Part shown: piece by piece, positions 1-64,000 of the stretch
Position numbering within the stretch: position 1 is the first letter of the stretch
How the letters are laid out: each line of letters opens with the position of its first letter
Assembly (NCBI GenBank): GCA_947626145.1
Contig: CANQRB010000005.1
Location: forward strand, 62,001-126,000
Length of the DNA: 64,000 bases
Source of the DNA: an uncultured Clostridia bacterium
GTDB taxonomy: Bacteria > Bacillota > Clostridia > UMGS1883
Direction: 5' to 3'
Position numbers and translations under genes: made by a program
Notes under the pieces: model-generated
The model's input: only the letters and a program-made list of their open reading frames with translations
What the model was told of the DNA's origin: nothing
The model's database searches: none

Positions 1-37
1 TCGTGGTATAATAGAACCATAGAAAGGAGGTAAGACA

Positions 38-163
38 GTGGCAAAGAAAAACAAAAAGCCCGCCAAGCGCAAGAACGAAATGCTGACAATCGTCATAAAT
101 GCGTTAGCGGACTTAATCATCGGAACTCTGCTGATACTCATCCAGAAAATGATTGAGGATTAA
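38..163 (+). CDS. small single-TM peptide (prophage)
   Basis: A 41-residue peptide with a very basic N-terminus (MAKKNKKPAKRKNE) followed by one hydrophobic segment (about residues 15-36) and a short acidic tail, so it should sit in the membrane as a single helix. The GTG start has an AAAGGAGG ribosome binding site ending about 8 bases upstream. It lies at the open left edge of the prophage segment with two other small genes in the same direction. Its size recalls phage holin-like or small toxic membrane peptides, but no family is recognised and no function is assigned. Confidence 0.5.
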   Translation: MAKKNKKPAKRKNEMLTIVINALADLIIGTLLILIQKMIED

Positions 164-243
164 CAGAGCGAGGGGAACGGGGCGGCGAGCCGCCCCACCC
201 CTCAAATCCATGATAACACAATAATCCGCCATTGTCAAGAGCC

Positions 244-339
244 ATGTCAAAAACTTTATTATTTCTTGGCGTATTTTTCATCGCCATAGGCATCGCAAAG
301 TTGGTTTACGTGCTTATCCGAAAGCGTAAGGGGGACTGA
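244..339 (+). CDS. small single-TM peptide (prophage)
   Basis: A 31-residue peptide: one hydrophobic helix (about residues 4-25) followed by a basic tail (RKRKGD), the layout of a small membrane protein with an inward-facing positive end. Its stop lies 2 bases before the GTG of the next gene, which suggests one transcript. There is no strong ribosome binding site before the ATG. It could be a phage small membrane protein; the function is unknown and the call rests on layout alone. Confidence 0.4.
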   Translation: MSKTLLFLGVFFIAIGIAKLVYVLIRKRKGD

Positions 340-341
340 CC

Positions 342-530
342 GTGGAGACTGTAAAAGAGCTGCGCAAAGCGGCAAAAATGACCCAGCAGGCTTTTGCCGA
401 CTATTTCGGTGTGCCGAAGCGCACCGTCGAGGACTGGGAGAGCGAAAAGAGCGCGGTAAAGCCTTATTTGCTGGAGCTCATGGAGTATAAGCTGCGCCAT
501 GAAAAAATTATCGCCGAGGCGGAGGGGTGA
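342..530 (+). CDS. XRE-family helix-turn-helix protein, short
   Basis: A 62-residue helix-turn-helix protein of the XRE class. The segment MTQQAFADYFGVPKRTVEDW shows the usual pattern in which the second helix ends in a WE pair (residues about 12-31), and the C-terminus is a short amphipathic helix. It lacks any effector domain, so it is probably a small phage DNA-binding regulator. The GTG start follows the preceding stop by 2 bases. Two CRISPR-like repeats begin 18 bases after its stop and would be co-transcribed with it. The target is unknown. Confidence 0.75.
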   Translation: METVKELRKAAKMTQQAFADYFGVPKRTVEDWESEKSAVKPYLLELMEYKLRHEKIIAEAEG

Positions 531-548
531 CCCTCCGCATAACCTTAA

Positions 549-649
549 GTTTGTCCGCCCCGCACGGGGCGTGTGAGTTGAAATGACACCGTTTCCAATT
601 AATGCTACAATACGTTTGTCCGCCCCGCATAGGGCGTGTGAGTTGAAAT
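549..649 (+). CRISPR. two isolated CRISPR-like repeats (type I-C-like)
   Basis: Two 36-nt units at 549-584 and 614-649 differ only in the palindrome loop and are separated by 29 nt. Each starts GTTTGTCCGCCCC, contains a GC hairpin (perfect in the first, CGCCCCG/CGGGGCG) and ends GGCGTGTGAGTTGAAAT, closely resembling the type I-C repeat architecture (GTCGCCCC..GGGGCGTGGATTGAAAC). No cas gene or further repeats are visible. One short spacer is too little for a normal array, so this may be a remnant or solitary repeat units carried by the phage. Confidence 0.45.
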
Positions 650-687
650 TGATAAATAGTTGAAATACAAAAAGGAGAGTGATCTTC

Positions 688-1092
688 ATGCCGGAGCCAA
701 CCGCCATTGACTACAAGTTTCTCGGCTTCAACGGTAGTTCCGTATCGGTGAGCCGCGCTCAGATTGACAAAAAGTTTAAAAAATATTCGCCGTCCATAGA
801 CGCCCGCATAAGCTTTTTGGCTTATGATATGGGCTATATTGCCGAAGATACCACCCAACGGATAAGCGGAGCCGGCGACATAACCGTCACTCATCTCGGC
901 ATATATCGCATTACCGAGCTTGGCGTCCGTGCCCTTCAGGACTATCGCCGGCAAAAGCGTGAAAACTCCCGCCGTTTTTGGCTACCTATCATCATATCAA
1001 CCGCGATAACCATTCCAGGAGCTTATCGTGAAGAACTGGCTCAATTAGGACGAGCACTGCTGAAATTATTGAAATTACTAACGGCAAATTAG
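688..1092 (+). CDS. hypothetical prophage protein with C-terminal TM segment
   Basis: A 134-residue protein. The ATG at 688 is preferred over the in-frame GTG at 679 because AAAGGAG (671-677) is 10 bases upstream of the ATG. Residues 15-90 look globular and contain a stretch (ITVTHLGIYRITELGVRAL) reminiscent of a winged-helix wing. Residues about 97-113 are hydrophobic (WLPIIISTAITIPG) and may anchor the protein or pack inside it. Its last 101 bases overlap a small antisense gene. No family is recognised. Confidence 0.55.
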   Translation: MPEPTAIDYKFLGFNGSSVSVSRAQIDKKFKKYSPSIDARISFLAYDMGYIAEDTTQRISGAGDITVTHLGIYRITELGVRALQDYRRQKRENSRRFWLPIIISTAITIPGAYREELAQLGRALLKLLKLLTAN

Positions 1093-1135
1093 GGTGCCGT
1101 TCGTAAATTGGCCTGTAATCCTTTTCTTTTTTCAT
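992..1135 (-). CDS. small membrane peptide, antisense to 688-1092
   Basis: A 47-residue peptide with a charged N-terminus (MKKEKDYRPIYERHP), one hydrophobic helix (about residues 17-35) and an amphipathic tail. It has a strong GAGGAGAAAGAC ribosome binding site that overlaps the stop of the preceding minus-strand gene, suggesting translational coupling. Its 3' 101 bases lie antisense to the end of the plus-strand gene 688-1092, which also encodes a hydrophobic stretch there. The strong ribosome binding site is the main reason to believe it is expressed. Function unknown. Confidence 0.45.
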   Translation of the reverse strand: MKKEKDYRPIYERHPNLPLVISIISAVLVLIEPVLHDKLLEWLSRLI

Positions 1136-1145
1136 GTCTTTCTCC

Positions 1146-1244
1146 TCACATACAATTTAATACCGATATTGCAACAGCTGTCAGAAATGCTGTTATCGCT
1201 GATGACAAAATAGTAAGGCCGTATTCTTTGAAAAATTTTCTCAC
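1146..1244 (-). CDS. small single-TM peptide (prophage)
   Basis: A 32-residue peptide beginning with a GTG 8 bases after GGAGG. A basic N-terminus (RKFFKEYG) is followed by one long hydrophobic helix to the C-terminus (residues 10-30). It lies 5 bases downstream of the 1250-1429 gene and 10 bases upstream of the 992-1135 gene on the same strand, so the three look like one small-membrane-protein operon reading away from the repressor switch. No family assigned. Confidence 0.45.
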   Translation of the reverse strand: MRKFFKEYGLTILSSAITAFLTAVAISVLNCM

Positions 1245-1249
1245 TTCTT

Positions 1250-1429
1250 TCACCTCCGTCCCACAAACAAATGCTTTACCGCCTCAGTGGTGCACGCCTT
1301 CAGCTCATCGTCTGTCGGCGTGCGCCACTTTGTCTTGCAAAAGTATAACACCGCCAACGTGCTTATGTACCATTTCAGGCTTGTTATTGCCAAAATGGCG
1401 ATAACGATGCCGAGTAAAATATATATCAC
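1250..1429 (-). CDS. small membrane protein (prophage)
   Basis: A 59-residue protein. Translation probably starts at the GTG at 1429: GGGAGG is 6 bases upstream, and the first residues then form a clean TM helix (YILLGIVIAILAITSLKW). A second hydrophobic stretch follows, then a soluble tail (WRTPTDDELKACTTEAVKH). An upstream ATG at 1465 would add 12 arginine-rich residues and has no good ribosome binding site. It is the first gene of a minus-strand trio of small membrane proteins downstream of the 1510-1719 regulator. Confidence 0.5.
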   Translation of the reverse strand: MIYILLGIVIAILAITSLKWYISTLAVLYFCKTKWRTPTDDELKACTTEAVKHLFVGRR

Positions 1430-1502
1430 CTCCTCACCTCCCCTCGGGCGCCGTGTGCGTTTCAACCGCTCGCGGCCCGCGGCCGCCCCTTGCGCCAGCC
1501 TT

Positions 1503-1518
1503 CTTGCGTTTACGCAAG
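1503..1518. promoter_or_regulatory. operator O1 (repressor half-site palindrome)
   Basis: CTTGCGTTTACGCAAG, a near-perfect palindrome straddling the stop codon of the minus-strand regulator. It matches the three sites in the divergent promoter region (1735-1837), so it is probably a distal operator of the phage repressor. Confidence 0.55.
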
Positions 1519-1719
1519 TTTGTCAGCAAAAAAAATTTCCATAGGGTTTTTAATTGCAAGCGCATCTACAATCAATCCTATTTCCAACCTATCAAAGTCT
1601 CCACCACTGTTAATTTTCCGATATAAAGTCGATTCGTTAATTCCCAACTTTTCTGCCAACGACTTTTTTGTTATGCCTGCAATCTTCAAACATTCCTCAA
1701 ATTTTTCTTTGTCAAACAA
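1510..1719 (-). CDS. XRE-family regulator (Cro/CI-like)
   Basis: A 69-residue helix-turn-helix protein: residues 10-45 (ECLKIAGITKKSLAEKLGINESTLYRKINSG) form the helices of a phage repressor DNA-binding domain, and the rest is a short helical tail (IVDALAIKNPMEIFFADKLA). There is no protease domain. It is divergent from the S24 repressor across a 156-base region with three matching operators, the layout of a temperate phage switch in which this gene plays the Cro-like part. A consensus promoter (TTGACA-17-TATACT) precedes it. Confidence 0.8.
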   Translation of the reverse strand: MFDKEKFEECLKIAGITKKSLAEKLGINESTLYRKINSGGDFDRLEIGLIVDALAIKNPMEIFFADKLA

Positions 1720-1734
1720 TGTTTATTCACCTCT

Positions 1735-1750
1735 CTTGCGTTTATGCAAG
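1735..1750. promoter_or_regulatory. operator O2
   Basis: CTTGCGTTTATGCAAG, palindromic, lying at the predicted start point of the leftward promoter. Binding here should block transcription of the 1510-1719 gene. Confidence 0.55.
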
Positions 1751-1753
1751 TTT

Positions 1754-1782
1754 AGTATAGCACATATTTTTTTGTTTGTCAA
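1754..1782 (-). promoter_or_regulatory. leftward switch promoter
   Basis: On the minus strand, TTGACA (1777-1782), a 17-base spacer and TATACT (1754-1759). It drives the small XRE regulator and probably the three small membrane genes beyond it. Operators O2 and O3 flank it. Confidence 0.65.
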
Positions 1783-1796
1783 TGCATTTTTGCAAG
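1781..1796. promoter_or_regulatory. operator O3
   Basis: AATGCATTTTTGCAAG, a weaker match to the operator motif with one degenerate half. It touches the -35 box of the leftward promoter. Confidence 0.45.
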
Positions 1797-1821
1797 TTTT
1801 TTTAAATTTTTTCAAAAAACT

Positions 1822-1851
1822 CTTGCATTTTTGCAACATTAGTTGTATAAT
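1822..1851 (+). promoter_or_regulatory. rightward repressor promoter with operator O4
   Basis: TTGCAT (1823-1828), 17 bases, TATAAT (1846-1851), reading into the S24 repressor. Operator O4 (CTTGCATTTTTGCAAC, 1822-1837) covers the -35 box, so the repressor gene is probably autoregulated. Confidence 0.6.
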
Positions 1852-1875
1852 ACGTTTGTAAGGTAGGTGAAAAGG

Positions 1876-2514
1876 GTGAATGACATAAACATTATTATTA
1901 GGAACCGCCGCCTTGAATTGGGGCTTACTATGCTTGATGTGGCAAAAAAAGTTGGAGTTAGCGAAGGTACAGTTTCAAGATGGGAAAGCGGAGATATTGC
2001 CAACATGAAAAGAGACAAAATAGTTTCTCTTGCGAAAGCGCTCAATTTGTCTCCTGCGATTATAATGGGTTGGGAAGATGACACCGCCACCCAAATTCCG
2101 CAATATCCCAACATATATCCCATAGAAACAAAAAAATTCCCCCTTTTGGGGGAGATAGCCTGCGGAGAGCCGATCTGGGCCAATGAGGAATACGAAAGCT
2201 ATGTTGAAGCCGACGCCGATATTCGGGCCGACTTCTGTCTCAAGGCCAAGGGCGACAGCATGATCGGCGCCCGCATCATGGACGGCGACATCGTTTTTAT
2301 CCGCAGGCAGGATATGGTGGACAACGGTGAAATCGCCGCCGTAATTATAGACAATGAGGTTATGCTCAAGCGCGTATACTATGACAGGCAGGGCCAGCAG
2401 CTCTCTCTTGTTTCCGAAAATCCCAAATATGGACCGTTTAACTATCGCGGCGAGGAACTTGACCATATTCGCATACTCGGTAAGGCCGTCACGTTTTTGA
2501 GCGAGGTGCGGTAG
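1876..2514 (+). CDS. phage CI-type repressor, XRE + S24 peptidase (LexA-like)
   Basis: A 212-residue repressor. An N-terminal XRE helix-turn-helix (about residues 6-55; LGLTMLDVAKKVGVSEGTVSRWESG) is followed by a linker and a C-terminal S24 domain. Visible are the probable self-cleavage site (Cys-Gly in EIACGEP), the catalytic Ser in KAKGDSMIGARIMDGD and the Lys in EVMLKRVYY, so RecA-stimulated autocleavage on DNA damage is expected. GTG 1876 is chosen because GGTAGG lies 8 bases upstream; GTG 1867 is the alternative. It should maintain lysogeny by binding O1-O4. A degenerate copy of its last ~80 bases recurs at 3764-3848. Confidence 0.88.
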   Translation: MNDINIIIRNRRLELGLTMLDVAKKVGVSEGTVSRWESGDIANMKRDKIVSLAKALNLSPAIIMGWEDDTATQIPQYPNIYPIETKKFPLLGEIACGEPIWANEEYESYVEADADIRADFCLKAKGDSMIGARIMDGDIVFIRRQDMVDNGEIAAVIIDNEVMLKRVYYDRQGQQLSLVSENPKYGPFNYRGEELDHIRILGKAVTFLSEVR

Positions 2515-2551
2515 AGGGAGTGAAATTTTTTAAAAATTTTTAAAATTTTTA

Positions 2552-2602
2552 TTGACAAATTCGAGACCATGCAGTATAATAATAATATGAGATAGGTCTC
2601 GA
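2552..2602 (+). promoter_or_regulatory. consensus promoter inside an inverted repeat, upstream of Abi
   Basis: TTGACA (2552-2557), 17 bases, TATAAT (2575-2580): a full consensus promoter. TCGAGACC (2561-2568) in the spacer is repeated inverted as GGTCTCGA (2595-2602), so a dimeric regulator could clamp the promoter and start point; the second arm also lies at the 5' end of the predicted RNA. Confidence 0.65.
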
Positions 2603-2662
2603 CGCGCCTCTTGTATGTGTTCATCACATCAAAGCGTACCATGTCGGGGCCGTCCTTTTTTT
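2587..2662 (+). ncRNA. structured RNA upstream of Abi_2 gene (abiF-motif-like)
   Basis: From the predicted start point near 2587 the transcript can fold into a closed structure. GACGCGCCTC (2601-2610) pairs with GGGGCCGTC (2646-2654) with one bulge, enclosing a hairpin ATGTG-TTCAT-CACAT (2615-2629), and a run of Ts follows at once (2656-2662), so the outer stem can act as a terminator. Abi_2 (AbiD/F) genes are known to be preceded by a conserved RNA, the abiF motif, thought to restrain the toxin. Pairing was done by eye; membership of that family is an inference from position and architecture. Confidence 0.5.
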
Positions 2663-2674
2663 GGAGGAATTTTT

Positions 2675-3535
2675 GTGAAAGAACTGAAAAAACCTACAAC
2701 TATCAATGAACAGATAGATATATTGCTGTCGCGAAACCTTAAAATAGCTGATATTGAATTTGCTAAAGAGGTGTTGTCGTGTGTAAACTATTATAATTTC
2801 ACCGGCTATCTCTTCACATATAAAGATGATCAGGATTGCTATCATAATATAACTTTTGAAAAAGCATACAATATTTATTTATGTGATAAAAGGCTTAAGT
2901 CTATTGTTCTTTATGCTATTGAACTGATTGAGCACAATTTGAAAACTAAACTTTCTTATGTGCTTGCTCATGAACTTGGCGCTCTATGCTATACAGATCA
3001 ACAATATTTCAACAACGCAAGTGAGCATGAAATATTTATGGAAAAATTTAACAAGGCTGTTATGAACAATAAAAGTTTGCTTTTTGTCAAGCACCACATC
3101 GACGTTTATAACGGGCAATTTCCCATATGGGTTGCAGTAGAATTATTTACCATGGGAATGATGAGAAACTTCTATAGCAACTTACTGCCCCAGTACAAAA
3201 AACTTATTGCCAAAAAGTTTCGTCTTGGATCTGATTACCTCGACAGTTGGATCACTTGTATTTCTTACTTGCGCAACATGGCAGCACATAGCATGAGGCT
3301 GTATAGATTACATCTACCAAAAACTCCAAGAAAAAGTAAATATCACAATAATACTGAGGCGTCAAATAAAATTTTTGATATCATATATACAATGAAATAT
3401 TTAGCACCTCAAACCCCGGAATGGAACAACTATATAATTCCGTCTATCGCACAAATTTTTAATGAATATAGCGACTGTGTTACGTTGTTTGACTATGGAT
3501 TTCCGGAAGATTGGGAAACGCTTCTAAAACAATAA
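2675..3535 (+). CDS. Abi_2 (AbiD/AbiF) family abortive infection protein
   Basis: A 286-residue protein of the Abi_2 family. The N-terminus KPTTINEQIDILLSRNLKI, the conserved YYNFTGYLF segment (about residue 38) and YLRNMAAHSMRLYR near residue 200 are characteristic. RNMAAH (R200-H205) fits the R-x4-H catalytic motif of HEPN ribonucleases. In this family, action on RNA during phage infection is thought to stop the host cell. GTG 2675 is chosen because GGAGGA is 6 bases upstream. The gene is AT-rich compared with the chromosome. A prophage-borne copy would protect the lysogen from competing phages, and the preceding structured RNA is the likely antitoxin. Confidence 0.85.
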   Translation: MKELKKPTTINEQIDILLSRNLKIADIEFAKEVLSCVNYYNFTGYLFTYKDDQDCYHNITFEKAYNIYLCDKRLKSIVLYAIELIEHNLKTKLSYVLAHELGALCYTDQQYFNNASEHEIFMEKFNKAVMNNKSLLFVKHHIDVYNGQFPIWVAVELFTMGMMRNFYSNLLPQYKKLIAKKFRLGSDYLDSWITCISYLRNMAAHSMRLYRLHLPKTPRKSKYHNNTEASNKIFDIIYTMKYLAPQTPEWNNYIIPSIAQIFNEYSDCVTLFDYGFPEDWETLLKQ

Positions 3536-3564
3536 TTTCAACTCACACGCCACTTAGTGGTAAA
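3535..3564 (-). repeat. third CRISPR-like repeat unit, inverted and divergent
   Basis: On the minus strand the 17-nt end GGCGTGTGAGTTGAAAT (3535-3551) is identical to that of the repeats at 549-649. The GC hairpin is replaced by a different palindrome, CCACT-AAGTGG-like (3550-3560), so the fold is kept with changed sequence. It begins at the last base of the Abi stop codon. Confidence 0.45.
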
Positions 3565-3570
3565 GGAAAA

Positions 3571-3718
3571 TGAAACGGTGACAAATTGTCACCAGTTGAA
3601 ATTACCTGCCGCGATATTTTTGCCAAGGACATAAATGTCCTTAACAAAATACGTCAATGGTGAATTTGACGAGGATTCAGTTGTTCGGTATTTCCGAATA
3701 ACTGCCGCCGAATATTAA
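3571..3718 (+). pseudogene. fragments of antirepressor and RhuM-like genes
   Basis: Bases 3571-3612 match 4036-4078 inside the BRO antirepressor (the GAAACGG..ACAAATTGT..AATTACCTGCC stretch), without a reading frame. Bases 3613-3718 encode pieces that recall phage RhuM or antirepressor proteins: DIFAKDINVLNKIRQW in one frame, then NGEFDEDSVVRYFRITAAEY and a stop in another frame. The frame change and missing ends mark a decayed gene. Its stop is followed immediately by the A-tract and hairpin of 3717-3753. Confidence 0.5.
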
Positions 3719-3753
3719 AAAAAGGAGCCCCGGTGTTGGCGCACCGAAGCTTC
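3717..3753 (-). terminator. rho-independent terminator on minus strand (hairpin copy 1)
   Basis: On the minus strand a stem-loop (3753 to 3724) with two U-G pairs is followed by seven Ts (3723-3717). It is one of three copies of the same hairpin (others 5237-5260 and 6120-6149). No minus-strand gene is seen to its right, so its transcript is unclear. Confidence 0.55.
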
Positions 3754-3763
3754 ATCCGCTTAC

Positions 3764-3848
3764 TTATCGCGGCGAGGAGCTTGACCATATCCGCATCCTT
3801 GGTAAGGCCGTCACGTTTTTTGAGCGATGTGCGGTAGGGGGAGTGAAA
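3764..3848 (+). repeat. degenerate duplicate of the repressor gene 3' end
   Basis: About 85 bases matching 2443-2525, the last 23 codons and trailer of the S24 repressor, with an extra T that breaks the frame. It is probably the relic of a second repressor gene lost by recombination between related prophages. No function expected. Confidence 0.6.
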
Positions 3849-3860
3849 GGAGAATAAATT

Positions 3861-4712
3861 ATGCCGGAGAATAACATCCAACTTTTTGAAAATAAAAAAA
3901 TCCGCACCGCATGGGACGCGCAGCGGGAGGAGTGGTTCTTCTCGATTGTCGATGTGGTAGGCGCACTGACAGACAGTCCAGATCCCAGAAATTATTGGAA
4001 AGTTTTGAAAAACCGTTTGAAGAAGGAGGGTAACGAAACGGTTACAAATTGTAACCGTTTGAAATTACCTGCCGCTGACGGCAAACAGCGCCTCACAGAT
4101 GTTGCCGATACCGTCCAGCTTTTACGCATTATTCAGTCCATCCCCTCGCCAAAGGCCGAGCCCTTTAAGATGTGGTTGGCCGAGGTGGGCCGTCAGCGCA
4201 TAGAGGAAACCATCGACCCTGAACTCACCATTGACCGGGCCTTGTCTACATATCAGAAAAAAGGATATAGCGACGAATGGATACATCAGCGGCTTCTTTC
4301 CATACGCATCCGCAACGAGCTCACCGAAGAGTGGAATCGGCGCGGCGTACAAAAAGGCGTGGAGTACGCCATTCTCACCGATGAAATTTCCAAGGCCTGG
4401 TCCGGCATGACAACGCGCCAATATAAGGATTACAAAAGCCTCACCAAAGAAAATTTGCGCGACAACATGAGCGATATTGAGCTTGTGCTCAATATGCTGG
4501 CCGAAGCGTCCACCAAAAACATCTCCTCTGTGGAGAAGCCCGAAGGCATGGACGAAAACATCAGCGTTGCCCGCCGTGGCGGCAATGTTGCCGGCATAGC
4601 TCGGCAAACGCTTGAAAACGAAACGGGACAATCCGTAATCACACATCAAAACGCAGCCCAGCTTAATGACTTGGTTACCGATGTTATTGAAGGAATATCC
4701 GAAGAGAAGTGA
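3861..4712 (+). CDS. BRO-N domain antirepressor, DinD-like C-terminus
   Basis: A 283-residue protein. Residues about 5-105 form a BRO-N domain (IQLFENKKIRTAWD, WFFSIVDVVGALT, then LTDVADTVQLLRIIQSI), the DNA-binding module of phage and virus antirepressors. The C-terminal half resembles DinD and related prophage proteins, ending with ISVARRGGNVAGIARQTLE. AAGGAG lies 10 bases before the ATG. Such proteins relieve repression or act after DNA damage. The internal palindrome CGGTTACAAATTGTAACCG (4038-4056) is also found, altered, in the pseudogene scar at 3575. The exact target is unknown. Confidence 0.8.
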   Translation: MPENNIQLFENKKIRTAWDAQREEWFFSIVDVVGALTDSPDPRNYWKVLKNRLKKEGNETVTNCNRLKLPAADGKQRLTDVADTVQLLRIIQSIPSPKAEPFKMWLAEVGRQRIEETIDPELTIDRALSTYQKKGYSDEWIHQRLLSIRIRNELTEEWNRRGVQKGVEYAILTDEISKAWSGMTTRQYKDYKSLTKENLRDNMSDIELVLNMLAEASTKNISSVEKPEGMDENISVARRGGNVAGIARQTLENETGQSVITHQNAAQLNDLVTDVIEGISEEK

Positions 4713-4799
4713 TTATATGTTTCACAAGGTACGAAAGGCGCCATACTCAGTGATGTGAGGTAGAAACAGGCTGGGCTGAAAAAATAGGAGGTATTGAAA

Positions 4800-5219
4800 A
4801 TGTTATACGCATATCCGGCATGCTTTATCAAAGAAGACTGCGGTTATTCCGTTATTTTCCCCGATTTGAACGACTTGGCTACCTGCGGTCAAACTCTTGA
4901 CGAAGCCCTTTTGATGGCCGTGGACTGTCTCGCCGGTCACCTGTATTATCTTAAGAAGTCCGGCGAAGCGCTTCCTCCGGCTTCACCTGTCGGCAAAATA
5001 GACCTCCATGGTATTTTAAGCGATCTTTCCCTTTCGTCAAGCGAGGCGTTTGTGAACGTGATCACCGTTGATGTTGAGGAATACGCGAGAAAGCATTTTG
5101 AAAAATCCGTAAAAAAGACTCTCACTATTCCCGCGTGGCTCAACACCGCGGCAATGGAGCATAACGTTAATTTTTCCCAGGTTCTTCTGGACGCGCTTAG
5201 GGAACGGCTGCATGTGTGA
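4800..5219 (+). CDS. hicB: HicB-family antitoxin (orphan copy)
   Basis: A 139-residue HicB-family protein. An N-terminal partial RNase H-like HicB fold (YPACFIKEDCGYSVIFPDL, then ATCGQTLDEALLMA) is followed by a ribbon-helix-helix-type C-terminus (LTIPAWLNTAAMEHNVNFSQVLLDAL) for DNA binding. ATG 4800 is chosen over TTG 4794 because GGAGG is 8 bases upstream. No hicA of its own lies upstream; the next gene downstream is the hicA of the following pair. Its last ~65 bases are nearly identical to the end of the second hicB, showing recent duplication or gene conversion. It may neutralise the same toxin or regulate the same promoter. Confidence 0.82.
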   Translation: MLYAYPACFIKEDCGYSVIFPDLNDLATCGQTLDEALLMAVDCLAGHLYYLKKSGEALPPASPVGKIDLHGILSDLSLSSSEAFVNVITVDVEEYARKHFEKSVKKTLTIPAWLNTAAMEHNVNFSQVLLDALRERLHV

Positions 5220-5236
5220 GGGATATATAAACAAAA

Positions 5237-5260
5237 ATAGAGCCTCGGTGTTGGCGCCTT
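5237..5260 (-). repeat. truncated hairpin (copy 2)
   Basis: Matches the left arm and loop of the hairpins at 3724-3753 and 6120-6149 but lacks the closing arm, so it cannot form the full stem. It lies 18 bases after the orphan hicB stop. Confidence 0.45.
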
Positions 5261-5283
5261 CCTCAATGTTGTGCAGCAGGGGG

Positions 5284-5312
5284 TTGACACATACTTTTAT
5301 ATGTGTTATAAT
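5284..5312 (+). promoter_or_regulatory. hicA promoter with internal operator
   Basis: TTGACA (5284-5289), 17 bases, TATAAT (5307-5312). The spacer holds an inverted repeat, ACACATA (5287-5293) and TATGTGT (5300-5306), a likely HicB operator for autorepression. Confidence 0.7.
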
Positions 5313-5325
5313 GGAGGTGTACGAT

Positions 5326-5523
5326 ATGAAAAGCTACTCATCAAGGGAAGTAATTAAGCTGCTGTTGGCCGACGGTTGGTATGAGGTCAACGTGACAGGC
5401 AGCCATCACCAGTATAAGCACCCATCAAAAAAGGGGCGGGTGACCGTAAAACATCCGGATAAAGACATACCACGCAAGACCCTTGATGTTATCGAAAAGC
5501 AATCCGGCTTGAAATTCAGATAG
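5326..5523 (+). CDS. hicA: HicA-family mRNA interferase toxin
   Basis: A 65-residue HicA: a small double-stranded-RNA-binding-like fold with the catalytic His in VTGSHHQYKHP (H27 or H28) and the conserved end DIPRKTLDVIEKQSGLK. HicA cleaves mRNA and stops translation until HicB binds it. ATG 5326 is the only sensible start. The predicted start point (about 5319) falls after GGAGG at 5314-5318, so transcripts from the promoter above may lack the ribosome binding site. The cognate hicB starts 21 bases after its stop. Confidence 0.9.
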   Translation: MKSYSSREVIKLLLADGWYEVNVTGSHHQYKHPSKKGRVTVKHPDKDIPRKTLDVIEKQSGLKFR

Positions 5524-5544
5524 TATTTGATAGGAGGATGTCAC

Positions 5545-5946
5545 ATGAAAAAGACTGAACGCTATTTTTATCCGGCAGTTTTCACGTATGAGCCCGGTCA
5601 GGAGATCGCCGTTGTCTTTCCCGACCTTGGATGTGCGACCAGCGGCACAAACGACGACGATGCCCTGCTTTCCGCCAGAGAGCTTTTGGGCTGTGTTCTC
5701 AGCGGTATGGAGGAAGATGGCGAAGATATTCCTTCTCCGACGCCCCTTGCACAAGTGCAGGTTGAGTCCAACGAGAGGGCGGTATTGATAGACGTTTATA
5801 TGCCTTCCGTGCGTCAGGCTCGGGTCAACCGCTCCGTCAGCCGCACCGTTACGCTTCCCGCGTGGCTCAATGCCGCCGCTGCCGAGCATAACGTTAATTT
5901 TTCTCAGGTTCTTCAGGACGCGCTTAGGGAACGGCTGCATGTGTGA
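5545..5946 (+). CDS. hicB: HicB-family antitoxin (paired with HicA)
   Basis: A 133-residue antitoxin with the HicB fold (YPAVFTYEPGQEIAVVFPDLG) and a C-terminal ribbon-helix-helix-type motif (VTLPAWLNAAAAEHNVNFSQVLQDAL). It should bind and inactivate HicA and repress the operon. TAGGAGG lies 7 bases before ATG 5545; the upstream in-frame start at 5527 lacks support. The toxin-first order is usual for hicAB. It shares its C-terminal residues with the orphan hicB at 4800-5219. Confidence 0.88.
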   Translation: MKKTERYFYPAVFTYEPGQEIAVVFPDLGCATSGTNDDDALLSARELLGCVLSGMEEDGEDIPSPTPLAQVQVESNERAVLIDVYMPSVRQARVNRSVSRTVTLPAWLNAAAAEHNVNFSQVLQDALRERLHV

Positions 5947-5958
5947 GGGTGATGTAAT

Positions 5959-6099
5959 ATGAAAAAAGCCGAATTAAAAGAAGACGGTACCATTCGCATT
6001 GAAACCGACCTGACCGAAGAGGAAAAGGAGATTGTGAAGCGCGGACGTGAGGAGTACGCCAAAGGCGGCTTTGTCCCGCTGGACAGCGTTTCGCTGTGA
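5959..6099 (+). CDS. short antitoxin-like protein, no partner toxin
   Basis: A 46-residue acidic peptide. The segment TEEEKEIVKRGREEYAKGGFVPLDS resembles the toxin-binding tail of Phd/YefM- or RelB-type antitoxins (..EEARKEYEKGEFVPLEE..), but the N-terminal DNA-binding part is missing. It starts 12 bases after hicB. No toxin follows; instead there is a hairpin and the integrase. It may be a truncated antitoxin or an anti-addiction peptide. Translation is plausible (GAGGGTGATGTAAT before the ATG), but function is inferred only from this resemblance. Confidence 0.5.
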   Translation: MKKAELKEDGTIRIETDLTEEEKEIVKRGREEYAKGGFVPLDSVSL

Positions 6100-6114
6100 A
6101 TAACTTAGCAAAAC

Positions 6115-6199
6115 AAAATGGAGCCCCGGTGTTGGCGCACCGAAGCTCCAAGAGCGGTACATGATACACTTGACAAGAGGAGGATCACATACCAGAACC
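6115..6199 (-). ncRNA. predicted minus-strand small RNA with terminator (hairpin copy 3)
   Basis: A minus-strand consensus promoter (6206-6234) should start transcription near 6199. About 50 bases further a 12-bp stem (6149-6120; GGAGCTTCGGTG pairing with CACCGGGGCTCC through two U-G pairs) is followed by ATTTTGTTTT. On the plus strand those two pairs would be C-A mismatches, so the minus strand is the functional one. The result is a small RNA of about 85 nt between the antitoxin-like gene and int. Its 5' part holds one arm of an inverted repeat (6152-6168 with 6208-6223). Target unknown. Confidence 0.45.
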
Positions 6200-6205
6200 A
6201 TATCT

Positions 6206-6234
6206 ATTGTATCATGTACGCTCCGTTTTGTCAA
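6206..6234 (-). promoter_or_regulatory. minus-strand promoter for predicted small RNA
   Basis: TTGACA (6234-6229 on the minus strand), 17 bases, TACAAT (6211-6206). The spacer and -10 overlap the arm TGTATCATGTACGCTC (6208-6223), whose inverted partner lies at 6152-6168, suggesting a regulator site. Confidence 0.55.
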
Positions 6235-6274
6235 TATTTTTTCAAATTTTTCAACAAAAGGGAGTGTATTTTTT

Positions 6275-7297
6275 ATGGCAAAAAAGGCCATGAAGCGTCC
6301 CAACGGCGCCGGAACCGTCATTGACTACGGCCCCCGGGCGCGCCTGCGCTATGGCGGACGCATTACCGTCGGCATAATCGACGGCAAACAGATTTATAAA
6401 TATCTGGATCGCTTTGAAACGAAAACTGAAGCCCGGCGTCAGCTTGATCTGTACGCCGCGGGGCAGTATGTTCCGCCGTCAAATATGACCCTTGCCGAGC
6501 TATTCAGTGAGTGGAGCTCGCTGCACTATCCGCGAATATCCAAGCAGCTTCGGGACAATTACAACGCCGCCTTCAAGCACCTCGCCCCGCTGCACAAGAA
6601 AAAATTTGTCGAGCTGCGCACGGTAAATTTTCAATCCCTCATCGATGCGCTAAGCCTGAGCTATTCCAGCAAAAGCAAAATCAAGGCGTTGGCGGGCATG
6701 TTGTATAAGTATGCCATGATGAACGACATTGTAAATAAAAATTATGCCTCATTCGTCAATATCGGCAAGCAGGAAAAAACGGAAAAGACCGTATTCACCG
6801 CCGAGGAGATAGAGAAGCTTAAGGCCGTAAGGCCGGAAAGCGATATGATCCTGATTTTGATATACACGGGGTTTCGGCTTCAGGAGCTGCTCAACCTGAC
6901 CGCCGACGACATCGATCTTGAGGAGGGCGTAATTCATGGCGGATTGAAAACCGACGCGGGCAGGAACAGGATCGTCCCGCTGCACCCATATATTCAGCCT
7001 ATAGTGTCGTCGCTGTGCGAGAACAAACGCGGGCCGCTCTTCGTAAATCCCAGCGGGAGCGTTATCACTCAGGATTATTTTAGAAAGCGGATATATTATC
7101 CTCTGCTGGACAAACTGGGTATTCCGCGCCGAACGCCGCACTCTACACGGCACACCTTTGCCACTCTGCTGGTTGAGGGCGGAGCTGACCCGAAGGCCGT
7201 GACAGATCTTCTCGGACATACTGATTATGCGTTCACCGCAAACACCTACGCTCACTCCGATTTCAACTTTCTCAAAAACGCCGTTATGCTGTTGTAA
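6275..7297 (+). CDS. int: tyrosine recombinase / phage integrase
   Basis: A 340-residue integrase. The N-terminal ~60 residues are an arm-binding region, residues ~70-160 the SAM-like core-binding domain, and ~175-340 the catalytic domain. Active-site residues are visible: Arg in TGFRLQELLNL (about 200), Lys in GGLKTDAGRNRI, His-x-x-Arg in TPHSTRHTFATLL (about 288-291), His in LLGHTDY (about 314) and the Tyr nucleophile in ANTYAHS (about 324). ATG 6275 follows GGGAG by 10 bases; the longer frame from 6161 would run through the predicted small-RNA promoter. It lies 177 bases from the tRNA-Pro attachment site, as expected for a phage end. Confidence 0.92.
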   Translation: MAKKAMKRPNGAGTVIDYGPRARLRYGGRITVGIIDGKQIYKYLDRFETKTEARRQLDLYAAGQYVPPSNMTLAELFSEWSSLHYPRISKQLRDNYNAAFKHLAPLHKKKFVELRTVNFQSLIDALSLSYSSKSKIKALAGMLYKYAMMNDIVNKNYASFVNIGKQEKTEKTVFTAEEIEKLKAVRPESDMILILIYTGFRLQELLNLTADDIDLEEGVIHGGLKTDAGRNRIVPLHPYIQPIVSSLCENKRGPLFVNPSGSVITQDYFRKRIYYPLLDKLGIPRRTPHSTRHTFATLLVEGGADPKAVTDLLGHTDYAFTANTYAHSDFNFLKNAVMLL

Positions 7298-7474
7298 TTC
7301 GGGCTTTTCCGTTTGTATTACCTTTGTATTACCGCACTTTTTTTCATACAAATACACACCGTTTTTTGATGTTGGGCGCCCCTTGTCCCGAAATGATAAA
7401 AGCGCCGTGATACCGCTGTTTTCGGGCGTTGGGGGACGATTGGTAAAATATTAATTTATTCTCCAGAATATGAA

Positions 7475-7518
7475 TGGGGTTCAAGAGGCCGGGAGTTCAA
7501 GTCTCCCCACTCAGACCA
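7475..7518 (+). other. attachment site: 3' end of tRNA-Pro (att core)
   Basis: Reads as the 3' part of a tRNA: T33 and anticodon GGG (7475-7478), 3' anticodon stem TCAAG, variable AGGCC, T-arm GGGAG-TTCAAGT-CTCCC (7491-7507), acceptor CACTCAG, A and CCA (7516-7518). The 5' half is absent: upstream bases do not complete the anticodon stem or acceptor. This is the duplicated 3' end left when an element integrates into a tRNA-Pro(GGG) gene and marks its right boundary next to int. Confidence 0.75.
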
Positions 7519-7520
7519 TG

Positions 7521-7558
7521 GAAAAACTTCGTAACTATGAGGGTTACGGAGTTTTTCT
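7521..7558 (+). terminator. terminator after the tRNA-Pro 3' end
   Basis: GAAAAACTTCGTAAC pairs with GTTACGGAGTTTTTC around a short loop, followed by TTT. It was presumably the terminator of the original tRNA-Pro gene. Confidence 0.75.
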
Positions 7559-7906
7559 TTTGTCAAAAAATGCCTGTGCAAGGGGCTCTGTCTAAAAAAT
7601 TGTCTAAAAACTGCAAATTACTGTTGAATATTATTTTTCCTTATGCTTCCCACTTTGCAGGGTTAATTGTCCGTTTTGTAAAAACCCATTGAATTTTGTT
7701 GAGATATGGAGTATTTTATATTTGAAAGGTATTGAAACATTGCTGCACATAAACCTATAACCCACCTTCGCCTTTTATAAAAAACCTGATGGAAATTTTA
7801 TGTCGTTTGCACAGTTTCATCAAAAACCGCGGCGCGGTATGGGACAAAGCCTCAATGCGGCAATGCCTTGATTCTAAGTCTAATATGGAAGCAGGAGGAA
7901 ACACTT
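7559..7906. other. intergenic region, no feature recognised
   Basis: AT-rich 348-base gap between the attachment site and the exported protein. No gene, RNA or strong promoter is seen. A weak TTGTTG-15-TATATT pair lies near 7695-7725. GCAGGAGG (7891-7898) is the ribosome binding site of the next gene. Confidence 0.4.
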
Positions 7907-9889
7907 ATGAAATTCAAAACACTGTTAGTCACGGCGGCGGCTCTTGCGGCGGCGGTAACCTGCCGGGCGGCGGGGCCGTCGTCAGAGGTTTATTCCCTGT
8001 CCGAGAGGGAGACCGCGGACAGAGGCTTCCACCTTGTGGACGGGGATGTGTACAGTCTGGACGGAGAGCTGCTCATTGACCTGACCGACGGGATAACCCC
8101 CGAGGGCCGCACTCTCGATCCGGAGTTCCGTGTGGTATATCCCACATTCAAGGGAGTGGAATTCGACCCGGACAGCGCGGTCTGGGGCGGCGGAGTCCAC
8201 CACAACAAGGGAGAAAACCCCGCCGGCTATTATCAGACCTCAAGCCACACCCCCATACTGTATGTCAACTGCGAAAAGACGGAGTCGCCCACCGGCGTAA
8301 TGGTGATAAACGAGGGCAAAAGAACCGTCGTTTCCTACTGCGACAGCCTGACAAACGGCCAATGGGCCTATATGCCGGTCTACCCCTCGGGCGACCTGAG
8401 ATTGATATACCTTTCGGATATATACACCCGGGACAAGGTATATTTCAAATCCGGTCTGAACGAAAATCCCTACGATTACAGCCGCTGGAACTGGGACAAG
8501 GGCCGGTGGGAGCTCACCGATCTTGGCCGCGAGATATGGGAGGAGGCCATCGAGGTGAGGAACGAAAATCCATCGGCTTACAGGTTCACGCCGACGGCCG
8601 TTCCCGATGTGTGCGAGGAGCGCATGGATTTCACCATCAATGTGAAAAACAAAGATCTCGCCCCGTTTATGGAGGATATCGCGGGCCGTGGAAATGAAAT
8701 CGAGGCCACGATATACAGGAGCAGAAACTTCGGTCTGGATGTAAGCAGGACATGGGATCTCGCCCTTCAGGGAGAGGGCGGCCGGGCGCTGCTGAGGTGC
8801 GTGGTAATGAACACCTTCGGCGAGTACAACCACAACAACGTTGGCAGCGTACTCTGCTTCCCGTTGGAGAGCCTGATGGACGACAGCGGCAAAAATCTGG
8901 GGTTCAAGCCGGACGACGGCTATAAATATTTATACGTAAAGGCCAGCCCCAAGGGCGGCGACATTTTCAATCTTCAGGTTTGGATGCCGGATCGCAGCGC
9001 TTCTCACAAGATCGACGACGGATTGCTGAACGGAGAATTTATCACCGACACCGACCGGGGCCAATCCCAGACCGATGTATTAAAGTGCAGGGACGTGGAC
9101 TACGAGTATTACGGCGATCCGGAAAAGTTCGAAAACGGAAAAAACCTTTACACACTGTTCTCCGTTTCCCACGATGTGGACGAATACATAGCCGAAATGA
9201 AGCGGAAGGAAGAATTTGCGAAAAAGTACGCCTACGACGAGGGGCCGGACAACAACCACAAAAAGCCCATGCGCTATGACTCCTGGAACGGCAAAGACGA
9301 CGGCGGCAGCGTACACCACGATTTCAACATAGTATTTGAAATCAAAACCAAACTGCCCTTCCTCAACACGAGCGCCTTCCAATACCTGAGGGGAATCGGC
9401 GACAGTCCCGAGATCACCATATTCGGCATACAAAACACCACGGACGGAGAAGTTGACGATTTTGATTTTCCGTACCCGCTGATGCGCGTCAAGGGCAGCA
9501 AGGGCGAGGTCTGGTTCGACATATCCATGTCCGCCGGGGACAGCGACGACGGCAGCTCTGCGGTCCCAGGGGCGTCCTACGTCCGGCTATACAAGCTTAA
9601 GGACTTCAGGAACTGGGTAAAGTACGAGGATCTGACCAAGCCCGACGAGGAGATAAGCTTCGTGGCCTATTTTGACCCGGAGACAAAGACGAAGCTGGAG
9701 AAGATAGTCTATGACTTCGGCCCCCTGACCAACGGCGGGGCAAGAGAGCCGCGAACCGTCTATGCCGACCAGCTCAGCTTCACAGGCGACCCGGCGGCCC
9801 TTCGCGAAGTGTGGTATGACAAAAACGACGGCAAGGAGGACTTTTTCGGAATGATACTGCAAGCGCTGGAAAAACAGGGCGAATATTGA
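7907..9889 (+). CDS. large exported protein of unknown function
   Basis: A 660-residue protein with a clear signal peptide (MKFKTLLVTAAALAAAVTCRAAG), so it is secreted or surface-exposed. The cysteine near residue 18 is not in a good lipobox. ATG 7907 follows GCAGGAGG by 8 bases. The mature protein is acidic, rich in Asp, Gly, Tyr and Trp, and looks beta-rich, with no repeats, transmembrane tail or LPXTG. No enzyme motif is recognised, so no function is given. It stands alone: prophage end upstream, bidirectional terminator and convergent ABC operon downstream. Confidence 0.8.
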   Translation: MKFKTLLVTAAALAAAVTCRAAGPSSEVYSLSERETADRGFHLVDGDVYSLDGELLIDLTDGITPEGRTLDPEFRVVYPTFKGVEFDPDSAVWGGGVHHNKGENPAGYYQTSSHTPILYVNCEKTESPTGVMVINEGKRTVVSYCDSLTNGQWAYMPVYPSGDLRLIYLSDIYTRDKVYFKSGLNENPYDYSRWNWDKGRWELTDLGREIWEEAIEVRNENPSAYRFTPTAVPDVCEERMDFTINVKNKDLAPFMEDIAGRGNEIEATIYRSRNFGLDVSRTWDLALQGEGGRALLRCVVMNTFGEYNHNNVGSVLCFPLESLMDDSGKNLGFKPDDGYKYLYVKASPKGGDIFNLQVWMPDRSASHKIDDGLLNGEFITDTDRGQSQTDVLKCRDVDYEYYGDPEKFENGKNLYTLFSVSHDVDEYIAEMKRKEEFAKKYAYDEGPDNNHKKPMRYDSWNGKDDGGSVHHDFNIVFEIKTKLPFLNTSAFQYLRGIGDSPEITIFGIQNTTDGEVDDFDFPYPLMRVKGSKGEVWFDISMSAGDSDDGSSAVPGASYVRLYKLKDFRNWVKYEDLTKPDEEISFVAYFDPETKTKLEKIVYDFGPLTNGGAREPRTVYADQLSFTGDPAALREVWYDKNDGKEDFFGMILQALEKQGEY

Positions 9890-9925
9890 GCCTCATTCGG
9901 TGCAAATTTAAGACAGCAGGACAAA

Positions 9926-9949
9926 GGCCGCCATCGGGTGATGGCGGCC
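9926..9949. terminator. bidirectional terminator
   Basis: GGCCGCCATC-GGGT-GATGGCGGCC, a perfect 10-bp stem between the convergent genes 7907-9889 and 9965-12493. Short T/A tracts on both sides are weak, so termination efficiency is uncertain. Confidence 0.65.
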
Positions 9950-9964
9950 GCTTTCAAATTATTA

Positions 9965-12493
9965 TCAGAAATTGACTTCCCTTAACCGCTCCACCACACT
10001 GTGCCTGCACATTTGCATATAGCTTATTACGGGAATGATCACCGCAAACACAAACAGGATCGGTATTACAATCAGTATCGGCGCGACAGTGAAGCGATAG
10101 CTGAAATACCATACCGAGTTCCCTATCGCGAAAATCATCCCATAGGTGAGCAAGCTGCCAACCGTAAGTGTCAGCAGGGCGGTGGCAAGAATATAGGCCG
10201 CCCCCTCGCCCGCAAGCATTTGCTTAAGCTGTTTACCCGTCATGCCAACGGACTGCAAAACCGCAAGCTCCCGTTTCCGCGCCTGTATAGACGTAACAAC
10301 GGCGTTTATAAAGTTCAGAATCCCTATCAGCGCAAGTATAAAACTGAGCAGACCGCCCACAAGCAGGAATGTATTGGTCGTGCTGCTGAACTCGTCAATA
10401 TAGAATTGCTTTGAACGGTAGCCAAGGGTGGTGTTGACGCTTCCGCAATAATTTTTCAGCCACGCGTCGATAGCGTCGGTTTTGTCCGGTTCAACGTCAA
10501 AAGCAAGGTTCATCGCGCCCGTTTCACCTGTGAGGGAAATAAATTCTTCGGAGGGCAGCATAAAATTCACGTCAAAGCCGTGGCCGTGCTGGGGCCCCAG
10601 GGCGTAGGCGATGTTCCCCAGCGCCATCACCTCATATTCTTTGGCCCCTCCGCCGCAGTCGAGGGTCACTTTGTCCCCCGGCTCGTACAGGACGTCGCCT
10701 CCGGCGGCGCTGCCCGTTATTCGGGAGGCGACGACGTAATTTCCGCCGCGGAATTTTTCCATGTCAAAGCTGCCGTCCGTGATATCCAATTTGTCCACGG
10801 CAAGGCCGTCCACGCCATAAATGTGGGAGCTTATGACTCCGTTTTTCAGGTTTTCTCCGGCGCCCATAAGTACAATCGGATTTACGTCCCCGGCCCGGTC
10901 CATTATTTCCCGCGCCTTATCAAGGATGCCGCTGTCGGGACTGTGCCGGTATTCCCGCATATAGACGCAGCCGGAGTCCGTCACCCCGTCAAGCCTCTCG
11001 AGTTCGGCCCTCGCCTCGGGAGTGATGCTGTTAAAGCTCTGCACGGGACTGTATGAGCTCATGAGAGTGGCGTCGGTAATCATGAAGTCCGAAACCATGC
11101 TGTTTTGCAGATACTTGTCCATGTCAAGGCCTTTGACCAGCGTGACCGTGCTGTTGAGTATTACCAGCGACAGGAACAGTGACAGCACAACAGCGGCATT
11201 TTTTGCCGGAGTGCGGCCAAGATTTGCGGCCGCCATGGAAAGAGGAGAAACGGCTCTTGTATTTTTATGCTTCTTCATCCGTTTGGGAGCGGCCTCGCTG
11301 TACCTCACCGCTTCCACCGGAGATATGCGGCTCACTAAACGGCAGGGGCGAAGCAGACTGACGAAAACCGTCAAGAGGGAGAAAAGCCCGCCGCATACAA
11401 AAATCAGAGGATTTGCCGACACGACATACCGGTCGCCCACATCCACAAGATTTATAACCGTCGGGAGAATCAGCGCCGACACTCCGTAACCCAGCGCCAG
11501 TCCCAGCGGTATGCCCCCAAGGGCCAATATCAGCGCCTGCCGCCGGACGATCCGCCGGAGCTGGCGGTTGGTGGTTCCCACGGTCTTGAGCAGACCGTAA
11601 AAGCGAATGTCGTTGTTGACGGAAATGTAAAATACATTGTAGATTATCAGATAGCCCGACAGCATTATCACGGCCAGCAGCCCCGCTATAAGCAGCAAGG
11701 TCGTCATATCGACGGTATCGGTCATATAGGCCCAGTTTACTCCCTCGTTCACCTCGGGGCCAAAGCCGCACCGCGCCTTGAGCTCCTCCATCTGCTTTTC
11801 GATGTTCCAGGATGAACGGAACCAAAGCGAGGGATTTATCGCACCGGAGCGGGCGTTACTCTCGTCGTGGGCCCTGCCCTCCCGCCAGACCGGAGCCATG
11901 GCATCGCAATACTCCTTTGAAAGATAGGCATAATTTACGTTCATTACCAGGTCTTGCTCGTACCAGCCGCAGAGCCTGAAGATTTCCCTGTGCTTTTCTC
12001 CGTTGGCCGTGAACTCCAAAGGCACCTCGGCCCCGATTTCGTGCGGCACGCCCAGAGCGTCAAGGACGGCCGTGGAAGTCATTATGTCCAGCCTCTCCTT
12101 GGGCAGCGTGCCCTCCGCAGGCATAGAAAAACTCCATTCGGCGGCCTTTTCCTCGGTATAACGAATATCGGTTGGAGTTTTGTTAAGCTCCGGATTTTCG
12201 CCGAGGCCTATACATACATCATACGATATATCTTTAACCGCCGGATCGGCGGCGATTTTTTCGTATTGCTCCCAATTTATGAATTTAAACCCGCCGTGAG
12301 ACCGCGTGCCGACCTGGCGCATTGTGGCAAGCTGAAACGTCTCAATCACACTTGCGCCAATGGAAAATATCGACGTGAACATTACGGTTGTGAGAACGAT
12401 GGCGAGTACCGCGATAATGTTTTGCGCTTTTCCCGCCCTGAGCGAACGGAGCGAGAGCTTCCCTGTCACCTTTGAATTTTTTACCTTAAACAT
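9965..12493 (-). CDS. ABC transporter permease, FtsX/MacB family
   Basis: An 842-residue permease with an N-terminal TM helix (about 25-45), a large extracellular domain to ~260, three TM helices to ~385, then a repeat of the same plan: a TM near ~430, an extracellular domain, and three C-terminal TMs (from ~700 to 825). This duplicated FtsX layout is typical of LolCE/MacB-like and peptide-exporting transporters. ATG 12493 overlaps the stop of the ATPase gene by 8 bases, so the two are translationally coupled. With the kinase and regulator upstream it forms a typical Firmicutes antimicrobial-peptide sensing and resistance module. Substrate not deducible. Confidence 0.85.
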
Positions 12494-13163
12494 TAGCGCC
12501 ACCCACAATCCTTCCGTCCTCAATGCGGATGATACGATTTGCCGTTTGGGCGATCTCCTCGTTGTGGGTGATCATTACAATAGTCTGCGAAAACCGCTCG
12601 CTTGAGACCTTCAAAAGCCCCATAACGTCAAGGCTCGTCCTGCTGTCAAGGTTGCCCGTCGGCTCGTCTGCCAGAATTATTGCGGGCTTTGACGCAAGCG
12701 CCCGCGCAATAGCCACGCGCTGCTGCTGTCCGCCGGAGAGCTGATTTGGCAGGCTGTTGATTTTTTCGGCAAGGCCCAGCGTTTCAACAATGCTGTCGAT
12801 ATGCCGCCTGTCGATCCTGTTGCCGTCAAGCTGAACTGGCAGAACTATATTTTCATAGACATTGAGTACGGGGACAAGGTTATAGCTTTGAAAAACAAAG
12901 CCGATTTTCCTGCGCCGGAAAATGGTAAGAGCGTCGTCCTTCAGCGAAAAAATGTCGCATCCATCAACCTCGACCGTGCCCGAGGTCGGACGGTCAAGGC
13001 CGCCGAGCATATGCAGAAGCGTTGACTTTCCGCTGCCCGACGTTCCGACGACCGCGGCGAACTCGCCGTCCGAGACGGTCAAATTCACTCCGTCCAGAGC
13101 CTTGACGGTCGTGTCGCCGCTGCCGTAGTATTTTTTCAAATCAACCGTTTTCAAAATTTCCAT
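12486..13163 (-). CDS. ABC transporter ATPase, MacB/LolD type
   Basis: A 225-residue ATPase: Walker [11 protein letters not shown]-loop in [11 protein letters not shown], signature [15 protein letters not shown], Walker [14 protein letters not shown]-loop MITHNEEIA. It energises the FtsX-type permease encoded downstream. ATG 13163 is chosen because GGGAGG lies 8 bases upstream; the longer frame to 13223 has no such signal. It is preceded by the kinase gene with an 85-base gap, so it may be expressed from a promoter controlled by the neighbouring two-component system. Confidence 0.93.
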
Positions 13164-13248
13164 CTGTTTTACCTCCCAGGATAAAGACTGTCTTTCATAT
13201 GACAACTCTATTTTACAAGGCAAATCTTTCCAAAATCTTTCTCAAATC

Positions 13249-14157
13249 TTACAGTTTTGAAAGATTTGTTGTTTTAGGTAAAAAAACGGAAAATACTGAG
13301 CCCTGCCCCACTTCTGACCTCACCTTGATATACCCGCCCTGACGGGACACAATTTCGCGCGCAAGATACAGTCCGATACCCACGCCCCGGTCATCATGCA
13401 CACGGGGCGAGCGATAAAATCTTGTGAATACCTTTGCCGTTTCATCTTCCGTCATGCCGATGCCCGTGTCGGATATATCGATTTTTACGAACATTTCATA
13501 TTCAGCGGCCGAGACCTCAACCGAGCCGCCTGCCTCAGTATACTTTATCGCGTTGTCGATCATATTTGAGATCGCTTCGGCGGTCCATTTTATGTCAAAT
13601 ACAGCGGTCACATTCGGCACATCTTTAAATGTCAACGTCACGCCTTTTTCTTCCGCCGCCAATGTGCAGTCAATACTTTCCAACAAAGCTTTTACGCTGT
13701 TTTCCGTCGGGACGGCGGTTATAATTCCGCTTTCAAGCCGTGATATTTTGACGAGCGACTGTATCAGAAAATTCAGCTTGTCCGACTGGGTCTTAATGTT
13801 TTTGAGCAGTTTTTGCGATTCGCTGTCAAGCGGCTTTTCGCTCAGCAATTCCGTGTACAATAAAATGTTCGCGATCGGTGTTTTCGTCTGGTGCGATATG
13901 TCGCTCACGAGGGATTTTATCGAGTTGCGCTCGTCCTCGATTTTGCCGCGGGCCGTTTTCCCCGCGAATAAATACCGCCGCATTTTCGATTCGAGCTTCG
14001 ACAGCCGGGTTTCGCTGAAATCGTCCTCGCAGAAGCTTCCGTCGATGGCCGAATCGAGCATTTTATCAAGGCTTTTCAATATCCGCGACGTGCGGCAATA
14101 TATAAAAATCACAAAACACAGCAGTAAAATTATGGCCGAAATTAAGACAATAACCAT
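13249..14157 (-). CDS. sensor histidine kinase
   Basis: A 302-residue membrane kinase. A single N-terminal TM helix (residues 2-20) has almost no extracellular part, then a linker, the HisKA segment with phospho-accepting His in VSDISHQTKTPIANI (about 89), and an HATPase domain (N-box NMIDNAIKYTEAGG, G1 DISDTGIGM, G2 GVGIGLYLA). Lacking a sensor domain, it may read the activity of the neighbouring ABC transporter, as known for BceS-like kinases. Its gene follows the response regulator by 1 base. Confidence 0.9.
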   Translation of the reverse strand: MVIVLISAIILLLCFVIFIYCRTSRILKSLDKMLDSAIDGSFCEDDFSETRLSKLESKMRRYLFAGKTARGKIEDERNSIKSLVSDISHQTKTPIANILLYTELLSEKPLDSESQKLLKNIKTQSDKLNFLIQSLVKISRLESGIITAVPTENSVKALLESIDCTLAAEEKGVTLTFKDVPNVTAVFDIKWTAEAISNMIDNAIKYTEAGGSVEVSAAEYEMFVKIDISDTGIGMTEDETAKVFTRFYRSPRVHDDRGVGIGLYLAREIVSRQGGYIKVRSEVGQGSVFSVFLPKTTNLSKL

Positions 14158-14158
14158 T

Positions 14159-14803
14159 TTATTTCTCCCATATATAGCCTATCCCATAGACCGTTTTAAT
14201 CGGCGCCCCGGGCAGCTTTTCACGCAGCCGTTTTACCGTCACGGAAAGCGCGTTGCCCTCCACAAATTCCGCTCCGTCGGACCATATGCGGTCAATGAGG
14301 GTTTCACGGGATAAGGTCACGCCGATATTCTTCACAAATAATTTGAGCAGCTTTTGCTCTGTTTTGCTGAGCTCGATTTGACGTCCGTCAGCGAAAAATT
14401 CCATTCTGTCAAAGTCGAACATCATTTTGTTTATCCGAAAAACACTGTTCTCGTTTGCGCCGCGCCGCAGAACAGCGTTAACTCTTGCGCGAAGAACCGC
14501 CAGCGAAAACGGCTTTGTAATATAGTCGTCCGCTCCGAGCTCCAGTCCCGCGACAATATCGTGCTCCATATCGTTGGCCGTCAGGAAAATAACGGGCGTT
14601 TTGGAGGTTTGGCGTACCTCACGGCAAAAATCAAGGCCGCTGCCGTCCGGCAAATTTATATCAAGAATAATAAGAGAAACGGAATTATCCAAAAAGGAAC
14701 GAGCCTCCGCCAGAGAGTATGCCCGTTCACATTCATAAGTATTGAGGGATAAGGCTATTCCGTTGTTCAAGCTTTTGTCATCTTCAACGATTAAAATTTT
14801 CAT
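14159..14803 (-). CDS. OmpR-family response regulator
   Basis: A 214-residue regulator: receiver domain (residues 1-115) with acidic pair EDD near residue 7, phospho-acceptor Asp in IILDINLPDGSG (about 50) and conserved Lys in YITKPFSLAVL, then an OmpR/PhoB winged helix (about 125-214) ending VYGIGYIWEK. It is paired with the kinase just downstream and probably controls the ABC transporter operon beyond it. A promoter lies at 14867-14895. GGAGGG is 11 bases before the ATG. Confidence 0.93.
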   Translation of the reverse strand: MKILIVEDDKSLNNGIALSLNTYECERAYSLAEARSFLDNSVSLIILDINLPDGSGLDFCREVRQTSKTPVIFLTANDMEHDIVAGLELGADDYITKPFSLAVLRARVNAVLRRGANENSVFRINKMMFDFDRMEFFADGRQIELSKTEQKLLKLFVKNIGVTLSRETLIDRIWSDGAEFVEGNALSVTVKRLREKLPGAPIKTVYGIGYIWEK

Positions 14804-14866
14804 TTTTGTTTTTCACCCTCCGATTTCGACAGAGCCAAGGCCCGTCATTCAACTCTTCATACACAG

Positions 14867-14895
14867 AGTATAGCATATATTTTCACGAATTTCAA
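14867..14895 (-). promoter_or_regulatory. promoter of the two-component/ABC operon
   Basis: On the minus strand TTGAAA (14895-14890), 17 bases, TATACT (14872-14867), about 60 bases before the response regulator start. Confidence 0.6.
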
Positions 14896-14904
14896 GTGCA
14901 CAGT

Positions 14905-14945
14905 AAAAAACATCAAATCCCGCGGCGCATACACGGGATTTGATG
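14905..14945 (-). terminator. terminator after the GH78/small-protein operon
   Basis: A perfect 12-bp stem (14911-14922 with 14934-14945) followed on the minus strand by six Ts (14910-14905). It lies about 20 bases beyond the small-protein stop. Confidence 0.8.
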
Positions 14946-14966
14946 CTTTTTCACTGTCCGGTATTT

Positions 14967-15137
14967 TTATTCGCCGTCATTCCACTCTTTCCAGATGTTA
15001 TAGTCCTGAACAACTGTATCGTCAATCTTGACTATCTGCGCGGAGGAGCGCTCGGCGCTGATGCGGAGCACTCCCGTCATAACATCCCCTGTCCGGAGGG
15101 GAACCACGGTTATTTCGGGTTTAATAAACTTTTTCAT
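14967..15137 (-). CDS. small protein paired with exported C-terminal domain (copy A)
   Basis: A 56-residue protein (starts MKKFIKPEITVVPL, ends DYNIWKEWNDGE). AAAGGAGG lies 6-8 bases before the ATG, immediately after the GH78 stop, so the two genes are co-translated. It is clearly related to the 55-residue protein at 53848-54015: both begin MKK..I.P(E/D), share a central V-M-(T/S)-G-x-L-x-I-S-A block, then x-I-D-D-x-V and Y-N-x-W-K-E. There is no signal peptide or TM segment, so it probably stays in the cytoplasm. I recall many small clostridial proteins starting MKKY..PEIE.., without known function. None is assigned here. Confidence 0.7.
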   Translation of the reverse strand: MKKFIKPEITVVPLRTGDVMTGVLRISAERSSAQIVKIDDTVVQDYNIWKEWNDGE

Positions 15138-15149
15138 ATTCGGCCTCCT

Positions 15150-18100
15150 TTAAAGCTCGGGCACAAATTCCTGCCCGGCGGCGGCGCTTTCGACCGTGAC
15201 GGTTTCGATAAGCGTTTCCACAAATTCTATCTGCACCGCGTCAAGGGACAGGGTCTCGGCAATCGCAAGACCGTCGGAGTCCCGACCCGTCAACGTGACC
15301 TTCCCGCCGTCGAGAGTGACGCCGGTATACACAACGGACGTCTCGCCCTCACCGCAAACGGAGCCCACATAAAGCTTTCCGTCCGCAAGGACGAAGCCTA
15401 TACCCAGCTCGGCAAACTGAGGTCTTATGACAACGGTGTCGGTCTTTCCTTCCGGCTTTTCCATGAGCCTGGCCCGCACACTGTCGAGAGCGTCAATGCC
15501 GACCAGTCCGCCCTTGCCTATCACGGCGTTGGCCTTGGCGAGGACGTCCCTGTCCAACTCGTCGGGCGAGGTGTAGCCGCTCGTCACAATGTCGTCGATG
15601 ACAAGCTCGTACAACGTCGTGCCCGCCGCCGAGGCAGATGCGCTGACCGCTCCGGCGGCGCTCTTTATATAGGCGCTGAGCCTGTACGGAACGTTGGAGT
15701 TTTCCGGCACGAATGCCACGGCCGCTCTGCCGTCGCTGAGCGTCAGCTCTGTTTCGGCGCCGACCGGTTTCCACTCGCCGCTCTCCAGATATTCGACCAC
15801 CGCACAGTATTTTCCATCGTTCCCGGCTTTGGCGTCGTTAAAGTCAACGACATATTCCACGGCCAGCTCGCCGTCCGCCGTGAGGGCAAGGTAGGGCGCG
15901 CTCAGTTCGGCAGTTGCATTGACCGCTTCATAGCCTTTGGCCAGGGCTGCGCTAAGCCTGCCGTCGGTCACGGTGAAATCATATCCGCCGGACTCAAGGG
16001 CAAACTTGGCCTTAAGCCCGCCGTTATGCTGTTCCATACCAAGGAAGCTCACGCCCGGGATATTTACAAAGCCTCTTACGCTCTCGGCGGAAACGGGAAG
16101 ATAGAGAGTTGCGGACGTGTTGGCCGGAATTACGGCATGATATTCGGTCAGGACCGCGTTTTCGTCAGCCGTCCAATCAGACCGCACTGTGCCATAGAAG
16201 GAGTCATACTGTCCACTCACCGAACGGATGCGTTCCTCGTCGTTGTACTTGGTTCCCTTATCAAGAGTTGGCTGAAGAATGATATTTTTAAAGCCATTTT
16301 CGGACTCTATGCCCGCCATATACCGGTACATCCACTCAGCCACGGAACCGTAGGCGAAGTGATTAAAGGAGTTCATCTCCGCGTCGCCGAAGCCATTGTC
16401 CCTGTCGTAGGAGTTCCAGCGCTCCCATATGGAGGTCGCCCCCGACCTTACCTCGAAGAGCCAGGAGGGCATTTCGGTGCTTAACAGCAGGTCATAGCTC
16501 ACATCGGAGCGGCCCGCGTCGCTGAGGACGGGCGTGATGACATTCGAGCCAAGGAAGCCGACGGCAAGGGTGTTTTTGCCGTACTGTGCCCTTACGCTGC
16601 CGGGGTCGGGATTTTCGTTCCTGATATTCTCCACCAGCATGGCAAGAGCCTCGTCCCGCATTTCGTCGCTGCTGTACCAGCCCAGCTTGAGCATCCACAA
16701 CAGAGCGGTCTGGGAATTGTCCTCGATAACTCCGGCCTTTCCGGCGTTGGCCATGAACAGGCCGTTATTGCCTCCCTCGGAGGAGTAGACCTTAAGGCTG
16801 TGGGTCTCGCCGGCGGTGGCGCTGTACTCCCCCACCTTCCGCCAGCTTGTATTGTCGGTGGAAACCTCTATTGTAAAATGTCTCGGGTGGTTTACGCAGA
16901 CGCTTGGCTTCATGGACCTGCTTTCGTCATAACGGCAGAATATTTTGACGTTGCTGATATTTTGGGCTTCGCCAAGATCAACGGTGACCGATATGGGTGA
17001 AGCGGCAATATCGCTGCCGGCATTGGTATTTGAGCTGTAGCCGTCTGTGCCGGCGTATTTTCCGTCCGTGAGATTGATTATGTTCCAGCCGTAGTCGTTG
17101 AAGGTATTGTTTGACTCGGCGGATTTTCCGGCGGCGTAGTTCGCCGCGCCCTCCTCGCCGTAGACCTCCAGCTCCATTATCTGAAGTCGGTGTTCCCCGT
17201 CGTTACTGGTGCCGGGGCCGGTCTCGGTGGCGGTGAGGCGCAGATATTGAGCCTGTGTGGGCTCAAACTCCGCCGTCATGACATAGTTGTCAAAGGTCGG
17301 GGCGGGCAGCACGGTCACGTCGCCGAGGTCGGTGAAGGTCACGTATGTTTTTAAATAGGCCTGCTTTTCCTGTTCAAATTTATCACTGTAGTAGGCCTCT
17401 TTTTCCTTGTCCCCCACAATGGCCGCCATTTCGGTCATGAGCGAGGTGACGTATCCGTAATAGTAGTCTGCCATGATAGAATAGCCCGAGCCTTGGAAGG
17501 CCAGCCAGTCGCCGTAGCCGTGCCTGTCCACGTTCGGAGCCTGATTGTCCCCACGTTCGTATCTTTCCAAAAAATCCATGTAGGCGTTCATCGCCGCCCA
17601 GTTATCCTTTAAGAACTGCACATCACCGGTCTGCACGTAATAGGAATAGGCGTTAATTACCTCCACGTCGCTCCAGCCCGTGGCCCAATGGCGGAAATAG
17701 CCGCTCAAAGCCAGCACCGCCGCCGGAAAGCCGTCCTTAAGAGTGTTGTCGCTCAGAAGCTCCTGATACCCGTTCAGGAAAGCGGCGCTGTCGAAGTTGT
17801 ACATCGCCGTACGGGCGAAGGCCTGAGCGTCGCCCGTCCAGGCCAGCCGCTCGTCACGCTGGGGACAGTCGGTGGGAATGGTGAAGAAGTTGCTCAGCTG
17901 GCCGTAAAAGGCGTTTTGGAACAGCCGGTTCACATCCTGATTATTGGTCTTGATGAAGCCCGTCTGACGGCTGACCGAGGACAGCGCCCGGGAACGGAGG
18001 CCGGTTACGGTGACGTCGCCGCCTGTGGCCTTGAGCTCCACATACTGATATCCGAAAAAGCTCACGGACGGCTGGTACACCTCCTCGCCGGTTCCGGCAA

Positions 18101-20033
18101 AGGTATAGTGAACCTCGGAGCGGGCATTACGCAGGCTCTTGGTGTAAATACTGCCTTTGGGGCCGCTGGCCTGAGTGGCCCCGTTGCCCACGGCGCTGCC
18201 GTCGTTGAGCATTTCGGCAAATTTCATGTTCAGCCCAACGCCCTTGGCCGCGCTGAACTTTATCTCCGGCACGGCGGTCAGGTTTTGCCCCATGTTGACC
18301 ACCATCGTCTGGCCGTCCCTGAGAGTTATGCCGTTTTCAAACATATTCTCTCCGCTGTATTCGGCCAGAACGTCTATCTCTCCGCCGGGATAAGAGAAGC
18401 CGGTTTTGGTTCCGCTGTAAACCTGAGCTGAGACGGGCCGCTGCTCAAAGGAGTCAACTATACGGCCGGACATTCCTCTTGAGGGACGAATTTCACCGGC
18501 ATAGTTCACGGCGACAAGGCTGTGGGGATAAAGTACGCTGTTCCATACCTCGCCCGCGTCGCATTTGGCTGCGGTCGTCCAGCTTTGGCCGTCGTCGGAA
18601 ACCTGTATCTCATAGATCTTGGGATAATTGGGGCAAAGCTCACCGCTGACCGAGGCCTTTTCCGTGCGGCAAACGATATTTACGGTTTTTATCTCAACAC
18701 TGCTGTCAAAGGCAAAATCCACCGTAATCGGAGCGTCCGGCCTGTAGCTCGCCGCACCCGTCTTTATAAAGTCGCGGGTGGTGTATCCCCCGGTCACGTC
18801 CGGCCCATAGTTTCCGTCATTTATATTGGAAAGCTGCCACTGAGTAGGAGCCTCGAAATTTTCGGAGGCCGTGACCTTTGCGCCAAGGGCGTGATTGGTT
18901 CCCGAAGCGTCTAAAGCTTCCAGCTCCATTATCTGGAGTCGGGTCTCGCCGTCCTCCTTCACCGCCGGGCCGATCTCCGACACGGACAGCCGCATATACT
19001 TTGCGGCCTTCGGACTTGCAATATCGGTTTTGATTATGTACGGAGTGCCATTGTTTTCGGCTTGGCCTATCCAACCGGAGTCGTCATAACCGGGGTTTTG
19101 ATAGTCGCCCAGAGCCGCAAGCCTTCCGGCGTCGTAGTCCTCGCCGTAGTACACTCCGTTGCCGGTAATGGGGCCGCCGAGGGTGCCCTTCCAGTCTGTA
19201 GTATTAGTGGTTATCTTCTGTGTGCCCCTATCGGTGTTTATGACAAGCATGGCCTTGACCGCCGGCCGTCCCGAAGTGGCGTCCAGCACTCCCTCGGCTC
19301 CTCCGTCGTTCCAGCCGGTACCGGCGGTGACAGTGACTACCGCCGCGGACTGACCCTTGAGCTGCTCGGTCACGTCGTAGGTTTCGTACTCGATCGAGCG
19401 GTCGCCGTTGCCGTAGCCCGGGTTCATAAAGGGGTACACCTTTTCGCCGTTTTCCGTCCTGTACACGGGCTGTCCGTTGACCTGTGCGGAATACACCCCG
19501 AGGGCCGTTATGTACAAACGCGCGGAAACGACGTTCCCGTCAATGGCCTTTTCCGTTCTGAATATGGGTGCGGCCGAAGCTTCCTGCAAGGCGATGAAAT
19601 CCGCATTTTGCCAGTCGGGGTCGCCGTCCGCGGCGGTCTCAAAGTACGCCTCGTCGCAGGTAGTCTCGTTCCCGTCCTGATCCCAGACGGTAACCATCCA
19701 GCCGTACCTGACAGCGTCCTCCAGCGCCGGGCCGCCGTAAGGGATACCCACGGAAACGCCGCTTTCGACCTTGCCGGAGTCCCAGACGGCCTCACCGCCC
19801 TTTGTCACTTTGATCTCGTAGGCCGACTGACTCTCTCCGACGCATTTCGACTCCATCCTCCAGCCGAAACGGACGCCGTCGGCGTCGATGCCCAAAGGAT
19901 CGGTCATGTAATTTACCGTCGGCGAGGCAACGGTAAACGCCGCCGCTTCCGCACCCACGGGCGGCACGGTGCAGGTCGAGGTCACAAAAAATGTCAATGC
20001 CAAAGCCACCGCCGCCTTTCTCAGATTTTTCAT
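15150..20033 (-). CDS. exported multidomain alpha-L-rhamnosidase (GH78) with two discoidin modules
   Basis: A 1,627-residue secreted enzyme. A signal peptide (about 1-32) is followed by a fibronectin-like N-domain, a GH78 N-terminal beta domain (TAGTGWNDGG), a discoidin-like module (about 345-510), and the GH78 catalytic core with DCPQRDERLAWTGDAQ near 722 and IWERWNSY near 1203. A second discoidin-like module (about 928-1078) interrupts the catalytic barrel. Then come a beta C-domain, an Ig-like region and a ~150-residue C-terminal domain (from LYELVIDDI) shared with the 54 kb protein. It should release rhamnose from plant or bacterial glycans outside the cell. ATG 20033 follows GGGAGG; the start at 20048 lies upstream of that site. 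Confidence 0.88.
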   Translation of the reverse strand: MKNLRKAAVALALTFFVTSTCTVPPVGAEAAAFTVASPTVNYMTDPLGIDADGVRFGWRMESKCVGESQSAYEIKVTKGGEAVWDSGKVESGVSVGIPYGGPALEDAVRYGWMVTVWDQDGNETTCDEAYFETAADGDPDWQNADFIALQEASAAPIFRTEKAIDGNVVSARLYITALGVYSAQVNGQPVYRTENGEKVYPFMNPGYGNGDRSIEYETYDVTEQLKGQSAAVVTVTAGTGWNDGGAEGVLDATSGRPAVKAMLVINTDRGTQKITTNTTDWKGTLGGPITGNGVYYGEDYDAGRLAALGDYQNPGYDDSGWIGQAENNGTPYIIKTDIASPKAAKYMRLSVSEIGPAVKEDGETRLQIMELEALDASGTNHALGAKVTASENFEAPTQWQLSNINDGNYGPDVTGGYTTRDFIKTGAASYRPDAPITVDFAFDSSVEIKTVNIVCRTEKASVSGELCPNYPKIYEIQVSDDGQSWTTAAKCDAGEVWNSVLYPHSLVAVNYAGEIRPSRGMSGRIVDSFEQRPVSAQVYSGTKTGFSYPGGEIDVLAEYSGENMFENGITLRDGQTMVVNMGQNLTAVPEIKFSAAKGVGLNMKFAEMLNDGSAVGNGATQASGPKGSIYTKSLRNARSEVHYTFAGTGEEVYQPSVSFFGYQYVELKATGGDVTVTGLRSRALSSVSRQTGFIKTNNQDVNRLFQNAFYGQLSNFFTIPTDCPQRDERLAWTGDAQAFARTAMYNFDSAAFLNGYQELLSDNTLKDGFPAAVLALSGYFRHWATGWSDVEVINAYSYYVQTGDVQFLKDNWAAMNAYMDFLERYERGDNQAPNVDRHGYGDWLAFQGSGYSIMADYYYGYVTSLMTEMAAIVGDKEKEAYYSDKFEQEKQAYLKTYVTFTDLGDVTVLPAPTFDNYVMTAEFEPTQAQYLRLTATETGPGTSNDGEHRLQIMELEVYGEEGAANYAAGKSAESNNTFNDYGWNIINLTDGKYAGTDGYSSNTNAGSDIAASPISVTVDLGEAQNISNVKIFCRYDESRSMKPSVCVNHPRHFTIEVSTDNTSWRKVGEYSATAGETHSLKVYSSEGGNNGLFMANAGKAGVIEDNSQTALLWMLKLGWYSSDEMRDEALAMLVENIRNENPDPGSVRAQYGKNTLAVGFLGSNVITPVLSDAGRSDVSYDLLLSTEMPSWLFEVRSGATSIWERWNSYDRDNGFGDAEMNSFNHFAYGSVAEWMYRYMAGIESENGFKNIILQPTLDKGTKYNDEERIRSVSGQYDSFYGTVRSDWTADENAVLTEYHAVIPANTSATLYLPVSAESVRGFVNIPGVSFLGMEQHNGGLKAKFALESGGYDFTVTDGRLSAALAKGYEAVNATAELSAPYLALTADGELAVEYVVDFNDAKAGNDGKYCAVVEYLESGEWKPVGAETELTLSDGRAAVAFVPENSNVPYRLSAYIKSAAGAVSASASAAGTTLYELVIDDIVTSGYTSPDELDRDVLAKANAVIGKGGLVGIDALDSVRARLMEKPEGKTDTVVIRPQFAELGIGFVLADGKLYVGSVCGEGETSVVYTGVTLDGGKVTLTGRDSDGLAIAETLSLDAVQIEFVETLIETVTVESAAAGQEFVPEL

Positions 20034-20057
20034 AGCTTTTCCTCCCATTTTTTAATT

Positions 20058-20107
20058 ACGGCTATATTGACAAATATGTCTTTTTATTCTATAATGACAA
20101 TAGCCGT
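20058..20107. promoter_or_regulatory. promoter and inverted repeat between GH78 and AraC genes
   Basis: TTGACA (20067-20072), 17 bases, TATAAT (20090-20095) reads toward the AraC gene. ACGGCTAT (20058-20065) and ATAGCCGT (20100-20107) bracket it as an inverted repeat, a likely site for the AraC regulator acting on both genes. Confidence 0.6.
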
Positions 20108-20194
20108 TAATTTAAACATACTCTTTATTTTAGGAAAAGTATATGTTCTTTCAAATATATTTTATGTCTTTTCATTCAAAGGGAGGCAAGCGAC

Positions 20195-21259
20195 GTGGGA
20201 AACAGCTTAAAAGCCGAAATAGACAAAATAACCGCCGACGTGCGCCGTGACCCGGCCCACATTCGGCGGTGGCAGGAAAAGGAGGAGGAGCTGAAAAAAT
20301 CGCCGGATAGGTTCCTGCGCCACAGGAGGTTCTTCACCGAGGACTTTGTCTTTGAGCCCGGCGAGGACATCATGGTCTATCCCGACTTCAACTATCCCCT
20401 GCCAAAGCCGAAGCCAACTGACCCTCCGGAGTTCTACGAGCCGGTACTGCACCGGCACGAGTTTTTTGAAATGTTTTATGTGTACAGCGGCGTCTGCGAG
20501 TGCATATACGAGGATCAAATCTACACTCTTAAACCCGGCTCACTCTGTGTGTTCAACACCCTGTGCCATCATCGGGTACACAACATCGGCAGCGAAAGCC
20601 TCATTTACAACATCATGCTGCGGAGCAAAGCCTTTCTCACCGATTTGGCGCCGGTTTTGGGCGAAAATGACCTGTTTTTTGACTTTTTCCTGCAATCCTT
20701 CGGCGGAGGCGCCGACCGACCCAACCTTATGCTTTTTGATCTGAAGCCCGGCGGATCGGCGGAGGCGTACGTTTTCGGTCTAATACGGGAATACCGGCTC
20801 GGACGGGCAAACAGCCAAAGCATGATGAAGCTGATGTACGCCTCGCTGCTCATTGAGCTGTCACGTATGTACATGAGCACCGGCGAAAGCGGCGGAGACT
20901 TCGCCGGCATAATGGCCTATATCAGTAAAAACTGGAGCCGGGTCACCGTGAAGGAGCTGACCTCGGCGTTCCATATGTCTCAGAGCGGACTTTCCCGTCT
21001 GTTTAAAGAAAGGACGGGGTCGGACTTTTCCGACTACATACGGCGGTTCCGCATGGAAAGGGCGGCCCGTATGCTGGCGCGGCCGGAGCTGACCGTGGAA
21101 AAGATAGCCGAGCTCTGCGGCTACAGTCAGCGGGCCTCCTTTGACAAGGAGTTCAAGAAGCACACGGGCCTCACGCCCTGTCAGTATCGCAAAAACCCTT
21201 CTCCCAGTTTTTTCCGCCGCGCACAATTCTTCGCTCCGGACGCGAACCCAGCCGGCTGA
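20195..21259 (+). CDS. AraC-family transcriptional regulator
   Basis: A 354-residue regulator: N-terminal cupin sensor (HRHEFFEMFYVYSGVCECIYEDQ near residue 90) and a C-terminal pair of helix-turn-helix motifs (about 245-345; LTSAFHMSQSGLSRLFKERTGSDFSDYI and IAELCGYSQRASFDKEFKKHTGLTPCQYRK). The GTG start follows GGGAGG by 9 bases. Divergence from the GH78 gene suggests it senses a sugar released by that enzyme. Its last 89 bases overlap the tail of vanT on the other strand; the residues after CQYRK are non-conserved. Confidence 0.9.
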   Translation: MGNSLKAEIDKITADVRRDPAHIRRWQEKEEELKKSPDRFLRHRRFFTEDFVFEPGEDIMVYPDFNYPLPKPKPTDPPEFYEPVLHRHEFFEMFYVYSGVCECIYEDQIYTLKPGSLCVFNTLCHHRVHNIGSESLIYNIMLRSKAFLTDLAPVLGENDLFFDFFLQSFGGGADRPNLMLFDLKPGGSAEAYVFGLIREYRLGRANSQSMMKLMYASLLIELSRMYMSTGESGGDFAGIMAYISKNWSRVTVKELTSAFHMSQSGLSRLFKERTGSDFSDYIRRFRMERAARMLARPELTVEKIAELCGYSQRASFDKEFKKHTGLTPCQYRKNPSPSFFRRAQFFAPDANPAG

Positions 21260-23300
21260 ATATCTCATTGGCAACGGTGCCGCACTTATCCGCCAGCTCA
21301 CAGGCGGTGATGCGCTCCTCCCCGTCGGAGCCGATAATAACGGCAGAATCGCCGGCCCTGACGTCCATGCCGGTAACGTCAACCATGAACTGATCCATAC
21401 ATATAAGGCCCACCATCGGGGCACGGCGGCCCTTTATCAGCACCTCTCCCCTGCCGGAAAGGGCACGGGGCACTCCGTCGGCGTAACCGGCGGCCACCAC
21501 GGCCACCTCCATAACTCTTTCGGCCGTGAAGCCAAGACCGTAGCCCACATTTTCGCCCGGGAGGACGGTCTTTACCTGAGCTATATCCGCCCGGAAGGTC
21601 AGCACCGGTTTTAAATCGGCCGCAAGCTCCGCCGTTGTCGGCCCGTCGCTGAGAACGCCGTAAAGGGCGATACCCACCCGTGCGTAGTCGCCGCCTATCT
21701 CGGGATAACGGAACAGGCCGTAGCTGTTGAGAATGTGCTTTTTGACTTTTATCTTCCTTTTTTCAAGCTCATCACAGAGCCGGGCAAAGCGTTCCGTCTG
21801 CCCCGCGGTAAAGTCGGCAAATTTTGTCTCCGGCCTGTCGTCGGCGCAGAGGTGGGTGAAAACTCCCTCTATCTTCAAGTGCTTAAGGCCGAACATTTCA
21901 AAAATGTTTTCGCTGTCGGCCCTCTCCCCCAGTCTGTTCATGCCGGTGTCCACCGCCAGATGCACTCGAACCTTTCTCCCAAGGGCGTTAAGCTCACGGG
22001 CATAATCCAGATCGGTGACCGTCTGTATCAGCCTGTATCTGCGCACAAGGCCGATCTGTCGGGGCGGAGTATAACCCAAAATCAGTATGTCGCCCCTGAT
22101 TCCGCCACGGCGGAGCCGCGCCCCCTCCTCGACGGTCGCCACGGCAAAAGCTCTTATCCCCAGGCGGTTCAGCTCCTTTGAAATCGGAACGGCTCCGTGG
22201 CCGTAAGCGTCGGCCTTAACTACCGGCATCAGCAGGCAGCCGTCGGGCAGACGTTCCCTTAATGCTTCGACGTTGTGGGCCAAAGCCCCGGCGTCCAGCT
22301 CGATACGGCTCCTTCCCGGAGGGTCGGGACGTTTTTCCGCCAGCAGCCATATCACGGCCGCAATACCGGAAAGAGCGCAGACGGCCAGATAATGGACAAG
22401 GGCGTTCTCAACCAAAAGGGTCTCAAGCCCCGTCAGCTCCGCCGCCAGCCGCACCGCCACAATGGCCGCCGGATGAACAATATAAATCACCATGGACGCG
22501 GAGCGCAGACAGGGCAAAGGTTTTACATCCATACCAAGCAAAAGCTGAAAAAGGAACCACAGGCACGGGGGCAGGAAAATATACATACTGTCGTGACGCT
22601 GCACGTCGAGAGAACGAAGCACCAGCGCCTCGGCTGTCATGGCGGCGAACAGGTCAACAAACAGTGGCAGGGGTTTTTTCACCGTTTTCATTTTCGCGGC
22701 GGCCGCCCCCATCATCAGGAAGAGCGGGGCCATAAAAATTCGGGTATAAGACGAAAACGCAAATATGGCCCCGTAAATTCCGCCCAACGGCGTAAGGGTT
22801 ATCAGACCGTAATAGCTGTCGCCGCCGAGCCCGACAATATACAGAAAAATCGCCGCCGCAAATATCGCTCCGGGGCGCATGAACCGCGACAGCAGCCATA
22901 TCAGGCTCAGGCCCAGCATAACGGCGGGCAGATACCACAGGTGATAAAAGGCGCCGTCAAAGATCAGCATTTTCAAAGCCTTCAGCGGCGTAATTCCGTT
23001 ATAATGACCGGCATACAGACCCAAGGGCAGATACAAAATCACGGAGATAAGATAAATCAATCCGGTCTTTTTCAGCGAGGCGGCAAGGCGGCCGCAGTTT
23101 TTTCCATCACCGTAAAGCAGCTCCGGCAGCACGAAAAAACCGGTCACCGTCATGAAAAACGGCACGGCAAGCCGTGCGACAGCCCTCGTCAGCACAAAAT
23201 CGGCAATGGGACTGACACCGGCCAAAGGCGAAGTGTGGACGGAAACAACGAGAAGGGCCGCGATAAGCCGGAACCTGTCGAGAGCGCCGTACTTTTTCAT
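21171..23300 (-). CDS. vanT: VanT-type membrane serine racemase
   Basis: A 709-residue fusion. Residues 1-335 form an acyltransferase-3-like membrane domain of about ten helices (N-terminus LDRFRLIAALLVVSVHTSPLAG, as in VanT). Residues ~340-695 are a fold-III PLP racemase with the PLP Lys in MPVVKADAYGHGAVP (about 362), plus DTGMNRLGE and CMDQFMVDVTG. VanT imports and racemises L-Ser to supply D-Ser for D-Ala-D-Ser precursors. Length and domain order match VanT of vanG/vanC clusters (about 700-712 residues). Its ATG overlaps the vanXY stop. The ~15 residues after ERRIVR are extra and overlap the AraC gene. Confidence 0.9.
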   Translation of the reverse strand: MKKYGALDRFRLIAALLVVSVHTSPLAGVSPIADFVLTRAVARLAVPFFMTVTGFFVLPELLYGDGKNCGRLAASLKKTGLIYLISVILYLPLGLYAGHYNGITPLKALKMLIFDGAFYHLWYLPAVMLGLSLIWLLSRFMRPGAIFAAAIFLYIVGLGGDSYYGLITLTPLGGIYGAIFAFSSYTRIFMAPLFLMMGAAAAKMKTVKKPLPLFVDLFAAMTAEALVLRSLDVQRHDSMYIFLPPCLWFLFQLLLGMDVKPLPCLRSASMVIYIVHPAAIVAVRLAAELTGLETLLVENALVHYLAVCALSGIAAVIWLLAEKRPDPPGRSRIELDAGALAHNVEALRERLPDGCLLMPVVKADAYGHGAVPISKELNRLGIRAFAVATVEEGARLRRGGIRGDILILGYTPPRQIGLVRRYRLIQTVTDLDYARELNALGRKVRVHLAVDTGMNRLGERADSENIFEMFGLKHLKIEGVFTHLCADDRPETKFADFTAGQTERFARLCDELEKRKIKVKKHILNSYGLFRYPEIGGDYARVGIALYGVLSDGPTTAELAADLKPVLTFRADIAQVKTVLPGENVGYGLGFTAERVMEVAVVAAGYADGVPRALSGRGEVLIKGRRAPMVGLICMDQFMVDVTGMDVRAGDSAVIIGSDGEERITACELADKCGTVANEIFSRLGSRPERRIVRGGKNWEKGFCDTDRA

Positions 23301-23848
23301 ACCCCTCCACTCCCCTCGCCCAGATATTCCTCAAGGGTCAGGCCGCTTTCCGTCATTATCAGGCTGTGGGGCAGGCCCACATACCGGAAGTGCCAGGGCT
23401 CGTGAGCAATACCGGTGATATGCTCCTTTCCGGCGGGATAGCGCTCCACGAAGCCAAATTTCGGTGCCGCCAGACGGAAGCTCTGACATATTCCGCTATA
23501 AGGAAAGGCGGGACGGATAAAGTCGATCTCTCCCTCCCGAAGGCCCAGATCGACGGCAAGACCGGTCTGGTGCTCGCTGCATCCGGGCAGGGCCACATAT
23601 TTCGCCGTAAATTCCGGCCCGCTGTCCCGCAGCGATTGAGCGTAAATTTCCTCCTGCTCCCTGCGGGAGCGCCAGCCGCTGACGAGAGCTATCCTCTCTC
23701 CGGCGCCCACATAGTCCAATGCGGCTTTGAGGGCCTTCGACGCCTCGGAGCGAAGGGCTATCCCATCCGTGACGGTCAGATCCGGCGGAACGTCAAAGCC
23801 CTCGGGCAGCGGGTGGCGGCTGTTAACCAAAATCAGATTTCCGCTCAT
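23297..23848 (-). CDS. vanXY: VanXY-type D,D-peptidase
   Basis: A 183-residue zinc peptidase of the VanY/LAS family. Metal and catalytic residues are visible: SGWRSRREQEEIY, then SEHQTGLAVDLG (His and Asp ligands) and HEPWHFRYVG (catalytic Glu and third His). With no signal peptide or TM it is cytoplasmic, like the bifunctional VanXY enzymes (about 190-250 residues) that remove D-Ala-D-Ala dipeptide and the terminal D-Ala of the pentapeptide. Its start overlaps the vanG stop and its stop overlaps the vanT start, so the three are coupled. The VanY-only alternative is less likely given this context. Confidence 0.85.
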   Translation of the reverse strand: MSGNLILVNSRHPLPEGFDVPPDLTVTDGIALRSEASKALKAALDYVGAGERIALVSGWRSRREQEEIYAQSLRDSGPEFTAKYVALPGCSEHQTGLAVDLGLREGEIDFIRPAFPYSGICQSFRLAAPKFGFVERYPAGKEHITGIAHEPWHFRYVGLPHSLIMTESGLTLEEYLGEGSGGV

Positions 23849-24864
23849 CTTTCCACCGCCAGTTCTATGGCCCTTGTCACCACGTCGCCGAAGCCGACTC
23901 CCACTTTCCTCATCATGGAGGGGAAGCGGCTGTGGGGCGTGAAGCCTGGGATGGTGTTTACCTCGTTAAATACCAGCCGTCCGTCCGGAGTCAGGAACAT
24001 ATCCACTCTGGCCAGCACCCGACAGCCGAGAATTCTGTATATTTTCTTTGCGGTTTCCTGAATTTCAACGAGTTTGTCCGCTGACACTCTGGCGGGGAGG
24101 TGTATCTCGGAGGTCTTAAGGGTATATTTTTCCTCAAAATCGAAAAATCCTCCGGAAATTTCTATCTCATCAGGTATTCCGGTGATGAGCTCACCGTTGC
24201 CCATGACGGCACAGCCCACCTCAAAGCCGGGAATTTCCTCCTCAATTATGGCCGTGGCGTCATATTTCAGGGCCAGCTCCACGGCGGCGGGCAGCTCCCT
24301 CATGTCCGTAACTCTGGTTATGCCGAACGAGGAGCCCGCCCGAAGGGGCTTGACAAAAAGGGGTGGTTCAAGACCATTTACCGGAGCCTCGGGCGAGGTG
24401 ACGGTCACGGACCTTGGCACGGCTATCCCCGCCGAGGCCGCCAGCCGATGGGCCCTTTCCTTATCCATGGCAAGAGCCGAGGCCAGGACACCGCAGCCGG
24501 CGAGGGGTATGTCCGCCAGCTCGGCCAGGGCCTGTACCGTGCCGTCCTCTCCGTTGCGCCCGTGCAGCACGGGGAACATTACGTCGATTTTAATTTCCCG
24601 CATATCCGGCAGAACGTATAAGACCTTTCGCTCCGGACTTTGGGACAGCACCGCCGGACGGGCCGACTCCTGCCAGGTGTCGTTCATTATCCTTTCAACC
24701 GGGCCGTCGTAATAATACCAGCCTCCGCTTTTGGAAATACCTATCATGACCGGTTCAAACCGGCTTTTATCCATGTTGCCGAGGACGCCGGCGGCCGAGG
24801 TGAGCGACACCTCGTACTCGGGCGACCGTCCGCCGAACAGAACCGCCACATTAAGCTTTTTCAT
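23845..24864 (-). CDS. vanG: D-Ala-D-Ser ligase, VanG type
   Basis: A 339-residue ATP-grasp ligase: N-terminal domain (VAVLFGGRSPEYEVSLTSA), central domain (PLFVKPLRAGSSFGI, then IIEEEIPGFEVGCAVMG), and C-terminal RVDMFLTPDGRLVFNEVNTIPGFT with the metal-binding Glu/Asn. The omega loop reads FDFEEKYTLKTSEIHLPA; the EKY stretch is typical of D-Ala-D-Ser ligases (VanC, VanG) rather than D-lactate ligases. The product lowers vancomycin affinity of peptidoglycan precursors. ATG 24864 follows AGGAGAG by 7 bases. A likely VanR-controlled promoter lies upstream. Confidence 0.9.
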   Translation of the reverse strand: MKKLNVAVLFGGRSPEYEVSLTSAAGVLGNMDKSRFEPVMIGISKSGGWYYYDGPVERIMNDTWQESARPAVLSQSPERKVLYVLPDMREIKIDVMFPVLHGRNGEDGTVQALAELADIPLAGCGVLASALAMDKERAHRLAASAGIAVPRSVTVTSPEAPVNGLEPPLFVKPLRAGSSFGITRVTDMRELPAAVELALKYDATAIIEEEIPGFEVGCAVMGNGELITGIPDEIEISGGFFDFEEKYTLKTSEIHLPARVSADKLVEIQETAKKIYRILGCRVLARVDMFLTPDGRLVFNEVNTIPGFTPHSRFPSMMRKVGVGFGDVVTRAIELAVER

Positions 24865-24887
24865 ACGCAAACACTCTCCTGTAAAAA

Positions 24888-24919
24888 ATCCGCTGTAATA
24901 ATATAGTATCACAGCGGAT
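24888..24919 (-). terminator. hairpin terminator between vanS and vanG
   Basis: On the minus strand ATCCGCTGT pairs with ACAGCGGAT (9 bp), followed by TTTTTT and, at once, the vanG ribosome binding site. It may stop read-through from vanRS. A possible -10 (TATATT) lies in the loop, so transcripts starting there would not form it. Confidence 0.65.
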
Positions 24920-24946
24920 CGGAAAGTGTATGCGTTTTTTCCCCAT

Positions 24947-24980
24947 TAATTCTTAAATTTGTCCCACATATTTCTTACGA
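24947..24980 (-). promoter_or_regulatory. direct repeats, probable VanR binding sites
   Basis: Minus-strand TCGTAAGAAATA (24980-24969) and ATTTAAGAATTA (24958-24947) are similar 12-mers spaced exactly 22 bp apart, two helical turns, as for OmpR-class regulators. The first resembles, from memory, the VanR site of vanA clusters (TCGTAnGAAA). Confidence 0.55.
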
Positions 24981-24985
24981 TTTTA

Positions 24986-26086
24986 TTACATTAACGGCAG
25001 CACCACGGTAAAAGTGATGGTCTCGCCGGAGCTTTCGGCCCAGATGCGGCCCCCGTGGAGCTCCACTATCTGCCGCGCGATGGCCAGACCGAGTCCGGAG
25101 CCGCCGGTAGCGGTTACGCGGGCGGAATCCGCCCTGAAAAACTGGTCAAATATGCGCTCCAGCTTGTCGGCGGAAATGGTCTTTCCCCGGTTTATTACCT
25201 TGAGCTCCGCACGGCCGGGCTGCCCTTTGAGGGAAATTCGTACAGGCGTATCGGGATAGCTGTAGCTGACGGCGTTGCGGATGAGATTGTCAATGACCCT
25301 CTCCATCTTGTCCGTGTCACATATCAGCCTGATGCCGGGGGCGATGTCGGGCTCCCAGCTCAGACCCTTGGCGGCCAGAATAGGCTCAAATTCCGAGATT
25401 ATCTGCTCCAGCATCATGGAGAAGTTGACCTCCTCGGGCTCGAGCTCAATATTGGACAGGCTGAATCTGGTAATATCAAAAAATTCGTTTATGAGATTTT
25501 CAAGGCGCTGGGCCTTCTCGGCGGCTATGCCGGTATATTTGGCTCTCAGCTCGGGGGACAGGTCGGGCTCGTCACGGAGCAGGGACAGATAGCCGATAAC
25601 GCTGGTGAGCGGTGTTTTAAGGTCGTGAGCCAGATAAACTATCAGGTCGCTCTTGCGCTGCTCCGCCTCCCGGGCGGCGGCGGCGTTCCGTGCCGATTCC
25701 TCACGGAGCAGGTTCATCCTGTCCTGCACTCCCTTAAGCTGGCCGGGCAGCTCTATGGGTTCGCCCTCGGGGCGGGTAAGCTGCTCCGAAGCGGCGACAA
25801 TGTCGTCGATGTACCTGTACGGACGCATCAGGGCCAGAAGGGTTATGGCCAGCCAGAATATTATCAGCGTGGAGATATAGACGGCGGGGAGATAGTCGTG
25901 CATAAGGTTGAGAATGGGATACAGGGGGTCGTCATAGTGCCAGGTAAATCTTGAGCACAAAAAATAGGCCGCCGCGGCAACGCCGGCCAATACCAAAGGC
26001 GCAGCCGCCATGGCGGCTATGTATTGGATTACGGCCCTGAGCCTAAGAGCTGAACCGCGGTCGTTATTCTTCGACAGTGTAACCAA
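24986..26086 (-). CDS. vanS: VanS-type sensor histidine kinase
   Basis: A 366-residue kinase with two N-terminal TM helices (about 18-42 and 72-92) enclosing a short extracellular loop, a HAMP-like linker, HisKA with phospho-His in IVYLAHDLKTPLTSVIGYLS (about 154), and an HATPase domain (DNLIRNAVSYSYPDTP, FFRADSARVTATGGSGLGLAI). This is the VanS layout. TTG 26086 is the probable start, overlapping vanR by 23 bases. Its ribosome binding site is very close, so the exact start is uncertain. It should phosphorylate VanR in response to glycopeptides or cell-wall stress. Confidence 0.87.
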   Translation of the reverse strand: MVTLSKNNDRGSALRLRAVIQYIAAMAAAPLVLAGVAAAAYFLCSRFTWHYDDPLYPILNLMHDYLPAVYISTLIIFWLAITLLALMRPYRYIDDIVAASEQLTRPEGEPIELPGQLKGVQDRMNLLREESARNAAAAREAEQRKSDLIVYLAHDLKTPLTSVIGYLSLLRDEPDLSPELRAKYTGIAAEKAQRLENLINEFFDITRFSLSNIELEPEEVNFSMMLEQIISEFEPILAAKGLSWEPDIAPGIRLICDTDKMERVIDNLIRNAVSYSYPDTPVRISLKGQPGRAELKVINRGKTISADKLERIFDQFFRADSARVTATGGSGLGLAIARQIVELHGGRIWAESSGETITFTVVLPLM

Positions 26087-26756
26087 CTCCCCAGACGGTT
26101 TTTATGAATTTGGGCTTTCGCGGACTTTCGTGCATTTTTTCACGGAGCCGGGCTATGTGGGCCATTACGGTGTTGTTGCTGTCCAGATATTTTTCCTTCC
26201 ACACTGCCTCGAACAGCTCCTCCGAGGGCACCACCTTTCCCCTGCGCTGGCAGAGATACCAGAGTATGCCGAACTCAATGGGCGTCAGGGACAGCTCCTC
26301 GCCGTAAAGAGTGCAGCGGTGGCTGTCGCCGTTGATGTACAGGCCGCCCCGGTCGTACTCGTTGACCGGCTGGGCGGCGCCGCGGTTATATCGGGTATAA
26401 CGGCGGAGCTGAGTTTTTACCCTCGCCACCACCTCAAGAGGGTTAAAGGGCTTGGTGATATAGTCGTCGGCTCCGATAGTCAGGCCGGTTATCTTATCCA
26501 TGTCCTCGACCCTCGCGGTGAGCATTATCACGGGGAAGAAATGCTCCTCCCTAATCCTGCGGCAGAGGCTGAAGCCGTCCATATCCGGCAGCATGACGTC
26601 CAGCAGGGCAAGATCCACCTTTTCCGACGCCACAAGCGCCAGCGCCTCGTCGGCGCAGGCGGCCTTGAGCACCCGATAATTTTCGTTTTTCATATAAAGC
26701 TCGACAAGATCCGCTATTTCCTTTTCATCATCCACCACAAGGATGGTTTCGGCCAT
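26064..26756 (-). CDS. vanR: VanR-type OmpR-family response regulator
   Basis: A 230-residue regulator: receiver domain (VVDDEKEIADLVELYM; phospho-Asp in LALLDVMLPDMDGFS near residue 51; YITKPFNPLEVVARVK) and an OmpR winged helix ending VWGVGYTVE. ATG 26756 is preferred to GTG 26765 because GGAG is 8 bases upstream. It should activate the vanG promoter through the direct repeats at 24947-24980. It follows the unknown gene 26762-27712 by 5 bases, so vanRS is probably the distal part of a four-gene transcript from the promoter at 27975-28003. Confidence 0.9.
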   Translation of the reverse strand: MAETILVVDDEKEIADLVELYMKNENYRVLKAACADEALALVASEKVDLALLDVMLPDMDGFSLCRRIREEHFFPVIMLTARVEDMDKITGLTIGADDYITKPFNPLEVVARVKTQLRRYTRYNRGAAQPVNEYDRGGLYINGDSHRCTLYGEELSLTPIEFGILWYLCQRRGKVVPSEELFEAVWKEKYLDSNNTVMAHIARLREKMHESPRKPKFIKTVWGVGYTVEE

Positions 26757-26761
26757 TGTAC

Positions 26762-27712
26762 TCACTCCGATATTGAGCGCCTGAGCTCAAGTATTTCCTC
26801 GTCCAACTCGGCAATCTCACCGTTCAGCCGGTCTATCTCCGCCTGACTGGCGTTTGCCTGCTCTATACTGTAATTCAGCAGATCCATCACGGAATAATCA
26901 TCATAGGTATTCTGCACCCTTATGCGCTCCTGGAACTGCATTATCTTCATCCAGCGAAGCATTTCCTCATACTTTTCCAGATCGCAGTCCTTATCTCTGT
27001 CGTCAACGTACCGCTTTACATGGCCGGTTCTGACCACAAGGGGCGTACCGGTGTTCATGATGCTGTTGGTGCGTATCTTGACTATCGAGGGGTTATACAT
27101 GATAGGCTCGCTGTCAATTTTCATCATTCCGTCGTCGGCGGTGCTGTTGGTGATACAGATGTTTATCCCCAGCTCGTGGAGCTCATCGGCCATGCCCCTT
27201 TTATACTCCCCGTCCTCAAAGACCATTATCTCCGGGAAGGGAGCGCCCATGGCCTCGAACTTGGCCTTTACCTCACTGAGATCAATGGCGCTGCTGTACT
27301 TTATGGCGCCCTCCCATTTCGCGGCCAAAAGCTCCTTGTACTGAGCCAGGCTTATCACCTGTCCGCCGGACGGCGTCTGCCCCGGGGCAAAGGTGAATAT
27401 GGCCCGGAACTCATGATATGTAACCATGGGATAAATCGTCTCGTAGAGATTAGTGTCGGCATAGTCAAAAAGCATGAATACCGAAGCGCCGCCGGTCTTG
27501 GTCATGTCACGGTCCGTTTCCAGCTTTTCTATCTGGGAGTACAGCTCCGCTTTCTTCTGCTGGAGGTCGTTGATCTTAATTATGGTACTGCTGCGCTGTT
27601 CGTAGTCCCCCAGCTCATGATTGAGCGAAAAAAACAGTATCAGCCCCGAGGCCGCAATCAGCAAAACCACCGCCGCTGCCGTCAATATCTTTTTCACATT
27701 ACTGTTTTCCAT
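26762..27712 (-). CDS. membrane-anchored coiled-coil protein upstream of vanR
   Basis: A 316-residue protein. One N-terminal TM helix (about 10-30) is followed by a coiled coil (IIKINDLQQKKAELYSQIEK), a globular domain (about 75-255) and a second coiled coil at the C-terminus (IDRLNGEIAELDEEILELRR). The globular part faintly recalls a NodB polysaccharide-deacetylase-like barrel (YHEFRAIFTFAPGQTP, FPEIMVFEDGEY), but catalytic His-x3-His ligands are not seen. That resemblance is weak. It lies between a small membrane protein and vanR. An extracytoplasmic wall-sensing or accessory role is only a guess. Confidence 0.7.
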   Translation of the reverse strand: MENSNVKKILTAAAVVLLIAASGLILFFSLNHELGDYEQRSSTIIKINDLQQKKAELYSQIEKLETDRDMTKTGGASVFMLFDYADTNLYETIYPMVTYHEFRAIFTFAPGQTPSGGQVISLAQYKELLAAKWEGAIKYSSAIDLSEVKAKFEAMGAPFPEIMVFEDGEYKRGMADELHELGINICITNSTADDGMMKIDSEPIMYNPSIVKIRTNSIMNTGTPLVVRTGHVKRYVDDRDKDCDLEKYEEMLRWMKIMQFQERIRVQNTYDDYSVMDLLNYSIEQANASQAEIDRLNGEIAELDEEILELRRSISE

Positions 27713-27726
27713 ATTTCACACACCAA

Positions 27727-27933
27727 TTAAAATTCACTTACTATTTCCTTACGGAACTCGTCGTCCATAACATACTCGGGTTCCTCGACCACCGTCTGAA
27801 CATCTCTATCAACGCGCTCATAGGTGTCAGGCTTCCTCTGATTCCACGGCACAAGAACTATCAGCGCCGCCAGCACAACGGCCACGATAAAAATACCGAT
27901 GGCAATGTGAAGCGATTTCTTCATTCCGTTCAT
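27727..27933 (-). CDS. small single-TM protein, first gene of the vanRS transcript
   Basis: A 68-residue protein with one TM helix (about 5-30; LHIAIGIFIVAVVLAALIVLVPW) and an acidic outside tail ending DDEFRKEIVSEF. The ATG at 27933 is chosen because GAAGAGG lies 8 bases upstream; ATGs at 27942 and 27924 are alternatives. It begins about 30 bases after a promoter (27975-28003) and is followed 14 bases later by the coiled-coil membrane gene. No family is recognised. Confidence 0.6.
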   Translation of the reverse strand: MNGMKKSLHIAIGIFIVAVVLAALIVLVPWNQRKPDTYERVDRDVQTVVEEPEYVMDDEFRKEIVSEF

Positions 27934-27974
27934 ATTCTTCATCCTCTTCCGCAAAAAATACAAACTCTTTTGTA

Positions 27975-28003
27975 ATTATATCACAAACCGATCAATTTGT
28001 AAA
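27975..28003 (-). promoter_or_regulatory. promoter of the upstream van transcript
   Basis: Minus-strand TTTACA (28003-27998), 17 bases, TATAAT (27980-27975), just before the small membrane protein. Confidence 0.65.
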
Positions 28004-28048
28004 TACATAATTTTTAATTTTTATTAAAATAAATAAACCTTTACCGTA

Positions 28049-28078
28049 TTGACAAGGAGGTATATTTTAGGGTATAAT
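28049..28078 (+). promoter_or_regulatory. promoter of yloU-yloV
   Basis: TTGACA (28049-28054), 18 bases, TATAAT (28073-28078). Confidence 0.7.
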
Positions 28079-28129
28079 ATATATGTTAAAATGTGAAGTA
28101 TTTTGTGAAGATTTTAGGAGGCATGAATT

Positions 28130-28492
28130 ATGGCCGGAATTTTTCAAAACGAATTTGGCAGCATTACCGTGAGCGGCAGCGTCATCTCCGCCATTGCCGG
28201 CGGCGTGGCCACCAAGTGCTACGGCGTGGTGGGCATGGCCTTTAAAAACACCAGGGACGGCATAGTGAACCTTCTCAAGGCCGGCAATATCAGCAAGGGC
28301 GTCAATGTCACCTTTGACGAGAACGACGCCATGCACATAGACCTGCATATAATCGTCCAGTACGGAGTGAACATAAACGCTATCTGCGAAAGCATTATGC
28401 ACAATGTGAAATATCAGGTTTCCGCCATAACCGGCATCGAGATAGCCGAGGTGAACGTGTTCGTAGAGAGCGTAAGGGTCACAGGCAACTAA
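28130..28492 (+). CDS. yloU: Asp23/Gls24 family protein (YloU-like)
   Basis: A 120-residue Asp23/Gls24-family protein (GSITVSGSVISAIAGGVATKCYGVVGM, then DLHIIVQYGVNINAICESI and VNVFVESVRV). Members are small cytoplasmic or membrane-associated proteins linked to cell-envelope stress. The conserved Firmicutes neighbourhood is yloU next to yloV, as here: the next gene starts 12 bases after its stop. AGGAGG lies 7 bases before the ATG. The biochemical role is unknown. Confidence 0.92.
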   Translation: MAGIFQNEFGSITVSGSVISAIAGGVATKCYGVVGMAFKNTRDGIVNLLKAGNISKGVNVTFDENDAMHIDLHIIVQYGVNINAICESIMHNVKYQVSAITGIEIAEVNVFVESVRVTGN

Positions 28493-28504
28493 GGGGGAAT
28501 TGGC

Positions 28505-30169
28505 ATGATTAACCAAATAGACGCGGCCCTGCTCCGGAATATGGTGCTTTCCGCCGCAAACAACCTCAGCGCCAACAAAGACGCGGTTGACGCGCTGAAC
28601 GTTTTCCCCGTGCCGGACGGCGACACGGGCACCAACATGGGGCTTACCTTTATGAACGCGGCCAGGGAAGTGGAGGCCAACGCCTACTCCTCCGTTTCGG
28701 ATGTGGCTTCCGCCGTGGCAAAGGCAACTCTGCGCGGCGCCCGCGGCAACAGCGGCGTAATACTTTCCCAGATTTTCCGCGGCATAAGCAAGGTGCTGAA
28801 GGGTCTTGAGACCGCCGGAGTTCCCGAGCTGGCCGCCGCCCTCAGGACCGGCAGCGACACGGCCTACAGCGCCGTCATGAAGCCCACCGAAGGCACGATT
28901 CTCACAGTGATACGCAAGTGCGCCCAGGCCGCCCAGGAGTACGAGGGCGACGATGTGGAGGCCCTGTTTGATGCGGTCATCGCCAAGGGCAACCGCACTC
29001 TCGCCAAGACCACCCAGATGCTGCCCCAGCTCCAGCAGGCGGGGGTTGTGGACGCCGGCGGACAGGGACTCATGTTCGTGCTGGAGGGTTTTGCCATGGC
29101 CCTCGACGGCAGGGATGTGGTTCTCAACGCCATGCCCGGCGCAAAGGCGGCCCACGCCGAGGGAGCTCAGCCCGAAAGCGCCCAGCAGTCCGTCAGGACC
29201 GAGGACATAAAGTTCACCTACTGTACCGAGTTCATCGTCAACAAGTACGACCCCTCCGCCTCTGCCGACGGGCTCCGCGCGGCCATCGAAGGCAAAGGCG
29301 ACTGTATGCTCATCATCGACGAGGAAGAAATCGTAAAGGTACATATCCACACCAACAATCCCGGATATGTGCTTGAGCAGGCGGTCAAACTGGGTGAAAT
29401 GGTAAATATAAAGATTGACAACATGAAGCACCAGCACAGCAGCATAATCAACGGCGAAAAGGCCGGTGAGGCCGCTCCCGCCGGGGAAGCCGCTCCCGCC
29501 GCTCCGGAAAAGGAGCTGGCAATAATTTCCGTGGCAGCCGGCGAGGGACTGGCGCAAACCTTCCGCGACCTGAACATCGACGGCATAATCGAGGGCGGAC
29601 AGACCATGAACCCCTCAACCGAGGACATTTTGGCGGCCGCCAACGCCACCAACGCCAAAAACGTGATTATCCTGCCCAACAACAAAAACATCATTCTCTC
29701 GGCCGAACAGGTACAGTATCTGGCCGAGGACAGGAAGATATTTGTGGTGCCCACCCGCTCCGTACCGGAGGGCATCGCGGCGGCCATGGCCTTTTCTCCC
29801 GGGCTAAGCCCCGAGGAGCTGGCCAAGGCTATGGAGGAGGCAGCCGGAACCGTAAAAAGCGGCAGCGTGACCTTCGCCGTCAGGGACACAAGCATCGACG
29901 GCATGGACATCGCCAAGGGCAACTACCTCGGACTGTCCGGCGGCAAAATCGCCGCCGTGGGCGAGGATCTGAACGATATAACGGTCAAGCTGATTTCCGA
30001 AATGGCCGATGAGGACAGCGAGGTTATCTCCGTGTACCGGGGCTCCGACGCCACGGAGGAGGACGCCGCCGCCCTTGAGGAGACACTGTGCGAAGCCTAT
30101 CCCGACGCGGACGTGCTGTTCTATGACGGCGGTCAGCCGGTGTACTACTACCTCATTTCTGTTGAATAA
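28505..30169 (+). CDS. yloV: DAK2-DegV-like fusion protein YloV (FakA-type)
   Basis: A 554-residue protein: N-terminal DhaL/DAK2 nucleotide-binding domain (about 5-200) with the Mg-ATP motif NVFPVPDGDTGTNMGLT and ARGNSGVILSQIFRG, a middle region (VRTEDIKFTYCTEFIV), an Ala/Pro-rich linker near residues 320-338, and a C-terminal DegV-like part (IIEGGQTMNPSTEDIL, ILPNNKNI). Homologues are FakA, the kinase half of fatty-acid kinase, which phosphorylates fatty acids held by FakB. No fakB is in this window. GGGGGAATTGGC precedes the ATG. Confidence 0.92.
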   Translation: MINQIDAALLRNMVLSAANNLSANKDAVDALNVFPVPDGDTGTNMGLTFMNAAREVEANAYSSVSDVASAVAKATLRGARGNSGVILSQIFRGISKVLKGLETAGVPELAAALRTGSDTAYSAVMKPTEGTILTVIRKCAQAAQEYEGDDVEALFDAVIAKGNRTLAKTTQMLPQLQQAGVVDAGGQGLMFVLEGFAMALDGRDVVLNAMPGAKAAHAEGAQPESAQQSVRTEDIKFTYCTEFIVNKYDPSASADGLRAAIEGKGDCMLIIDEEEIVKVHIHTNNPGYVLEQAVKLGEMVNIKIDNMKHQHSSIINGEKAGEAAPAGEAAPAAPEKELAIISVAAGEGLAQTFRDLNIDGIIEGGQTMNPSTEDILAAANATNAKNVIILPNNKNIILSAEQVQYLAEDRKIFVVPTRSVPEGIAAAMAFSPGLSPEELAKAMEEAAGTVKSGSVTFAVRDTSIDGMDIAKGNYLGLSGGKIAAVGEDLNDITVKLISEMADEDSEVISVYRGSDATEEDAAALEETLCEAYPDADVLFYDGGQPVYYYLISVE

Positions 30170-30195
30170 TCCTGTTCTGTTTCGATAGCAAACAC

Positions 30196-30224
30196 ATAAT
30201 CCCAGGGCCCGTACCTGGGATTAT
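30196..30224 (+). terminator. hairpin after yloV
   Basis: ATAATCCCAGG-loop-CCTGGGATTAT, an 11-bp stem without a strong T run. A terminator, or an mRNA-stabilising hairpin. Confidence 0.5.
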
Positions 30225-30260
30225 ATACCATTAAGCGCTTACCAAAGGAGGTCTTTCTCT

Positions 30261-30635
30261 ATGGCAAAAGTAATATGGGGACATCTGCTCATGGTTCTGG
30301 GCGCTGTCATTATCGCCTACTGGCCCAAGGTCATACCGGTGGAAAATGAGCTGGGCTTCTGCGCCGTGGCCTACTGTCTCATCTTTCCGATAATCACCCT
30401 CATCGCCTGCTTTCTCTGCGGGCTGAGAGGGGTCGCCTTCGGGCTGATGTGCGCGTTCTTCACCGCCTTTGCGGCGGCGCTGCTGCCTTATCCATATTTT
30501 GGCAGTCTTTGGCGGGAGACGGTACTCCTTCCTGAGGTCGGAGCCGTTTTGGGCGTAGCACTGAGCACGTTGGCGGACAGGTTCAGGAAGCGGAAGCCGC
30601 CGGAGGATCCGGACTACGAAAGACTAAATCCTTAG
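30261..30635 (+). CDS. hypothetical membrane protein, about 4 TM
   Basis: A 124-residue protein with four predicted hydrophobic helices (about 5-22, 32-52, 55-75, 86-104) and a charged C-terminal tail (ADRFRKRKPPEDPDYERLNP). AAAGGAGG lies 11 bases upstream of the ATG. It sits between yloV and recG and ends 13 bases before recG, so it may be co-transcribed with it. No family is recognised. Confidence 0.75.
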   Translation: MAKVIWGHLLMVLGAVIIAYWPKVIPVENELGFCAVAYCLIFPIITLIACFLCGLRGVAFGLMCAFFTAFAAALLPYPYFGSLWRETVLLPEVGAVLGVALSTLADRFRKRKPPEDPDYERLNP

Positions 30636-30648
30636 GGGAGATTATGCT

Positions 30649-32697
30649 ATGTCCTCTCTTTCCGCCCCCATTACCGAAATTTCCGGCATTGGGGAAGTAA
30701 CCGCAAAAAAATTCAATAAGCTTGGCCTTTCAACCCTTTGGGATCTGCTGACCTTTTACCCCGTAAGGCTGGAGGACCGCAGGGCCACAAAGAAAATCGC
30801 CGACCTCACCGCCGGAGAGACGGTGTGCATAACCGCCACAGTCTTTACTCCCATCAGCGGACGGCCGTCGGCGTCGGGAGCCATGACCGTTTTCCGCGCC
30901 ACTCTCAGAGATGAGAGCGGCTTTTTGCCCGTTACCTTCTTCAACAACAAGTATATAAAAAATATGCTGATACAGGGCCGTGAGTACACCTTTTACGGCA
31001 AGGTGAGCGTTTCCATGGGCCGGCCGGAAATGGTGTCGCCGGAGTTTGAGCCCGCCGGTCAGGAACGGTTCACCAAGGCTGTCACTCCGGTTTACAGCTC
31101 CACCGCCGGGCTGCCCCAGCGGGCCATACGCAAGGCGGTCAAGGGAGCGCTGGAGCTCACAAGGGACATTCTCCCTGAAACGCTGCCCGCCGCCATACGG
31201 GACGAACACAGACTGTGCAGCCTGTCCTTCGCCATAAATTCCATCCATTTCCCGCCCGACCTTGAAAGCGCCGAGCTGGCACGGCGGCGGCTGGTATTTG
31301 AGGAATTTTTTATTTTGCAGACCGCTCTGCGCGGACAAAAGCTTATGAACCGCCGCTCCTCGGCCTTCCGTTTCAAGGACACCGACCTCTCCCCCTTCGC
31401 CGCTCTGCTGCCATATGAGCTGACAAACGCCCAAAAGCGGGTCATAGGCGAAATTTCCGCCGATCTTTCGGGGAACTGTCCCATGAACCGTCTTGTGCAG
31501 GGAGACGTGGGCTGCGGCAAAACGGCGGTGGCCGCCGCCGCCATGTACCTTACCGTGAAGAACGGCTTCCAGGCGGCCATGATGGCGCCCACCGAAATAC
31601 TTGCCGCCCAGCATTACGGGGAGCTGGGGCCGCTGTTTGAAAAGCTCGGCATCAGAGCCCGGCTCATAACGGGCAGCCTCACAAAAAAACGGAAAAGCGA
31701 GCTGTCGCGGGAGCTTGCGGAAAACAGAATCGACATTCTTTTCGGCACCCACGCCCTCATCGAGGACAGCGTTATTTTTCCGCGGCTGGCTCTGGCCGTC
31801 ACCGACGAGCAGCACCGCTTCGGCGTCAGGCAGCGGGCGAGGCTGGCGGAAAAGGGAGAGGGCATCCACATTCTGGCAATGACCGCCACGCCCATCCCGC
31901 GCTCTCTGGCCCTTATCATGTACGGGGACATGGACGTTTCCATAGTTGATGAGCTTCCTCCCGGACGGCAAAAAATCGACACCTTCTGCGTGGGTGAAAA
32001 TATGCGCCAACGCATCAACGCCTTTATCGGCCGCGAGGTGGCCGCCGGGCATCAGGCCTATATCGTCTGTCCGGCCATCGACGACAATCCGGCCACCGAA
32101 TTGAAGGCCGCCGCCTCTTACTCCGAAAGCCTTCGGGCCGCCCTGCCCGGCGTCAGCGTCGGACTTCTCCACGGGCGAATGAAGGCCGCCGAAAAGGGCG
32201 CGGTCATGGACGCCTTTTCAAAAAATGAAATTTCGGTTCTCGTTTCCACCACGGTAATAGAGGTGGGCGTAAACGTGCCCAACGCCACCATGATGATCGT
32301 GGAGAACGCCGAGCGCTTCGGCCTGAGCCAGCTGCACCAGCTCCGGGGCCGAGTGGGCCGCGGAGCCGGCAAGAGCTACTGTGTGCTTTTTGCCCAGAAC
32401 ACCGACGAGCAGACCCTCGAACGCATGAAAATTATGGTAGCCAGCAACGACGGCCTGAAAATTGCGGAGAAGGATCTGACTCTCCGCGGGCCGGGAGAAT
32501 TTTTCGGCAGCCGCCAGCACGGCCTGCCGGAGCTGCGCATCGCCAGTCTGGCCAACGATCTTGACGTGCTGAAGGAAAGCGGAGCCGCTGCTGCGGCGCT
32601 CCTTAAGGCCGACCCACGGCTGGAAAAAGAGGAAAACATTTACCTGAAAAGAAGAATTGACGAATTTTTCAGTGAGAAAAGGGGTTACTTAGCATAA
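30649..32697 (+). CDS. recG: ATP-dependent DNA helicase RecG
   Basis: A 682-residue helicase, the usual RecG length. The N-terminal wedge/OB domain (residues ~1-190; ETVCITATVFT, YTFYGKVSV) binds branched DNA. Helicase motifs follow: Walker A GDVGCGKT (about 285), DEQH-type box TDEQHRFG (about 386), MTATPIPRSLAL, STTVIEVGVNVPNA and QLRGRVGRG, with the C-terminal GPGEFFGSRQHG block. It remodels stalled replication forks. yloV next to recG is a common Firmicutes arrangement. GGGGAG lies 8 bases before the ATG. Confidence 0.96.
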   Translation: MSSLSAPITEISGIGEVTAKKFNKLGLSTLWDLLTFYPVRLEDRRATKKIADLTAGETVCITATVFTPISGRPSASGAMTVFRATLRDESGFLPVTFFNNKYIKNMLIQGREYTFYGKVSVSMGRPEMVSPEFEPAGQERFTKAVTPVYSSTAGLPQRAIRKAVKGALELTRDILPETLPAAIRDEHRLCSLSFAINSIHFPPDLESAELARRRLVFEEFFILQTALRGQKLMNRRSSAFRFKDTDLSPFAALLPYELTNAQKRVIGEISADLSGNCPMNRLVQGDVGCGKTAVAAAAMYLTVKNGFQAAMMAPTEILAAQHYGELGPLFEKLGIRARLITGSLTKKRKSELSRELAENRIDILFGTHALIEDSVIFPRLALAVTDEQHRFGVRQRARLAEKGEGIHILAMTATPIPRSLALIMYGDMDVSIVDELPPGRQKIDTFCVGENMRQRINAFIGREVAAGHQAYIVCPAIDDNPATELKAAASYSESLRAALPGVSVGLLHGRMKAAEKGAVMDAFSKNEISVLVSTTVIEVGVNVPNATMMIVENAERFGLSQLHQLRGRVGRGAGKSYCVLFAQNTDEQTLERMKIMVASNDGLKIAEKDLTLRGPGEFFGSRQHGLPELRIASLANDLDVLKESGAAAAALLKADPRLEKEENIYLKRRIDEFFSEKRGYLA

Positions 32698-32805
32698 ATT
32701 GCAAGATTAATAGACGAGTTTCTGCGCACAATAATAGCGTACTCAGAAATGAGTGCGGTTGAGATTTTGAATATAGATTTTGAAAAAGAAAGAGGATTAT
32801 TAAAA

Positions 32806-33021
32806 ATGAGCAGAAACACAAGACAGCTTGTTCCCGAGGCCAGAGAGGCCATGAACCGTTTCAAGATGGAGGTCGCCAACGAAGTCGGCGTAAACCTCAA
32901 GCAGGGCTACAACGGCGATCTTACCAGCCGTGAGGCCGGCAGCGTGGGCGGCGGCATGGTCAAGAACATGATCAAGTCCTACGAACAGTCTCTCGCCGGT
33001 CAGAACAGCCGGAGCAAGTAA
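32806..33021 (+). CDS. alpha/beta-type small acid-soluble spore protein
   Basis: A 71-residue SASP: the family blocks NEVGVNLKQGYNGDLTSREAGSVGG (the germination-protease site lies in the EVGV-like region) and GGGMVKNMIKSYEQSLAG are present. These proteins coat DNA in the spore core and protect it from UV and heat. The ATG at 32806 is chosen over the longer frame from 32749 because family members begin just before NTRQLVPEA and AGAGGA lies upstream. Expression in the forespore (SigG) is expected; no clear SigG promoter was identified. A terminator follows. Confidence 0.95.
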   Translation: MSRNTRQLVPEAREAMNRFKMEVANEVGVNLKQGYNGDLTSREAGSVGGGMVKNMIKSYEQSLAGQNSRSK

Positions 33022-33077
33022 CACCCTTTGATAACCAAGCAAGTTGCGAATCATAAGGAAGTTATAAGCTATTTAAA

Positions 33078-33107
33078 AACGATGCGGAATATCCGCACCG
33101 TTTTTTT
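33078..33107 (+). terminator. terminator after the spore protein gene
   Basis: AACGATGCGGA-ata-TCCGCACCGTT, an 11-bp stem with one mismatch, followed by TTTTTTT. Confidence 0.85.
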
Positions 33108-33182
33108 GTTCATCTGATTTTATACTAATCCCAAATTAAGATCATAAATATATGAGTTTATTATGGTGACAATGACAGATTA

Positions 33183-33341
33183 AAAAGGCTTCCCCTCGAG
33201 GGGAAGCTGTCGGCGTGAGCCGACTGATGAGGTGTAGCCGCTGTGCGGCGTTATTGTAACCGTAAATGTATAACGGATGCTTCGCATCCTACACCTCATC
33301 CGGCACTTCGTGCCACCTTCCCCTCAAAGGGGAAGGCTTTT
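33183..33341. repeat. interspersed palindromic repeat, copy A
   Basis: A ~160-base imperfect palindrome: outer arms GGCTTCCCCT..GGGGAAGC and CCTTCCCCT..GGGGAAGGC, nested GATGAGGTGTAG / CTACACCTCATC arms, and small hairpins (GCCGCTGTGCGGC, GGATGCTTCGCATCC, CGGCACTTCGTGCC). Such elements are scattered in gut Firmicutes genomes. Non-coding, able to form a long cruciform or RNA hairpin. Confidence 0.8.
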
Positions 33342-33448
33342 GCGTCGTTTGTCATTGTTAACGTAAACCGGTACAGCGGCGCGCCGGGGTCGTCGCGCCC
33401 TACCGTGGTATTTGTCATTGTTACCAAGGTATGTAAGTGCCGCACGGT

Positions 33449-33605
33449 TAAGGCTTCCCCTGGAGGGGAAGCTGTCGGCGAAGGCCGACTGATGAGGTGT
33501 AGCCGCTGTGCGGCGTCAGCGTAACCGTAAACTCATAACGGATGCTTCGCATCCTACACCTCATCCGGCACTTCGTGCCACCTTCTCCTCAAGGAGAAGG
33601 CTTTA
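33449..33605. repeat. interspersed palindromic repeat, copy B
   Basis: Second copy of the 33183-33341 element in the same orientation, with compensatory changes in the outer arms (CTTCTCCTcaaGGAGAAG). A third end fragment lies at 33651-33677 (CCCCTcaaAGGGG). TGTCATTGTTA motifs flank the copies. The 108 bases between A and B hold another GC-rich palindromic stretch (CGGCGCGCCG..GTCGCGCC, about 33373-33408). Confidence 0.8.
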
Positions 33606-33702
33606 TCCTTGTCATTGTTAACTTAATACAGTTCACCGTCAGACTATATCTGTCCCCTCAAAGGGGAAAGCTTTATTAGGCGCTTTTAATTGGGAATTAG
33701 TA

Positions 33703-34365
33703 TTAATTCCTTTCCGGAAAGGGCCAAGTCAGCCGCCCGACGCCGGTATTCCTGTTATAATCGATTTCCCAGCGGCTGTCGGTTTTTCTGTCACACCGGA
33801 CAACCGAAGAATAGCCGTCGTCGTCAGAGCTGTCGGCTGTCATTACGTACATATTTCCGTTTCCGTACGTGCTTACGTGAAATACGTCATTTGGATTGTT
33901 CTTGACGAATTTTTCATTTACCTCGTCAAGACATTCACGGATAAGCGAGGGCTCCAGCGCCTCGGAATATCCCTTCTCAGCGTACCTGTAATACTCCACG
34001 TATTTTAAACGGCCCTTTTTCTCTTTTGGCAGATCGCAGTGAACCTTAAGCTGCATAAATTTTTCGTTTTCGGCGTAATAATACAGATCCACACTTTCCA
34101 CCGTTCCGTCGCTTTTCAGCCACGCGTCGGCCTCGCCAAGGGTGTATACGCCCTCTTTATTGACGGCCCTGTCCGAGGCGGAAACAATATCCTCAAAAAT
34201 ATTCTCGTCCCTGACGGCAAATTTTTTGTTGAGAGTTTTTATCTCGTCATAGCTTCCCGGCGGCTTATCGCTGAGGGCGTTGACCATGACGGTTATGAGG
34301 AAAACTCCGCCGGCGGCCAAAACCAATACAAGAAACGCTAAAAATACTCTGTTTAACCTTTTCAT
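33703..34365 (-). CDS. membrane-anchored protein of unknown function
   Basis: A 220-residue protein with one N-terminal TM helix (about 7-28; VFLAFLVLVLAAGGVFLITVMV) and an extracytoplasmic domain rich in Tyr, Asp and Lys with a YYYAENEKFMQLKVHCDLP segment. The ATG at 34365 is preferred to the upstream start at 34425 because it places a short basic end directly before the TM helix; the ribosome binding site (AAGGA) is weak and distant. The gene stands alone between repeats and the tRNA-like element. No family is recognised. Confidence 0.65.
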   Translation of the reverse strand: MKRLNRVFLAFLVLVLAAGGVFLITVMVNALSDKPPGSYDEIKTLNKKFAVRDENIFEDIVSASDRAVNKEGVYTLGEADAWLKSDGTVESVDLYYYAENEKFMQLKVHCDLPKEKKGRLKYVEYYRYAEKGYSEALEPSLIRECLDEVNEKFVKNNPNDVFHVSTYGNGNMYVMTADSSDDDGYSSVVRCDRKTDSRWEIDYNRNTGVGRLTWPFPERN

Positions 34366-34483
34366 CTGTCTTTTATTCCTTATTGATGATTTACTCCCCG
34401 ATCCCGCCCTCGCGTCGGCAGTCAATGCCCGGTATTAACGATAAATCATAAGCGATACATATATACGCAGTCGGAGCAATAAC

Positions 34484-34580
34484 GATGCAAGGGGATTCGA
34501 ACCCCGCGCCCGCTCCGGGCGCACCATATGTATGACCTGCGCGGTCACCGCGTGACATTCACCCTGCCTCGGCTACCTGC
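34484..34580 (-). other. tRNA-like element, probably degenerate
   Basis: On the minus strand a canonical T-arm (GGGG-TTCGAAT-CCCC) is preceded by a long hairpin like a class II variable arm (GCGCCCG-gag-CGGGCGC). The acceptor strands do not pair (3' TTGCATC has no GATGCAA partner), there is no CCA, and no clear anticodon stem was found. It may be a decayed Ser/Leu-type tRNA or an unrelated structured sequence. Confidence 0.25.
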
Positions 34581-34587
34581 TTTTGGT

Positions 34588-35043
34588 TTATTCTATCAAA
34601 TCGGTGAGCCAGTTGCTCTCCTGGAGCCTGTTGTCCAGAAGCCGCAGCTCCTTTGACAGCCTGTCTATCTCCGACTGCCACGCGGACACGTCAATAGTGG
34701 AAAGTATCTTTATCTCGGAGCCCCGGGCCCGATATACCTTCTGACTGGCGTTGTTCACGACCTCCTTACAGGCCGCGATCTTTTGCGTGAGGACGTCCCT
34801 GTTTGCGATCAGCTCGGTCAAGGTATGGCCGTCTATCTCCGTCCGGCAGTTGGTGAGATTGATATGGGTAACAAGCCACATCATCCGCTTATACGAGGAG
34901 TCCAGCTCCTTCTTGAGCTTTGCCGGATCCTCGGCGGGAGCCTCTCCCTCCTGAACGAGAACGTTGTTGTTTATGCGGCTCTTGAGCTGCTCAATATTGC
35001 GGTTGAGATCGGCTCTTTCCTGAAGCGCTTCCGCAAGCTTCAT
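34588..35043 (-). CDS. DIP1984 family protein
   Basis: A 151-residue, highly helical protein resembling the DIP1984 family (sometimes labelled septicolysin): start KLAEALQERADLNRNIEQLKSRI, central LDSSYKRMMWLVTHINLTNCRT, end RLSKELRLLDNRLQESNWLTDLIE. There is no signal peptide; it is probably a cytoplasmic coiled-coil protein. Its function is not established and the toxin label should not be taken literally. AGGAGG lies 8 bases before the ATG. Confidence 0.8.
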   Translation of the reverse strand: MKLAEALQERADLNRNIEQLKSRINNNVLVQEGEAPAEDPAKLKKELDSSYKRMMWLVTHINLTNCRTEIDGHTLTELIANRDVLTQKIAACKEVVNNASQKVYRARGSEIKILSTIDVSAWQSEIDRLSKELRLLDNRLQESNWLTDLIE

Positions 35044-35058
35044 GTAAATCCCTCCTTT

Positions 35059-36339
35059 TTAATCTGCGTCAACGATGTCAAACACGGTACCCGCCGCCGT
35101 CTGAACCGCTCCGCCGTCGGCGGCAACCGCCATATACAGGTCGGAGTGCAGGCTGCGGAGCTTATATCCGCCGCCGTCCTGCTTTTCCAGTATCCAGCGC
35201 TGATTGTTGTCCGTGGACGAGGTATAGGTGATAAGGGGGTCGCCCTCGGTGGTAGAGTTGTTGGCAACGTCTATGCTCTTGCCGCCGGCCCCGATGTTAA
35301 CGGCATAATATCCCTCGGCGGTGGCCTCGAACAGCCACTTCTGAGTGTCGGCGCCCGTATAAGCGGACGAGCCCAGCTCGTTGGCGTCGGCGGAATAAGT
35401 CAGGGCGGTGTCGGTGCCCTTTACCACGATTTTCTTATAGGCGGGAAGATATTCGCGCTGCGCCGCAGCGGAGGCTTCCTCTATGGTCCAGTTCTGAACG
35501 GAGCTGTCCCTATCCTTGGCCTGTCTTACCACACCGGCCGAATTTTCAAAGGGGAGCATGGAATTTTTGGAATAAATCTTATACGAGCCGTCGGCGTTCT
35601 CCACCAGCATGAACTTCTGATTGTCGCCGTCGCCCTTGTTGTACTGGAGGATGGTGGCGCCGGGATTACGGCTCTGACCGTTCACGTCCATGGCGCAGCC
35701 GCTCTCGGCGTTGACTATGAAATAAAATCCGTCCTGTCCCTCCACAGGCTCAAATCTCCATATCTGCCCCGGCGCGCCGGTGAACACACCAACGGAAAGT
35801 CCGCTGCCGCTGCCGTTATAGTCGGGAGTTACGGCGCTTTGGGTGCCCTGGGCGGCTATCTTATAGGTCTTTTCAGTGTCCACAGTGGAGGCATCCTTAA
35901 TGAGAACGCTGCTTGTGGCTCCGTCCCAGTCCACCTTTTTCCCGAAGGCCTGAGCTATGGCACGGACGGGCAGATATGTGGTGCCGCCCATGGCGATGGG
36001 GGCAACCTCGTCGCCGCCGGCGTCACGGGGTATGAACTTTACGCCGTTGATATAGATGTTTATTTTATCGCCCAACTCGGGCTTGGCCTCTCCCCTGCCG
36101 CCGATGAAAACGGTGCCGGTTTCGCCGTCCCATTCTATATCCAGATTCAGGGCCGTGGCTATGGCACGGACGGGAACATAGGTGGTGCCGTTTTCGGCAA
36201 ATGGCGCAACGGGATTGCCGTCGGCGTCACGGGTGTCTATGGCCTGACCGTTGAGCACCACGGAAATATCCGCGGCGAAGGCCGTCGCTCCCAGACAAAG
36301 GGCCAGCGTGAGAGCCAGGATGAAAGTAAGCTTTTTCAT
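35059..36339 (-). CDS. exported protein: copper amine oxidase-N domains plus ricin-type lectin
   Basis: A 426-residue secreted protein. Signal peptide (residues 1-22, ending ATAFA). Two copper-amine-oxidase N-terminal-like units (about 24-150) carry NGTTYVPVRAIATALNLDIEWDG and GGTTYLPVRAIAQAFGKKVDWDG. These are common surface-binding modules in clostridia and do not imply oxidase activity. The remainder (about 155-426) is beta-trefoil/ricin-like, with W-F-E repeats (QIWRFEPV, QKFMLVEN, QNWTIEEA, QKWLFEAT, QRWILEKQ), a carbohydrate-binding pattern. No enzyme motif. A cell-surface adhesin or glycan-binding protein is likely. Confidence 0.82.
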   Translation of the reverse strand: MKKLTFILALTLALCLGATAFAADISVVLNGQAIDTRDADGNPVAPFAENGTTYVPVRAIATALNLDIEWDGETGTVFIGGRGEAKPELGDKINIYINGVKFIPRDAGGDEVAPIAMGGTTYLPVRAIAQAFGKKVDWDGATSSVLIKDASTVDTEKTYKIAAQGTQSAVTPDYNGSGSGLSVGVFTGAPGQIWRFEPVEGQDGFYFIVNAESGCAMDVNGQSRNPGATILQYNKGDGDNQKFMLVENADGSYKIYSKNSMLPFENSAGVVRQAKDRDSSVQNWTIEEASAAAQREYLPAYKKIVVKGTDTALTYSADANELGSSAYTGADTQKWLFEATAEGYYAVNIGAGGKSIDVANNSTTEGDPLITYTSSTDNNQRWILEKQDGGGYKLRSLHSDLYMAVAADGGAVQTAAGTVFDIVDAD

Positions 36340-36485
36340 TTGATTTTCCTCCTTGTAATCATTATAACTTAATTTTACTATATTTTTTTCTCTTTGTCAA
36401 TAGCTCAGCCGAGAAAGTCCTCTCTTCTCTTTGCGGAACAGGAGCCCCGGCCCCACACGCTGCCGTAAAAAAGTTTTTTCAGCTA

Positions 36486-36514
36486 TTGCAAATGTCGGAA
36501 AAACATTGTATAAT
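36486..36514 (+). promoter_or_regulatory. promoter of the GH31 gene
   Basis: TTGCAA (36486-36491), 17 bases, TATAAT (36509-36514), 45 bases before the ATG. Confidence 0.65.
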
Positions 36515-36558
36515 GAAAAGGCATTATGGAATTATGATATTTTTTACGGAGGTAAAAC

Positions 36559-38526
36559 ATGGGAAAAGCAGTTACAAACGGCAACTCGATACTTTACCAA
36601 ATGAAAGACGAAACATTACTTATTGAGCCGTACGGCCCCGACTGCGTCAGGGTCAGGGCCACAAGAGCCGGCCGGATCAGCAATGAGGGCTGGACTCTGC
36701 TGCCGCCGGAGGAATGCGGGGCGGAGATAACCGGCGGCGGCAATCGGGCCGGGATTAAAAACGGCCGTGTGTCCGCCGAAATATATGACGTGTGGGGCGG
36801 CTACCGGCTGGTGTTTTACAGGGACGGCAGGGAAATACTCAGAACCCGCGAGGAGGGCGACCCCGTCCGCCGCTACGAGCACAGGGGCGGCGACTGCTAT
36901 AAAATAACCGCCCTATTTGAGGCCAACGAGGGCGAGCACATCTACGGCCTCGGACAGGAACAGCAGGACTATTTCGACCACAAGGGCTGCGCCGGAGAGC
37001 TGCTCCACTACAACACCAAATCCGCCCTGCCCGTGATCTATTCCTCCCTCGGCTACGGCTTTTTCTGGAACAATCCCTCGCCCGGAAGGTGGGAATTTAC
37101 CAACAACCACACACTCTGGCAGGCGGACAGTGCCTTTCAGGCGGACTATCTGGTCTTTGCCGGCGAAAATCCCGCCGAGACCATGAAAATTTACTGCCGG
37201 CTCACCGGCTTTGCTCCGGAAATGCCGGAGTGGGCGGCGGGCTTCTGGCAGTGCAAGCTCCGTTACGAAAGTCAGGAGGATCTGTTGGAGGTGGCCCGAA
37301 AATACCGGAAGCTGGGCGTCCCCGTCGACGCCATAGTCATAGATTATTTCCATTGGACCGAGCAGGGCAACTGGGAATTCGATCCGGAGCTGTGGCCCGA
37401 CCCAAAAGGTATGTGCGACGAGCTGAAGGAAATGGGCATCCGTCCCGTGGTGTCAATATGGCCCACCATAAACCCCGCCAGCCGCAACTATTGGCCCATG
37501 AGCGAGGAAAATATGCTGGTTCGCACCGAAAACGGCCAATACGGGATTTTTGACTTTTACGGCCAGCAGACCTTCATCGACCCGACCAACCCCCGAACCC
37601 GGGAGTATGTGTGGGAGCAGGTGAAAAAAACATATTACTCCTACGGCATAAAGACCTTTTGGCTGGACGAGGCCGAGCCGGAGGTTCACCCCCAGCAGTT
37701 CGGCAATCTCCGGTTTTATTTAGGTAACGGGGCGAACATGGCCATGCTCTACCCCTATTATTATGCCAAAACCTTCTACGACGGCCTTAAGAGCGAGGGA
37801 GAAACGGAGATAGTTTCTCTCACCCGCGCCGCCTGGCCGGGCAGCCAAAAGTTCGGGGCCATCGTCTGGAACGGAGACATTCCCTCCACCTTCGAGGCCC
37901 TGTATCAGAGCATAATTTCCGGCCTGTCCATGTCGGTCTGCGGTATTCCGTGGTGGAACAGCGACATCGGCGGCTTCCATCAGGGCGACATCGAAAGCGA
38001 TTACTTCCGCGAGCTCATCGTCCGCTGGTTCCAGTTCGGCCTGTTTTGTCCGGTAATGCGCCTCCACGGGGCGAGGAAACGCATGACAAATCAGGTTGAC
38101 CGCCACCCCGGCGTAAAGGAACGCAGCGGCGGCGACAACGAGATATGGTCCTTCGGCGAGAGGAATTATCCCATACTGCGGGACATTATCCTGCTGAGAG
38201 AGCGGCTGAAGCCTTACATACTAAAGCACATGAAGGCCGCCTCCGAGACCGGCGCGCCGCTGATGCGGCCAATGTTCTTCGACTTCCCGGAGGACGGAGA
38301 GTGCTTCGGCTTGAGCGACCAGTATATGTTTGGCCCGGACATTCTCTTTGCCCCAATTTACCGTCAGGGACAGACTGACCGCCGGACGTATCTGCCGGAG
38401 GGGAATTGGATACGCACCGCCGACAAGGCCGTCCACAGGGGCGGGCAGTACGTTGACTGTCATGCTGAAATCGGCGAGTTCATAGCCTTTGTCCGTGAGA
38501 GAGCGGACGTGCTTTCCGTATTTTAA
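36559..38526 (+). CDS. glycoside hydrolase family 31 (alpha-glucosidase/xylosidase)
   Basis: A 655-residue GH31 enzyme: N-terminal beta domain (HIYGLGQEQQDYFDHKG), catalytic barrel (VPVDAIVIDYFHW; nucleophile Asp in KTFWLDEAEPEV near 369; acid/base Asp in WNGDIPSTFEAL near 440; WWNSDIGGFHQGD), and a C-terminal beta domain. There is no signal peptide, so it is cytoplasmic and acts on imported oligosaccharides. The W-L-D-E-x-E-P-E pattern fits alpha-xylosidase-type or broader GH31 members; the substrate cannot be fixed. ACGGAGG lies 7 bases before the ATG. Confidence 0.92.
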   Translation: MGKAVTNGNSILYQMKDETLLIEPYGPDCVRVRATRAGRISNEGWTLLPPEECGAEITGGGNRAGIKNGRVSAEIYDVWGGYRLVFYRDGREILRTREEGDPVRRYEHRGGDCYKITALFEANEGEHIYGLGQEQQDYFDHKGCAGELLHYNTKSALPVIYSSLGYGFFWNNPSPGRWEFTNNHTLWQADSAFQADYLVFAGENPAETMKIYCRLTGFAPEMPEWAAGFWQCKLRYESQEDLLEVARKYRKLGVPVDAIVIDYFHWTEQGNWEFDPELWPDPKGMCDELKEMGIRPVVSIWPTINPASRNYWPMSEENMLVRTENGQYGIFDFYGQQTFIDPTNPRTREYVWEQVKKTYYSYGIKTFWLDEAEPEVHPQQFGNLRFYLGNGANMAMLYPYYYAKTFYDGLKSEGETEIVSLTRAAWPGSQKFGAIVWNGDIPSTFEALYQSIISGLSMSVCGIPWWNSDIGGFHQGDIESDYFRELIVRWFQFGLFCPVMRLHGARKRMTNQVDRHPGVKERSGGDNEIWSFGERNYPILRDIILLRERLKPYILKHMKAASETGAPLMRPMFFDFPEDGECFGLSDQYMFGPDILFAPIYRQGQTDRRTYLPEGNWIRTADKAVHRGGQYVDCHAEIGEFIAFVRERADVLSVF

Positions 38527-38610
38527 TACAAAACAGGTTTGTTTGCGATAAATCTGCGAAAAACTTGCAATTTGACAACCCGGCAAATCGGGATTTGAGG
38601 AGAGGTTATT

Positions 38611-39021
38611 ATGGAACGATATGAATTGAGCGATTGTGATAAGAGGCTGATAGAAATTGCATTAAAAGTATTAAAAGAGAATTTCGATGATGGTATATAT
38701 AATCATACGGTTGGGTGTGCCGTTCTGTGCAAGAATGGCAACATCTATAAAGGTGTAAACTGCGACGGAATTCACGGCTCTTGTGCAGAGTATATAACAA
38801 TAGGGACTGCTATATCGGCGGGTGAAAGAGATTTTGATACAATTGTTGCAGTTCACGATAAACATTTAAATTATGTCATACCACCTTGCGGAAATTGTAG
38901 GCAGATGCTATATGAATATTGTCCTGATATTAAAGTGATTGTGAACGATGAAAATGGAAACCTGATTAAAGTTAAAGCAAAAGATTTGCTGCCATTTGCT
39001 TGGGAGCCAGTAATATACTAA
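38611..39021 (+). CDS. cdd: cytidine deaminase-family protein
   Basis: A 136-residue zinc deaminase. The motif GSCAE (Cys58 ligand, Glu60 proton shuttle) and PCGNCRQ (Cys93, Cys96) match the cytidine/blasticidin deaminase fold, with Cys rather than His as first ligand, as in tetrameric CDAs. It should deaminate cytidine or a related nucleoside. Base composition is clearly AT-richer and codon use differs (many AAA, ATA, AAT) from the GC-rich genes on both sides, suggesting recent transfer. GAGGAGAGG lies 6 bases before the ATG. Confidence 0.88.
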   Translation: MERYELSDCDKRLIEIALKVLKENFDDGIYNHTVGCAVLCKNGNIYKGVNCDGIHGSCAEYITIGTAISAGERDFDTIVAVHDKHLNYVIPPCGNCRQMLYEYCPDIKVIVNDENGNLIKVKAKDLLPFAWEPVIY

Positions 39022-39096
39022 ATTCCAGTTTGTCGTGCCGTTAGCGAAAACTGAATACGGTAAGACTGACAGCGTTAAAAAAAGTTAAGTACATTG

Positions 39097-39133
39097 GAAA
39101 AACCGCCTTTTTGCAGGAAAAAGACGGTTTTTC
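39097..39133. terminator. bidirectional terminator
   Basis: GAAAAACCGcCTTTTT-gcagg-AAAAAGaCGGTTTTTC with T/A runs on both sides, between the deaminase gene and the convergent xylB. Confidence 0.85.
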
Positions 39134-39188
39134 TTCTTATTTGTGCTCTTGAGCGGTCTGCGCAACTTTTTGCACAGACCCATTTTTT

Positions 39189-40646
39189 CTATTCTTTGAA
39201 CCACTCCGCAAGGCTTTGATAAAGGGCCCTGTATCGCTTGTAGACATTATCGTATTTTTGGGCAAGCTCATAATCAACTTCCGTGCTGCCGCTTATTTTA
39301 ACGATTTTTTCGGCCGCTTCCCTCACCGAAGGATATTCTCCGGCGGCGGTCATGGCCAGAATTGCCGCTCCGTAGGCGGGCCCCTCGCCGCAGGCGGGAA
39401 TGTTCAGCTTAAGGCGGAGCACAGCGGCAAGAATTTTGCGCCAGAGGGGGCTTTTCATTCCGCCGCCGCACAGGCAGGCTTCGTTTATAATTATCCCCCG
39501 CCGGCGGGCGGCCTCCACACAGTCCCGAAGGGCAAAGGCCACGCCCTCAAGGACGGCGCGGGTCATATCCGCCCTGGAGGTGCCCATGCTCATACCGGCA
39601 AAAACACCTCTGGCGTCGGGATCGTTGTGGGGCGAACGCTCGCCCATAAGGTACGGCAGAAATATCACGCCGCCCTCACCCAGACCTGTTATCTTTTCCT
39701 GCTCCGTACCGTAATCGCCGGAGCCGAGTATTTCCTCCATCCACCATTTGTTGCTGCCCGCCGCGCTGAGCACACAGCCCATCAGGTGAAAGCCGCCGTC
39801 GGCATGGGCGAAGGAATGGAGGGCGTTTTCTCCGTCGGCGGCAAATTCCTCCGATGTGATAAACACCGTGCCGGAGGTACCCACCGAAATGCTGCACCTT
39901 CCGGGGCCGACCACGCCCATACCCACAGCCGCCGCCGCGTTATCTCCCGCGCCGGGAGCGATAACGACGTCTTTGGCGCCGAGGGAATCGGCCAGCTCCT
40001 TCCGGAGAGTGCCGATATTTTCATACGAGCGGCGAACCGTCGGCAGCATATTTTCGGTTATTCCGCATATATCCAGCATTTCCGGGCTCCAACGCCCGTT
40101 TTTAACGTCATACAGCAGCGTGCCCGAAGCGTCGGAGGGTTCGGTCACGAATTGGCCGCTCAGGCGGCAGCACAGGTAGTCCTTTGGGAGCATGATTTTT
40201 CTGCACTTAGCGAAAATCTGCGGCTCGTGACGTTTTACCCACAGTATTTTCGGGGCGGTAAAGCCGGGAAAGGCTATATTCCCCGTCCACTGCGAAAGCC
40301 TGTCACGTCCCACGGTGTTGTTGAGATAATCGCACTCCTCCGCACTCCTGCCGTCGTTCCAAAGAATGGCCGGACGGAGAACGCGGTCGTTTTCGTCCAG
40401 CATAACCAGCCCGTGCATCTGCCCGCCGAAGCTGAGACCGCCCAGCCGGGAGCCGTATCCGTCCGCCAATTCCTCAAGCCCCAGCACCGTCTGCTCATAC
40501 CAGTCCGACGGATTTTGCTCGGCCCATCCGTCCTTCGGAAAAGACAGAGGGTAATCCCGGGTAACGGAATTGAGAACCGTTCCCTTTTCATCGCACAAAA
40601 TCAGCTTAACGGACGATGTGCCAAGATCTATTCCGGCGTACAGCAT
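39189..40646 (-). CDS. xylB: xylulokinase (FGGY family)
   Basis: A 485-residue sugar kinase: N-terminal phosphate motif YAGIDLGTSSVKLILCD, SLSFGGQMHGLVMLDEN, catalytic Asp in APGAGDNAAAAVGMG (about 240), SVGTSGTVF, and LMGERSPHNDPDARGVF, typical of XylB. It phosphorylates D-xylulose for the pentose phosphate pathway. It lies 48 bases downstream of a BMP-family lipoprotein gene on the same strand, which may supply or sense a pentose. No xylose isomerase is in this window. Overall length and motifs favour XylB over other FGGY kinases. Confidence 0.9.
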   Translation of the reverse strand: MLYAGIDLGTSSVKLILCDEKGTVLNSVTRDYPLSFPKDGWAEQNPSDWYEQTVLGLEELADGYGSRLGGLSFGGQMHGLVMLDENDRVLRPAILWNDGRSAEECDYLNNTVGRDRLSQWTGNIAFPGFTAPKILWVKRHEPQIFAKCRKIMLPKDYLCCRLSGQFVTEPSDASGTLLYDVKNGRWSPEMLDICGITENMLPTVRRSYENIGTLRKELADSLGAKDVVIAPGAGDNAAAAVGMGVVGPGRCSISVGTSGTVFITSEEFAADGENALHSFAHADGGFHLMGCVLSAAGSNKWWMEEILGSGDYGTEQEKITGLGEGGVIFLPYLMGERSPHNDPDARGVFAGMSMGTSRADMTRAVLEGVAFALRDCVEAARRRGIIINEACLCGGGMKSPLWRKILAAVLRLKLNIPACGEGPAYGAAILAMTAAGEYPSVREAAEKIVKISGSTEVDYELAQKYDNVYKRYRALYQSLAEWFKE

Positions 40647-40694
40647 GGCTTTCGACCCCCCCTGCTTTTTTTCCCGATTAAAAGGGATTAGATT

Positions 40695-41876
40695 TTACTT
40701 TTTCAAATCGGATATTATATTTCTGTAAAACCAGTCCATGCTCTGGATATCCTTTTCCGTCAATACCTCGTCCTCCGGACAAATCTCGTTACCGGCGTTG
40801 TCATAAAGCGGGCCGGTAAAGATTGGCCGTCCGGCAAAAAACTCATCTTCGGCCTCGTTAACCGCCGCGGTGGTGCCTCTGGCACAGTTGTGGTTGACAA
40901 GCGACAGGGCCACAAGTCCGTCGGCCAGACCCCCGTTAACATCGTTGCTCTCGGGAGTAACCTGAATTTCGCCGTCAACCTCCTTGGCGCTGTAGCCTCC
41001 CCAAAGGCCCTCGATGGTTTCCTTGACGACCTTGGTGTAATACACGCCCCAGTTTACCACGGGAGCCTGAAGGTGCGCCTTAGGCGCGGCGGCCGTCATA
41101 TCGGTCATAAAGCCCACGCTCCAAAGCTCACGCTCCGCCGCCGCAAGCTGCGGCGCCGTTGTAAGGGTGTTCTGTGCGACAACATCACAGCCAAGGTCAA
41201 GGAGCTTCACAGCGGCCTCTCCCTCGGCGGCGGCGTCACACCTATCCTCCACCTGCCGCAGATACACTCTGTAGGACGAGTCTACCCTTTCGACGCCCAG
41301 GGCAAACGCATTGATCCCCTTAACCGATTCGGGGGTGCCGGTATAGCCCACAAAGCCGATGGCGCCGGTTTTTGTCCGACAGGCGGCCACAATGCCGCTG
41401 AGGTACTGGGCCTCATACATATCCGCCGCGTAGCCGCTGTAATTGGCCGGCTCGTCGCCGCTGACAACAAGGACGTTGCAGAACGTTATCCCGGGATTTT
41501 TCGCCGCCGCGGCCTTCATGGCTCCGGCGTATTCCTTTTCCGTGGCAAAAACGACCTTGCAGCCGTCGGTCACGCAGCTTTCCACCGCGGCCTTTATGCT
41601 TTCTTTGTCGTCAACGCTCACGTTGTTTATCCATTTTATCTGCTCCTCGGCCATGCCCAGAGCCCGGCGCATGGCCTCGATCCCCTGAATATGGGACTGG
41701 ATATAGGCGTTGTCGGTTTCGGGGCCGCCGCTAAGTATCACTCCCACGCGGATGTCGCTTTCGGTGGAAACATCAACCACGGGCTTTTCTCCGGAATCCG
41801 GAACGATATTTTTTCTGCAAGCGGAAAAGGACAGCAGCGCCAGTACAAGCGTCATGACTAAAATTACCCTTTTCAC
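40695..41876 (-). CDS. BMP-family (PnrA/Med-like) substrate-binding lipoprotein
   Basis: A 393-residue lipoprotein: signal with lipobox LLSFSAC (Cys about 20), then a two-lobed periplasmic-binding fold of the BMP type (RVGVILSGGPETDNAYIQSHIQGIEAM, YAADMYEAQYLSGIVAA, AIGFVGYTGTPESVKGINAFALGV, LDLGCDVVAQNTLTTAPQL). The family binds nucleosides or sugars for ABC transporters. No permease or ATPase is adjacent. Its partner may be elsewhere, or it may act as a sensor. GTG 41876 follows GGGAG by 9 bases. It is probably co-transcribed with xylB. Confidence 0.88.
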   Translation of the reverse strand: MKRVILVMTLVLALLSFSACRKNIVPDSGEKPVVDVSTESDIRVGVILSGGPETDNAYIQSHIQGIEAMRRALGMAEEQIKWINNVSVDDKESIKAAVESCVTDGCKVVFATEKEYAGAMKAAAAKNPGITFCNVLVVSGDEPANYSGYAADMYEAQYLSGIVAACRTKTGAIGFVGYTGTPESVKGINAFALGVERVDSSYRVYLRQVEDRCDAAAEGEAAVKLLDLGCDVVAQNTLTTAPQLAAAERELWSVGFMTDMTAAAPKAHLQAPVVNWGVYYTKVVKETIEGLWGGYSAKEVDGEIQVTPESNDVNGGLADGLVALSLVNHNCARGTTAAVNEAEDEFFAGRPIFTGPLYDNAGNEICPEDEVLTEKDIQSMDWFYRNIISDLKK

Positions 41877-41976
41877 ATCCGAACACTCCCTCTTTTGTAA
41901 TACGGTGTTGCCTTTACGTTTATTTTACACCCTATTTATTCTTTTTACAAGATATTTTTTCAATGTCACAAAAAAT

Positions 41977-42438
41977 TTACGAATATTTATCGCCCAAAAG
42001 CCTCCTGACTACTTTTACGTGTTCGACCCCGGCCTCGATAAAAACGTCCGAGGCGCGCCCGTACCCGCATTTTTCATAAAACGGGAGTGCCCGGAGCTTG
42101 GCGTCCGCCTCAACGCTCCTCACGCCCGACGCCCGGCAATAATCCTCGATAAGCTCCATGGCCGCCCGGCCAAGGCCCAGCCGCCGGAACTCCTTCTGAA
42201 TACAAAAGCGCTGAACCTTTACCCTGCCCTCCGGTTTGCGCATGAGCCTGACCGCTCCGGCGTCAACCCCGCCGTACACAAGCAAAAAGTGAGCGCAGCG
42301 GCCGTCAAGGCAATCGTATTCGTCCGCCTCTATTTCCTCCGGCACGCCCTTCTCCACGGTAAAAACCTCCCTGCGTATCCGGAGGCAGCGAGCGAGAATA
42401 TCATCGTTCCCGGCTTTGATAAACTGAATTTGATCCAC
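41977..42438 (-). CDS. GNAT-family N-acetyltransferase
   Basis: A 153-residue GNAT enzyme resembling the ElaA/YjcF type: N-terminus RCLRIRREVFTVEKGVPEEIEADEYD, acetyl-CoA loop QKEFRRLGLGRAAMELIE (R-x-x-G-x-G), and C-terminal ALPFYEKCGYGRASDVFIEAG. The acceptor substrate is unknown; small molecules or protein N-termini are possible. It lies about 95 bases downstream of the murE-argB gene in the same direction, separated by a hairpin. Confidence 0.87.
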   Translation of the reverse strand: MDQIQFIKAGNDDILARCLRIRREVFTVEKGVPEEIEADEYDCLDGRCAHFLLVYGGVDAGAVRLMRKPEGRVKVQRFCIQKEFRRLGLGRAAMELIEDYCRASGVRSVEADAKLRALPFYEKCGYGRASDVFIEAGVEHVKVVRRLLGDKYS

Positions 42439-42463
42439 GATTTCACCCGCTTTGTCCCATAAT

Positions 42464-42496
42464 GCACAAGGGGAGCCCCGCAGAACTCCCTTGTGT
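42464..42496 (-). terminator. hairpin between murE-argB and the GNAT gene
   Basis: ACACAAGGGAG pairs with CTCCCCTTGTGC around a GC-rich loop on the minus strand. There is no T run, so termination is uncertain. Confidence 0.4.
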
Positions 42497-42532
42497 CCAA
42501 GCCGCGTTTCGTAAAGATATGCGGCCGTAAAT

Positions 42533-44884
42533 TTATTTCCGTATGGTGGTGCCGACCTTTTTGGCGGATATAAGGCTGGAAATCAGATTGTTTTTCACCT
42601 TGCCGTTGAGGATCTCCACCTCGGATACGCCGTTCTCCACAGCCTCAACGATGTTGCTCAGCTTGGGTATCATGCCCCCGCCCACAAAGCCGTTCCCGAT
42701 GAGGAGTCTGGCCCGGGCGGAGCTGAGGGACTCGACCACGGTCTTTTCGTTGTTTTTGTCGATGAATATGCCGTTCACATCGGTAATGAACACCAGTCTG
42801 TTTGCCCGCAGCTGCCTTGCCACGGCGGTGGCGGCGTCGTCGGCGTTGACGTTCAGCGGCTCGCCCTCGGGGCCGGAGCTCACCGGTGAGACCACGACCA
42901 CATAACCGGCGTCCAGAAGCTGACCAATGAGGTGGCAGTTCACGGAGGTTATCTCCCCCACAAAGCCCAGATCGGCCCCGTCCGCGGTTCTGCGCACGGC
43001 GGAAATCGTGCCGCCGTCCCGGCCGCTGATACCGACGGCCTTTACTCCGCAGGCCGAAATGGCGCCCACCAGACGCTTGTTGACGCTGCCGCTGAGGGCC
43101 ATTTCCACAAAGCCGATCTCCTCCTCGCCGGTGACGCGGTAGCCGTTTTCGAACCGGCTCTCAATGCCGAGGCGGTTCAGCAGCGCGTTTATTTCCTTGC
43201 CGCCGCCATGCACCACGGTTACTCTCGCCCCCACCATGGAGAGGAGAGAAATGTCCTCCATCAGAGAGCGGGTCAGCTCACGGTCCTCCATGACGCTGCC
43301 GCCCAGCTTTATGACCACGTTCCGTCCGTACAGTCGGTGGAGCGCCGGAAGAATATCCTGAAAGCCCTTTATCTTTTCGGTGGCGTCTATCTCGTGGACG
43401 ACGTCATACTCGTCCAGATATTTTCTGGTGTATTCCACGTCGCTGGGGCAGTCGATGTACTGTATGCCCCGCTTTTGACGTGTCTCGTCGCCCTTGCCGG
43501 TGATGAGCACCACCGTGGGTTCGTCACAGTCCATAATGGAGCGGCGGATGGCCTCGCCCCTGTCGTCGATCATCTCGCACTCTCCGCCGACGGCCTTAAC
43601 GTACTCCGCTATTTCGGCGGAAATCTGCCCCACGGGCTCCTCGCCGGGGTCCTCCTCGGTGATATAGACCTTTTTGGAGTACCGACCGGCTATGGTGCCA
43701 AGATCACGGCGGCGGTCAAAGGCCTTTTTCCCGGGGCAGCCGAACACGGCGACGATGGCCCTGCCGGGGTATTCCTTGCGGACGGAGGAAAACAAATTCT
43801 CGAAGCTGAGCTTGTTGTGGGCGTAATCCACAATGACGGTAACCGTCTTGTCGGCATTGGCGTACACCTCCATGCGGCCCTTGCTCCGCGCCTTCATGAG
43901 GCCGGTGAGCATATAGCGGCTGTCGATGCCCAGAGCCATGGCTATACCGATGGCGGCCAGGGCATTTTCCACATTGAACAGGCCGGGTATGGTGAGAGTG
44001 AACTCCATGTCGAAGTCCTTAGTTTTTACCATAAAGGCCGTATCGCTGTCGCTCTTGTGTATTCCGTAAGCGAAAATATCGGCGTCTGCCCTTTTCTGGG
44101 AGAAGGTTATTACCCTTCCGGCGGCCTTTGCCGCCTCGGCCACCTCGTCGGCACGGTCGCAGTCGAGGTTTATGACGGCGGTCTTACAGTTTTCAAACAG
44201 CTTCAGCTTTGACCTGAAATAGTCCTCAAAGTCAGGGTGCTCAATGGGGCTTATGTGATCCACCCCTATGTTAAGAAAGCAGCCCACCGTGAAGTCCACG
44301 CCCAAAACGCGGTCATACTTCAGAGCCTGACTGGAGACCTCCATTGTCAGATAATCTATGCCGCTGTTCACGGCGTTGCTGAAATGGCGGTGAAGATCAA
44401 AAGGCTCGGGAGTGGTGAGATGGCTCTCGAAATTCTCGACCCCGTCATAGGTGTCGATGGAGGAGATTATGGCCGACTCCTTTTTGTTTTCCGCCCGCAG
44501 AGCCTCGTCAAGGATATACTTTACGAAATAGGCGGTCGTGCTCTTGCCCTTTGTGCCGGTTATCCCGACAAGGTTCAGCCTGCGCCATACGCTGCCGTAG
44601 TAATAGTTGGCCATGAGGGCCATTGCCCGGCGCACGTCGTCCACAATTATGCTCGGCAGCTCCACGCCCATGTCCCTTTCGGCCACATAGGCCACGGCCC
44701 CTTTTTCGGCGGCGTCGCTGAGATATTCGCTCTTAAAGTGGGCCCCCTTGCACAGAAAGAGGGTGTCGGGGCGTATGTCGGTGGAATTGCAGGAGATATA
44801 GGCTATTTCCTTTTCAAGGTCTCCCCGGGTCACGGTACCGATGCCGTTGTTTTCAAACAGCTCCGCGAAATCTCTCAATATCAT
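42533..44884 (-). CDS. MurE-like Mur ligase fused to N-acetylglutamate kinase (ArgB)
   Basis: A 783-residue fusion. Residues ~1-500 are a complete Mur ligase of the MurE type: ISCNSTDIRPDTLFLC, P-loop LVGITGTKGKSTTAY (about 110), TMEVSSQALKYDR, NIGVDHISPIEHP and VDYAHNKLSFENL. Residues ~520-783 are a complete ArgB-type kinase: VVIKLGGS, VVHGGGKEIN, GISGRDGGTI, NVNADDAATA and GGMIPKL. The frame runs unbroken through the linker. The DNPR motif of diaminopimelate-adding MurE is replaced by EEDPGEEP, so lysine or ornithine is more likely. Its ATG overlaps the racemase stop. Both activities are predicted intact; the reason for fusion is unknown. Confidence 0.88.
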   Translation of the reverse strand: MILRDFAELFENNGIGTVTRGDLEKEIAYISCNSTDIRPDTLFLCKGAHFKSEYLSDAAEKGAVAYVAERDMGVELPSIIVDDVRRAMALMANYYYGSVWRRLNLVGITGTKGKSTTAYFVKYILDEALRAENKKESAIISSIDTYDGVENFESHLTTPEPFDLHRHFSNAVNSGIDYLTMEVSSQALKYDRVLGVDFTVGCFLNIGVDHISPIEHPDFEDYFRSKLKLFENCKTAVINLDCDRADEVAEAAKAAGRVITFSQKRADADIFAYGIHKSDSDTAFMVKTKDFDMEFTLTIPGLFNVENALAAIGIAMALGIDSRYMLTGLMKARSKGRMEVYANADKTVTVIVDYAHNKLSFENLFSSVRKEYPGRAIVAVFGCPGKKAFDRRRDLGTIAGRYSKKVYITEEDPGEEPVGQISAEIAEYVKAVGGECEMIDDRGEAIRRSIMDCDEPTVVLITGKGDETRQKRGIQYIDCPSDVEYTRKYLDEYDVVHEIDATEKIKGFQDILPALHRLYGRNVVIKLGGSVMEDRELTRSLMEDISLLSMVGARVTVVHGGGKEINALLNRLGIESRFENGYRVTGEEEIGFVEMALSGSVNKRLVGAISACGVKAVGISGRDGGTISAVRRTADGADLGFVGEITSVNCHLIGQLLDAGYVVVVSPVSSGPEGEPLNVNADDAATAVARQLRANRLVFITDVNGIFIDKNNEKTVVESLSSARARLLIGNGFVGGGMIPKLSNIVEAVENGVSEVEILNGKVKNNLISSLISAKKVGTTIRK

Positions 44885-45591
44885 TCATTATCACCTTTCA
44901 ACTTTCCGCCGCAGAGGGTTATGCAGCGCTCCACAAGCACCCCCATGGCGTCCACATAGTAGCTGTCCAGCTCGTGATTGGCACGGAACACGCTGAGCTC
45001 GGTACAGCCCAGGATCGCCCCGTCGCACCCGTTCTTTTTCATGAAAAGGTCAACGGCGGCAAAGTCGTCCCGGTCGCCCTTCTGTCCGGCCTTTATCTGT
45101 TCGTATATGATACTCATGACGGTTTTCTGGTGCTTTGCGTCGGGGACAAAGGGCGTGATGCCCCGGCTCTCAAGCGCCTTCTGGTACAGGCCTGACCTGA
45201 CCGTCCCTTCTGTGGCCAGGATGCCGACCTTTTTCATTTCCGGCCGTTTGTCACGGATATAGCCGGCGGTCTCCTCTATCATATTGATTACGGGTATGTC
45301 CACGGCCTTCTCTATGTCCGATATAAAATTGTGACTGGTGTTGCAGGGCACGGCCAGTATGTCCGCCCCGGCGGCGCGGAGCTTGCGGGCGTCGGCGGCC
45401 AGCAGGGCCCTCACTCCGGCGGTATCGCCGCTTTCGATGGCGGCGGTGCGGTCGGGCATGGAGGCGTGGCTGTAAATCAGGATGTCGATGTGATCCTGAT
45501 CCCGTCCGGCGTCGGTGCGGGCGATGATTTCCCTGTACATAACCTGGGTTGCCTCGGGACCCATTCCGCCGATAATTCCAAGTGTCAGCAT
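44881..45591 (-). CDS. aspartate/glutamate racemase family protein
   Basis: A 236-residue PLP-independent racemase: LGIIGGMGPEATQVMYREII, the two catalytic cysteines in AVPCNTSHNF and ILGCTELSV, and the substrate threonines around them. The GGMGPEAT start is typical of aspartate racemases (RacD/YgeA), so D-Asp is the likely product. ATG 45591 is preferred to the longer frame, which overlaps the upstream gene. The order ligase-racemase-MurE-ArgB, with a 16-base gap and an ATGA overlap, indicates one operon in which this enzyme feeds D-Asp to the ligase. Confidence 0.88.
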   Translation of the reverse strand: MLTLGIIGGMGPEATQVMYREIIARTDAGRDQDHIDILIYSHASMPDRTAAIESGDTAGVRALLAADARKLRAAGADILAVPCNTSHNFISDIEKAVDIPVINMIEETAGYIRDKRPEMKKVGILATEGTVRSGLYQKALESRGITPFVPDAKHQKTVMSIIYEQIKAGQKGDRDDFAAVDLFMKKNGCDGAILGCTELSVFRANHELDSYYVDAMGVLVERCITLCGGKLKGDNE

Positions 45592-45607
45592 GGCAGGACC
45601 AACTTTC

Positions 45608-46825
45608 TCAGGACTTTTTGCCCAGATATTTTTTGTATTTCGCATAGTGGGAATTGTGCTGCTTTATGAGCCTTAACAGCCGTCCGGGCCTGTTGTCGCC
45701 CTTATAGAACAGCGGATTGACCACACGTCCCTGACGGATGAGAGATTTCATACGGGTTTTATACTCGGTGGGAGCTATGTAGTCAAAGGCCACCTTTTCG
45801 GGCACCACAAGCCAGAGGTTTTCCCTGTCGGCAAAGACCGTGTCACCCAGATCTTCGTTTCTGATATGATCCTTTACCGCATATTCGGCTATGTTATAGC
45901 CCGCCCCGGTCACATAAAAATTGCTGCGGCCCTGACGGACGTTGATCTCGAACACCTTGAACTTTCCGTCCCGCCGGTCGAACTTGATGTCAAAGTTGGA
46001 AAATCCGGTGAAGCCTATCTCCTCAAGCAGGGCCTTGAATTTTTCCATAAGCTCACGGTCGTACTCGTTTATAATGACGGCGTGGTTGCCTATCCCGTAG
46101 GGAGTGTGCTCCTCAAGGAGCACATGGCCCAGGCACATGAGCTTTACCCTGCCGTTTTTGTCGGAATAGTTGGTGAGCACCCGCATATAGGTGTCGTCGC
46201 CGGGGATGAAGTCCTGCACGATGAGATTGTCCTTATAGCCGCTGTTGTACACCGCGGCCACGGTCTCCCTCAGCTCCTGAAGGGTGTCCAGCTTAAACAC
46301 CTTTTTCTGTCCCTCGAAGGGATGGGCAAAATACTGGGGGCCGTTGCAGGGCTTGAGGATATAGGGCGCGCCAAAGTCGGGAGTTACCTCCATGGTGTTG
46401 GGCGTGCAGACATAGGTGGCGGGATATTCGATACCGTGCCTGTCGCACAGCTCATAGAACTTCTCCTTATCCATAAGGCTGTTCAGCAGTCCGGCGCCGG
46501 CGTAGGGAGCCACAATGCCGTCGGCCAGCCTGTCCCTGTTCTCGGCAATTAGGCGGACATAGTTGTCGCCGCAGCCCATGAGGAGCACGGGCTTGTCCTG
46601 TCCCGCGGCGAAGCTGTTCACCGTCTTTACAAAAACCTCCGGATCGTCAATATCCGGTACGGTCATCTGATTTATCATTTTACTGTCGGCGCAGGGAGCG
46701 CCGGATTTTTTCCCGATTGAAGTTGAACGCAGTCCGTAGGCCTCGTGAAAGGCACGGGCCACACTGTAAACGTTTATATCGTTACCCAAGAGAAGGGTGA
46801 CAAATTCCTGTTCTTTAAATTCCAC
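45608..46825 (-). CDS. ATP-grasp carboxylate-amine ligase, probable D-aspartate ligase
   Basis: A 405-residue ATP-grasp enzyme: EFVTLLLGNDINVYSVARAFHEAYG at the N-terminus, MDKEKFYELCDRHGIEYPATYV, APYILKPCNG, LIVQDFIPGDDTYMRVL, and FKVFEINVRQGRSNFYVTGAG with metal-binding Glu and Asn. This resembles the D-aspartate ligase of Enterococcus faecium (Aslfm), which attaches D-Asp to the third-position lysine to build the peptidoglycan cross-bridge. The adjacent racemase strongly supports that role. GTG 46825 follows AGGGG by about 10 bases and matches the family start; ATG 46864 would add unrelated residues. Confidence 0.82.
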   Translation of the reverse strand: MEFKEQEFVTLLLGNDINVYSVARAFHEAYGLRSTSIGKKSGAPCADSKMINQMTVPDIDDPEVFVKTVNSFAAGQDKPVLLMGCGDNYVRLIAENRDRLADGIVAPYAGAGLLNSLMDKEKFYELCDRHGIEYPATYVCTPNTMEVTPDFGAPYILKPCNGPQYFAHPFEGQKKVFKLDTLQELRETVAAVYNSGYKDNLIVQDFIPGDDTYMRVLTNYSDKNGRVKLMCLGHVLLEEHTPYGIGNHAVIINEYDRELMEKFKALLEEIGFTGFSNFDIKFDRRDGKFKVFEINVRQGRSNFYVTGAGYNIAEYAVKDHIRNEDLGDTVFADRENLWLVVPEKVAFDYIAPTEYKTRMKSLIRQGRVVNPLFYKGDNRPGRLLRLIKQHNSHYAKYKKYLGKKS

Positions 46826-47007
46826 ACAATCAACCCCTAAGACACAAATATTAAATCCGCGCAAAAACCCGCGGTGTCATCTAAAGTATTTTATCATATT
46901 TTTTAACGTAATGCAAGGATTTTTTTACAAACATATATAAATTGTTGGAACCGTGGGCCGGTGTATCCTGCTAAATCCGCCGGCCGACAGCTTATTAACG
47001 CAAAAAG

Positions 47008-47048
47008 AGGGGATATAAAAGCCCTGACGGACCTTTTATTCCCCTGCC
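47008..47048 (-). terminator. terminator after the solute-binding protein gene
   Basis: Minus-strand AGGGGAATAAAAG..CTTTTATATCCCCT (13-bp stem with one mismatch), followed by CTTTTTG. Confidence 0.8.
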
Positions 47049-47065
47049 TTTTTACCCTGACGCTT

Positions 47066-48367
47066 TTACGGACGGAGGGACTGATTTGCGGCGGAGTTGG
47101 CCTTTTCCGCAAACTCGGCCACAACTCCGGCAATGTCCTCGCCGTTACCCACCCGCTGGAGCATATTCCACCATGCGGTGCGGGCCTCCGCCCAGCCGGG
47201 CGTCACCTGATAGTAATCGCCCATATACTGTTGGAAAATGCTGTACTCCATCATATTTTTGTCGTTTACGTAAATATCGGGCATATCACGGACGGGCCAG
47301 TAGGTGGAGGTAAGGACTGAACGGGTGTACCGCGAGCTGTCGTCCGTCATGTAACGTATAAAAGTTTTGGCGGCCTCGATTTTGTCGGCGTCGCCGTTGT
47401 CAAAAATTCCGAAGCCCCATATACCGCCCTGAAGGTTGAAGTCTCCGTCGTCAGTGGGGAAGGTCATGGGGAAAATGTCGAAGTCAAGATTTGGATTGCT
47501 GATAGTCTGGTTTATCTCCATGGACACGTTCCAGCAAAACGACATGGCCAGCTCGCCGTTGCAGAATTTTTCCAGCTCGTCGGCGCCGGCGATGTCCGGA
47601 TCAAAGTTTATCCCGTCAAGCCGGCGCAGCAGCTCCAGCGCCCTGATGTTTGCCTCGCTGTCAAAGGTATACTTCGTGTGCCCGGGGTTGGTGAAGGAGC
47701 CGCTGTACAGGTTGTTGACAAGGGCGCGGGTGCCCTGATCGCCGCCCTGACCGCCGCAGTATACGGAGGCCACATTTTCAACGCCGTACTTTTTCAGCGC
47801 CTCAACGGCGGAGATGAAACCGTCAGTGGTCCAGGTGTGATTTTCCTCATCAATATACTGCCACGCTCCGGCGGCCTCAAAGAGGTCGCGGTTTATGGCC
47901 ATGCAGTGCGTAGTCATGCACACGGGATAAATATAGTACCTTCCGGCGCTGTCATGACAGGCGACTCTGACGGAGTCGTATATCTCGCCCGACACTGCGT
48001 CGTCCCATATATCCGCAAGGTCAACCATCAGGCCTCTGTCGCCCCAGTTCGCCACCAGACGTTCGGGGCCCTCAAAGATAAGGTCGGGCAGACCGCCCTC
48101 GTTTATCGCGGTCTCCACCTCGCTGTCGCCGTTTGTGTAATCCAGCGTTTTGATCGTGACGCCGATGTTGGGATAATCCTTCTGGAAAGACGCCGCAAGG
48201 GTGGACAAGGTTGACATATTTCCCCATCCGCCCACCGGATAGGTCCACAGAGTCAGCTCAGTTTTCCGGGCCTCGGTCCCGGCTTTGTCCGGCGCTTCGT
48301 TATCGGCGCAGGAGCAAAAACAGAGAACGAGAGAGACGCAAAGCAGCAATGACAGAAATTTTTTCAA
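47066..48367 (-). CDS. extracellular solute-binding lipoprotein (family 1)
   Basis: A 433-residue lipoprotein: lipobox LCFCSC (Cys about 20), then a family 1 binding fold (ELTLWTYPVGGWGNMSTLSTLAASFQKDYPNIGVTI, GLPDLIFEGPERL, FCNGELAMSFCWN, GGIWGFGIFDN). Such proteins bind oligosaccharides for ABC uptake. No permease or ATPase lies nearby; instead it follows a hybrid sensor kinase gene by 32 bases on the same strand, suggesting a sensing role. The start appears to be TTG 48367 with GGGGAG 8 bases upstream. Confidence 0.88.
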   Translation of the reverse strand: MKKFLSLLLCVSLVLCFCSCADNEAPDKAGTEARKTELTLWTYPVGGWGNMSTLSTLAASFQKDYPNIGVTIKTLDYTNGDSEVETAINEGGLPDLIFEGPERLVANWGDRGLMVDLADIWDDAVSGEIYDSVRVACHDSAGRYYIYPVCMTTHCMAINRDLFEAAGAWQYIDEENHTWTTDGFISAVEALKKYGVENVASVYCGGQGGDQGTRALVNNLYSGSFTNPGHTKYTFDSEANIRALELLRRLDGINFDPDIAGADELEKFCNGELAMSFCWNVSMEINQTISNPNLDFDIFPMTFPTDDGDFNLQGGIWGFGIFDNGDADKIEAAKTFIRYMTDDSSRYTRSVLTSTYWPVRDMPDIYVNDKNMMEYSIFQQYMGDYYQVTPGWAEARTAWWNMLQRVGNGEDIAGVVAEFAEKANSAANQSLRP

Positions 48368-48399
48368 GATCTACACTCCCCTTCCTCAATATAACGCGG

Positions 48400-50955
48400 T
48401 TATTTCTTTTTATTTATTTGCTTCAGAATGAGCTGGGATACCTCATCCACATCTATCGGTTTGGCCACGTGGGCGTTCATGCCGCTGTCCAGACAGCGCT
48501 TGACGTCGTCGGAGAAGGCGTCGGCGCTCATGGCGATTATGGGTATATTTTTGGCGTCCTCACGGTCAAGGGCGCGTATGGCCCTCGTAGCCTCGTATCC
48601 GTCCATTACCGGCATCCTTATATCCATGAGTATGGCGTCATACTCGCCCGGCTGCGAGGCGGCAAAGATATCCACGCACAGCTTTCCGTTTTCCGCACGG
48701 TCAAGGGCGAGGCCCTGCTCCGAAAGCAGCTCGTCGGCTATCTCCCAGTTGAGGTCGTTATCCTCGGCCAAAATCACCCTCAGGCCGCTGAGGTCAGTAT
48801 TGATTGGCTCGGGGAGCTCGTCGTCCCGGGATTCCCACTGACAGAAGGTCTTAAGTCCGTAGAACAGGCTGGAACGGAAGAGGGGCTTGGAAATAGAGCC
48901 CACTATACCGGCGGCCAGCGCCCTTTCCTCCAGATCCGACCAGTCGGACGCGGTAATCAAAATGAGTATGCTGGCGTCGCCGCACCTTTCCCTGATGGCG
49001 CGGGCCGTACTGATGCCGTCCATACCGGCAAGCTTCCAGTCAAGAAGTATGACCTTATAGTCTTTACCGGCGAGGTGCCGCTCCTCGGCCCTTGCGACCG
49101 CCGCTTCGCCGTCAAATACCCACTCGGCGCTGCATCCTATGGACTTGAGCGTGGACACGGCGCTCTCACACAGCAGCTCGTCATCGTCGACAACAAGTAT
49201 ATCCCACGGCGGGAGCTTCATTTCCGACTCGTTCTCCTCAGCTTTTTCCATATCAAGGATCACATGGAACTCGGTGCCGACGCCCGGCTGGCTCTCCACC
49301 TCAATGGTGCCGTGCATGGCGTCAACGATATACTTGGTGATTGCCATACCCAGACCCGAGCCCTCGGTTTTCTGCACGCGCCTGTCGTCCTCACGGGAGA
49401 AGGAATCAAATATATGTTCCTTAAATTCCGGCGTCATTCCGATGCCGTCGTCCTTTATGCGCAGGTGTACCCGCACCCACGAGCCGCCTTTCGGCGAATC
49501 CTCCTCATAGCAGGCAATACTGATATTTCCGCCGTCGGGGGTGAACTTAATGGCGTTGCCGAGGATGTTGAGAAGAATCTGATTGAGCCTGATGCTGTCG
49601 CTGTAAACGTGCTCGTTGCGTATGTTATAGATGTAGACGTCAAAACGGTGCCTCTTTTCGCTTACCTGGGGCTGCACTATATTGACTATGTTCTGTATTA
49701 TCTCCTGAAGCGACACCTGCTCCATGTGGAGGGTGAGCTTTCCGCTCTCGATTTTGGACATATCGAGTATGTCGTTTATGAGGCCGAGAAGATGGCGGCT
49801 GGAAAGGTCAATCTTCTTGAGACAGGTCTTAACCTGTTGAATATTGCTGATATTTGCGTTTGCGATGGCCGTCATTCCCACTATGCCGTTCATGGGCGTG
49901 CGGATGTCGTGGCTCATATTAGACAGGAATTCACTCTTCGCACGGTTGGCGTGCTCGGCGTTCCTCCTCGCCTCCTCAAGCTCCCGCACGTGGCGGCTGT
50001 TGAGGTGCAGATACCACAGGAATACTGCCAGAAGCGCCGCCAAAATCAGGGCGCAGCTCAGCATCGAAGCCAGGGCCCAAGTGCTGCCGAGGGCGTTAAC
50101 CGTCTTGTCCAGCCGGCCGTAGGGCATGAAAAGCAGCAGATACCAGTCGGAATACGGCAGACTGGCCCCGTAAAGATACCGCCGTTCGCCCTCGATGGTG
50201 AACTGACCGGTGCAGCTCCTGCCTGCCGCCATGGCGTTTTTGAGCTCAATTATATACTCCTCGCCGGACATTCCCTCGAAGCTCTCATATCTGTCCCTCA
50301 CACGCTGGAAATAACTTTCGTCCGAAACGTCGCTGTCACGTATGATGAACTCGCCGTTGCTGTCAATGATGAAATAGTACAGCATATCGTTGTCGGCGTC
50401 CAGAGAGAGTGTGTCGCTTATATAGGACACCGGCAGGGTCGCCACAAGGGCTATGCTCTCGCCGCCGCCCTCCATGGGATAGGCTGCGGGAATACCCATC
50501 AGCACAAGGTCGCCGCCCTGAGCGTCACGGCCGGTGGTCATCTTTTCCTCCCCCCTGCGGAGGGATTCAAGGAAGGTTTCGGGGGTATGGGCCTCGATCT
50601 GACTGCCGTACAGCATCTCAAACCTGCCGTCAGAGGTGCAGAGCGCAAGATGATCAAAGCCGCGGGCGCGGGAATTATAGCTCAGCGCAACCTGAGTGGC
50701 CGCCATGTCCCTGCCGCTGTCCGGAGGAACGGAGTCCACCAGTCCGCTGACCTGGGAGAGCCGCAGCTCTATTGTCGTGCCGAAATGCGTGGCCGCCTGT
50801 TCGCTCATGCCGGACATATATATGGCGCCCAGTTCACCGATGGCTTTGGCGCCTCTTCTGTTCATTTCAAAGGTGAGGCCCGAAAACACGACCACACACA
50901 GTATGGACACACAGACAAGGCTTATGACCAGAAAACGGGCGGTTTTATTTTTCAT
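48400..50955 (-). CDS. hybrid sensor histidine kinase with two receiver domains
   Basis: An 851-residue membrane kinase. A TM (about 8-30), an extracytoplasmic Cache-like sensor (about 35-285), a second TM (about 295-318), HisKA with His in [17 protein letters not shown] (about 350), HATPase ([31 protein letters not shown]), then two receiver domains (Asp in [13 protein letters not shown] near 638 and [15 protein letters not shown] near 775). There is no DNA-binding output, so phosphate presumably passes to another protein. ATG 50955 is used because AGGGGG lies 8 bases upstream. The downstream solute-binding lipoprotein may be its ligand-presenting partner. Confidence 0.9.
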
Positions 50956-51075
50956 TTTAAACACCCCCTGCTACGCTGCAAGTCGGTTGTACGCCGAGTA
51001 TTTAATACTTATGAACAGTATAACACATTTTGAAACAAAATGAAATACTTTTTTATCATTTTTTTGAAAAATTTT

Positions 51076-51639
51076 TCAAAGCAGGGCTTCAATTTTATCC
51101 GTTGCTTCGTCAAGTATGCCGTCCGCGTCGGCGCCCCATATGTCAAGCCCTTCGGCGGAAATAAAACGGGTCTCCCCTATTCCGTAAAACTCCCTCGCCA
51201 GGGCGTCCACATACTCAAAGCCAAAATTGTGGATTATAGGGCCGCCGGACGTCGTCACATAATAGAGCTTTTTCGCCCGGCAAAGGCCCTTGGGGATGCC
51301 CTCCTCGGTATAGTAAAAGGTTACGCCGCAGACCGTCACGTTCTCAAGATATATCTTCAGCAGCGCCGGAAACGTCAAGTCCCAGTACGGGGCGGCGATA
51401 ACGACGATATCCGCCCCGGCAAAGTCACGGGCCGCTTTGAGCTCCGGAGCCGAAATATCTCCGGCGGCGGTCAGTTCATCACGGCGCTTGAGGGAATTTT
51501 CGTCCAGCGGCCTTAACCCCTCCCTGTCCGGCCGAACCTCCGTAACCTCTCCGTCCAGTCTTTCAAGCAGGCGGCGGGCAAGGGCGTTTGTGCGCGACCC
51601 GCTCCGCACGCAGGCATTGACAAACAGTATTCTTTTCAT
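51076..51639 (-). CDS. NAD(P)H-dependent FMN oxidoreductase, flavodoxin fold
   Basis: A 187-residue flavodoxin-like protein (AzoR/NQO type): phosphate loop VNACVRSGSRTNALARRLLE, IVVIAAPYWDLTFPALLKIYLENV and KLYYVTTSGGPI around the FMN site. It probably reduces quinones, azo or nitro compounds. ATG 51639 has GAGGAGAGG upstream; the longer frame to 51828 extends into the promoter region of the divergent gene and is not credible. No operon partner. Confidence 0.87.
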   Translation of the reverse strand: MKRILFVNACVRSGSRTNALARRLLERLDGEVTEVRPDREGLRPLDENSLKRRDELTAAGDISAPELKAARDFAGADIVVIAAPYWDLTFPALLKIYLENVTVCGVTFYYTEEGIPKGLCRAKKLYYVTTSGGPIIHNFGFEYVDALAREFYGIGETRFISAEGLDIWGADADGILDEATDKIEALL

Positions 51640-51818
51640 GCTTTTTCCTCTCCTCAGTGCCATTATCAATATAAATATTATAGCACGGGCAGGGAAAATT
51701 GTCAATTTATGTTTGAAATTATGTTTGGAATTTATCCCTACGACACAGGCCGTAAAGCGGCGACGGGCATACGCGGCAAAAAATGCCGCAAAATAAGCGG
51801 CAAAACGGAAATCCTCAC

Positions 51819-51847
51819 TTGACATCACGGAGAATTAATGCTATACT
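51819..51847 (+). promoter_or_regulatory. promoter of the GH26-like gene
   Basis: TTGACA (51819-51824), 17 bases, TATACT (51842-51847). It shows that the in-frame ATG at 51838 lies in the -10 region and cannot be the start. Confidence 0.7.
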
Positions 51848-51882
51848 GTTCAGGCACAATGATTTTCAGGGGGCAAAGCATA

Positions 51883-53568
51883 ATGAAAAAGCACAAAGGT
51901 TCGGCCATGCTCATATTCATGGCCATGACAGCAATGTTAACACTGCTTCCCGCGACGTGCCTCGCCATGCATGATATGATTGCAATAAATTCATTTTACA
52001 GCGAGGACGCTCCGTCGCAAAATGACGAAACAGATACAAACGAAAAAAGCGCCGCCGGGGACGGATGTTATCTGACAAAGAACGCAAACGGAACCGTAAC
52101 GCTGACCAACCGCGTAGACGGATATTCCATAATCATACCCGGCAGCTCCGCGGTTGACACAAGCCTTTCCCCGATCCGCACGGCGGTAACCTTCGGAAAC
52201 GCGCGGCTTTATATCTACGCCGAGGATACCTCCGACACATCTCAGGACAACTACATATATTACTCCAACGAAAATATATCCGACGACAGGGACATAAAGG
52301 TCATTGAAAGCGGCGAGACGGTTATCCGCGGCCTTGACGCCGCGTACAAGCGCTGGGTGCGCCGTCCCCTTTCCCGGGTCAGGAACGACCTGAACAACTA
52401 CGCCTGCTTTGACATAAAATATGAGGACAGCATGGTCTACACGCTCATGTTCAAATACGGGAACGATGTGAGATTCGACAGGGATATTTTCCCCGTGGTC
52501 AACAGCTTTCGCCCCGTCATTCCCGACGCGGAGCCCGATGAGATAAGGGTCGGCTCAGGGCCCGGGCCGGAGCTTTCTCCCCAGGCAAAAGAGGCCTACG
52601 ACCGGCTTTTCTCCCCCGACGCCCCTTTGACCTGGGGGCTGTTCGTGAACTATCCCGACGATCCGGAACGGCTAAACGCCCTTGAGGAGCAGATAGGGCA
52701 CGAATTTGAAATATACCTGCACTACACGAGCTTTTTCCCCATGGAGGACGGCTGGCCGAGCCTGATGAATATCCGGCTTTTGGACGCACTTAACGTGACC
52801 TGTCCCCCGGGGAAGATACCCGAGCTCACCTTCCAGACACGCTATTACAACGACGACATCGACGGCCTGATGATATATGACGTGCTGGACGGGCAGTACG
52901 ACTACTTCATCCACAGCTACGCCTCGGATGTGGCGGCCTTCGGCAGGCCCGTGCTCATGCGCCTCGGCAACGAAATGAACGGCGACTGGTGCTCGTACAA
53001 CGCCTATGAGACCTGCCGCGATCCGGACATTTATGTGGAGTTTTACCGCTACGTATTTGACATATTCCGTCAGGAAGGGGCGGACAACGCCATTTGGGTG
53101 TTCAACCCCAACTGGATATCCTTTCCGGATTTCAAGTGGAACAACGAGCTTCTGTACTATCCCGGGGACGAATATGTCAACGTTGTGGGCATGACGGCCT
53201 ACAACACGGGCACCTACTATCCTGACGAATACTGGTACACCTTTGACGAGCTCTATCATGACCTGTACGGCGCTTATCTGGCACGATATGACAGACCGCT
53301 GATGATAACGGAGTTTTCGTGCAGCGGCATCGGCGGGAACAAGGCGGAATGGATCGAGGATATGTTCCGGCGCATACCAGACTACAACATGATAAAGGTC
53401 GCCGTATGGTGGAGCTGTTACGACCTTGACGAGACCGACCCCGACAACCCCGTCATTTCCCGCTCGTATATGATAGACGAGAACGAGGGCACTGTCGAGG
53501 CCTTCCGCAGGGGCATGGAGGCCTATAAAAACGAACCGCAGCAAAAATCATTAAGTAACACTGATTAA
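51883..53568 (+). CDS. exported GH26-like glycoside hydrolase
   Basis: A 561-residue secreted protein with a signal peptide (about 1-30). The N-terminal ~200 residues are of unknown type; residues about 235-550 are a TIM barrel of GH26 (mannanase-like) type. Key residues: Glu in RLGNEMNGDW (about 366, acid/base), WVFNPNWIS, and Glu in LMITEFSCSG (about 478, nucleophile). It probably hydrolyses beta-mannan or a related beta-glycan outside the cell; family and substrate are inferred from these motifs. ATG 51883 follows AGGGGG by 10 bases. Confidence 0.8.
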   Translation: MKKHKGSAMLIFMAMTAMLTLLPATCLAMHDMIAINSFYSEDAPSQNDETDTNEKSAAGDGCYLTKNANGTVTLTNRVDGYSIIIPGSSAVDTSLSPIRTAVTFGNARLYIYAEDTSDTSQDNYIYYSNENISDDRDIKVIESGETVIRGLDAAYKRWVRRPLSRVRNDLNNYACFDIKYEDSMVYTLMFKYGNDVRFDRDIFPVVNSFRPVIPDAEPDEIRVGSGPGPELSPQAKEAYDRLFSPDAPLTWGLFVNYPDDPERLNALEEQIGHEFEIYLHYTSFFPMEDGWPSLMNIRLLDALNVTCPPGKIPELTFQTRYYNDDIDGLMIYDVLDGQYDYFIHSYASDVAAFGRPVLMRLGNEMNGDWCSYNAYETCRDPDIYVEFYRYVFDIFRQEGADNAIWVFNPNWISFPDFKWNNELLYYPGDEYVNVVGMTAYNTGTYYPDEYWYTFDELYHDLYGAYLARYDRPLMITEFSCSGIGGNKAEWIEDMFRRIPDYNMIKVAVWWSCYDLDETDPDNPVISRSYMIDENEGTVEAFRRGMEAYKNEPQQKSLSNTD

Positions 53569-53696
53569 ATAAAGTGTTTACTCGAAACACAGCGCCTGCG
53601 TTTACACGGAACTTTAAAAGATTCCGGAATGAGATATTATTTATGTTTTATCGGGGAAAACAGCAGGCAATGCGCAAAAGAAATTTAAGCGAAAAA

Positions 53697-53729
53697 AACA
53701 GGTTTCGACTTAGATCGAAACCTGTTTCA
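53697..53729. terminator. bidirectional terminator
   Basis: AACAGGTTTCGA-loop-TCGAAACCTGTT, a 12-bp perfect stem. On the minus strand it ends in TTTTTTT, serving the small-protein gene; on the plus strand it serves the GH26-like gene. The rest of the 53569-53847 gap shows nothing recognisable. Confidence 0.8.
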
Positions 53730-53847
53730 TAAATTCGTTATCGGATTTTACACCAATATTCTTAACATAGAGCCCATATTAAGTTTACATAATAGCGGCT
53801 TTTTTATTTTAATAATGTCAAATTGATGTATGTTCCTATCGCAAAAT

Positions 53848-54015
53848 TTACTGTTGATTTTCCTTCCATGTATTATAACCTTCGGCCGTAACGTTATCAT
53901 CAATAAATATAATTGCCTTGCGTTCATCGGCGCTTATAGCAAGGGCGCCGCTCATAACGCCCTCGGCGGACATTTCGCGAATTTCAACATCGGGTATAAT
54001 GAATTCTTTTTTCAT
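53848..54015 (-). CDS. small protein paired with exported C-terminal domain (copy B)
   Basis: A 55-residue protein (starts MKKEFIIPDVEIREM, ends EGYNTWKENQQ). AAGGAGG lies 8 bases before the ATG, directly after the stop of the exported protein gene, with the same spacing as copy A at 14967-15137. Shared with copy A: MKK..I.P, V-M-S-G-A-L-A-I-S-A, F-I-D-D-x-V and Y-N-T-W-K-E. No signal or TM segment. Function unknown. Recurrence with the same C-terminal domain suggests a functional pairing. Confidence 0.7.
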   Translation of the reverse strand: MKKEFIIPDVEIREMSAEGVMSGALAISADERKAIIFIDDNVTAEGYNTWKENQQ

Positions 54016-54029
54016 TGTGGTATTCCTCC

Positions 54030-55460
54030 TTACAGCTCAGGTATGAAGTCAAGCGCGGTATCAGAACCGTTACCGGCAGCTTCTTCGATCATGGTTTCAA
54101 CAAACTCTATCTCCACAGAATCAAGGCTCAAAACCTCGACAGCTTGTGTTCCGGCCGCGCCGGAAAGCTCAACGCTACCATTGTCTTTAACGGCTATCTT
54201 TGTGTAAACTATGGAGCCTTCGCCCTTAGTGGAATCGCTGCCGACATAGAGCCCGCCGCCGCTTACCAAAAAGCCGATACCCAGATCGGAAAATTCCTTT
54301 TTGATCTGAACCGCATTTTCATTTTCCACCTTTTCCATAAGGCCGCTTCTTACATTGTCAAGCTCGCTTACGGAAATCAACCCGCCGTCGGCTATCACCT
54401 TGTTGGCGTTGGCGAGACGGGCCTCGTTAAGTCCGTCTGCGGAATACCCGCCGCCGGCAATATCCTCAATAACCACTTTGTAGAGGCTGGAGGTCACTTT
54501 TCCCACCTCATATTCACCGCCGTCAATAACAGCCTTAAGAACAGCAGTATAGTTCACGTTTGAGCCATAGCCGGTACTGCTCTTTGTCGGGATCAGTCCG
54601 ACGGCGTTCTTATCAGCGTTGATATTGGCATTGCCGACCTCTTCTCCGCTGTCATTACTTATGTAAGCCTTTAAAGTAAGATCGCCGGGAAGCTGGCTGA
54701 TCGCGTCGCCAAACATGAAATCCACAGTCAGCGTGTTGGCGTCAAGGCCCTCGGTTCCTTCCGGAACGAAGCCCAGCTCCGCGGCAGGCTTCACAACATC
54801 TACTGCCTCAATCTCAAAAAGCTCAACCTTGTCAAAGTACTGACCATCAAAATACCTGGTATTAATCGCGGCATATTTGGCGTTTTCTTCCGGTCTCGCC
54901 GTTAAAATATAAACAATTTGATGCCAACGGTCTTTAGGCAAGCCTTTCTGATTTGCGTCACTGTCACCATAGGACGTTCCGCCGGACCCCTTATAAAGAT
55001 TGCTCGCCGAATCTGTGGTAGACAACCCCATAGAGCACCATACGGACTCCGTATGGCTGTAACGCCAAAGACTGAGTACATACAGCTTTTCTTTGTCTAC
55101 CACATTACCGCCATTCAACGGAACGGCAAGCGAAAAATGACCGGAAGACGTTGCGCTGCCGTTTGTGGTGGTTGTCAAAGATTTTGACCCGTCGAAGAAC
55201 AAGTCCTCAGACGGTTTAACGTCGGCTCCCGAACCTTTCCACTGCCCGTTGGCAGTTTCAAAAGTTTCCTCAAAGCTGCCGTTTACAACCATATCCTCGC
55301 TTTTTTTGCCGTAAATTTTGAGCAGCTTTACGGTAGCGGTGTTATTTTCTTCCGACACAACACCGGGTTCTCCGGTGCTAACTACCTTGTACACGTTTCC
55401 GCCGAACTGCAGCCAATCGCCCACGTCTGCTAAAAATGTAAATGGTTCACCATCCACCAC
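54030..55460 (-). CDS. C-terminal part of an exported protein (frameshifted), with shared C-terminal domain
   Basis: The open frame gives 476 residues starting inside the gene. It holds a carbohydrate-binding-like beta-sandwich (MVVNGSFEETFETANGQWKGSG, then FSLAVPLNGGN and MGLSTTDSASNLYKG), an Ig-like region, and the C-terminal domain from LYKVVIEDIAGGGYS to DFIPEL. The Ig-like region and C-terminal domain align along about 240 residues with the end of the GH78 enzyme. It continues the frame of 55447-56136 if one A is removed from the nine-A run at 55462-55470, so the two pieces form one ~700-residue secreted protein. The enzyme activity, if any, is unknown. Confidence 0.75.
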   Translation of the reverse strand: MVDGEPFTFLADVGDWLQFGGNVYKVVSTGEPGVVSEENNTATVKLLKIYGKKSEDMVVNGSFEETFETANGQWKGSGADVKPSEDLFFDGSKSLTTTTNGSATSSGHFSLAVPLNGGNVVDKEKLYVLSLWRYSHTESVWCSMGLSTTDSASNLYKGSGGTSYGDSDANQKGLPKDRWHQIVYILTARPEENAKYAAINTRYFDGQYFDKVELFEIEAVDVVKPAAELGFVPEGTEGLDANTLTVDFMFGDAISQLPGDLTLKAYISNDSGEEVGNANINADKNAVGLIPTKSSTGYGSNVNYTAVLKAVIDGGEYEVGKVTSSLYKVVIEDIAGGGYSADGLNEARLANANKVIADGGLISVSELDNVRSGLMEKVENENAVQIKKEFSDLGIGFLVSGGGLYVGSDSTKGEGSIVYTKIAVKDNGSVELSGAAGTQAVEVLSLDSVEIEFVETMIEEAAGNGSDTALDFIPEL

Positions 55461-56136
55461 GTTTTTTTTTGTCAGTGTATGCGGTCACTCCCTCAGTATC
55501 CACATAATTTACCGCTGCATCAACCAAAGTGCTGAATCTAAGACTCGGAGCATTATTTTCGCTGTGATTATAAAAACTTGCTCCGGCATTACCGGTAGAA
55601 TTTTTATCATCACGCAGCGGCTTCGGAATGCAAATAATAATGGTTTTCGCGTTATTTGGAACTATTGATATTAAATCGGATTTAACCGAGACACCAATTT
55701 CTCCTGAGGTCGGGACTCTCATACTTCCGTCCTTAATATATGTCTTTGAAGTATTTCCATAGGCTATTGCGTTTTCCTTATTTATGGATGACGCTTCCTC
55801 ATCCTGAAGCAAAATGTACTGAAGGGATGAGTTGCCTATTTGTCCATTATTTGGATAGGCCTTTGTGGTAACGGAAAGTTGAACGTAAATATTATCCTCA
55901 CTTCTCAAAGCCTCGGGTATCTCGAATACGGCATAACCTGTTCGCGCGTTTATGCAGCTGAAATTGTGTTCCGCAGATTCGTCCAGCGCATTGTTATTGA
56001 TCGCAAACGTATACGACGCTTTGACATTTTCCTGCGCAGCCGATGCGCATACCGCCATTGCCATCACCAGTCCCAACGCAAGAACCAGCACCACGGCAAG
56101 CCGACTCAACCTGCCGTGCATTTTTTCTTTTTTCAT
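55447..56136 (-). CDS. N-terminal part of the frameshifted exported protein
   Basis: A 229-residue open frame: signal peptide (about 1-33; LAVVLVLALGLVMAMAVCASAA) then a beta-rich domain of CBM/DNRLRE type (YTFAINNNALDESAEHNFSCINARTGYAVFEIP, IYVQLSVTTKAY, SLRFSTLVDAAVNYV) that breaks into KKKRGGW and a stop at the nine-A run. With eight As the frame would read on into DGEPFTFLADVG of the downstream piece. GGAGG lies 9-10 bases before the ATG. It is interrupted by a real frameshift, a slippage site or a sequencing error. Confidence 0.75.
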   Translation of the reverse strand: MKKEKMHGRLSRLAVVLVLALGLVMAMAVCASAAQENVKASYTFAINNNALDESAEHNFSCINARTGYAVFEIPEALRSEDNIYVQLSVTTKAYPNNGQIGNSSLQYILLQDEEASSINKENAIAYGNTSKTYIKDGSMRVPTSGEIGVSVKSDLISIVPNNAKTIIICIPKPLRDDKNSTGNAGASFYNHSENNAPSLRFSTLVDAAVNYVDTEGVTAYTDKKKRGGW

Positions 56137-56309
56137 GATATAATTCCTCCTTATATAGATTTAATATAATTATAACATAACCTCGCCGCATTTGATTTAC
56201 TGTATTTTGCTCAATCGTTTTTTTTTTTTTGATTTTTCGCGTTTTTTGCTTTTTTTACATTCGCTTTAATTACAATACCCTTGTTATGAAGGGAATGAAA
56301 ATTCAGCAG

Positions 56310-56338
56310 TTGCAATTTATTCAACAATATGATATAAT
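56310..56338 (+). promoter_or_regulatory. promoter of the DUF6054 gene
   Basis: TTGCAA (56310-56315), 17 bases, TATAAT (56333-56338), 60 bases before the coding region. Confidence 0.65.
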
Positions 56339-56397
56339 AAATGAGGTCATTTTGCGTTCCTTATGCGATATGACTTTTCAAAGGAGGATAGATAACT

Positions 56398-56727
56398 ATA
56401 GCTAAACTTGAACGCACAGTAAACGGAGATTTTGACGAGATATTGAAAACCATAGAGGACGGCATCCAGTCCGGAAGCATTACCGCCTCGCTGGAGGGAT
56501 CCAGCGACTTCAACGCGGGGGACGCCCGCTGCAGCGTGCGGGTGTTTGAGCGTTACAGCTATGCCGGCGGCAACCGGGTGAGCCTGAACGTGACGCTGTT
56601 CCGGAGCGGGAACGGCCCAATATGCCTTTCGGCGATAACGTCCGGCGGCAGTCAGGCTTTGTTCTTCAAAATCAACACCTGGGGCGAGGAGGCCTTTTTG
56701 GACAAAATAAGAGAGCTGCTTGACTGA
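56398..56727 (+). CDS. DUF6054-family protein, apparent AUA start
   Basis: About 109 residues. The family begins MA-x-x-E-R-x-x-x-G-D-F, and that sequence (AKLERTVNGDFDEIL) is present here, but the codon before the Ala is ATA (56398). AAAGGAGG lies 10 bases upstream of the ATA, as for a normal start. The nearest ordinary start (TTG 56443) would cut 15 conserved residues. Conserved blocks follow: SSDFNAGDARCSVRVFERYSY, GGNRVSLNVTLF, LSAITSGGSQALFFKINTWGEEAFL. Function unknown; no signal or TM. A terminator follows. Confidence 0.75.
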   Translation: MAKLERTVNGDFDEILKTIEDGIQSGSITASLEGSSDFNAGDARCSVRVFERYSYAGGNRVSLNVTLFRSGNGPICLSAITSGGSQALFFKINTWGEEAFLDKIRELLD

Positions 56728-56765
56728 CACCGGTTTTCAATAGAAAACGGTTCCGCACACAACAA

Positions 56766-56790
56766 AAAGCCCGGCACGGAGCCGGGCTTT
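56766..56790. terminator. bidirectional terminator
   Basis: AAAGCCCGGC-acgga-GCCGGGCTTT, a perfect 10-bp stem between DUF6054 and the convergent ppdK. Confidence 0.85.
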
Positions 56791-56807
56791 CGTGTATCTG
56801 TTTTAGA

Positions 56808-59447
<2,640 letters not shown>

Positions 59448-59568
59448 TGGGGTTTTCCTCCTTATGTTATAATTCATTTTCTATTATATACTGTCCGTGA
59501 AAAAATTTCCAGTCTTTTTTGAAAATTTTTTCATATTTTTTAAAAAAATTTTCAACAAAAAAGCCTCG

Positions 59569-61374
59569 TTATATGGACGGATTTTTTACATCAGCAATAT
59601 TTACCTTATCCAGTCCAAAAGGAACGTCTTTTCGGTCATTAGCCGGATAGATTATTATTTCCGCGGTTTTTCCGGCGTCAAAGCTGAACAGCGGCACCAT
59701 GCAGGGCCGCATCGGCAGCGGCTGCCTGCGGCGGCCCACAATCGCCACGGCGCACCCGAAGCTGCCCTCCGGTATCAGGTACTTTCCGCCGCAGCCTTCC
59801 GGCAGCGGCACCTCATAGTGCAGAGGCCCGTTATATCTGGCCAGTCCCTGCTCCCGTACGTTGCCCGCTCCGGGCCTGACCGGCTCTGTCAAAGCCTCTC
59901 CGTCGGTGGAAAAGCCGCCCCGCAGCTCTACGGCGGAGCCGTCGGTCTCGATCACGTTGGGGCCCAGCCGGAGCTCGCCCCTTCCGATGGCCATAAGTCC
60001 GTCGGGCTCGCTGATATTGCTTTCCGTCAGCTCGCGGCCGTTCAGACGGACATAGCCGGCGTCCCTGGCCTCCACCGATATGCCGGTACTTTCGCTTATA
60101 TAGGCCGCCTCAAACTCACAGCGGCCATCCTCGAGCACGAGGGGCAGGCGGTTGTCCTCCCATCCGGCAAACTCCGGTATGATCTCCCTCTGAACCGTCA
60201 CCGTGCCGAACAGAGCTCCGCAGCTCAGGGCCGGAGGCAAAGGCTCCGCCCCGTCTCCGTCGGAGGACAGCAGCAGCACGCAGCCGCCGGGAGAAAGGGT
60301 ACAGCTGAGCCTCTCCCCTATGGGAAGATAGATCTTCCCCTCAAGGTCGCCTATGCAGCGCACATTAAGGGCCCTGATGTCCAGCTCTCCGGCAACATCC
60401 TCCGATGTCGGATTGCAGATGAGCCTTCCGCCGTCAAAGGCCAGAGAGCGCATTCCCTCCGGAAGCCCGATATTTTCCGCCCTGACATCCGCCAATTCTC
60501 CCAGCCGGAGCGCTCCGGCGCACCACAGCTTTTCGATAAAGCCGGGATACAGGCCGGTTTTTACCGCCATGCGGCCGACGCCCTTTTCAATTATACCGAA
60601 CAGCTCCCGCTGCCTTTGTGCAAAGGTCATGCCGCTCAGGTCAACAAAGGCCGTCCCGCAGTCGGCGTATCTTTCCGCCGAGGGGATTTCCGCTTTCGCG
60701 TCGGCGATCAGCTCCAGCCCCAGCTCACGGCAGAAGCGGCTTATGGGCTTGAGCACCGTGTCGGTGAACAGCATACCCGCCAGCTCCGTGTACCTCCGCA
60801 GGGCTGCCCCGTCGCCGAAAAGGTTGCCGTACAGTCCGTCCTCGTCCCACTCCTCGGACGCCAGAGCATATATCAGCATACGCTCGGACCAGGGCAGGTC
60901 GGCCGCGCCGAAGGAAGTGACTATGCCGGTCAGCTCGAAGCCCAGGAACCTCCGGAGCTCCCGGCGGAGCTCCGCGTAAGAGCACTCGATAAAGGCCTCC
61001 GCCGCCTCGGGACTGAAGGGATCGCTGCCCCAAAGGCCGCCTCCCCTTATCACCGTCACCGCCAGGCCGTCCTTTTCCCAGATCGGCACAGTGCCGCCGC
61101 TCTTATCGGTCAGGGCCAGCTTTTTCGGTCCGAGAGAGGGAACCGAGCTGACCTCTCCGTCGAAGTCGCCGCTTATCTCCCCCGTGTCGTCCCGAAGCCA
61201 CAGCTCCACGGAGAAGCGTCCCGCGCTGCGGCAAAAGGCCCTCAGCGCCTCCCAGTCCCTTGTTCTCGGCAGCACAAGGCCGCCGTAACCGCAGTCGGCC
61301 ACGTCCCTCACGAGGTCGTCTATTTCCCTGAAAGAGAGATTATCCGCCTTTTCCGGCCGAAAAAAAAGCTTCAT
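59569..61374 (-). CDS. divergent glycosyl hydrolase-like protein
   Basis: A 601-residue protein without a signal peptide. The N-terminal half looks like a TIM barrel: FREIDDLVRDVADCGYGGLVLPRT resembles the opening of large glycosidases related to GH106 (..EIxxQIxxMxxxGxGGFxxH..), with FSVELWLRDDTGEIS following as in that group. The C-terminal half is beta-rich (about 330-600; SVEARDAGYVRLNGREL, GPLHYEVPLPEGCGGKYLI), like an accessory galactose-binding fold. Canonical catalytic residues could not be placed, so activity is uncertain. ATG 61374 follows GGAG by 8 bases. Confidence 0.6.
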   Translation of the reverse strand: MKLFFRPEKADNLSFREIDDLVRDVADCGYGGLVLPRTRDWEALRAFCRSAGRFSVELWLRDDTGEISGDFDGEVSSVPSLGPKKLALTDKSGGTVPIWEKDGLAVTVIRGGGLWGSDPFSPEAAEAFIECSYAELRRELRRFLGFELTGIVTSFGAADLPWSERMLIYALASEEWDEDGLYGNLFGDGAALRRYTELAGMLFTDTVLKPISRFCRELGLELIADAKAEIPSAERYADCGTAFVDLSGMTFAQRQRELFGIIEKGVGRMAVKTGLYPGFIEKLWCAGALRLGELADVRAENIGLPEGMRSLAFDGGRLICNPTSEDVAGELDIRALNVRCIGDLEGKIYLPIGERLSCTLSPGGCVLLLSSDGDGAEPLPPALSCGALFGTVTVQREIIPEFAGWEDNRLPLVLEDGRCEFEAAYISESTGISVEARDAGYVRLNGRELTESNISEPDGLMAIGRGELRLGPNVIETDGSAVELRGGFSTDGEALTEPVRPGAGNVREQGLARYNGPLHYEVPLPEGCGGKYLIPEGSFGCAVAIVGRRRQPLPMRPCMVPLFSFDAGKTAEIIIYPANDRKDVPFGLDKVNIADVKNPSI

Positions 61375-61449
61375 GACTATCACTCCATCCTTTTTTAGGC
61401 AAAGCCCCGCGTAAACACTGAATAAAAAGGTTCCACGGCTTTGCCTTTA

Positions 61450-61621
61450 AGGCAATACCGCACAGAGATTGTGCCCAGATTGCGCCGCAGATTTTTTGAC
61501 GGAATTACGAAAACGACGAAGGAATACTGTCGTATTTCAAGGAGTTTTCGTAAGAAACGTCGGAAAAGATGCAAGCAAGATGGGTACAAAGCTCACTTGC
61601 GGTCTTTGTGCGGTATTGCCT
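61450..61621. mobile_element. MITE-like element, 172 bp
   Basis: Terminal inverted repeats AGGCAATACCGCACA (61450-61464) and TGTGCGGTATTGCCT (61607-61621) are perfect over 15 bp and extend imperfectly inward. They are flanked by TTA on both sides (61447-61449 and 61622-61624), a likely 3-bp target duplication. There is no transposase gene; the short minus-strand ORF inside is not credible. Similar sequences are scattered in clostridial genomes. It ends 39 bases before the metA promoter, in a 333-base gap with no gene. Confidence 0.8.
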
Positions 61622-61659
61622 TTATTATTTTACCATCAAAAATTTATCATGTCAAGTAC

Positions 61660-61688
61660 TTGTATTAAAGGAAGATCTATGATATAAT
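61660..61688 (+). promoter_or_regulatory. metA promoter
   Basis: TTGTAT (61660-61665), 17 bases, TATAAT (61683-61688). The leader to the ATG is only ~13 bases, leaving no room for an S-box or T-box. Confidence 0.65.
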
Positions 61689-61707
61689 ACAAAAAGGAGT
61701 GATAACA

Positions 61708-62652
61708 ATGCCAATAAAAGTACCCAACGACCTTCCGGCCACAAAAATCCTTGACAGTGAGAACATTTTTGTAATGACCGAAAAAAGAGCCCTCAGTCAG
61801 GACATCCGTCCACTGAAGGTGCTGATAGTAAATATAATGCCAACAAAGATAGCCACCGAGACCCAGCTTCTCCGCGCCCTGAGCAATACTCCCCTGCAAA
61901 TCGATCCGGAGTTCATCAACATGGACAGCCACGAGTCCCGACACACCCCGCCGGAGCATCTGGAGGCGTTCTACAAGACCTTTGCGGAGGTAAAAAACAA
62001 CCGCTACGACGGCGTTATCATCACCGGAGCGCCGGTGGAGCTGCTGCCCTATGAGGAGGTGGACTACTGGGACGAGATGAAGCAGATAATGGAGTGGACA
62101 AAGACCCACGCCACCAGCACCCTGCACATCTGCTGGGCGGCTCAGGCGGCGCTGTACTACCACTACGGAATAAAAAAATATCCCCTGCCGAAAAAGCTCT
62201 CGGGCGTCTACCGCCACCGCACCTTAAATATGCACAGCCGCCTGACCCGTGGCTTCGACGAGTATTTCCTGGCCCCCCACTCCCGTCACACCCAGGTGCG
62301 GAGGGAGGACATCGAAAAGGTGGACAGGCTGGAGATAGTGGCCGAAAGCGACGAGGCCGGAGTCTACATAGTCAAATCCTCCGACAACCGTCAGGTCTTT
62401 GTCACCGGCCACAGCGAGTACGAGTTCGACACCCTTGACAAGGAATACCGCCGCGATCTGGAGAAGGGGCTTAATCCCGACATTCCCGTGAATTACTACC
62501 CCGACGACGACCCGTCAAAGACTCCGCCAGTAACATGGCGCAGCCACAATCACCTGCTCTTTACCAACTGGCTCAACTACTTTGTATATCAGACCACACC
62601 GTATTCGCTGGAAAAGGTGGGAACGGAGGTAACCGATGAAGAAAACTGTTAA
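61708..62652 (+). CDS. metA: homoserine O-acetyltransferase (MetA family)
   Basis: A 314-residue MetA-family enzyme. The nucleophile Cys142 lies in [17 protein letters not shown], the catalytic His in [12 protein letters not shown], and R..H..S motifs in [19 protein letters not shown]. Residue 111 is Glu (GAPVE), the residue that selects acetyl-CoA; succinyl-CoA users have Gly there. It makes O-acetylhomoserine, the first committed step to methionine. ATG 61708 follows AAAAAGGAG by 9 bases. It overlaps the next gene by 17 bases. Confidence 0.95.
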
Positions 62653-63160
62653 AATTCCCATGTCATACAGAGCCCTGTACGAGCGGGCCTACGATCTGCT
62701 GGAAAACGTGACTCCCATAAGGGCCGACTGCGGCCGGCTCTGCGACAAGGCCTGCTGCAGGGTGGAGGAGGAGATAACCGGAATGTACCTCTTTCCCGAG
62801 GAGAACGTGATGTTCCGGGATATGCCGTCCTACGCGAAGCTCTACGACACCGACTTTGAGTACGACTACGGCCGGTATGCCGACCTTTTCACCTGCAACG
62901 GCAGCTGTGAGCGTCACCGCCGCCCCCTGGCCTGCCGCATCTTCCCCCTGCTCCCCTACTGCAAGGAGGGAGAGGAGCCAAAGGTCATAATGGATCCGCG
63001 GGGCCGGGGCATCTGCCCCCTCGCCCGCACCCTCACCGTTGAGGAGCTCGATCCGGAATTTGTGTCGGCGGTGGAAAGGGTCACCGGCCTGCTGATGAAG
63101 AACGCGCAGACGAGGAAATTCATCTGCGAGCTGAGCAAACAGGTGGAGGAAAGCTTGTAA
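62636..63160 (+). CDS. YkgJ-like cysteine cluster protein
   Basis: A 174-residue protein with a zinc or iron-sulfur binding cysteine cluster: [45 protein letters not shown] and [10 protein letters not shown]. This is the YkgJ/Fe-S-oxidoreductase-like pattern. Function is unknown; members are often taken as metal-binding maturation or oxidoreductase proteins. The start is inside the end of metA (GGAGG 5 bases upstream of the ATG), so the two are translationally coupled. Confidence 0.85.
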
Positions 63161-63204
63161 ATAAAGCGGCAGCGCCGACAATTCATTAAAATTTAAACTT
63201 CCTC

Positions 63205-63233
63205 TTGCAAAACAGGAAAATTAATGATATAAT
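63205..63233 (+). promoter_or_regulatory. promoter of the SDR gene
   Basis: TTGCAA (63205-63210), 17 bases, TATAAT (63228-63233), 42 bases before the ATG. Confidence 0.65.
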
Positions 63234-63274
63234 ATATTCAAACCAATAAAAACTAAAAAAGGAGTTGTGTAAAA

Positions 63275-64000
63275 ATGGACATTCTGAAGAATTTCAGCCT
63301 CGAGGGCAAGGTCGCCCTTGTCACCGGCGCCTCCTACGGCATCGGCTATGCAATCGCCAAGGCTTACGCCAGCGCGGGAGCGAAGATAGTATTCTGCGAC
63401 ATCAAGCAGGAATTTGTGGACAAGGGGCTGGCCTCCTATAAGGCGGACGGCATCGACGCCAAGGGCTATGTCTGCGACGTTACCAAGGAGGACATGGTTC
63501 AGGACATGGTAAAGAAGATTGAGGAAGAGGTCGGAGTTGTGGACATCCTCGTTAACAACGCCGGCATCATCAAGCGTATCCCCATGCTGGACATGACCGC
63601 CGAGGAGTTCCGTCAGGTAATCGACGTTGACCTGAACGCCCCCTTCATCGTTGCCAAGGCCGTTATCCCCTCCATGATTAAGAAGGGCCACGGCAAAATA
63701 ATCAACATCTGCTCCATGATGAGCGAGCTGGGACGGGAGACCGTTTCCGCCTACGCCGCCGCCAAGGGCGGACTTAAGATGCTCACCCGCAACATCTGCT
63801 CCGAGTACGGCGAGCACAACATTCAGTGCAACGGCATAGGGCCCGGCTACATCGCCACTCCCCAGACCGCTCCCCTCCGTGAGCGTCAGGCGGACGGCAG
63901 CCGTCATCCCTTTGACCAGTTCATCGTTTCCAAGACGCCTCAGGCCCGCTGGGGAACGCCCGAGGACCTTATGGGCCCGGCGGTATTCCTGGCCTCCGAC
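63275..64000 (+). CDS. short-chain dehydrogenase, gluconate 5-dehydrogenase-like (partial)
   Basis: The first 242 residues of a classical SDR; the window ends before the stop. NAD(P) motif VTGASYGIGYAIAKAYA (TGxxxGIG), NNAG in ILVNNAGIIKRIPM, catalytic Ser in INICSMMSELG, Tyr and Lys in SAYAAAKGGLKMLTRN, and GPGYIATPQT. The FSLEGKVALVTGAS start and NAGIIKRIPM stretch match gluconate 5-dehydrogenase/2-deoxy-gluconate dehydrogenase types, which reduce keto-gluconates. AAAAAGGAG lies 11 bases before the ATG. Substrate choice is inferred. Confidence 0.85.
   Translation, partial: MDILKNFSLEGKVALVTGASYGIGYAIAKAYASAGAKIVFCDIKQEFVDKGLASYKADGIDAKGYVCDVTKEDMVQDMVKKIEEEVGVVDILVNNAGIIKRIPMLDMTAEEFRQVIDVDLNAPFIVAKAVIPSMIKKGHGKIINICSMMSELGRETVSAYAAAKGGLKMLTRNICSEYGEHNIQCNGIGPGYIATPQTAPLRERQADGSRHPFDQFIVSKTPQARWGTPEDLMGPAVFLASD

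Follow-up and report, generated by a model that had tools for sequence, protein, structure and literature searches.

A shared C-terminal domain of exported proteins and its small partner ORF in a genus of Clostridia: a candidate substrate family for an RRE-guided peptide pathway

Two exported proteins encoded in the window (the whole stretch of DNA that was analysed, 64,000 nucleotides from an uncultured Clostridia bacterium) end in a common C-terminal domain (CTD), and each is followed by a small open reading frame, which raises the question of what a short protein tied to the 3' end of a secreted-protein gene might do. In copy A, the CTD-bearing passenger called as an ORF is a GH78 alpha-L-rhamnosidase-type protein of 1632 residues with a Sec signal (15150–20048, minus strand), matched by the Pfam family Bac_rhamnosid6H at E = 2e-79 and by F5/8C. 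Its CTD occupies 15150–15638 (minus strand) and ends in IEFVETLI...EFVPEL before the stop. The TAA stop codon overlaps an AGGAGG ribosome-binding site (15138–15152, minus strand), leaving a 12-base gap to the small ORF, and the stretch between the CTD and this ORF contains TAAAGGAGGCCGAATATG. The small ORF itself, recognised by HMM matches (14967–15137, minus strand), encodes 56 residues, MKKFIKPEITVVPLRTGDVMTG...YNIWKEW, with an F-x-x-P-x-I motif. A strong terminator-like hairpin followed by a T run lies at 14901–14960 (minus strand); its loop exceeds eight bases, and it was overlooked by the terminator scanner and recovered by folding.

Copy B, also on the minus strand, adopts the same arrangement on a split passenger gene. 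The 5' part (55447–56136), defined by ORF call and sequence, encodes a signal peptide and its frame ends in a run of nine A, whereas the 3' part (54030–55460, ORF call) bears the CTD. Comparison with copy A places this CTD at 54030–54494, with the end IEFVETMI...DFIPEL before the stop, and the intervening stretch TAAGGAGGAATACCACAATG leads into a 55-residue ORF (53848–54015; MKKEFIIPDVEIREMSAEGVMSG...YNTWKENQQ) identified by small-ORF comparison and an HMM match. A terminator hairpin at 53695–53728 is found by both the scanner and folding. Identity between the two CTDs is 46% over 157 residues (E = 2e-41), and between the two small proteins 38% over 50 residues (E = 1e-11). These comparisons bear out what a sequence-only reading of the window had described: a domain shared by the GH78 protein and a frameshifted protein at 54–56 kb, a stop codon followed by AGGAGG and a protein of ~55 residues, and a terminator after each copy. 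The frameshift in the copy B passenger gene sits in the A run (55440–55470, minus strand; GACAAAAAAAAACGTGG) and may represent an assembly error, decay or phase variation. A GH26-type protein with a signal-like N terminus is encoded nearby at 51838–53568 (plus strand) with neither CTD nor small ORF, which shows that some exported enzymes lie outside the system.

Both copies are real, but two proved too low a number. A CTD profile search of the window's own genome (G000; 2.44 Mb in 23 contigs) yields about 25 CTD loci, and the 24 small-ORF profile matches in this genome all lie at CTD loci. The small ORFs are 50–64 residues long, are preceded by a strong ribosome-binding site and start 12–19 bases after the stop codon in nearly all cases. 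Most proteins carrying the CTD have a Sec-type signal peptide, and their sizes range from 369 to 1660 residues. The domains recognised in them are GH78, GH88, a weak GH39 with CBM35, a borderline GH32, BNR_4, LamG, F5/8C, CBM4_9, ricin-type and Ig-like domains; for several hosts, the domain scan recognised none. Many passengers are predicted to be glycan-binding or glycan-cleaving. Neither the CTD nor the small ORF contains a known Pfam or NCBIfam domain. Several loci show features of their own. At L057 (G000:C3:192450-193075), the CTD has lost ~35 residues of conserved tail and its frame continues into the ribosome-binding site of the small ORF, which is itself intact. Near-identical signal peptides (MRIKKVLSLAVVLAMVLTVVP...) are found at L041, L044, L048 and L058 on otherwise different exported proteins. 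At two adjacent loci (L051:2441-2620 and 6413-6592), the small ORFs are almost identical, with the CTDs and passengers more divergent.

The C-termini of these proteins allow comparison with established surface systems. The use of one trans-acting machine by many exported proteins that share a C-terminal signal or domain is familiar from LPXTG/sortase and PEP-CTERM/exosortase; here, in contrast, each substrate has a separate small ORF and no LPXTG- or PEP-type signal. A sortase substrate was rejected, the C-termini ending in DFIPEL with no LPXTG-like motif, hydrophobic segment or basic tail, and a PEP-CTERM substrate was rejected on the lack of a transmembrane segment or basic tail. The sortase-type anchor tag, one of three roles that the sequence-only reading had offered, is therefore unsupported. 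Domain scans of copies A and B and of further CTD proteins matched no dockerin, which disposes of a cellulosomal assignment. The order of an exported multidomain protein and a small ORF directly 3' of it is also that of toxin–immunity genes, with the CTD as effector and the small ORF as immunity protein. In polymorphic toxins, however, conservation runs the other way: here the C terminus is conserved and the N-terminal passengers vary, no toxin family is matched, and the recognised passenger domains are glycan-active or glycan-binding. The reversed pattern rules out a polymorphic toxin–immunity pair, and a toxin-like arrangement of any kind is exceedingly improbable.

Among related genomes, the CTD is present in all eight of the genus and in none of 52 other relatives; judged by sequence, the domain is confined to the genus and the layout is wider. 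An HMM count of the linkage, of the kind the sequence-only reading had suggested, finds a small-ORF match directly downstream at 86 of the 94 CTD places in the genus. The eight places without one comprise a contig end, two weak or fragmentary matches, two single cases and one locus shared by three genomes. At this shared locus (L088, L097 and L138 in G004, G005 and G006), the CTD gene is followed by the same GshA-like gene. Conversely, only three small ORFs in the genus are without a CTD match, two of them at contig ends. Within the genus, the domain is thus not found widely without the ORF, nor are the ORFs found at random places.

Pooled pN/pS is 0.28 for the small ORF and 0.47 for the CTD, indicating that the small ORF encodes a real protein under stronger purifying selection than the CTD; these values, together with a ribosome-binding site ahead of the small ORF in 80 of 81 distinct sequences, rule out a spurious reading frame. 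Similarity of the CTDs correlates with that of the small ORFs (r = 0.77) more closely than the passenger N terminus does with either the CTD (0.37) or the small ORF (0.48), as for a cassette of CTD and small ORF borne by different passengers. The value of 0.77 is no proof of contact, because linked inheritance alone can yield such a correlation. The AlphaFold2 (AF2) model of the CTD is of moderate quality (pLDDT 70, shallow alignment), with the last 25 residues disordered, and has no PDB match at E<=0.001; the tail of the domain is acidic. When the CTD and small ORF were folded as a read-through, the small part was disordered (pLDDT about 30), again with a shallow alignment. Across the genus, the C-terminal half of this protein is conserved, with a Trp near the C terminus in 87 of 88 sequences and no Cys after residue 20.

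The arrangement extends well beyond the genus. A small-ORF HMM run against 391 genomes of the class detects members in 50, representing 33 of 220 genera. The out-of-genus loci that were read number 41, spanning 15 genera in 10 families; the sample is weighted towards multi-copy genomes, and the genomes are drafts. At 39 of the 41, an ORF on the same strand ends within 47 bases upstream of the small ORF. Of the readable upstream proteins, 29 of 33 are signal-peptide-like by a simple rule, compared with 26 of 117 other ORFs of the same loci (Fisher p = 7e-12). Several pairs per genome are observed in, for example, G224, G098, G043 and G264, and a reading of the G224 loci suggests that one peptide type goes with one type of C terminus. 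Since the combination of peptide and exported protein recurs in other genera with other C-termini, the layout appears to be general and the CTD local. A broader HMM, much less sensitive than the class-level search, finds members in 5 of 398 genomes of the phylum; in two of these (G737 and G768), the order is exported protein, peptide and HPr-kinase-like (HprK-like) gene, with the kinase-like gene directly downstream of the pair. Besides gut Clostridia, at least two genomes from other parts of the phylum have the layout. As the sequence-only reading had surmised, no description of such a system was found in the open-access literature searched.

That the CTD and small ORF move jointly on unrelated passengers could also be explained by hitchhiking, in which new passengers acquire the CTD, small ORF and terminator as one copied block and the fate of the partner does not depend on the small ORF. 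This explanation is already disfavoured, and very unlikely: purifying selection is stronger on the small ORF than on the CTD, loss is nearly absent across about 90 loci, and the layout recurs in 15 genera with other C-termini. The earlier proposal of a dedicated functional pair is, by comparison, strongly supported by the ~25 copies per genome, the near-complete two-way linkage in the genus, the purifying selection and the class-wide layout.

A clue to the function of the pair comes from the N terminus of the small protein. A [FY]xxPx[IVLM] motif is present near this end in 88 of 88 genus sequences and 41 of 41 others, counts that are partly circular, the members having been selected by HMMs built on the motif. 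YxxP is a known recognition motif of PqqD-type RiPP recognition elements (RREs), in which hydrophobic substitutions are tolerated (PMC12710340), and YxxPxL is conserved in the leaders of lasso peptides (PMC10368454). The small-ORF motif resembles this YxxPxL leader motif bound by PqqD-type RREs. Seven out-of-genus genomes (G023, G039, G043, G077, G209, G225 and G227) have a small ORF and a PqqD gene less than 4 kb apart; an HprK-like gene is usually close by, and often an S26-type peptidase or ABC exporter. In many other genomes, HprK-like and PqqD genes are found side by side but away from the pairs.

The phyletic distribution of these genes is linked to that of the small ORFs. At E<=1e-10, 21 of 23 small-ORF genomes beyond the genus encode PqqD, compared with 7 of 22 genomes in which no small ORF was detected (p = 4e-5, relatedness ignored). 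All eight genus genomes contain a PF05402 (PqqD) match above the curated cut-off; the genus protein shares 40% identity with PqqD from the G039 cassette and has sub-threshold NCBIfam matches to lasso PqqD chaperones. An HprK-like gene, detected by its own HMM, is present in the eight genus genomes and in four other genomes with small ORFs, and in none of six genomes with neither small ORF nor PqqD, which were picked for being without PqqD. The housekeeping HPr kinase was rejected as a partner, there being essentially one standard HprK per genus genome. In the window's genome, the PqqD and kinase-like genes are encoded in trans, neither adjoining a pair. The former, on G000:C17, is an orphan gene of the PqqD family that encodes 89 residues and lies directly 5' of ispG (L187:9278-9548); with its orthologues at L188–L190 and L192–L195, the length is 88–89 residues. 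The latter (L316:6251-6983; G000:C13:6772-7476) is distinct from the housekeeping HprK and lies on another contig.

The explanation that best accommodates these observations, to which a probability of about one half is assigned, is that the product of the small ORF is a peptide on which an RRE-guided, RiPP-type pathway acts and which is produced along with one exported protein. It draws on the motif, the linkage to PqqD and HprK-like genes, the cassettes with an S26-type peptidase and ABC exporter, and the export-linked layout. In the proposed mechanism, PqqD would bind the FxxPxI N terminus of the small protein and the HprK-like enzyme would modify the peptide. The modified and possibly cleaved peptide would then leave the cell and join its Sec-exported partner at the surface, where its lineage-specific C-terminal half would meet the CTD of the partner. 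About 25 substrates would in this way share one machine, and each would be produced 1:1 with a surface protein. Several observations count against this RRE-guided pathway: where a RiPP core would be hypervariable, the C-terminal half of the small protein shows conservation across the genus; PqqD-like genes occur in 7 of the 22 genomes with no detected small ORF; and the genus PqqD and kinase-like genes stand apart from the pairs, with no cassette-type peptidase or exporter near them. Of the three roles first offered for the pair, a modification system nevertheless fits best. More tentatively, a single RRE/kinase machine may modify many peptides, each of which becomes the tag, cap or ligand of one Sec-exported surface protein, a clostridial system that would have spread in the window's genus onto ~25 exported proteins per genome via the shared CTD.

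The main rival is a dedicated cytoplasmic chaperone or secretion adaptor, in which the small protein attaches to the acidic, disordered end of the CTD ahead of export, either handing its partner to Sec or keeping it unfolded. Such a role is suggested by the presence of one translationally adjacent small ORF per exported protein, by the co-variation of CTD and small-ORF similarities and by the predicted disorder of the last CTD residues. It is unlikely, however, since conservation in the small protein is highest in a motif that also occurs in genera whose exported proteins have no detectable CTD match, the association with PqqD and HprK-like genes, both physical and phyletic, is left unexplained, and the small protein is not predicted to fold in the low-confidence, shallow-alignment model described above. 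A surface anchoring or assembly pair is less probable still. In such a pair, the CTD would attach and the exported small peptide would act as a subunit or linker to the envelope with no covalent modification, an arrangement suited to glycan-active and glycan-binding passengers, which are typical surface cargo, and to a CTD and small ORF that act as a cassette on different passengers. The small ORF, however, is without a signal peptide, no known anchor domain is matched, and nothing short of modification would account for the PqqD/HprK linkage.

Comparison with known RRE-dependent systems shows how the candidate pathway would differ from them. Similar to RiPP pathways with a discrete PqqD, it combines a short peptide bearing a YxxP-type N-terminal motif with a PqqD-family protein, an HPr-kinase-like enzyme and, in the cassettes, an S26-type peptidase and ABC exporter. 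The differences are that the peptide gene is tied to the 3' end of a gene for a Sec-exported protein, that about 25 peptide genes per genome are served in trans, and that the genus peptides have no Cys after residue 20, a conserved second half and no known natural product. A further likeness is to lasso clusters in which B1, HprK and nucleotidyltransferase are encoded separately (PMC7533575, PMC10368454), which share a YxxPxL leader, a PqqD-type B1, an HPr-kinase-like gene and sometimes a nucleotidyltransferase. The motif, the PqqD and HprK-like genes and the ABC exporter would suit small ORFs that are lasso precursors, but a search of 23 genomes, the window's own included, found the transglutaminase-like leader peptidase B2 (PF13471) in none, and an exported protein is the constant partner here. 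A lasso peptide is ruled out on the absence of B2, and the probability left to this reading is negligible. Beside the loci that were read, no asparagine-synthetase-like cyclase (C) was seen.

Most work on RiPP-type peptides treats them as natural products in their own right; here the same recognition parts appear to be tied gene by gene to exported proteins. If the peptides are modified and meet their partners at the surface, the pairs would represent a novel means of furnishing secreted enzymes and adhesins. They would also point to a role for many orphan PqqD and HprK-like genes and offer a defined set of about 25 substrates per genome on which to test these genes. In G039, one of the genomes with a PqqD-adjacent small ORF, a gene of apparent TasA/SipW type begins after the cassette (L171).

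Follow-up and report, generated by a model that had tools for sequence, protein, structure and literature searches.

A MurE-type ligase fused to an N-acetylglutamate kinase in Clostridia, and its possible place in a second peptidoglycan

The locus and its genes

The window, a stretch of 64,000 nucleotides from an uncultured gut bacterium of the Clostridia, contains on its minus strand a single 783-codon open reading frame (exactly 42533-44884, 783 aa, zero internal stops) in which a complete non-DAP MurE is followed by a complete N-acetylglutamate kinase (NAGK). The plus strand over the same positions is interrupted by stops. Both halves exceed the cut-offs of curated profiles: TIGR01085 murE reaches 308.8 bits (cut-off 257.3) over residues 25-475, and TIGR00761 argB 224.5 bits (cut-off 151.3) over residues 523-758. 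The Pfam domains found are Mur_ligase_M, Mur_ligase_C and AA_kinase. An AlphaFold2 model of the whole protein has mean pLDDT of 83.7 and pTM of 0.56; in Foldseek comparisons it matches whole NAGK structures (2jj4, 2bty, 2buf) with TM of ~0.9 and whole MurE structures with TM by target of at most 0.88.

A previous sequence-only reading of this DNA had proposed such a fusion in one unbroken frame, and our analysis confirms it. Its coordinates were correct, with no strand named, and its linker at about 43320-43400 agrees with the one in Table 1. What it overlooked were the operon, the separate ordinary copies of murE and argB that this genome carries, and the decay of the kinase half in other genomes.

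Table 1. Features of the fusion gene and its two upstream neighbours
Feature	Position	Strand	Basis
MurE-type ligase half ("MurE2")	43400..44884	-	residues 1-495; TIGR01085, Mur_ligase_M and Mur_ligase_C, invariant ligase residues
EEDPG replacing the mDAP motif DNPR	43643..43657	-	residues 410-414; E411 aligns with S. aureus Asp-406
Linker	43364..43399	-	residues 496-507; AlphaFold2 confidence low at 501-509
N-acetylglutamate kinase half, N-helix retained	42533..43363	-	residues 508-783 and stop; TIGR00761, Foldseek, 11 invariant residues
Asp/Glu racemase gene	44881..45645 (start may be 45591)	-	ATGA overlap with the fusion; TIGR00035
ATP-grasp ligase gene, AslA-like	45608..46864	-	homology to lactobacillar carboxylate-amine ligases, ATP-grasp fold

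The fusion is the last of three genes on one strand, and the racemase gene upstream of it overlaps or abuts the ATP-grasp gene. The racemase scores 219.5 bits with TIGR00035 (against 93.1), has aspartate racemase 1jfl as its best PDB match, is 36% identical to the L. curvatus racemase and possesses both catalytic cysteines, in PCNTS and GCTE. Family score and the two cysteines thus point to an aspartate racemase. Because the protein also passes the cysteate racemase model CuyB (215.9 against 190), its substrate is not fixed and may be other than D-Asp.

The ATP-grasp protein shares 37-40% identity over 94-97% with three lactobacillar carboxylate-amine ligases, from L. crispatus, L. fermentum and L. 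curvatus. In plasmid records these matches amount to 39.5% for L. crispatus (beside asnB), 38.9% for L. fermentum, which we take to be the same organism as L. cellobiosus, and 37.2% for L. curvatus, whose ligase lies directly behind an amino acid racemase. The predicted structure has the ATP-grasp fold; its Foldseek matches include amino acid ligases, and third in the list is PylC, an enzyme that joins D-ornithine to the lysine side chain. If the lactobacillar ligases are AslA, as their context suggests, then fold, homology and the adjoining racemase suggest that the protein of the window is of AslA type. D-Asp bridges are usual in lactobacilli, where AslA, an ATP-grasp ligase, makes them, and in L. 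lactis racD and aslA share one operon (passages of PMC4155827). A 2024 review refers to work on walls of L. cellobiosus that deals with ornithine and aminosuccinyl-ornithine (PMC11382707).

Searches for regulatory RNA in the window gave 0 Rfam matches, and the counts of promoters and terminators in it were not above those in shuffled sequence.

Spread of the fusion and its companions

From a scan of 84,980 species genomes, which gave 286 relatives, we retained the best 80 loci and analysed all of them. A full-length fusion, defined as at least 740 aa, is present in 56 of these best 80 loci, in Clostridia from other assemblies; together with the window they make up the 57 fused proteins counted below. 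Two further loci are cut by contig ends (L057, L060), 9 have a shortened, decayed kinase half and 13 have no kinase. Among the carriers are cultured Pseudoflavonifractor strains and [Clostridium] viride DSM 6836. In the window's own family, 7 of 8 genus members have the full-length fusion and none of 13 other genomes does; in the eighth genus member, whose genome has a completeness of 76%, the ATP-grasp gene is still present. Confinement to a single assembly, which the sequence-only reading had named as a possible refutation, therefore fails, cultured isolates being among the carriers, and an assembly chimera is rejected by the same counts in the genus and at the best 80 loci.

All 61 loci with both companions show the same arrangement on one strand, ATP-grasp first, then racemase, then MurE2; the ATP-grasp gene occurs at 62 and the racemase at 66 of the best 80 (of 286). 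Several loci missing trio genes are short contigs, and the genomes of the Intestinimonas loci L034 and L036 carry the ATP-grasp gene at another site. In one clade of Clostridia from the guts of ruminants and deer (L011-L015, L059), the intact fusion has neither an ATP-grasp nor a racemase gene nearby, and three of the clade's genomes (G021-G023) lack the ATP-grasp gene altogether. A GNAT acetyltransferase gene (41977-42438, minus strand), about 95 bases behind the fusion in the window, is probably not part of the module, being conserved in only 1 of the best 80 loci (L006).

An even sample of 293 genomes of the class contains MurE2 (E <= 1e-110) in 16 genomes and the AslA-like gene (E <= 1e-40) in 29. 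Both occur in 9, always on one contig (Fisher 1.9e-6). Since the genomes are related, the value calculated by genus, 1.1e-4, is the safer figure. All 6 fused genomes of the sample carry the AslA-like gene; the 7 MurE2 genomes (of 16) without it are all unfused, and 20 of the 29 AslA-like genomes are without MurE2. A census at the level of the order comprised 14 genomes only and gave no usable result.

The sequence-only reading had proposed looking for a second murE and a second argB. The window's genome (2.44 Mb, 95% complete) has each of them apart from the fusion, so that the fusion as sole copy of either is rejected. The second murE (C6) has DNPR and adjoins frames that, judged by eye, look like mraY and the gene of a penicillin-binding protein; the second argB adjoins an apparent argC and keeps the arginine site. 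This genome also has argJ and dapF. Among 25 fused genomes examined whole (7 + 18), a separate full-length MurE exists in 23 (G006 has only a partial one, G026 none), a separate ArgB in 24 (all but G025) and the AslA-like gene in 22 (all but G021-G023). An ordinary MurE is found in 28 of the 30 MurE2-carrying genomes examined.

Residues kept and lost in the two halves

In all 81 MurE2 proteins the carbamoyl-Lys, the Mg-binding Glu and His, D353 and H356 are invariant. These residues and the model score identify MurE2 as a putative UDP-MurNAc-tripeptide synthetase. The mDAP motif DNPR, read in 18 of 18 distinct co-located ordinary MurE, is found in none of the 81, and Arg never occupies its fourth position (Gly in 78, Glu in 3); with EEDPG instead, MurE2 is probably not an mDAP-type enzyme. 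Position 406 is Glu in 78 and Asp in 3, those three having a decayed kinase, and position 460 is Glu in all. In S. aureus MurE, Asp-406 and Glu-460 bind the lysine side-chain amine, while Asn and Arg of DNPR bind the mDAP carboxylate (sections of PMC3829189). Acidic residues at 406 and 460 and the missing Arg would therefore place MurE2 in the L-Lys or L-Orn type. In the tree, made by a quick method with several long branches flagged, MurE2 groups with the lysine-type enzymes of E. faecalis and L. curvatus and with Collinsella MurE, apart from DNPR enzymes (SH-aLRT 100); of the characterised MurE kinds in the comparison, the lysine type stands closest to it. Outside Clostridia, the closest MurE found is that of Collinsella aerofaciens (L086:7851-9413, 40-42%), which likewise has Glu-Asp-Pro where DNPR is expected and adjoins asnB. 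In the open-access literature we found nothing on the wall type of the carriers or of Collinsella.

Glu at 406 in place of Asp would suit the shorter ornithine, though this is only an idea. Glu occurs there also in 13 of 13 unfused MurE2. Deinococcus has a wall of the Orn type, and its MurE does not share this Glu, which weakens the residue as an ornithine mark. Judged by sequence, the substrate may be either Orn or Lys.

In the kinase half, 11 residues (K8, G11, G44, G45, R66, N158, N160, D162, G184, G213, K217) are invariant in 57 of 57 fused proteins, with kinase halves as little as ~44% identical to that of the window. A pseudokinase in the lineage of the window is rejected, as every residue checked is kept. 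The invariance of R66, N158 and N160, which we take to be N-acetylglutamate-site residues, also disfavours a new acceptor for the kinase, as the sequence-only reading had considered. The curated model and these catalytic and substrate residues qualify the fused half as a probable N-acetylglutamate kinase. The roles of K8, G11, G45, D162, G184, G213 and K217 are taken from passages of PMC3329491, which also locate the arginine site among the N-helix, helix H and the loop that follows the latter. We recognised arginine-inhibited NAGK by the N-helix Tyr and the C-terminal signature HxxxxE(x5)GxGT. Ordinary standalone ArgB have the Tyr in 30 of 30 scored (one row cut), and the first Gly of GxGT and the Glu in 31 of 31 each. 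In fused kinases Tyr and Gly occur in 0 of 57, His in 42 and Glu in 20, so that they would not belong to the arginine-inhibited group. A branch with SH-aLRT of 100 separates the fused kinases from 40 standalone ArgB (31 of them ordinary, 4 belonging to a second type and 5 dead). Because catalytic residues are kept and the arginine site is lost, the fused kinase is predicted to be active and arginine-blind; the cell's own ArgB looks arginine-inhibited. The idea of a private ornithine supply draws chiefly on this combination.

Among the best 80 loci (of 286), 9 have a decayed kinase half and 13 have lost it. In the tree, decay falls in two separate clades and loss in others, hence the kinase half is not indispensable to MurE2. 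The remnants (L064-L066, L068-L070, L072, L079 and L085, beyond residue 480) measure about 150-230 aa; in all 9 the N-helix survives, as does the C-terminal helix including its His, but the ATP site is gone. Where the kinase half is decayed or lost, the cell may import ornithine or obtain it through the main pathway, or else use lysine.

Another observation concerns five ArgB paralogues (L102, L105, L107, L109, L120, in genomes G039, G041, G046, G040, G050, respectively) that have lost catalytic residues and keep the whole arginine-binding signature (5/5). In 4 of the 5 genomes the dead ArgB is accompanied by an intact ArgB belonging to a different type (L103, L104, L106, L108). Such paralogues have two separate origins in the ArgB tree, and all genomes in which they were seen have a decayed fused kinase. 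They are candidate arginine-sensing pseudokinases. A strict pairing of kinase decay with ArgB decay fails: a dead ArgB is present in 5 of 7 decayed-half genomes, the only ArgB found in G042 and in G043 being intact.

A possible second peptidoglycan

We suggest, giving it an even chance, that the fusion is a bifunctional enzyme for a second, non-DAP, D-Asp-bridged peptidoglycan with ornithine as third residue, in which a feedback-resistant NAGK supplies the ornithine. The kinase half would phosphorylate N-acetyl-L-glutamate, the committed step to ornithine, free of arginine control. ArgC, an ArgD-type transaminase and ArgJ of the ordinary pathway would then yield L-ornithine, and the MurE half would place it (or lysine) in the second stem. 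The racemase would supply D-Asp, which the ATP-grasp ligase would attach to the side-chain amine. The result would be an Orn-D-Asp (A4-beta-like) stem alongside the mDAP stem from the ordinary MurE, and the fusion would match ornithine supply to its use while the cell's own arginine-inhibited ArgB is shut off. The sequence-only reading had already suggested ornithine or lysine as third residue, with the kinase feeding the diamino acid supply. The non-mDAP MurE half, the neighbours resembling those of D-Asp bridges and the intact kinase without arginine-feedback site favour this suggestion, with either amino acid. Counting against our explanation are the decay and loss of the kinase, the fused genomes G021-G023 without an AslA-like gene and, in the class sample, the MurE2 genomes without one as well as the AslA-like genomes without MurE2.

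MurE2 may instead add L-lysine, D-Asp-bridged as in most lactobacilli, while the arginine-insensitive NAGK serves general arginine and ornithine supply and the fusion means mere co-expression. We regard this as somewhat unlikely. It agrees with the lysine type as nearest characterised kind among those compared, with the same trio around unfused Lachnospiraceae MurE2 that have no kinase, and with the ~400-fold preference of S. aureus MurE for Lys over Orn (PMC3829189). Yet it leaves unexplained why NAGK and not a lysine enzyme joined MurE, and 78 of 81 MurE2 have Glu at 406, where the lysine-type E. faecalis enzyme has Asp.

The chemistry of the kinase half might also be of little weight, if it is mainly a structural or regulatory module for MurE2 (hexamer scaffold, sensor). 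Decayed halves in two separate clades do retain both terminal helices and lose the ATP and substrate sites, but in the other 57 proteins no checked catalytic or substrate residue has changed even at ~44% identity, and we consider this explanation quite improbable. Most improbable of all is a role of the trio outside the wall, in making a soluble D-Asp peptide or some other metabolite. With an ordinary MurE in 28 of 30 genomes, a wall is possible without MurE2, and cyanophycin synthetase, among the weak matches of the MurE half, also pairs Mur-like and ATP-grasp enzymes; against this, the ligase residues and motifs of MurE2 are those of ordinary MurE, and no other biosynthetic genes were seen travelling with the trio at the loci examined.

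In the open-access literature searched we found no description of a MurE-NAGK fusion, which does not prove absence. The components have known relatives. With L-lysine-type MurE (S. aureus 4c12/4c13, E. faecalis, L. curvatus) MurE2 shares the three-domain fold, the ligase residues and the lack of Arg at the fourth motif position; it differs in Glu for Asp at 406, in the C-terminal kinase and in having an mDAP-type MurE besides in the genome. Hexameric, arginine-inhibited ArgB (2bty, 2buf, 2jj4) has the whole fold, the N-helix and the checked catalytic and substrate residues in common with the fused kinase, which in contrast sits behind MurE and in 57 of 57 cases has other residues for the Tyr and Gly of the arginine site. 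As in the racD-aslA operon of lactic acid bacteria, a racemase stands beside an AslA-like ligase (36-40% identity to lactobacillar proteins), but here a dedicated MurE with kinase completes the group, and the Clostridia concerned possess an mDAP-type MurE as well. The natural MurE-MurF fusion (8f5d) is likewise built on MurE; MurF performs the next peptidoglycan step, whereas the partner here comes from arginine synthesis. NAGK is part of a multifunctional protein or metabolon also in NAGS/NAGK and yeast Arg5,6, where the partners are neighbouring steps of the same pathway.

If our explanation is true, then a single enzyme couples the first committed reaction in the synthesis of an amino acid to the ligase that consumes this amino acid, across two pathways and with the feedback site removed. 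A bolder version appears rather doubtful to us: that common gut Oscillospiraceae and their relatives have mDAP and Orn-D-Asp walls in one cell, and that the substrate state of MurE gates the fused arginine-blind NAGK, giving a private ornithine supply immune to arginine repletion. Our preferred reading, the bifunctional enzyme, predicts an undescribed second wall type in genera common in the gut. A table in the 2024 review leaves the peptidoglycan type blank for Coprococcus, Oscillibacter, Ruminococcus and Ruminiclostridium, and the review also describes muropeptides with L-lysine or L-ornithine as NOD2 agonists (PMC11382707), so that the wall type bears on sensing by the host. The prediction of a second wall would be directly testable in cultured strains.
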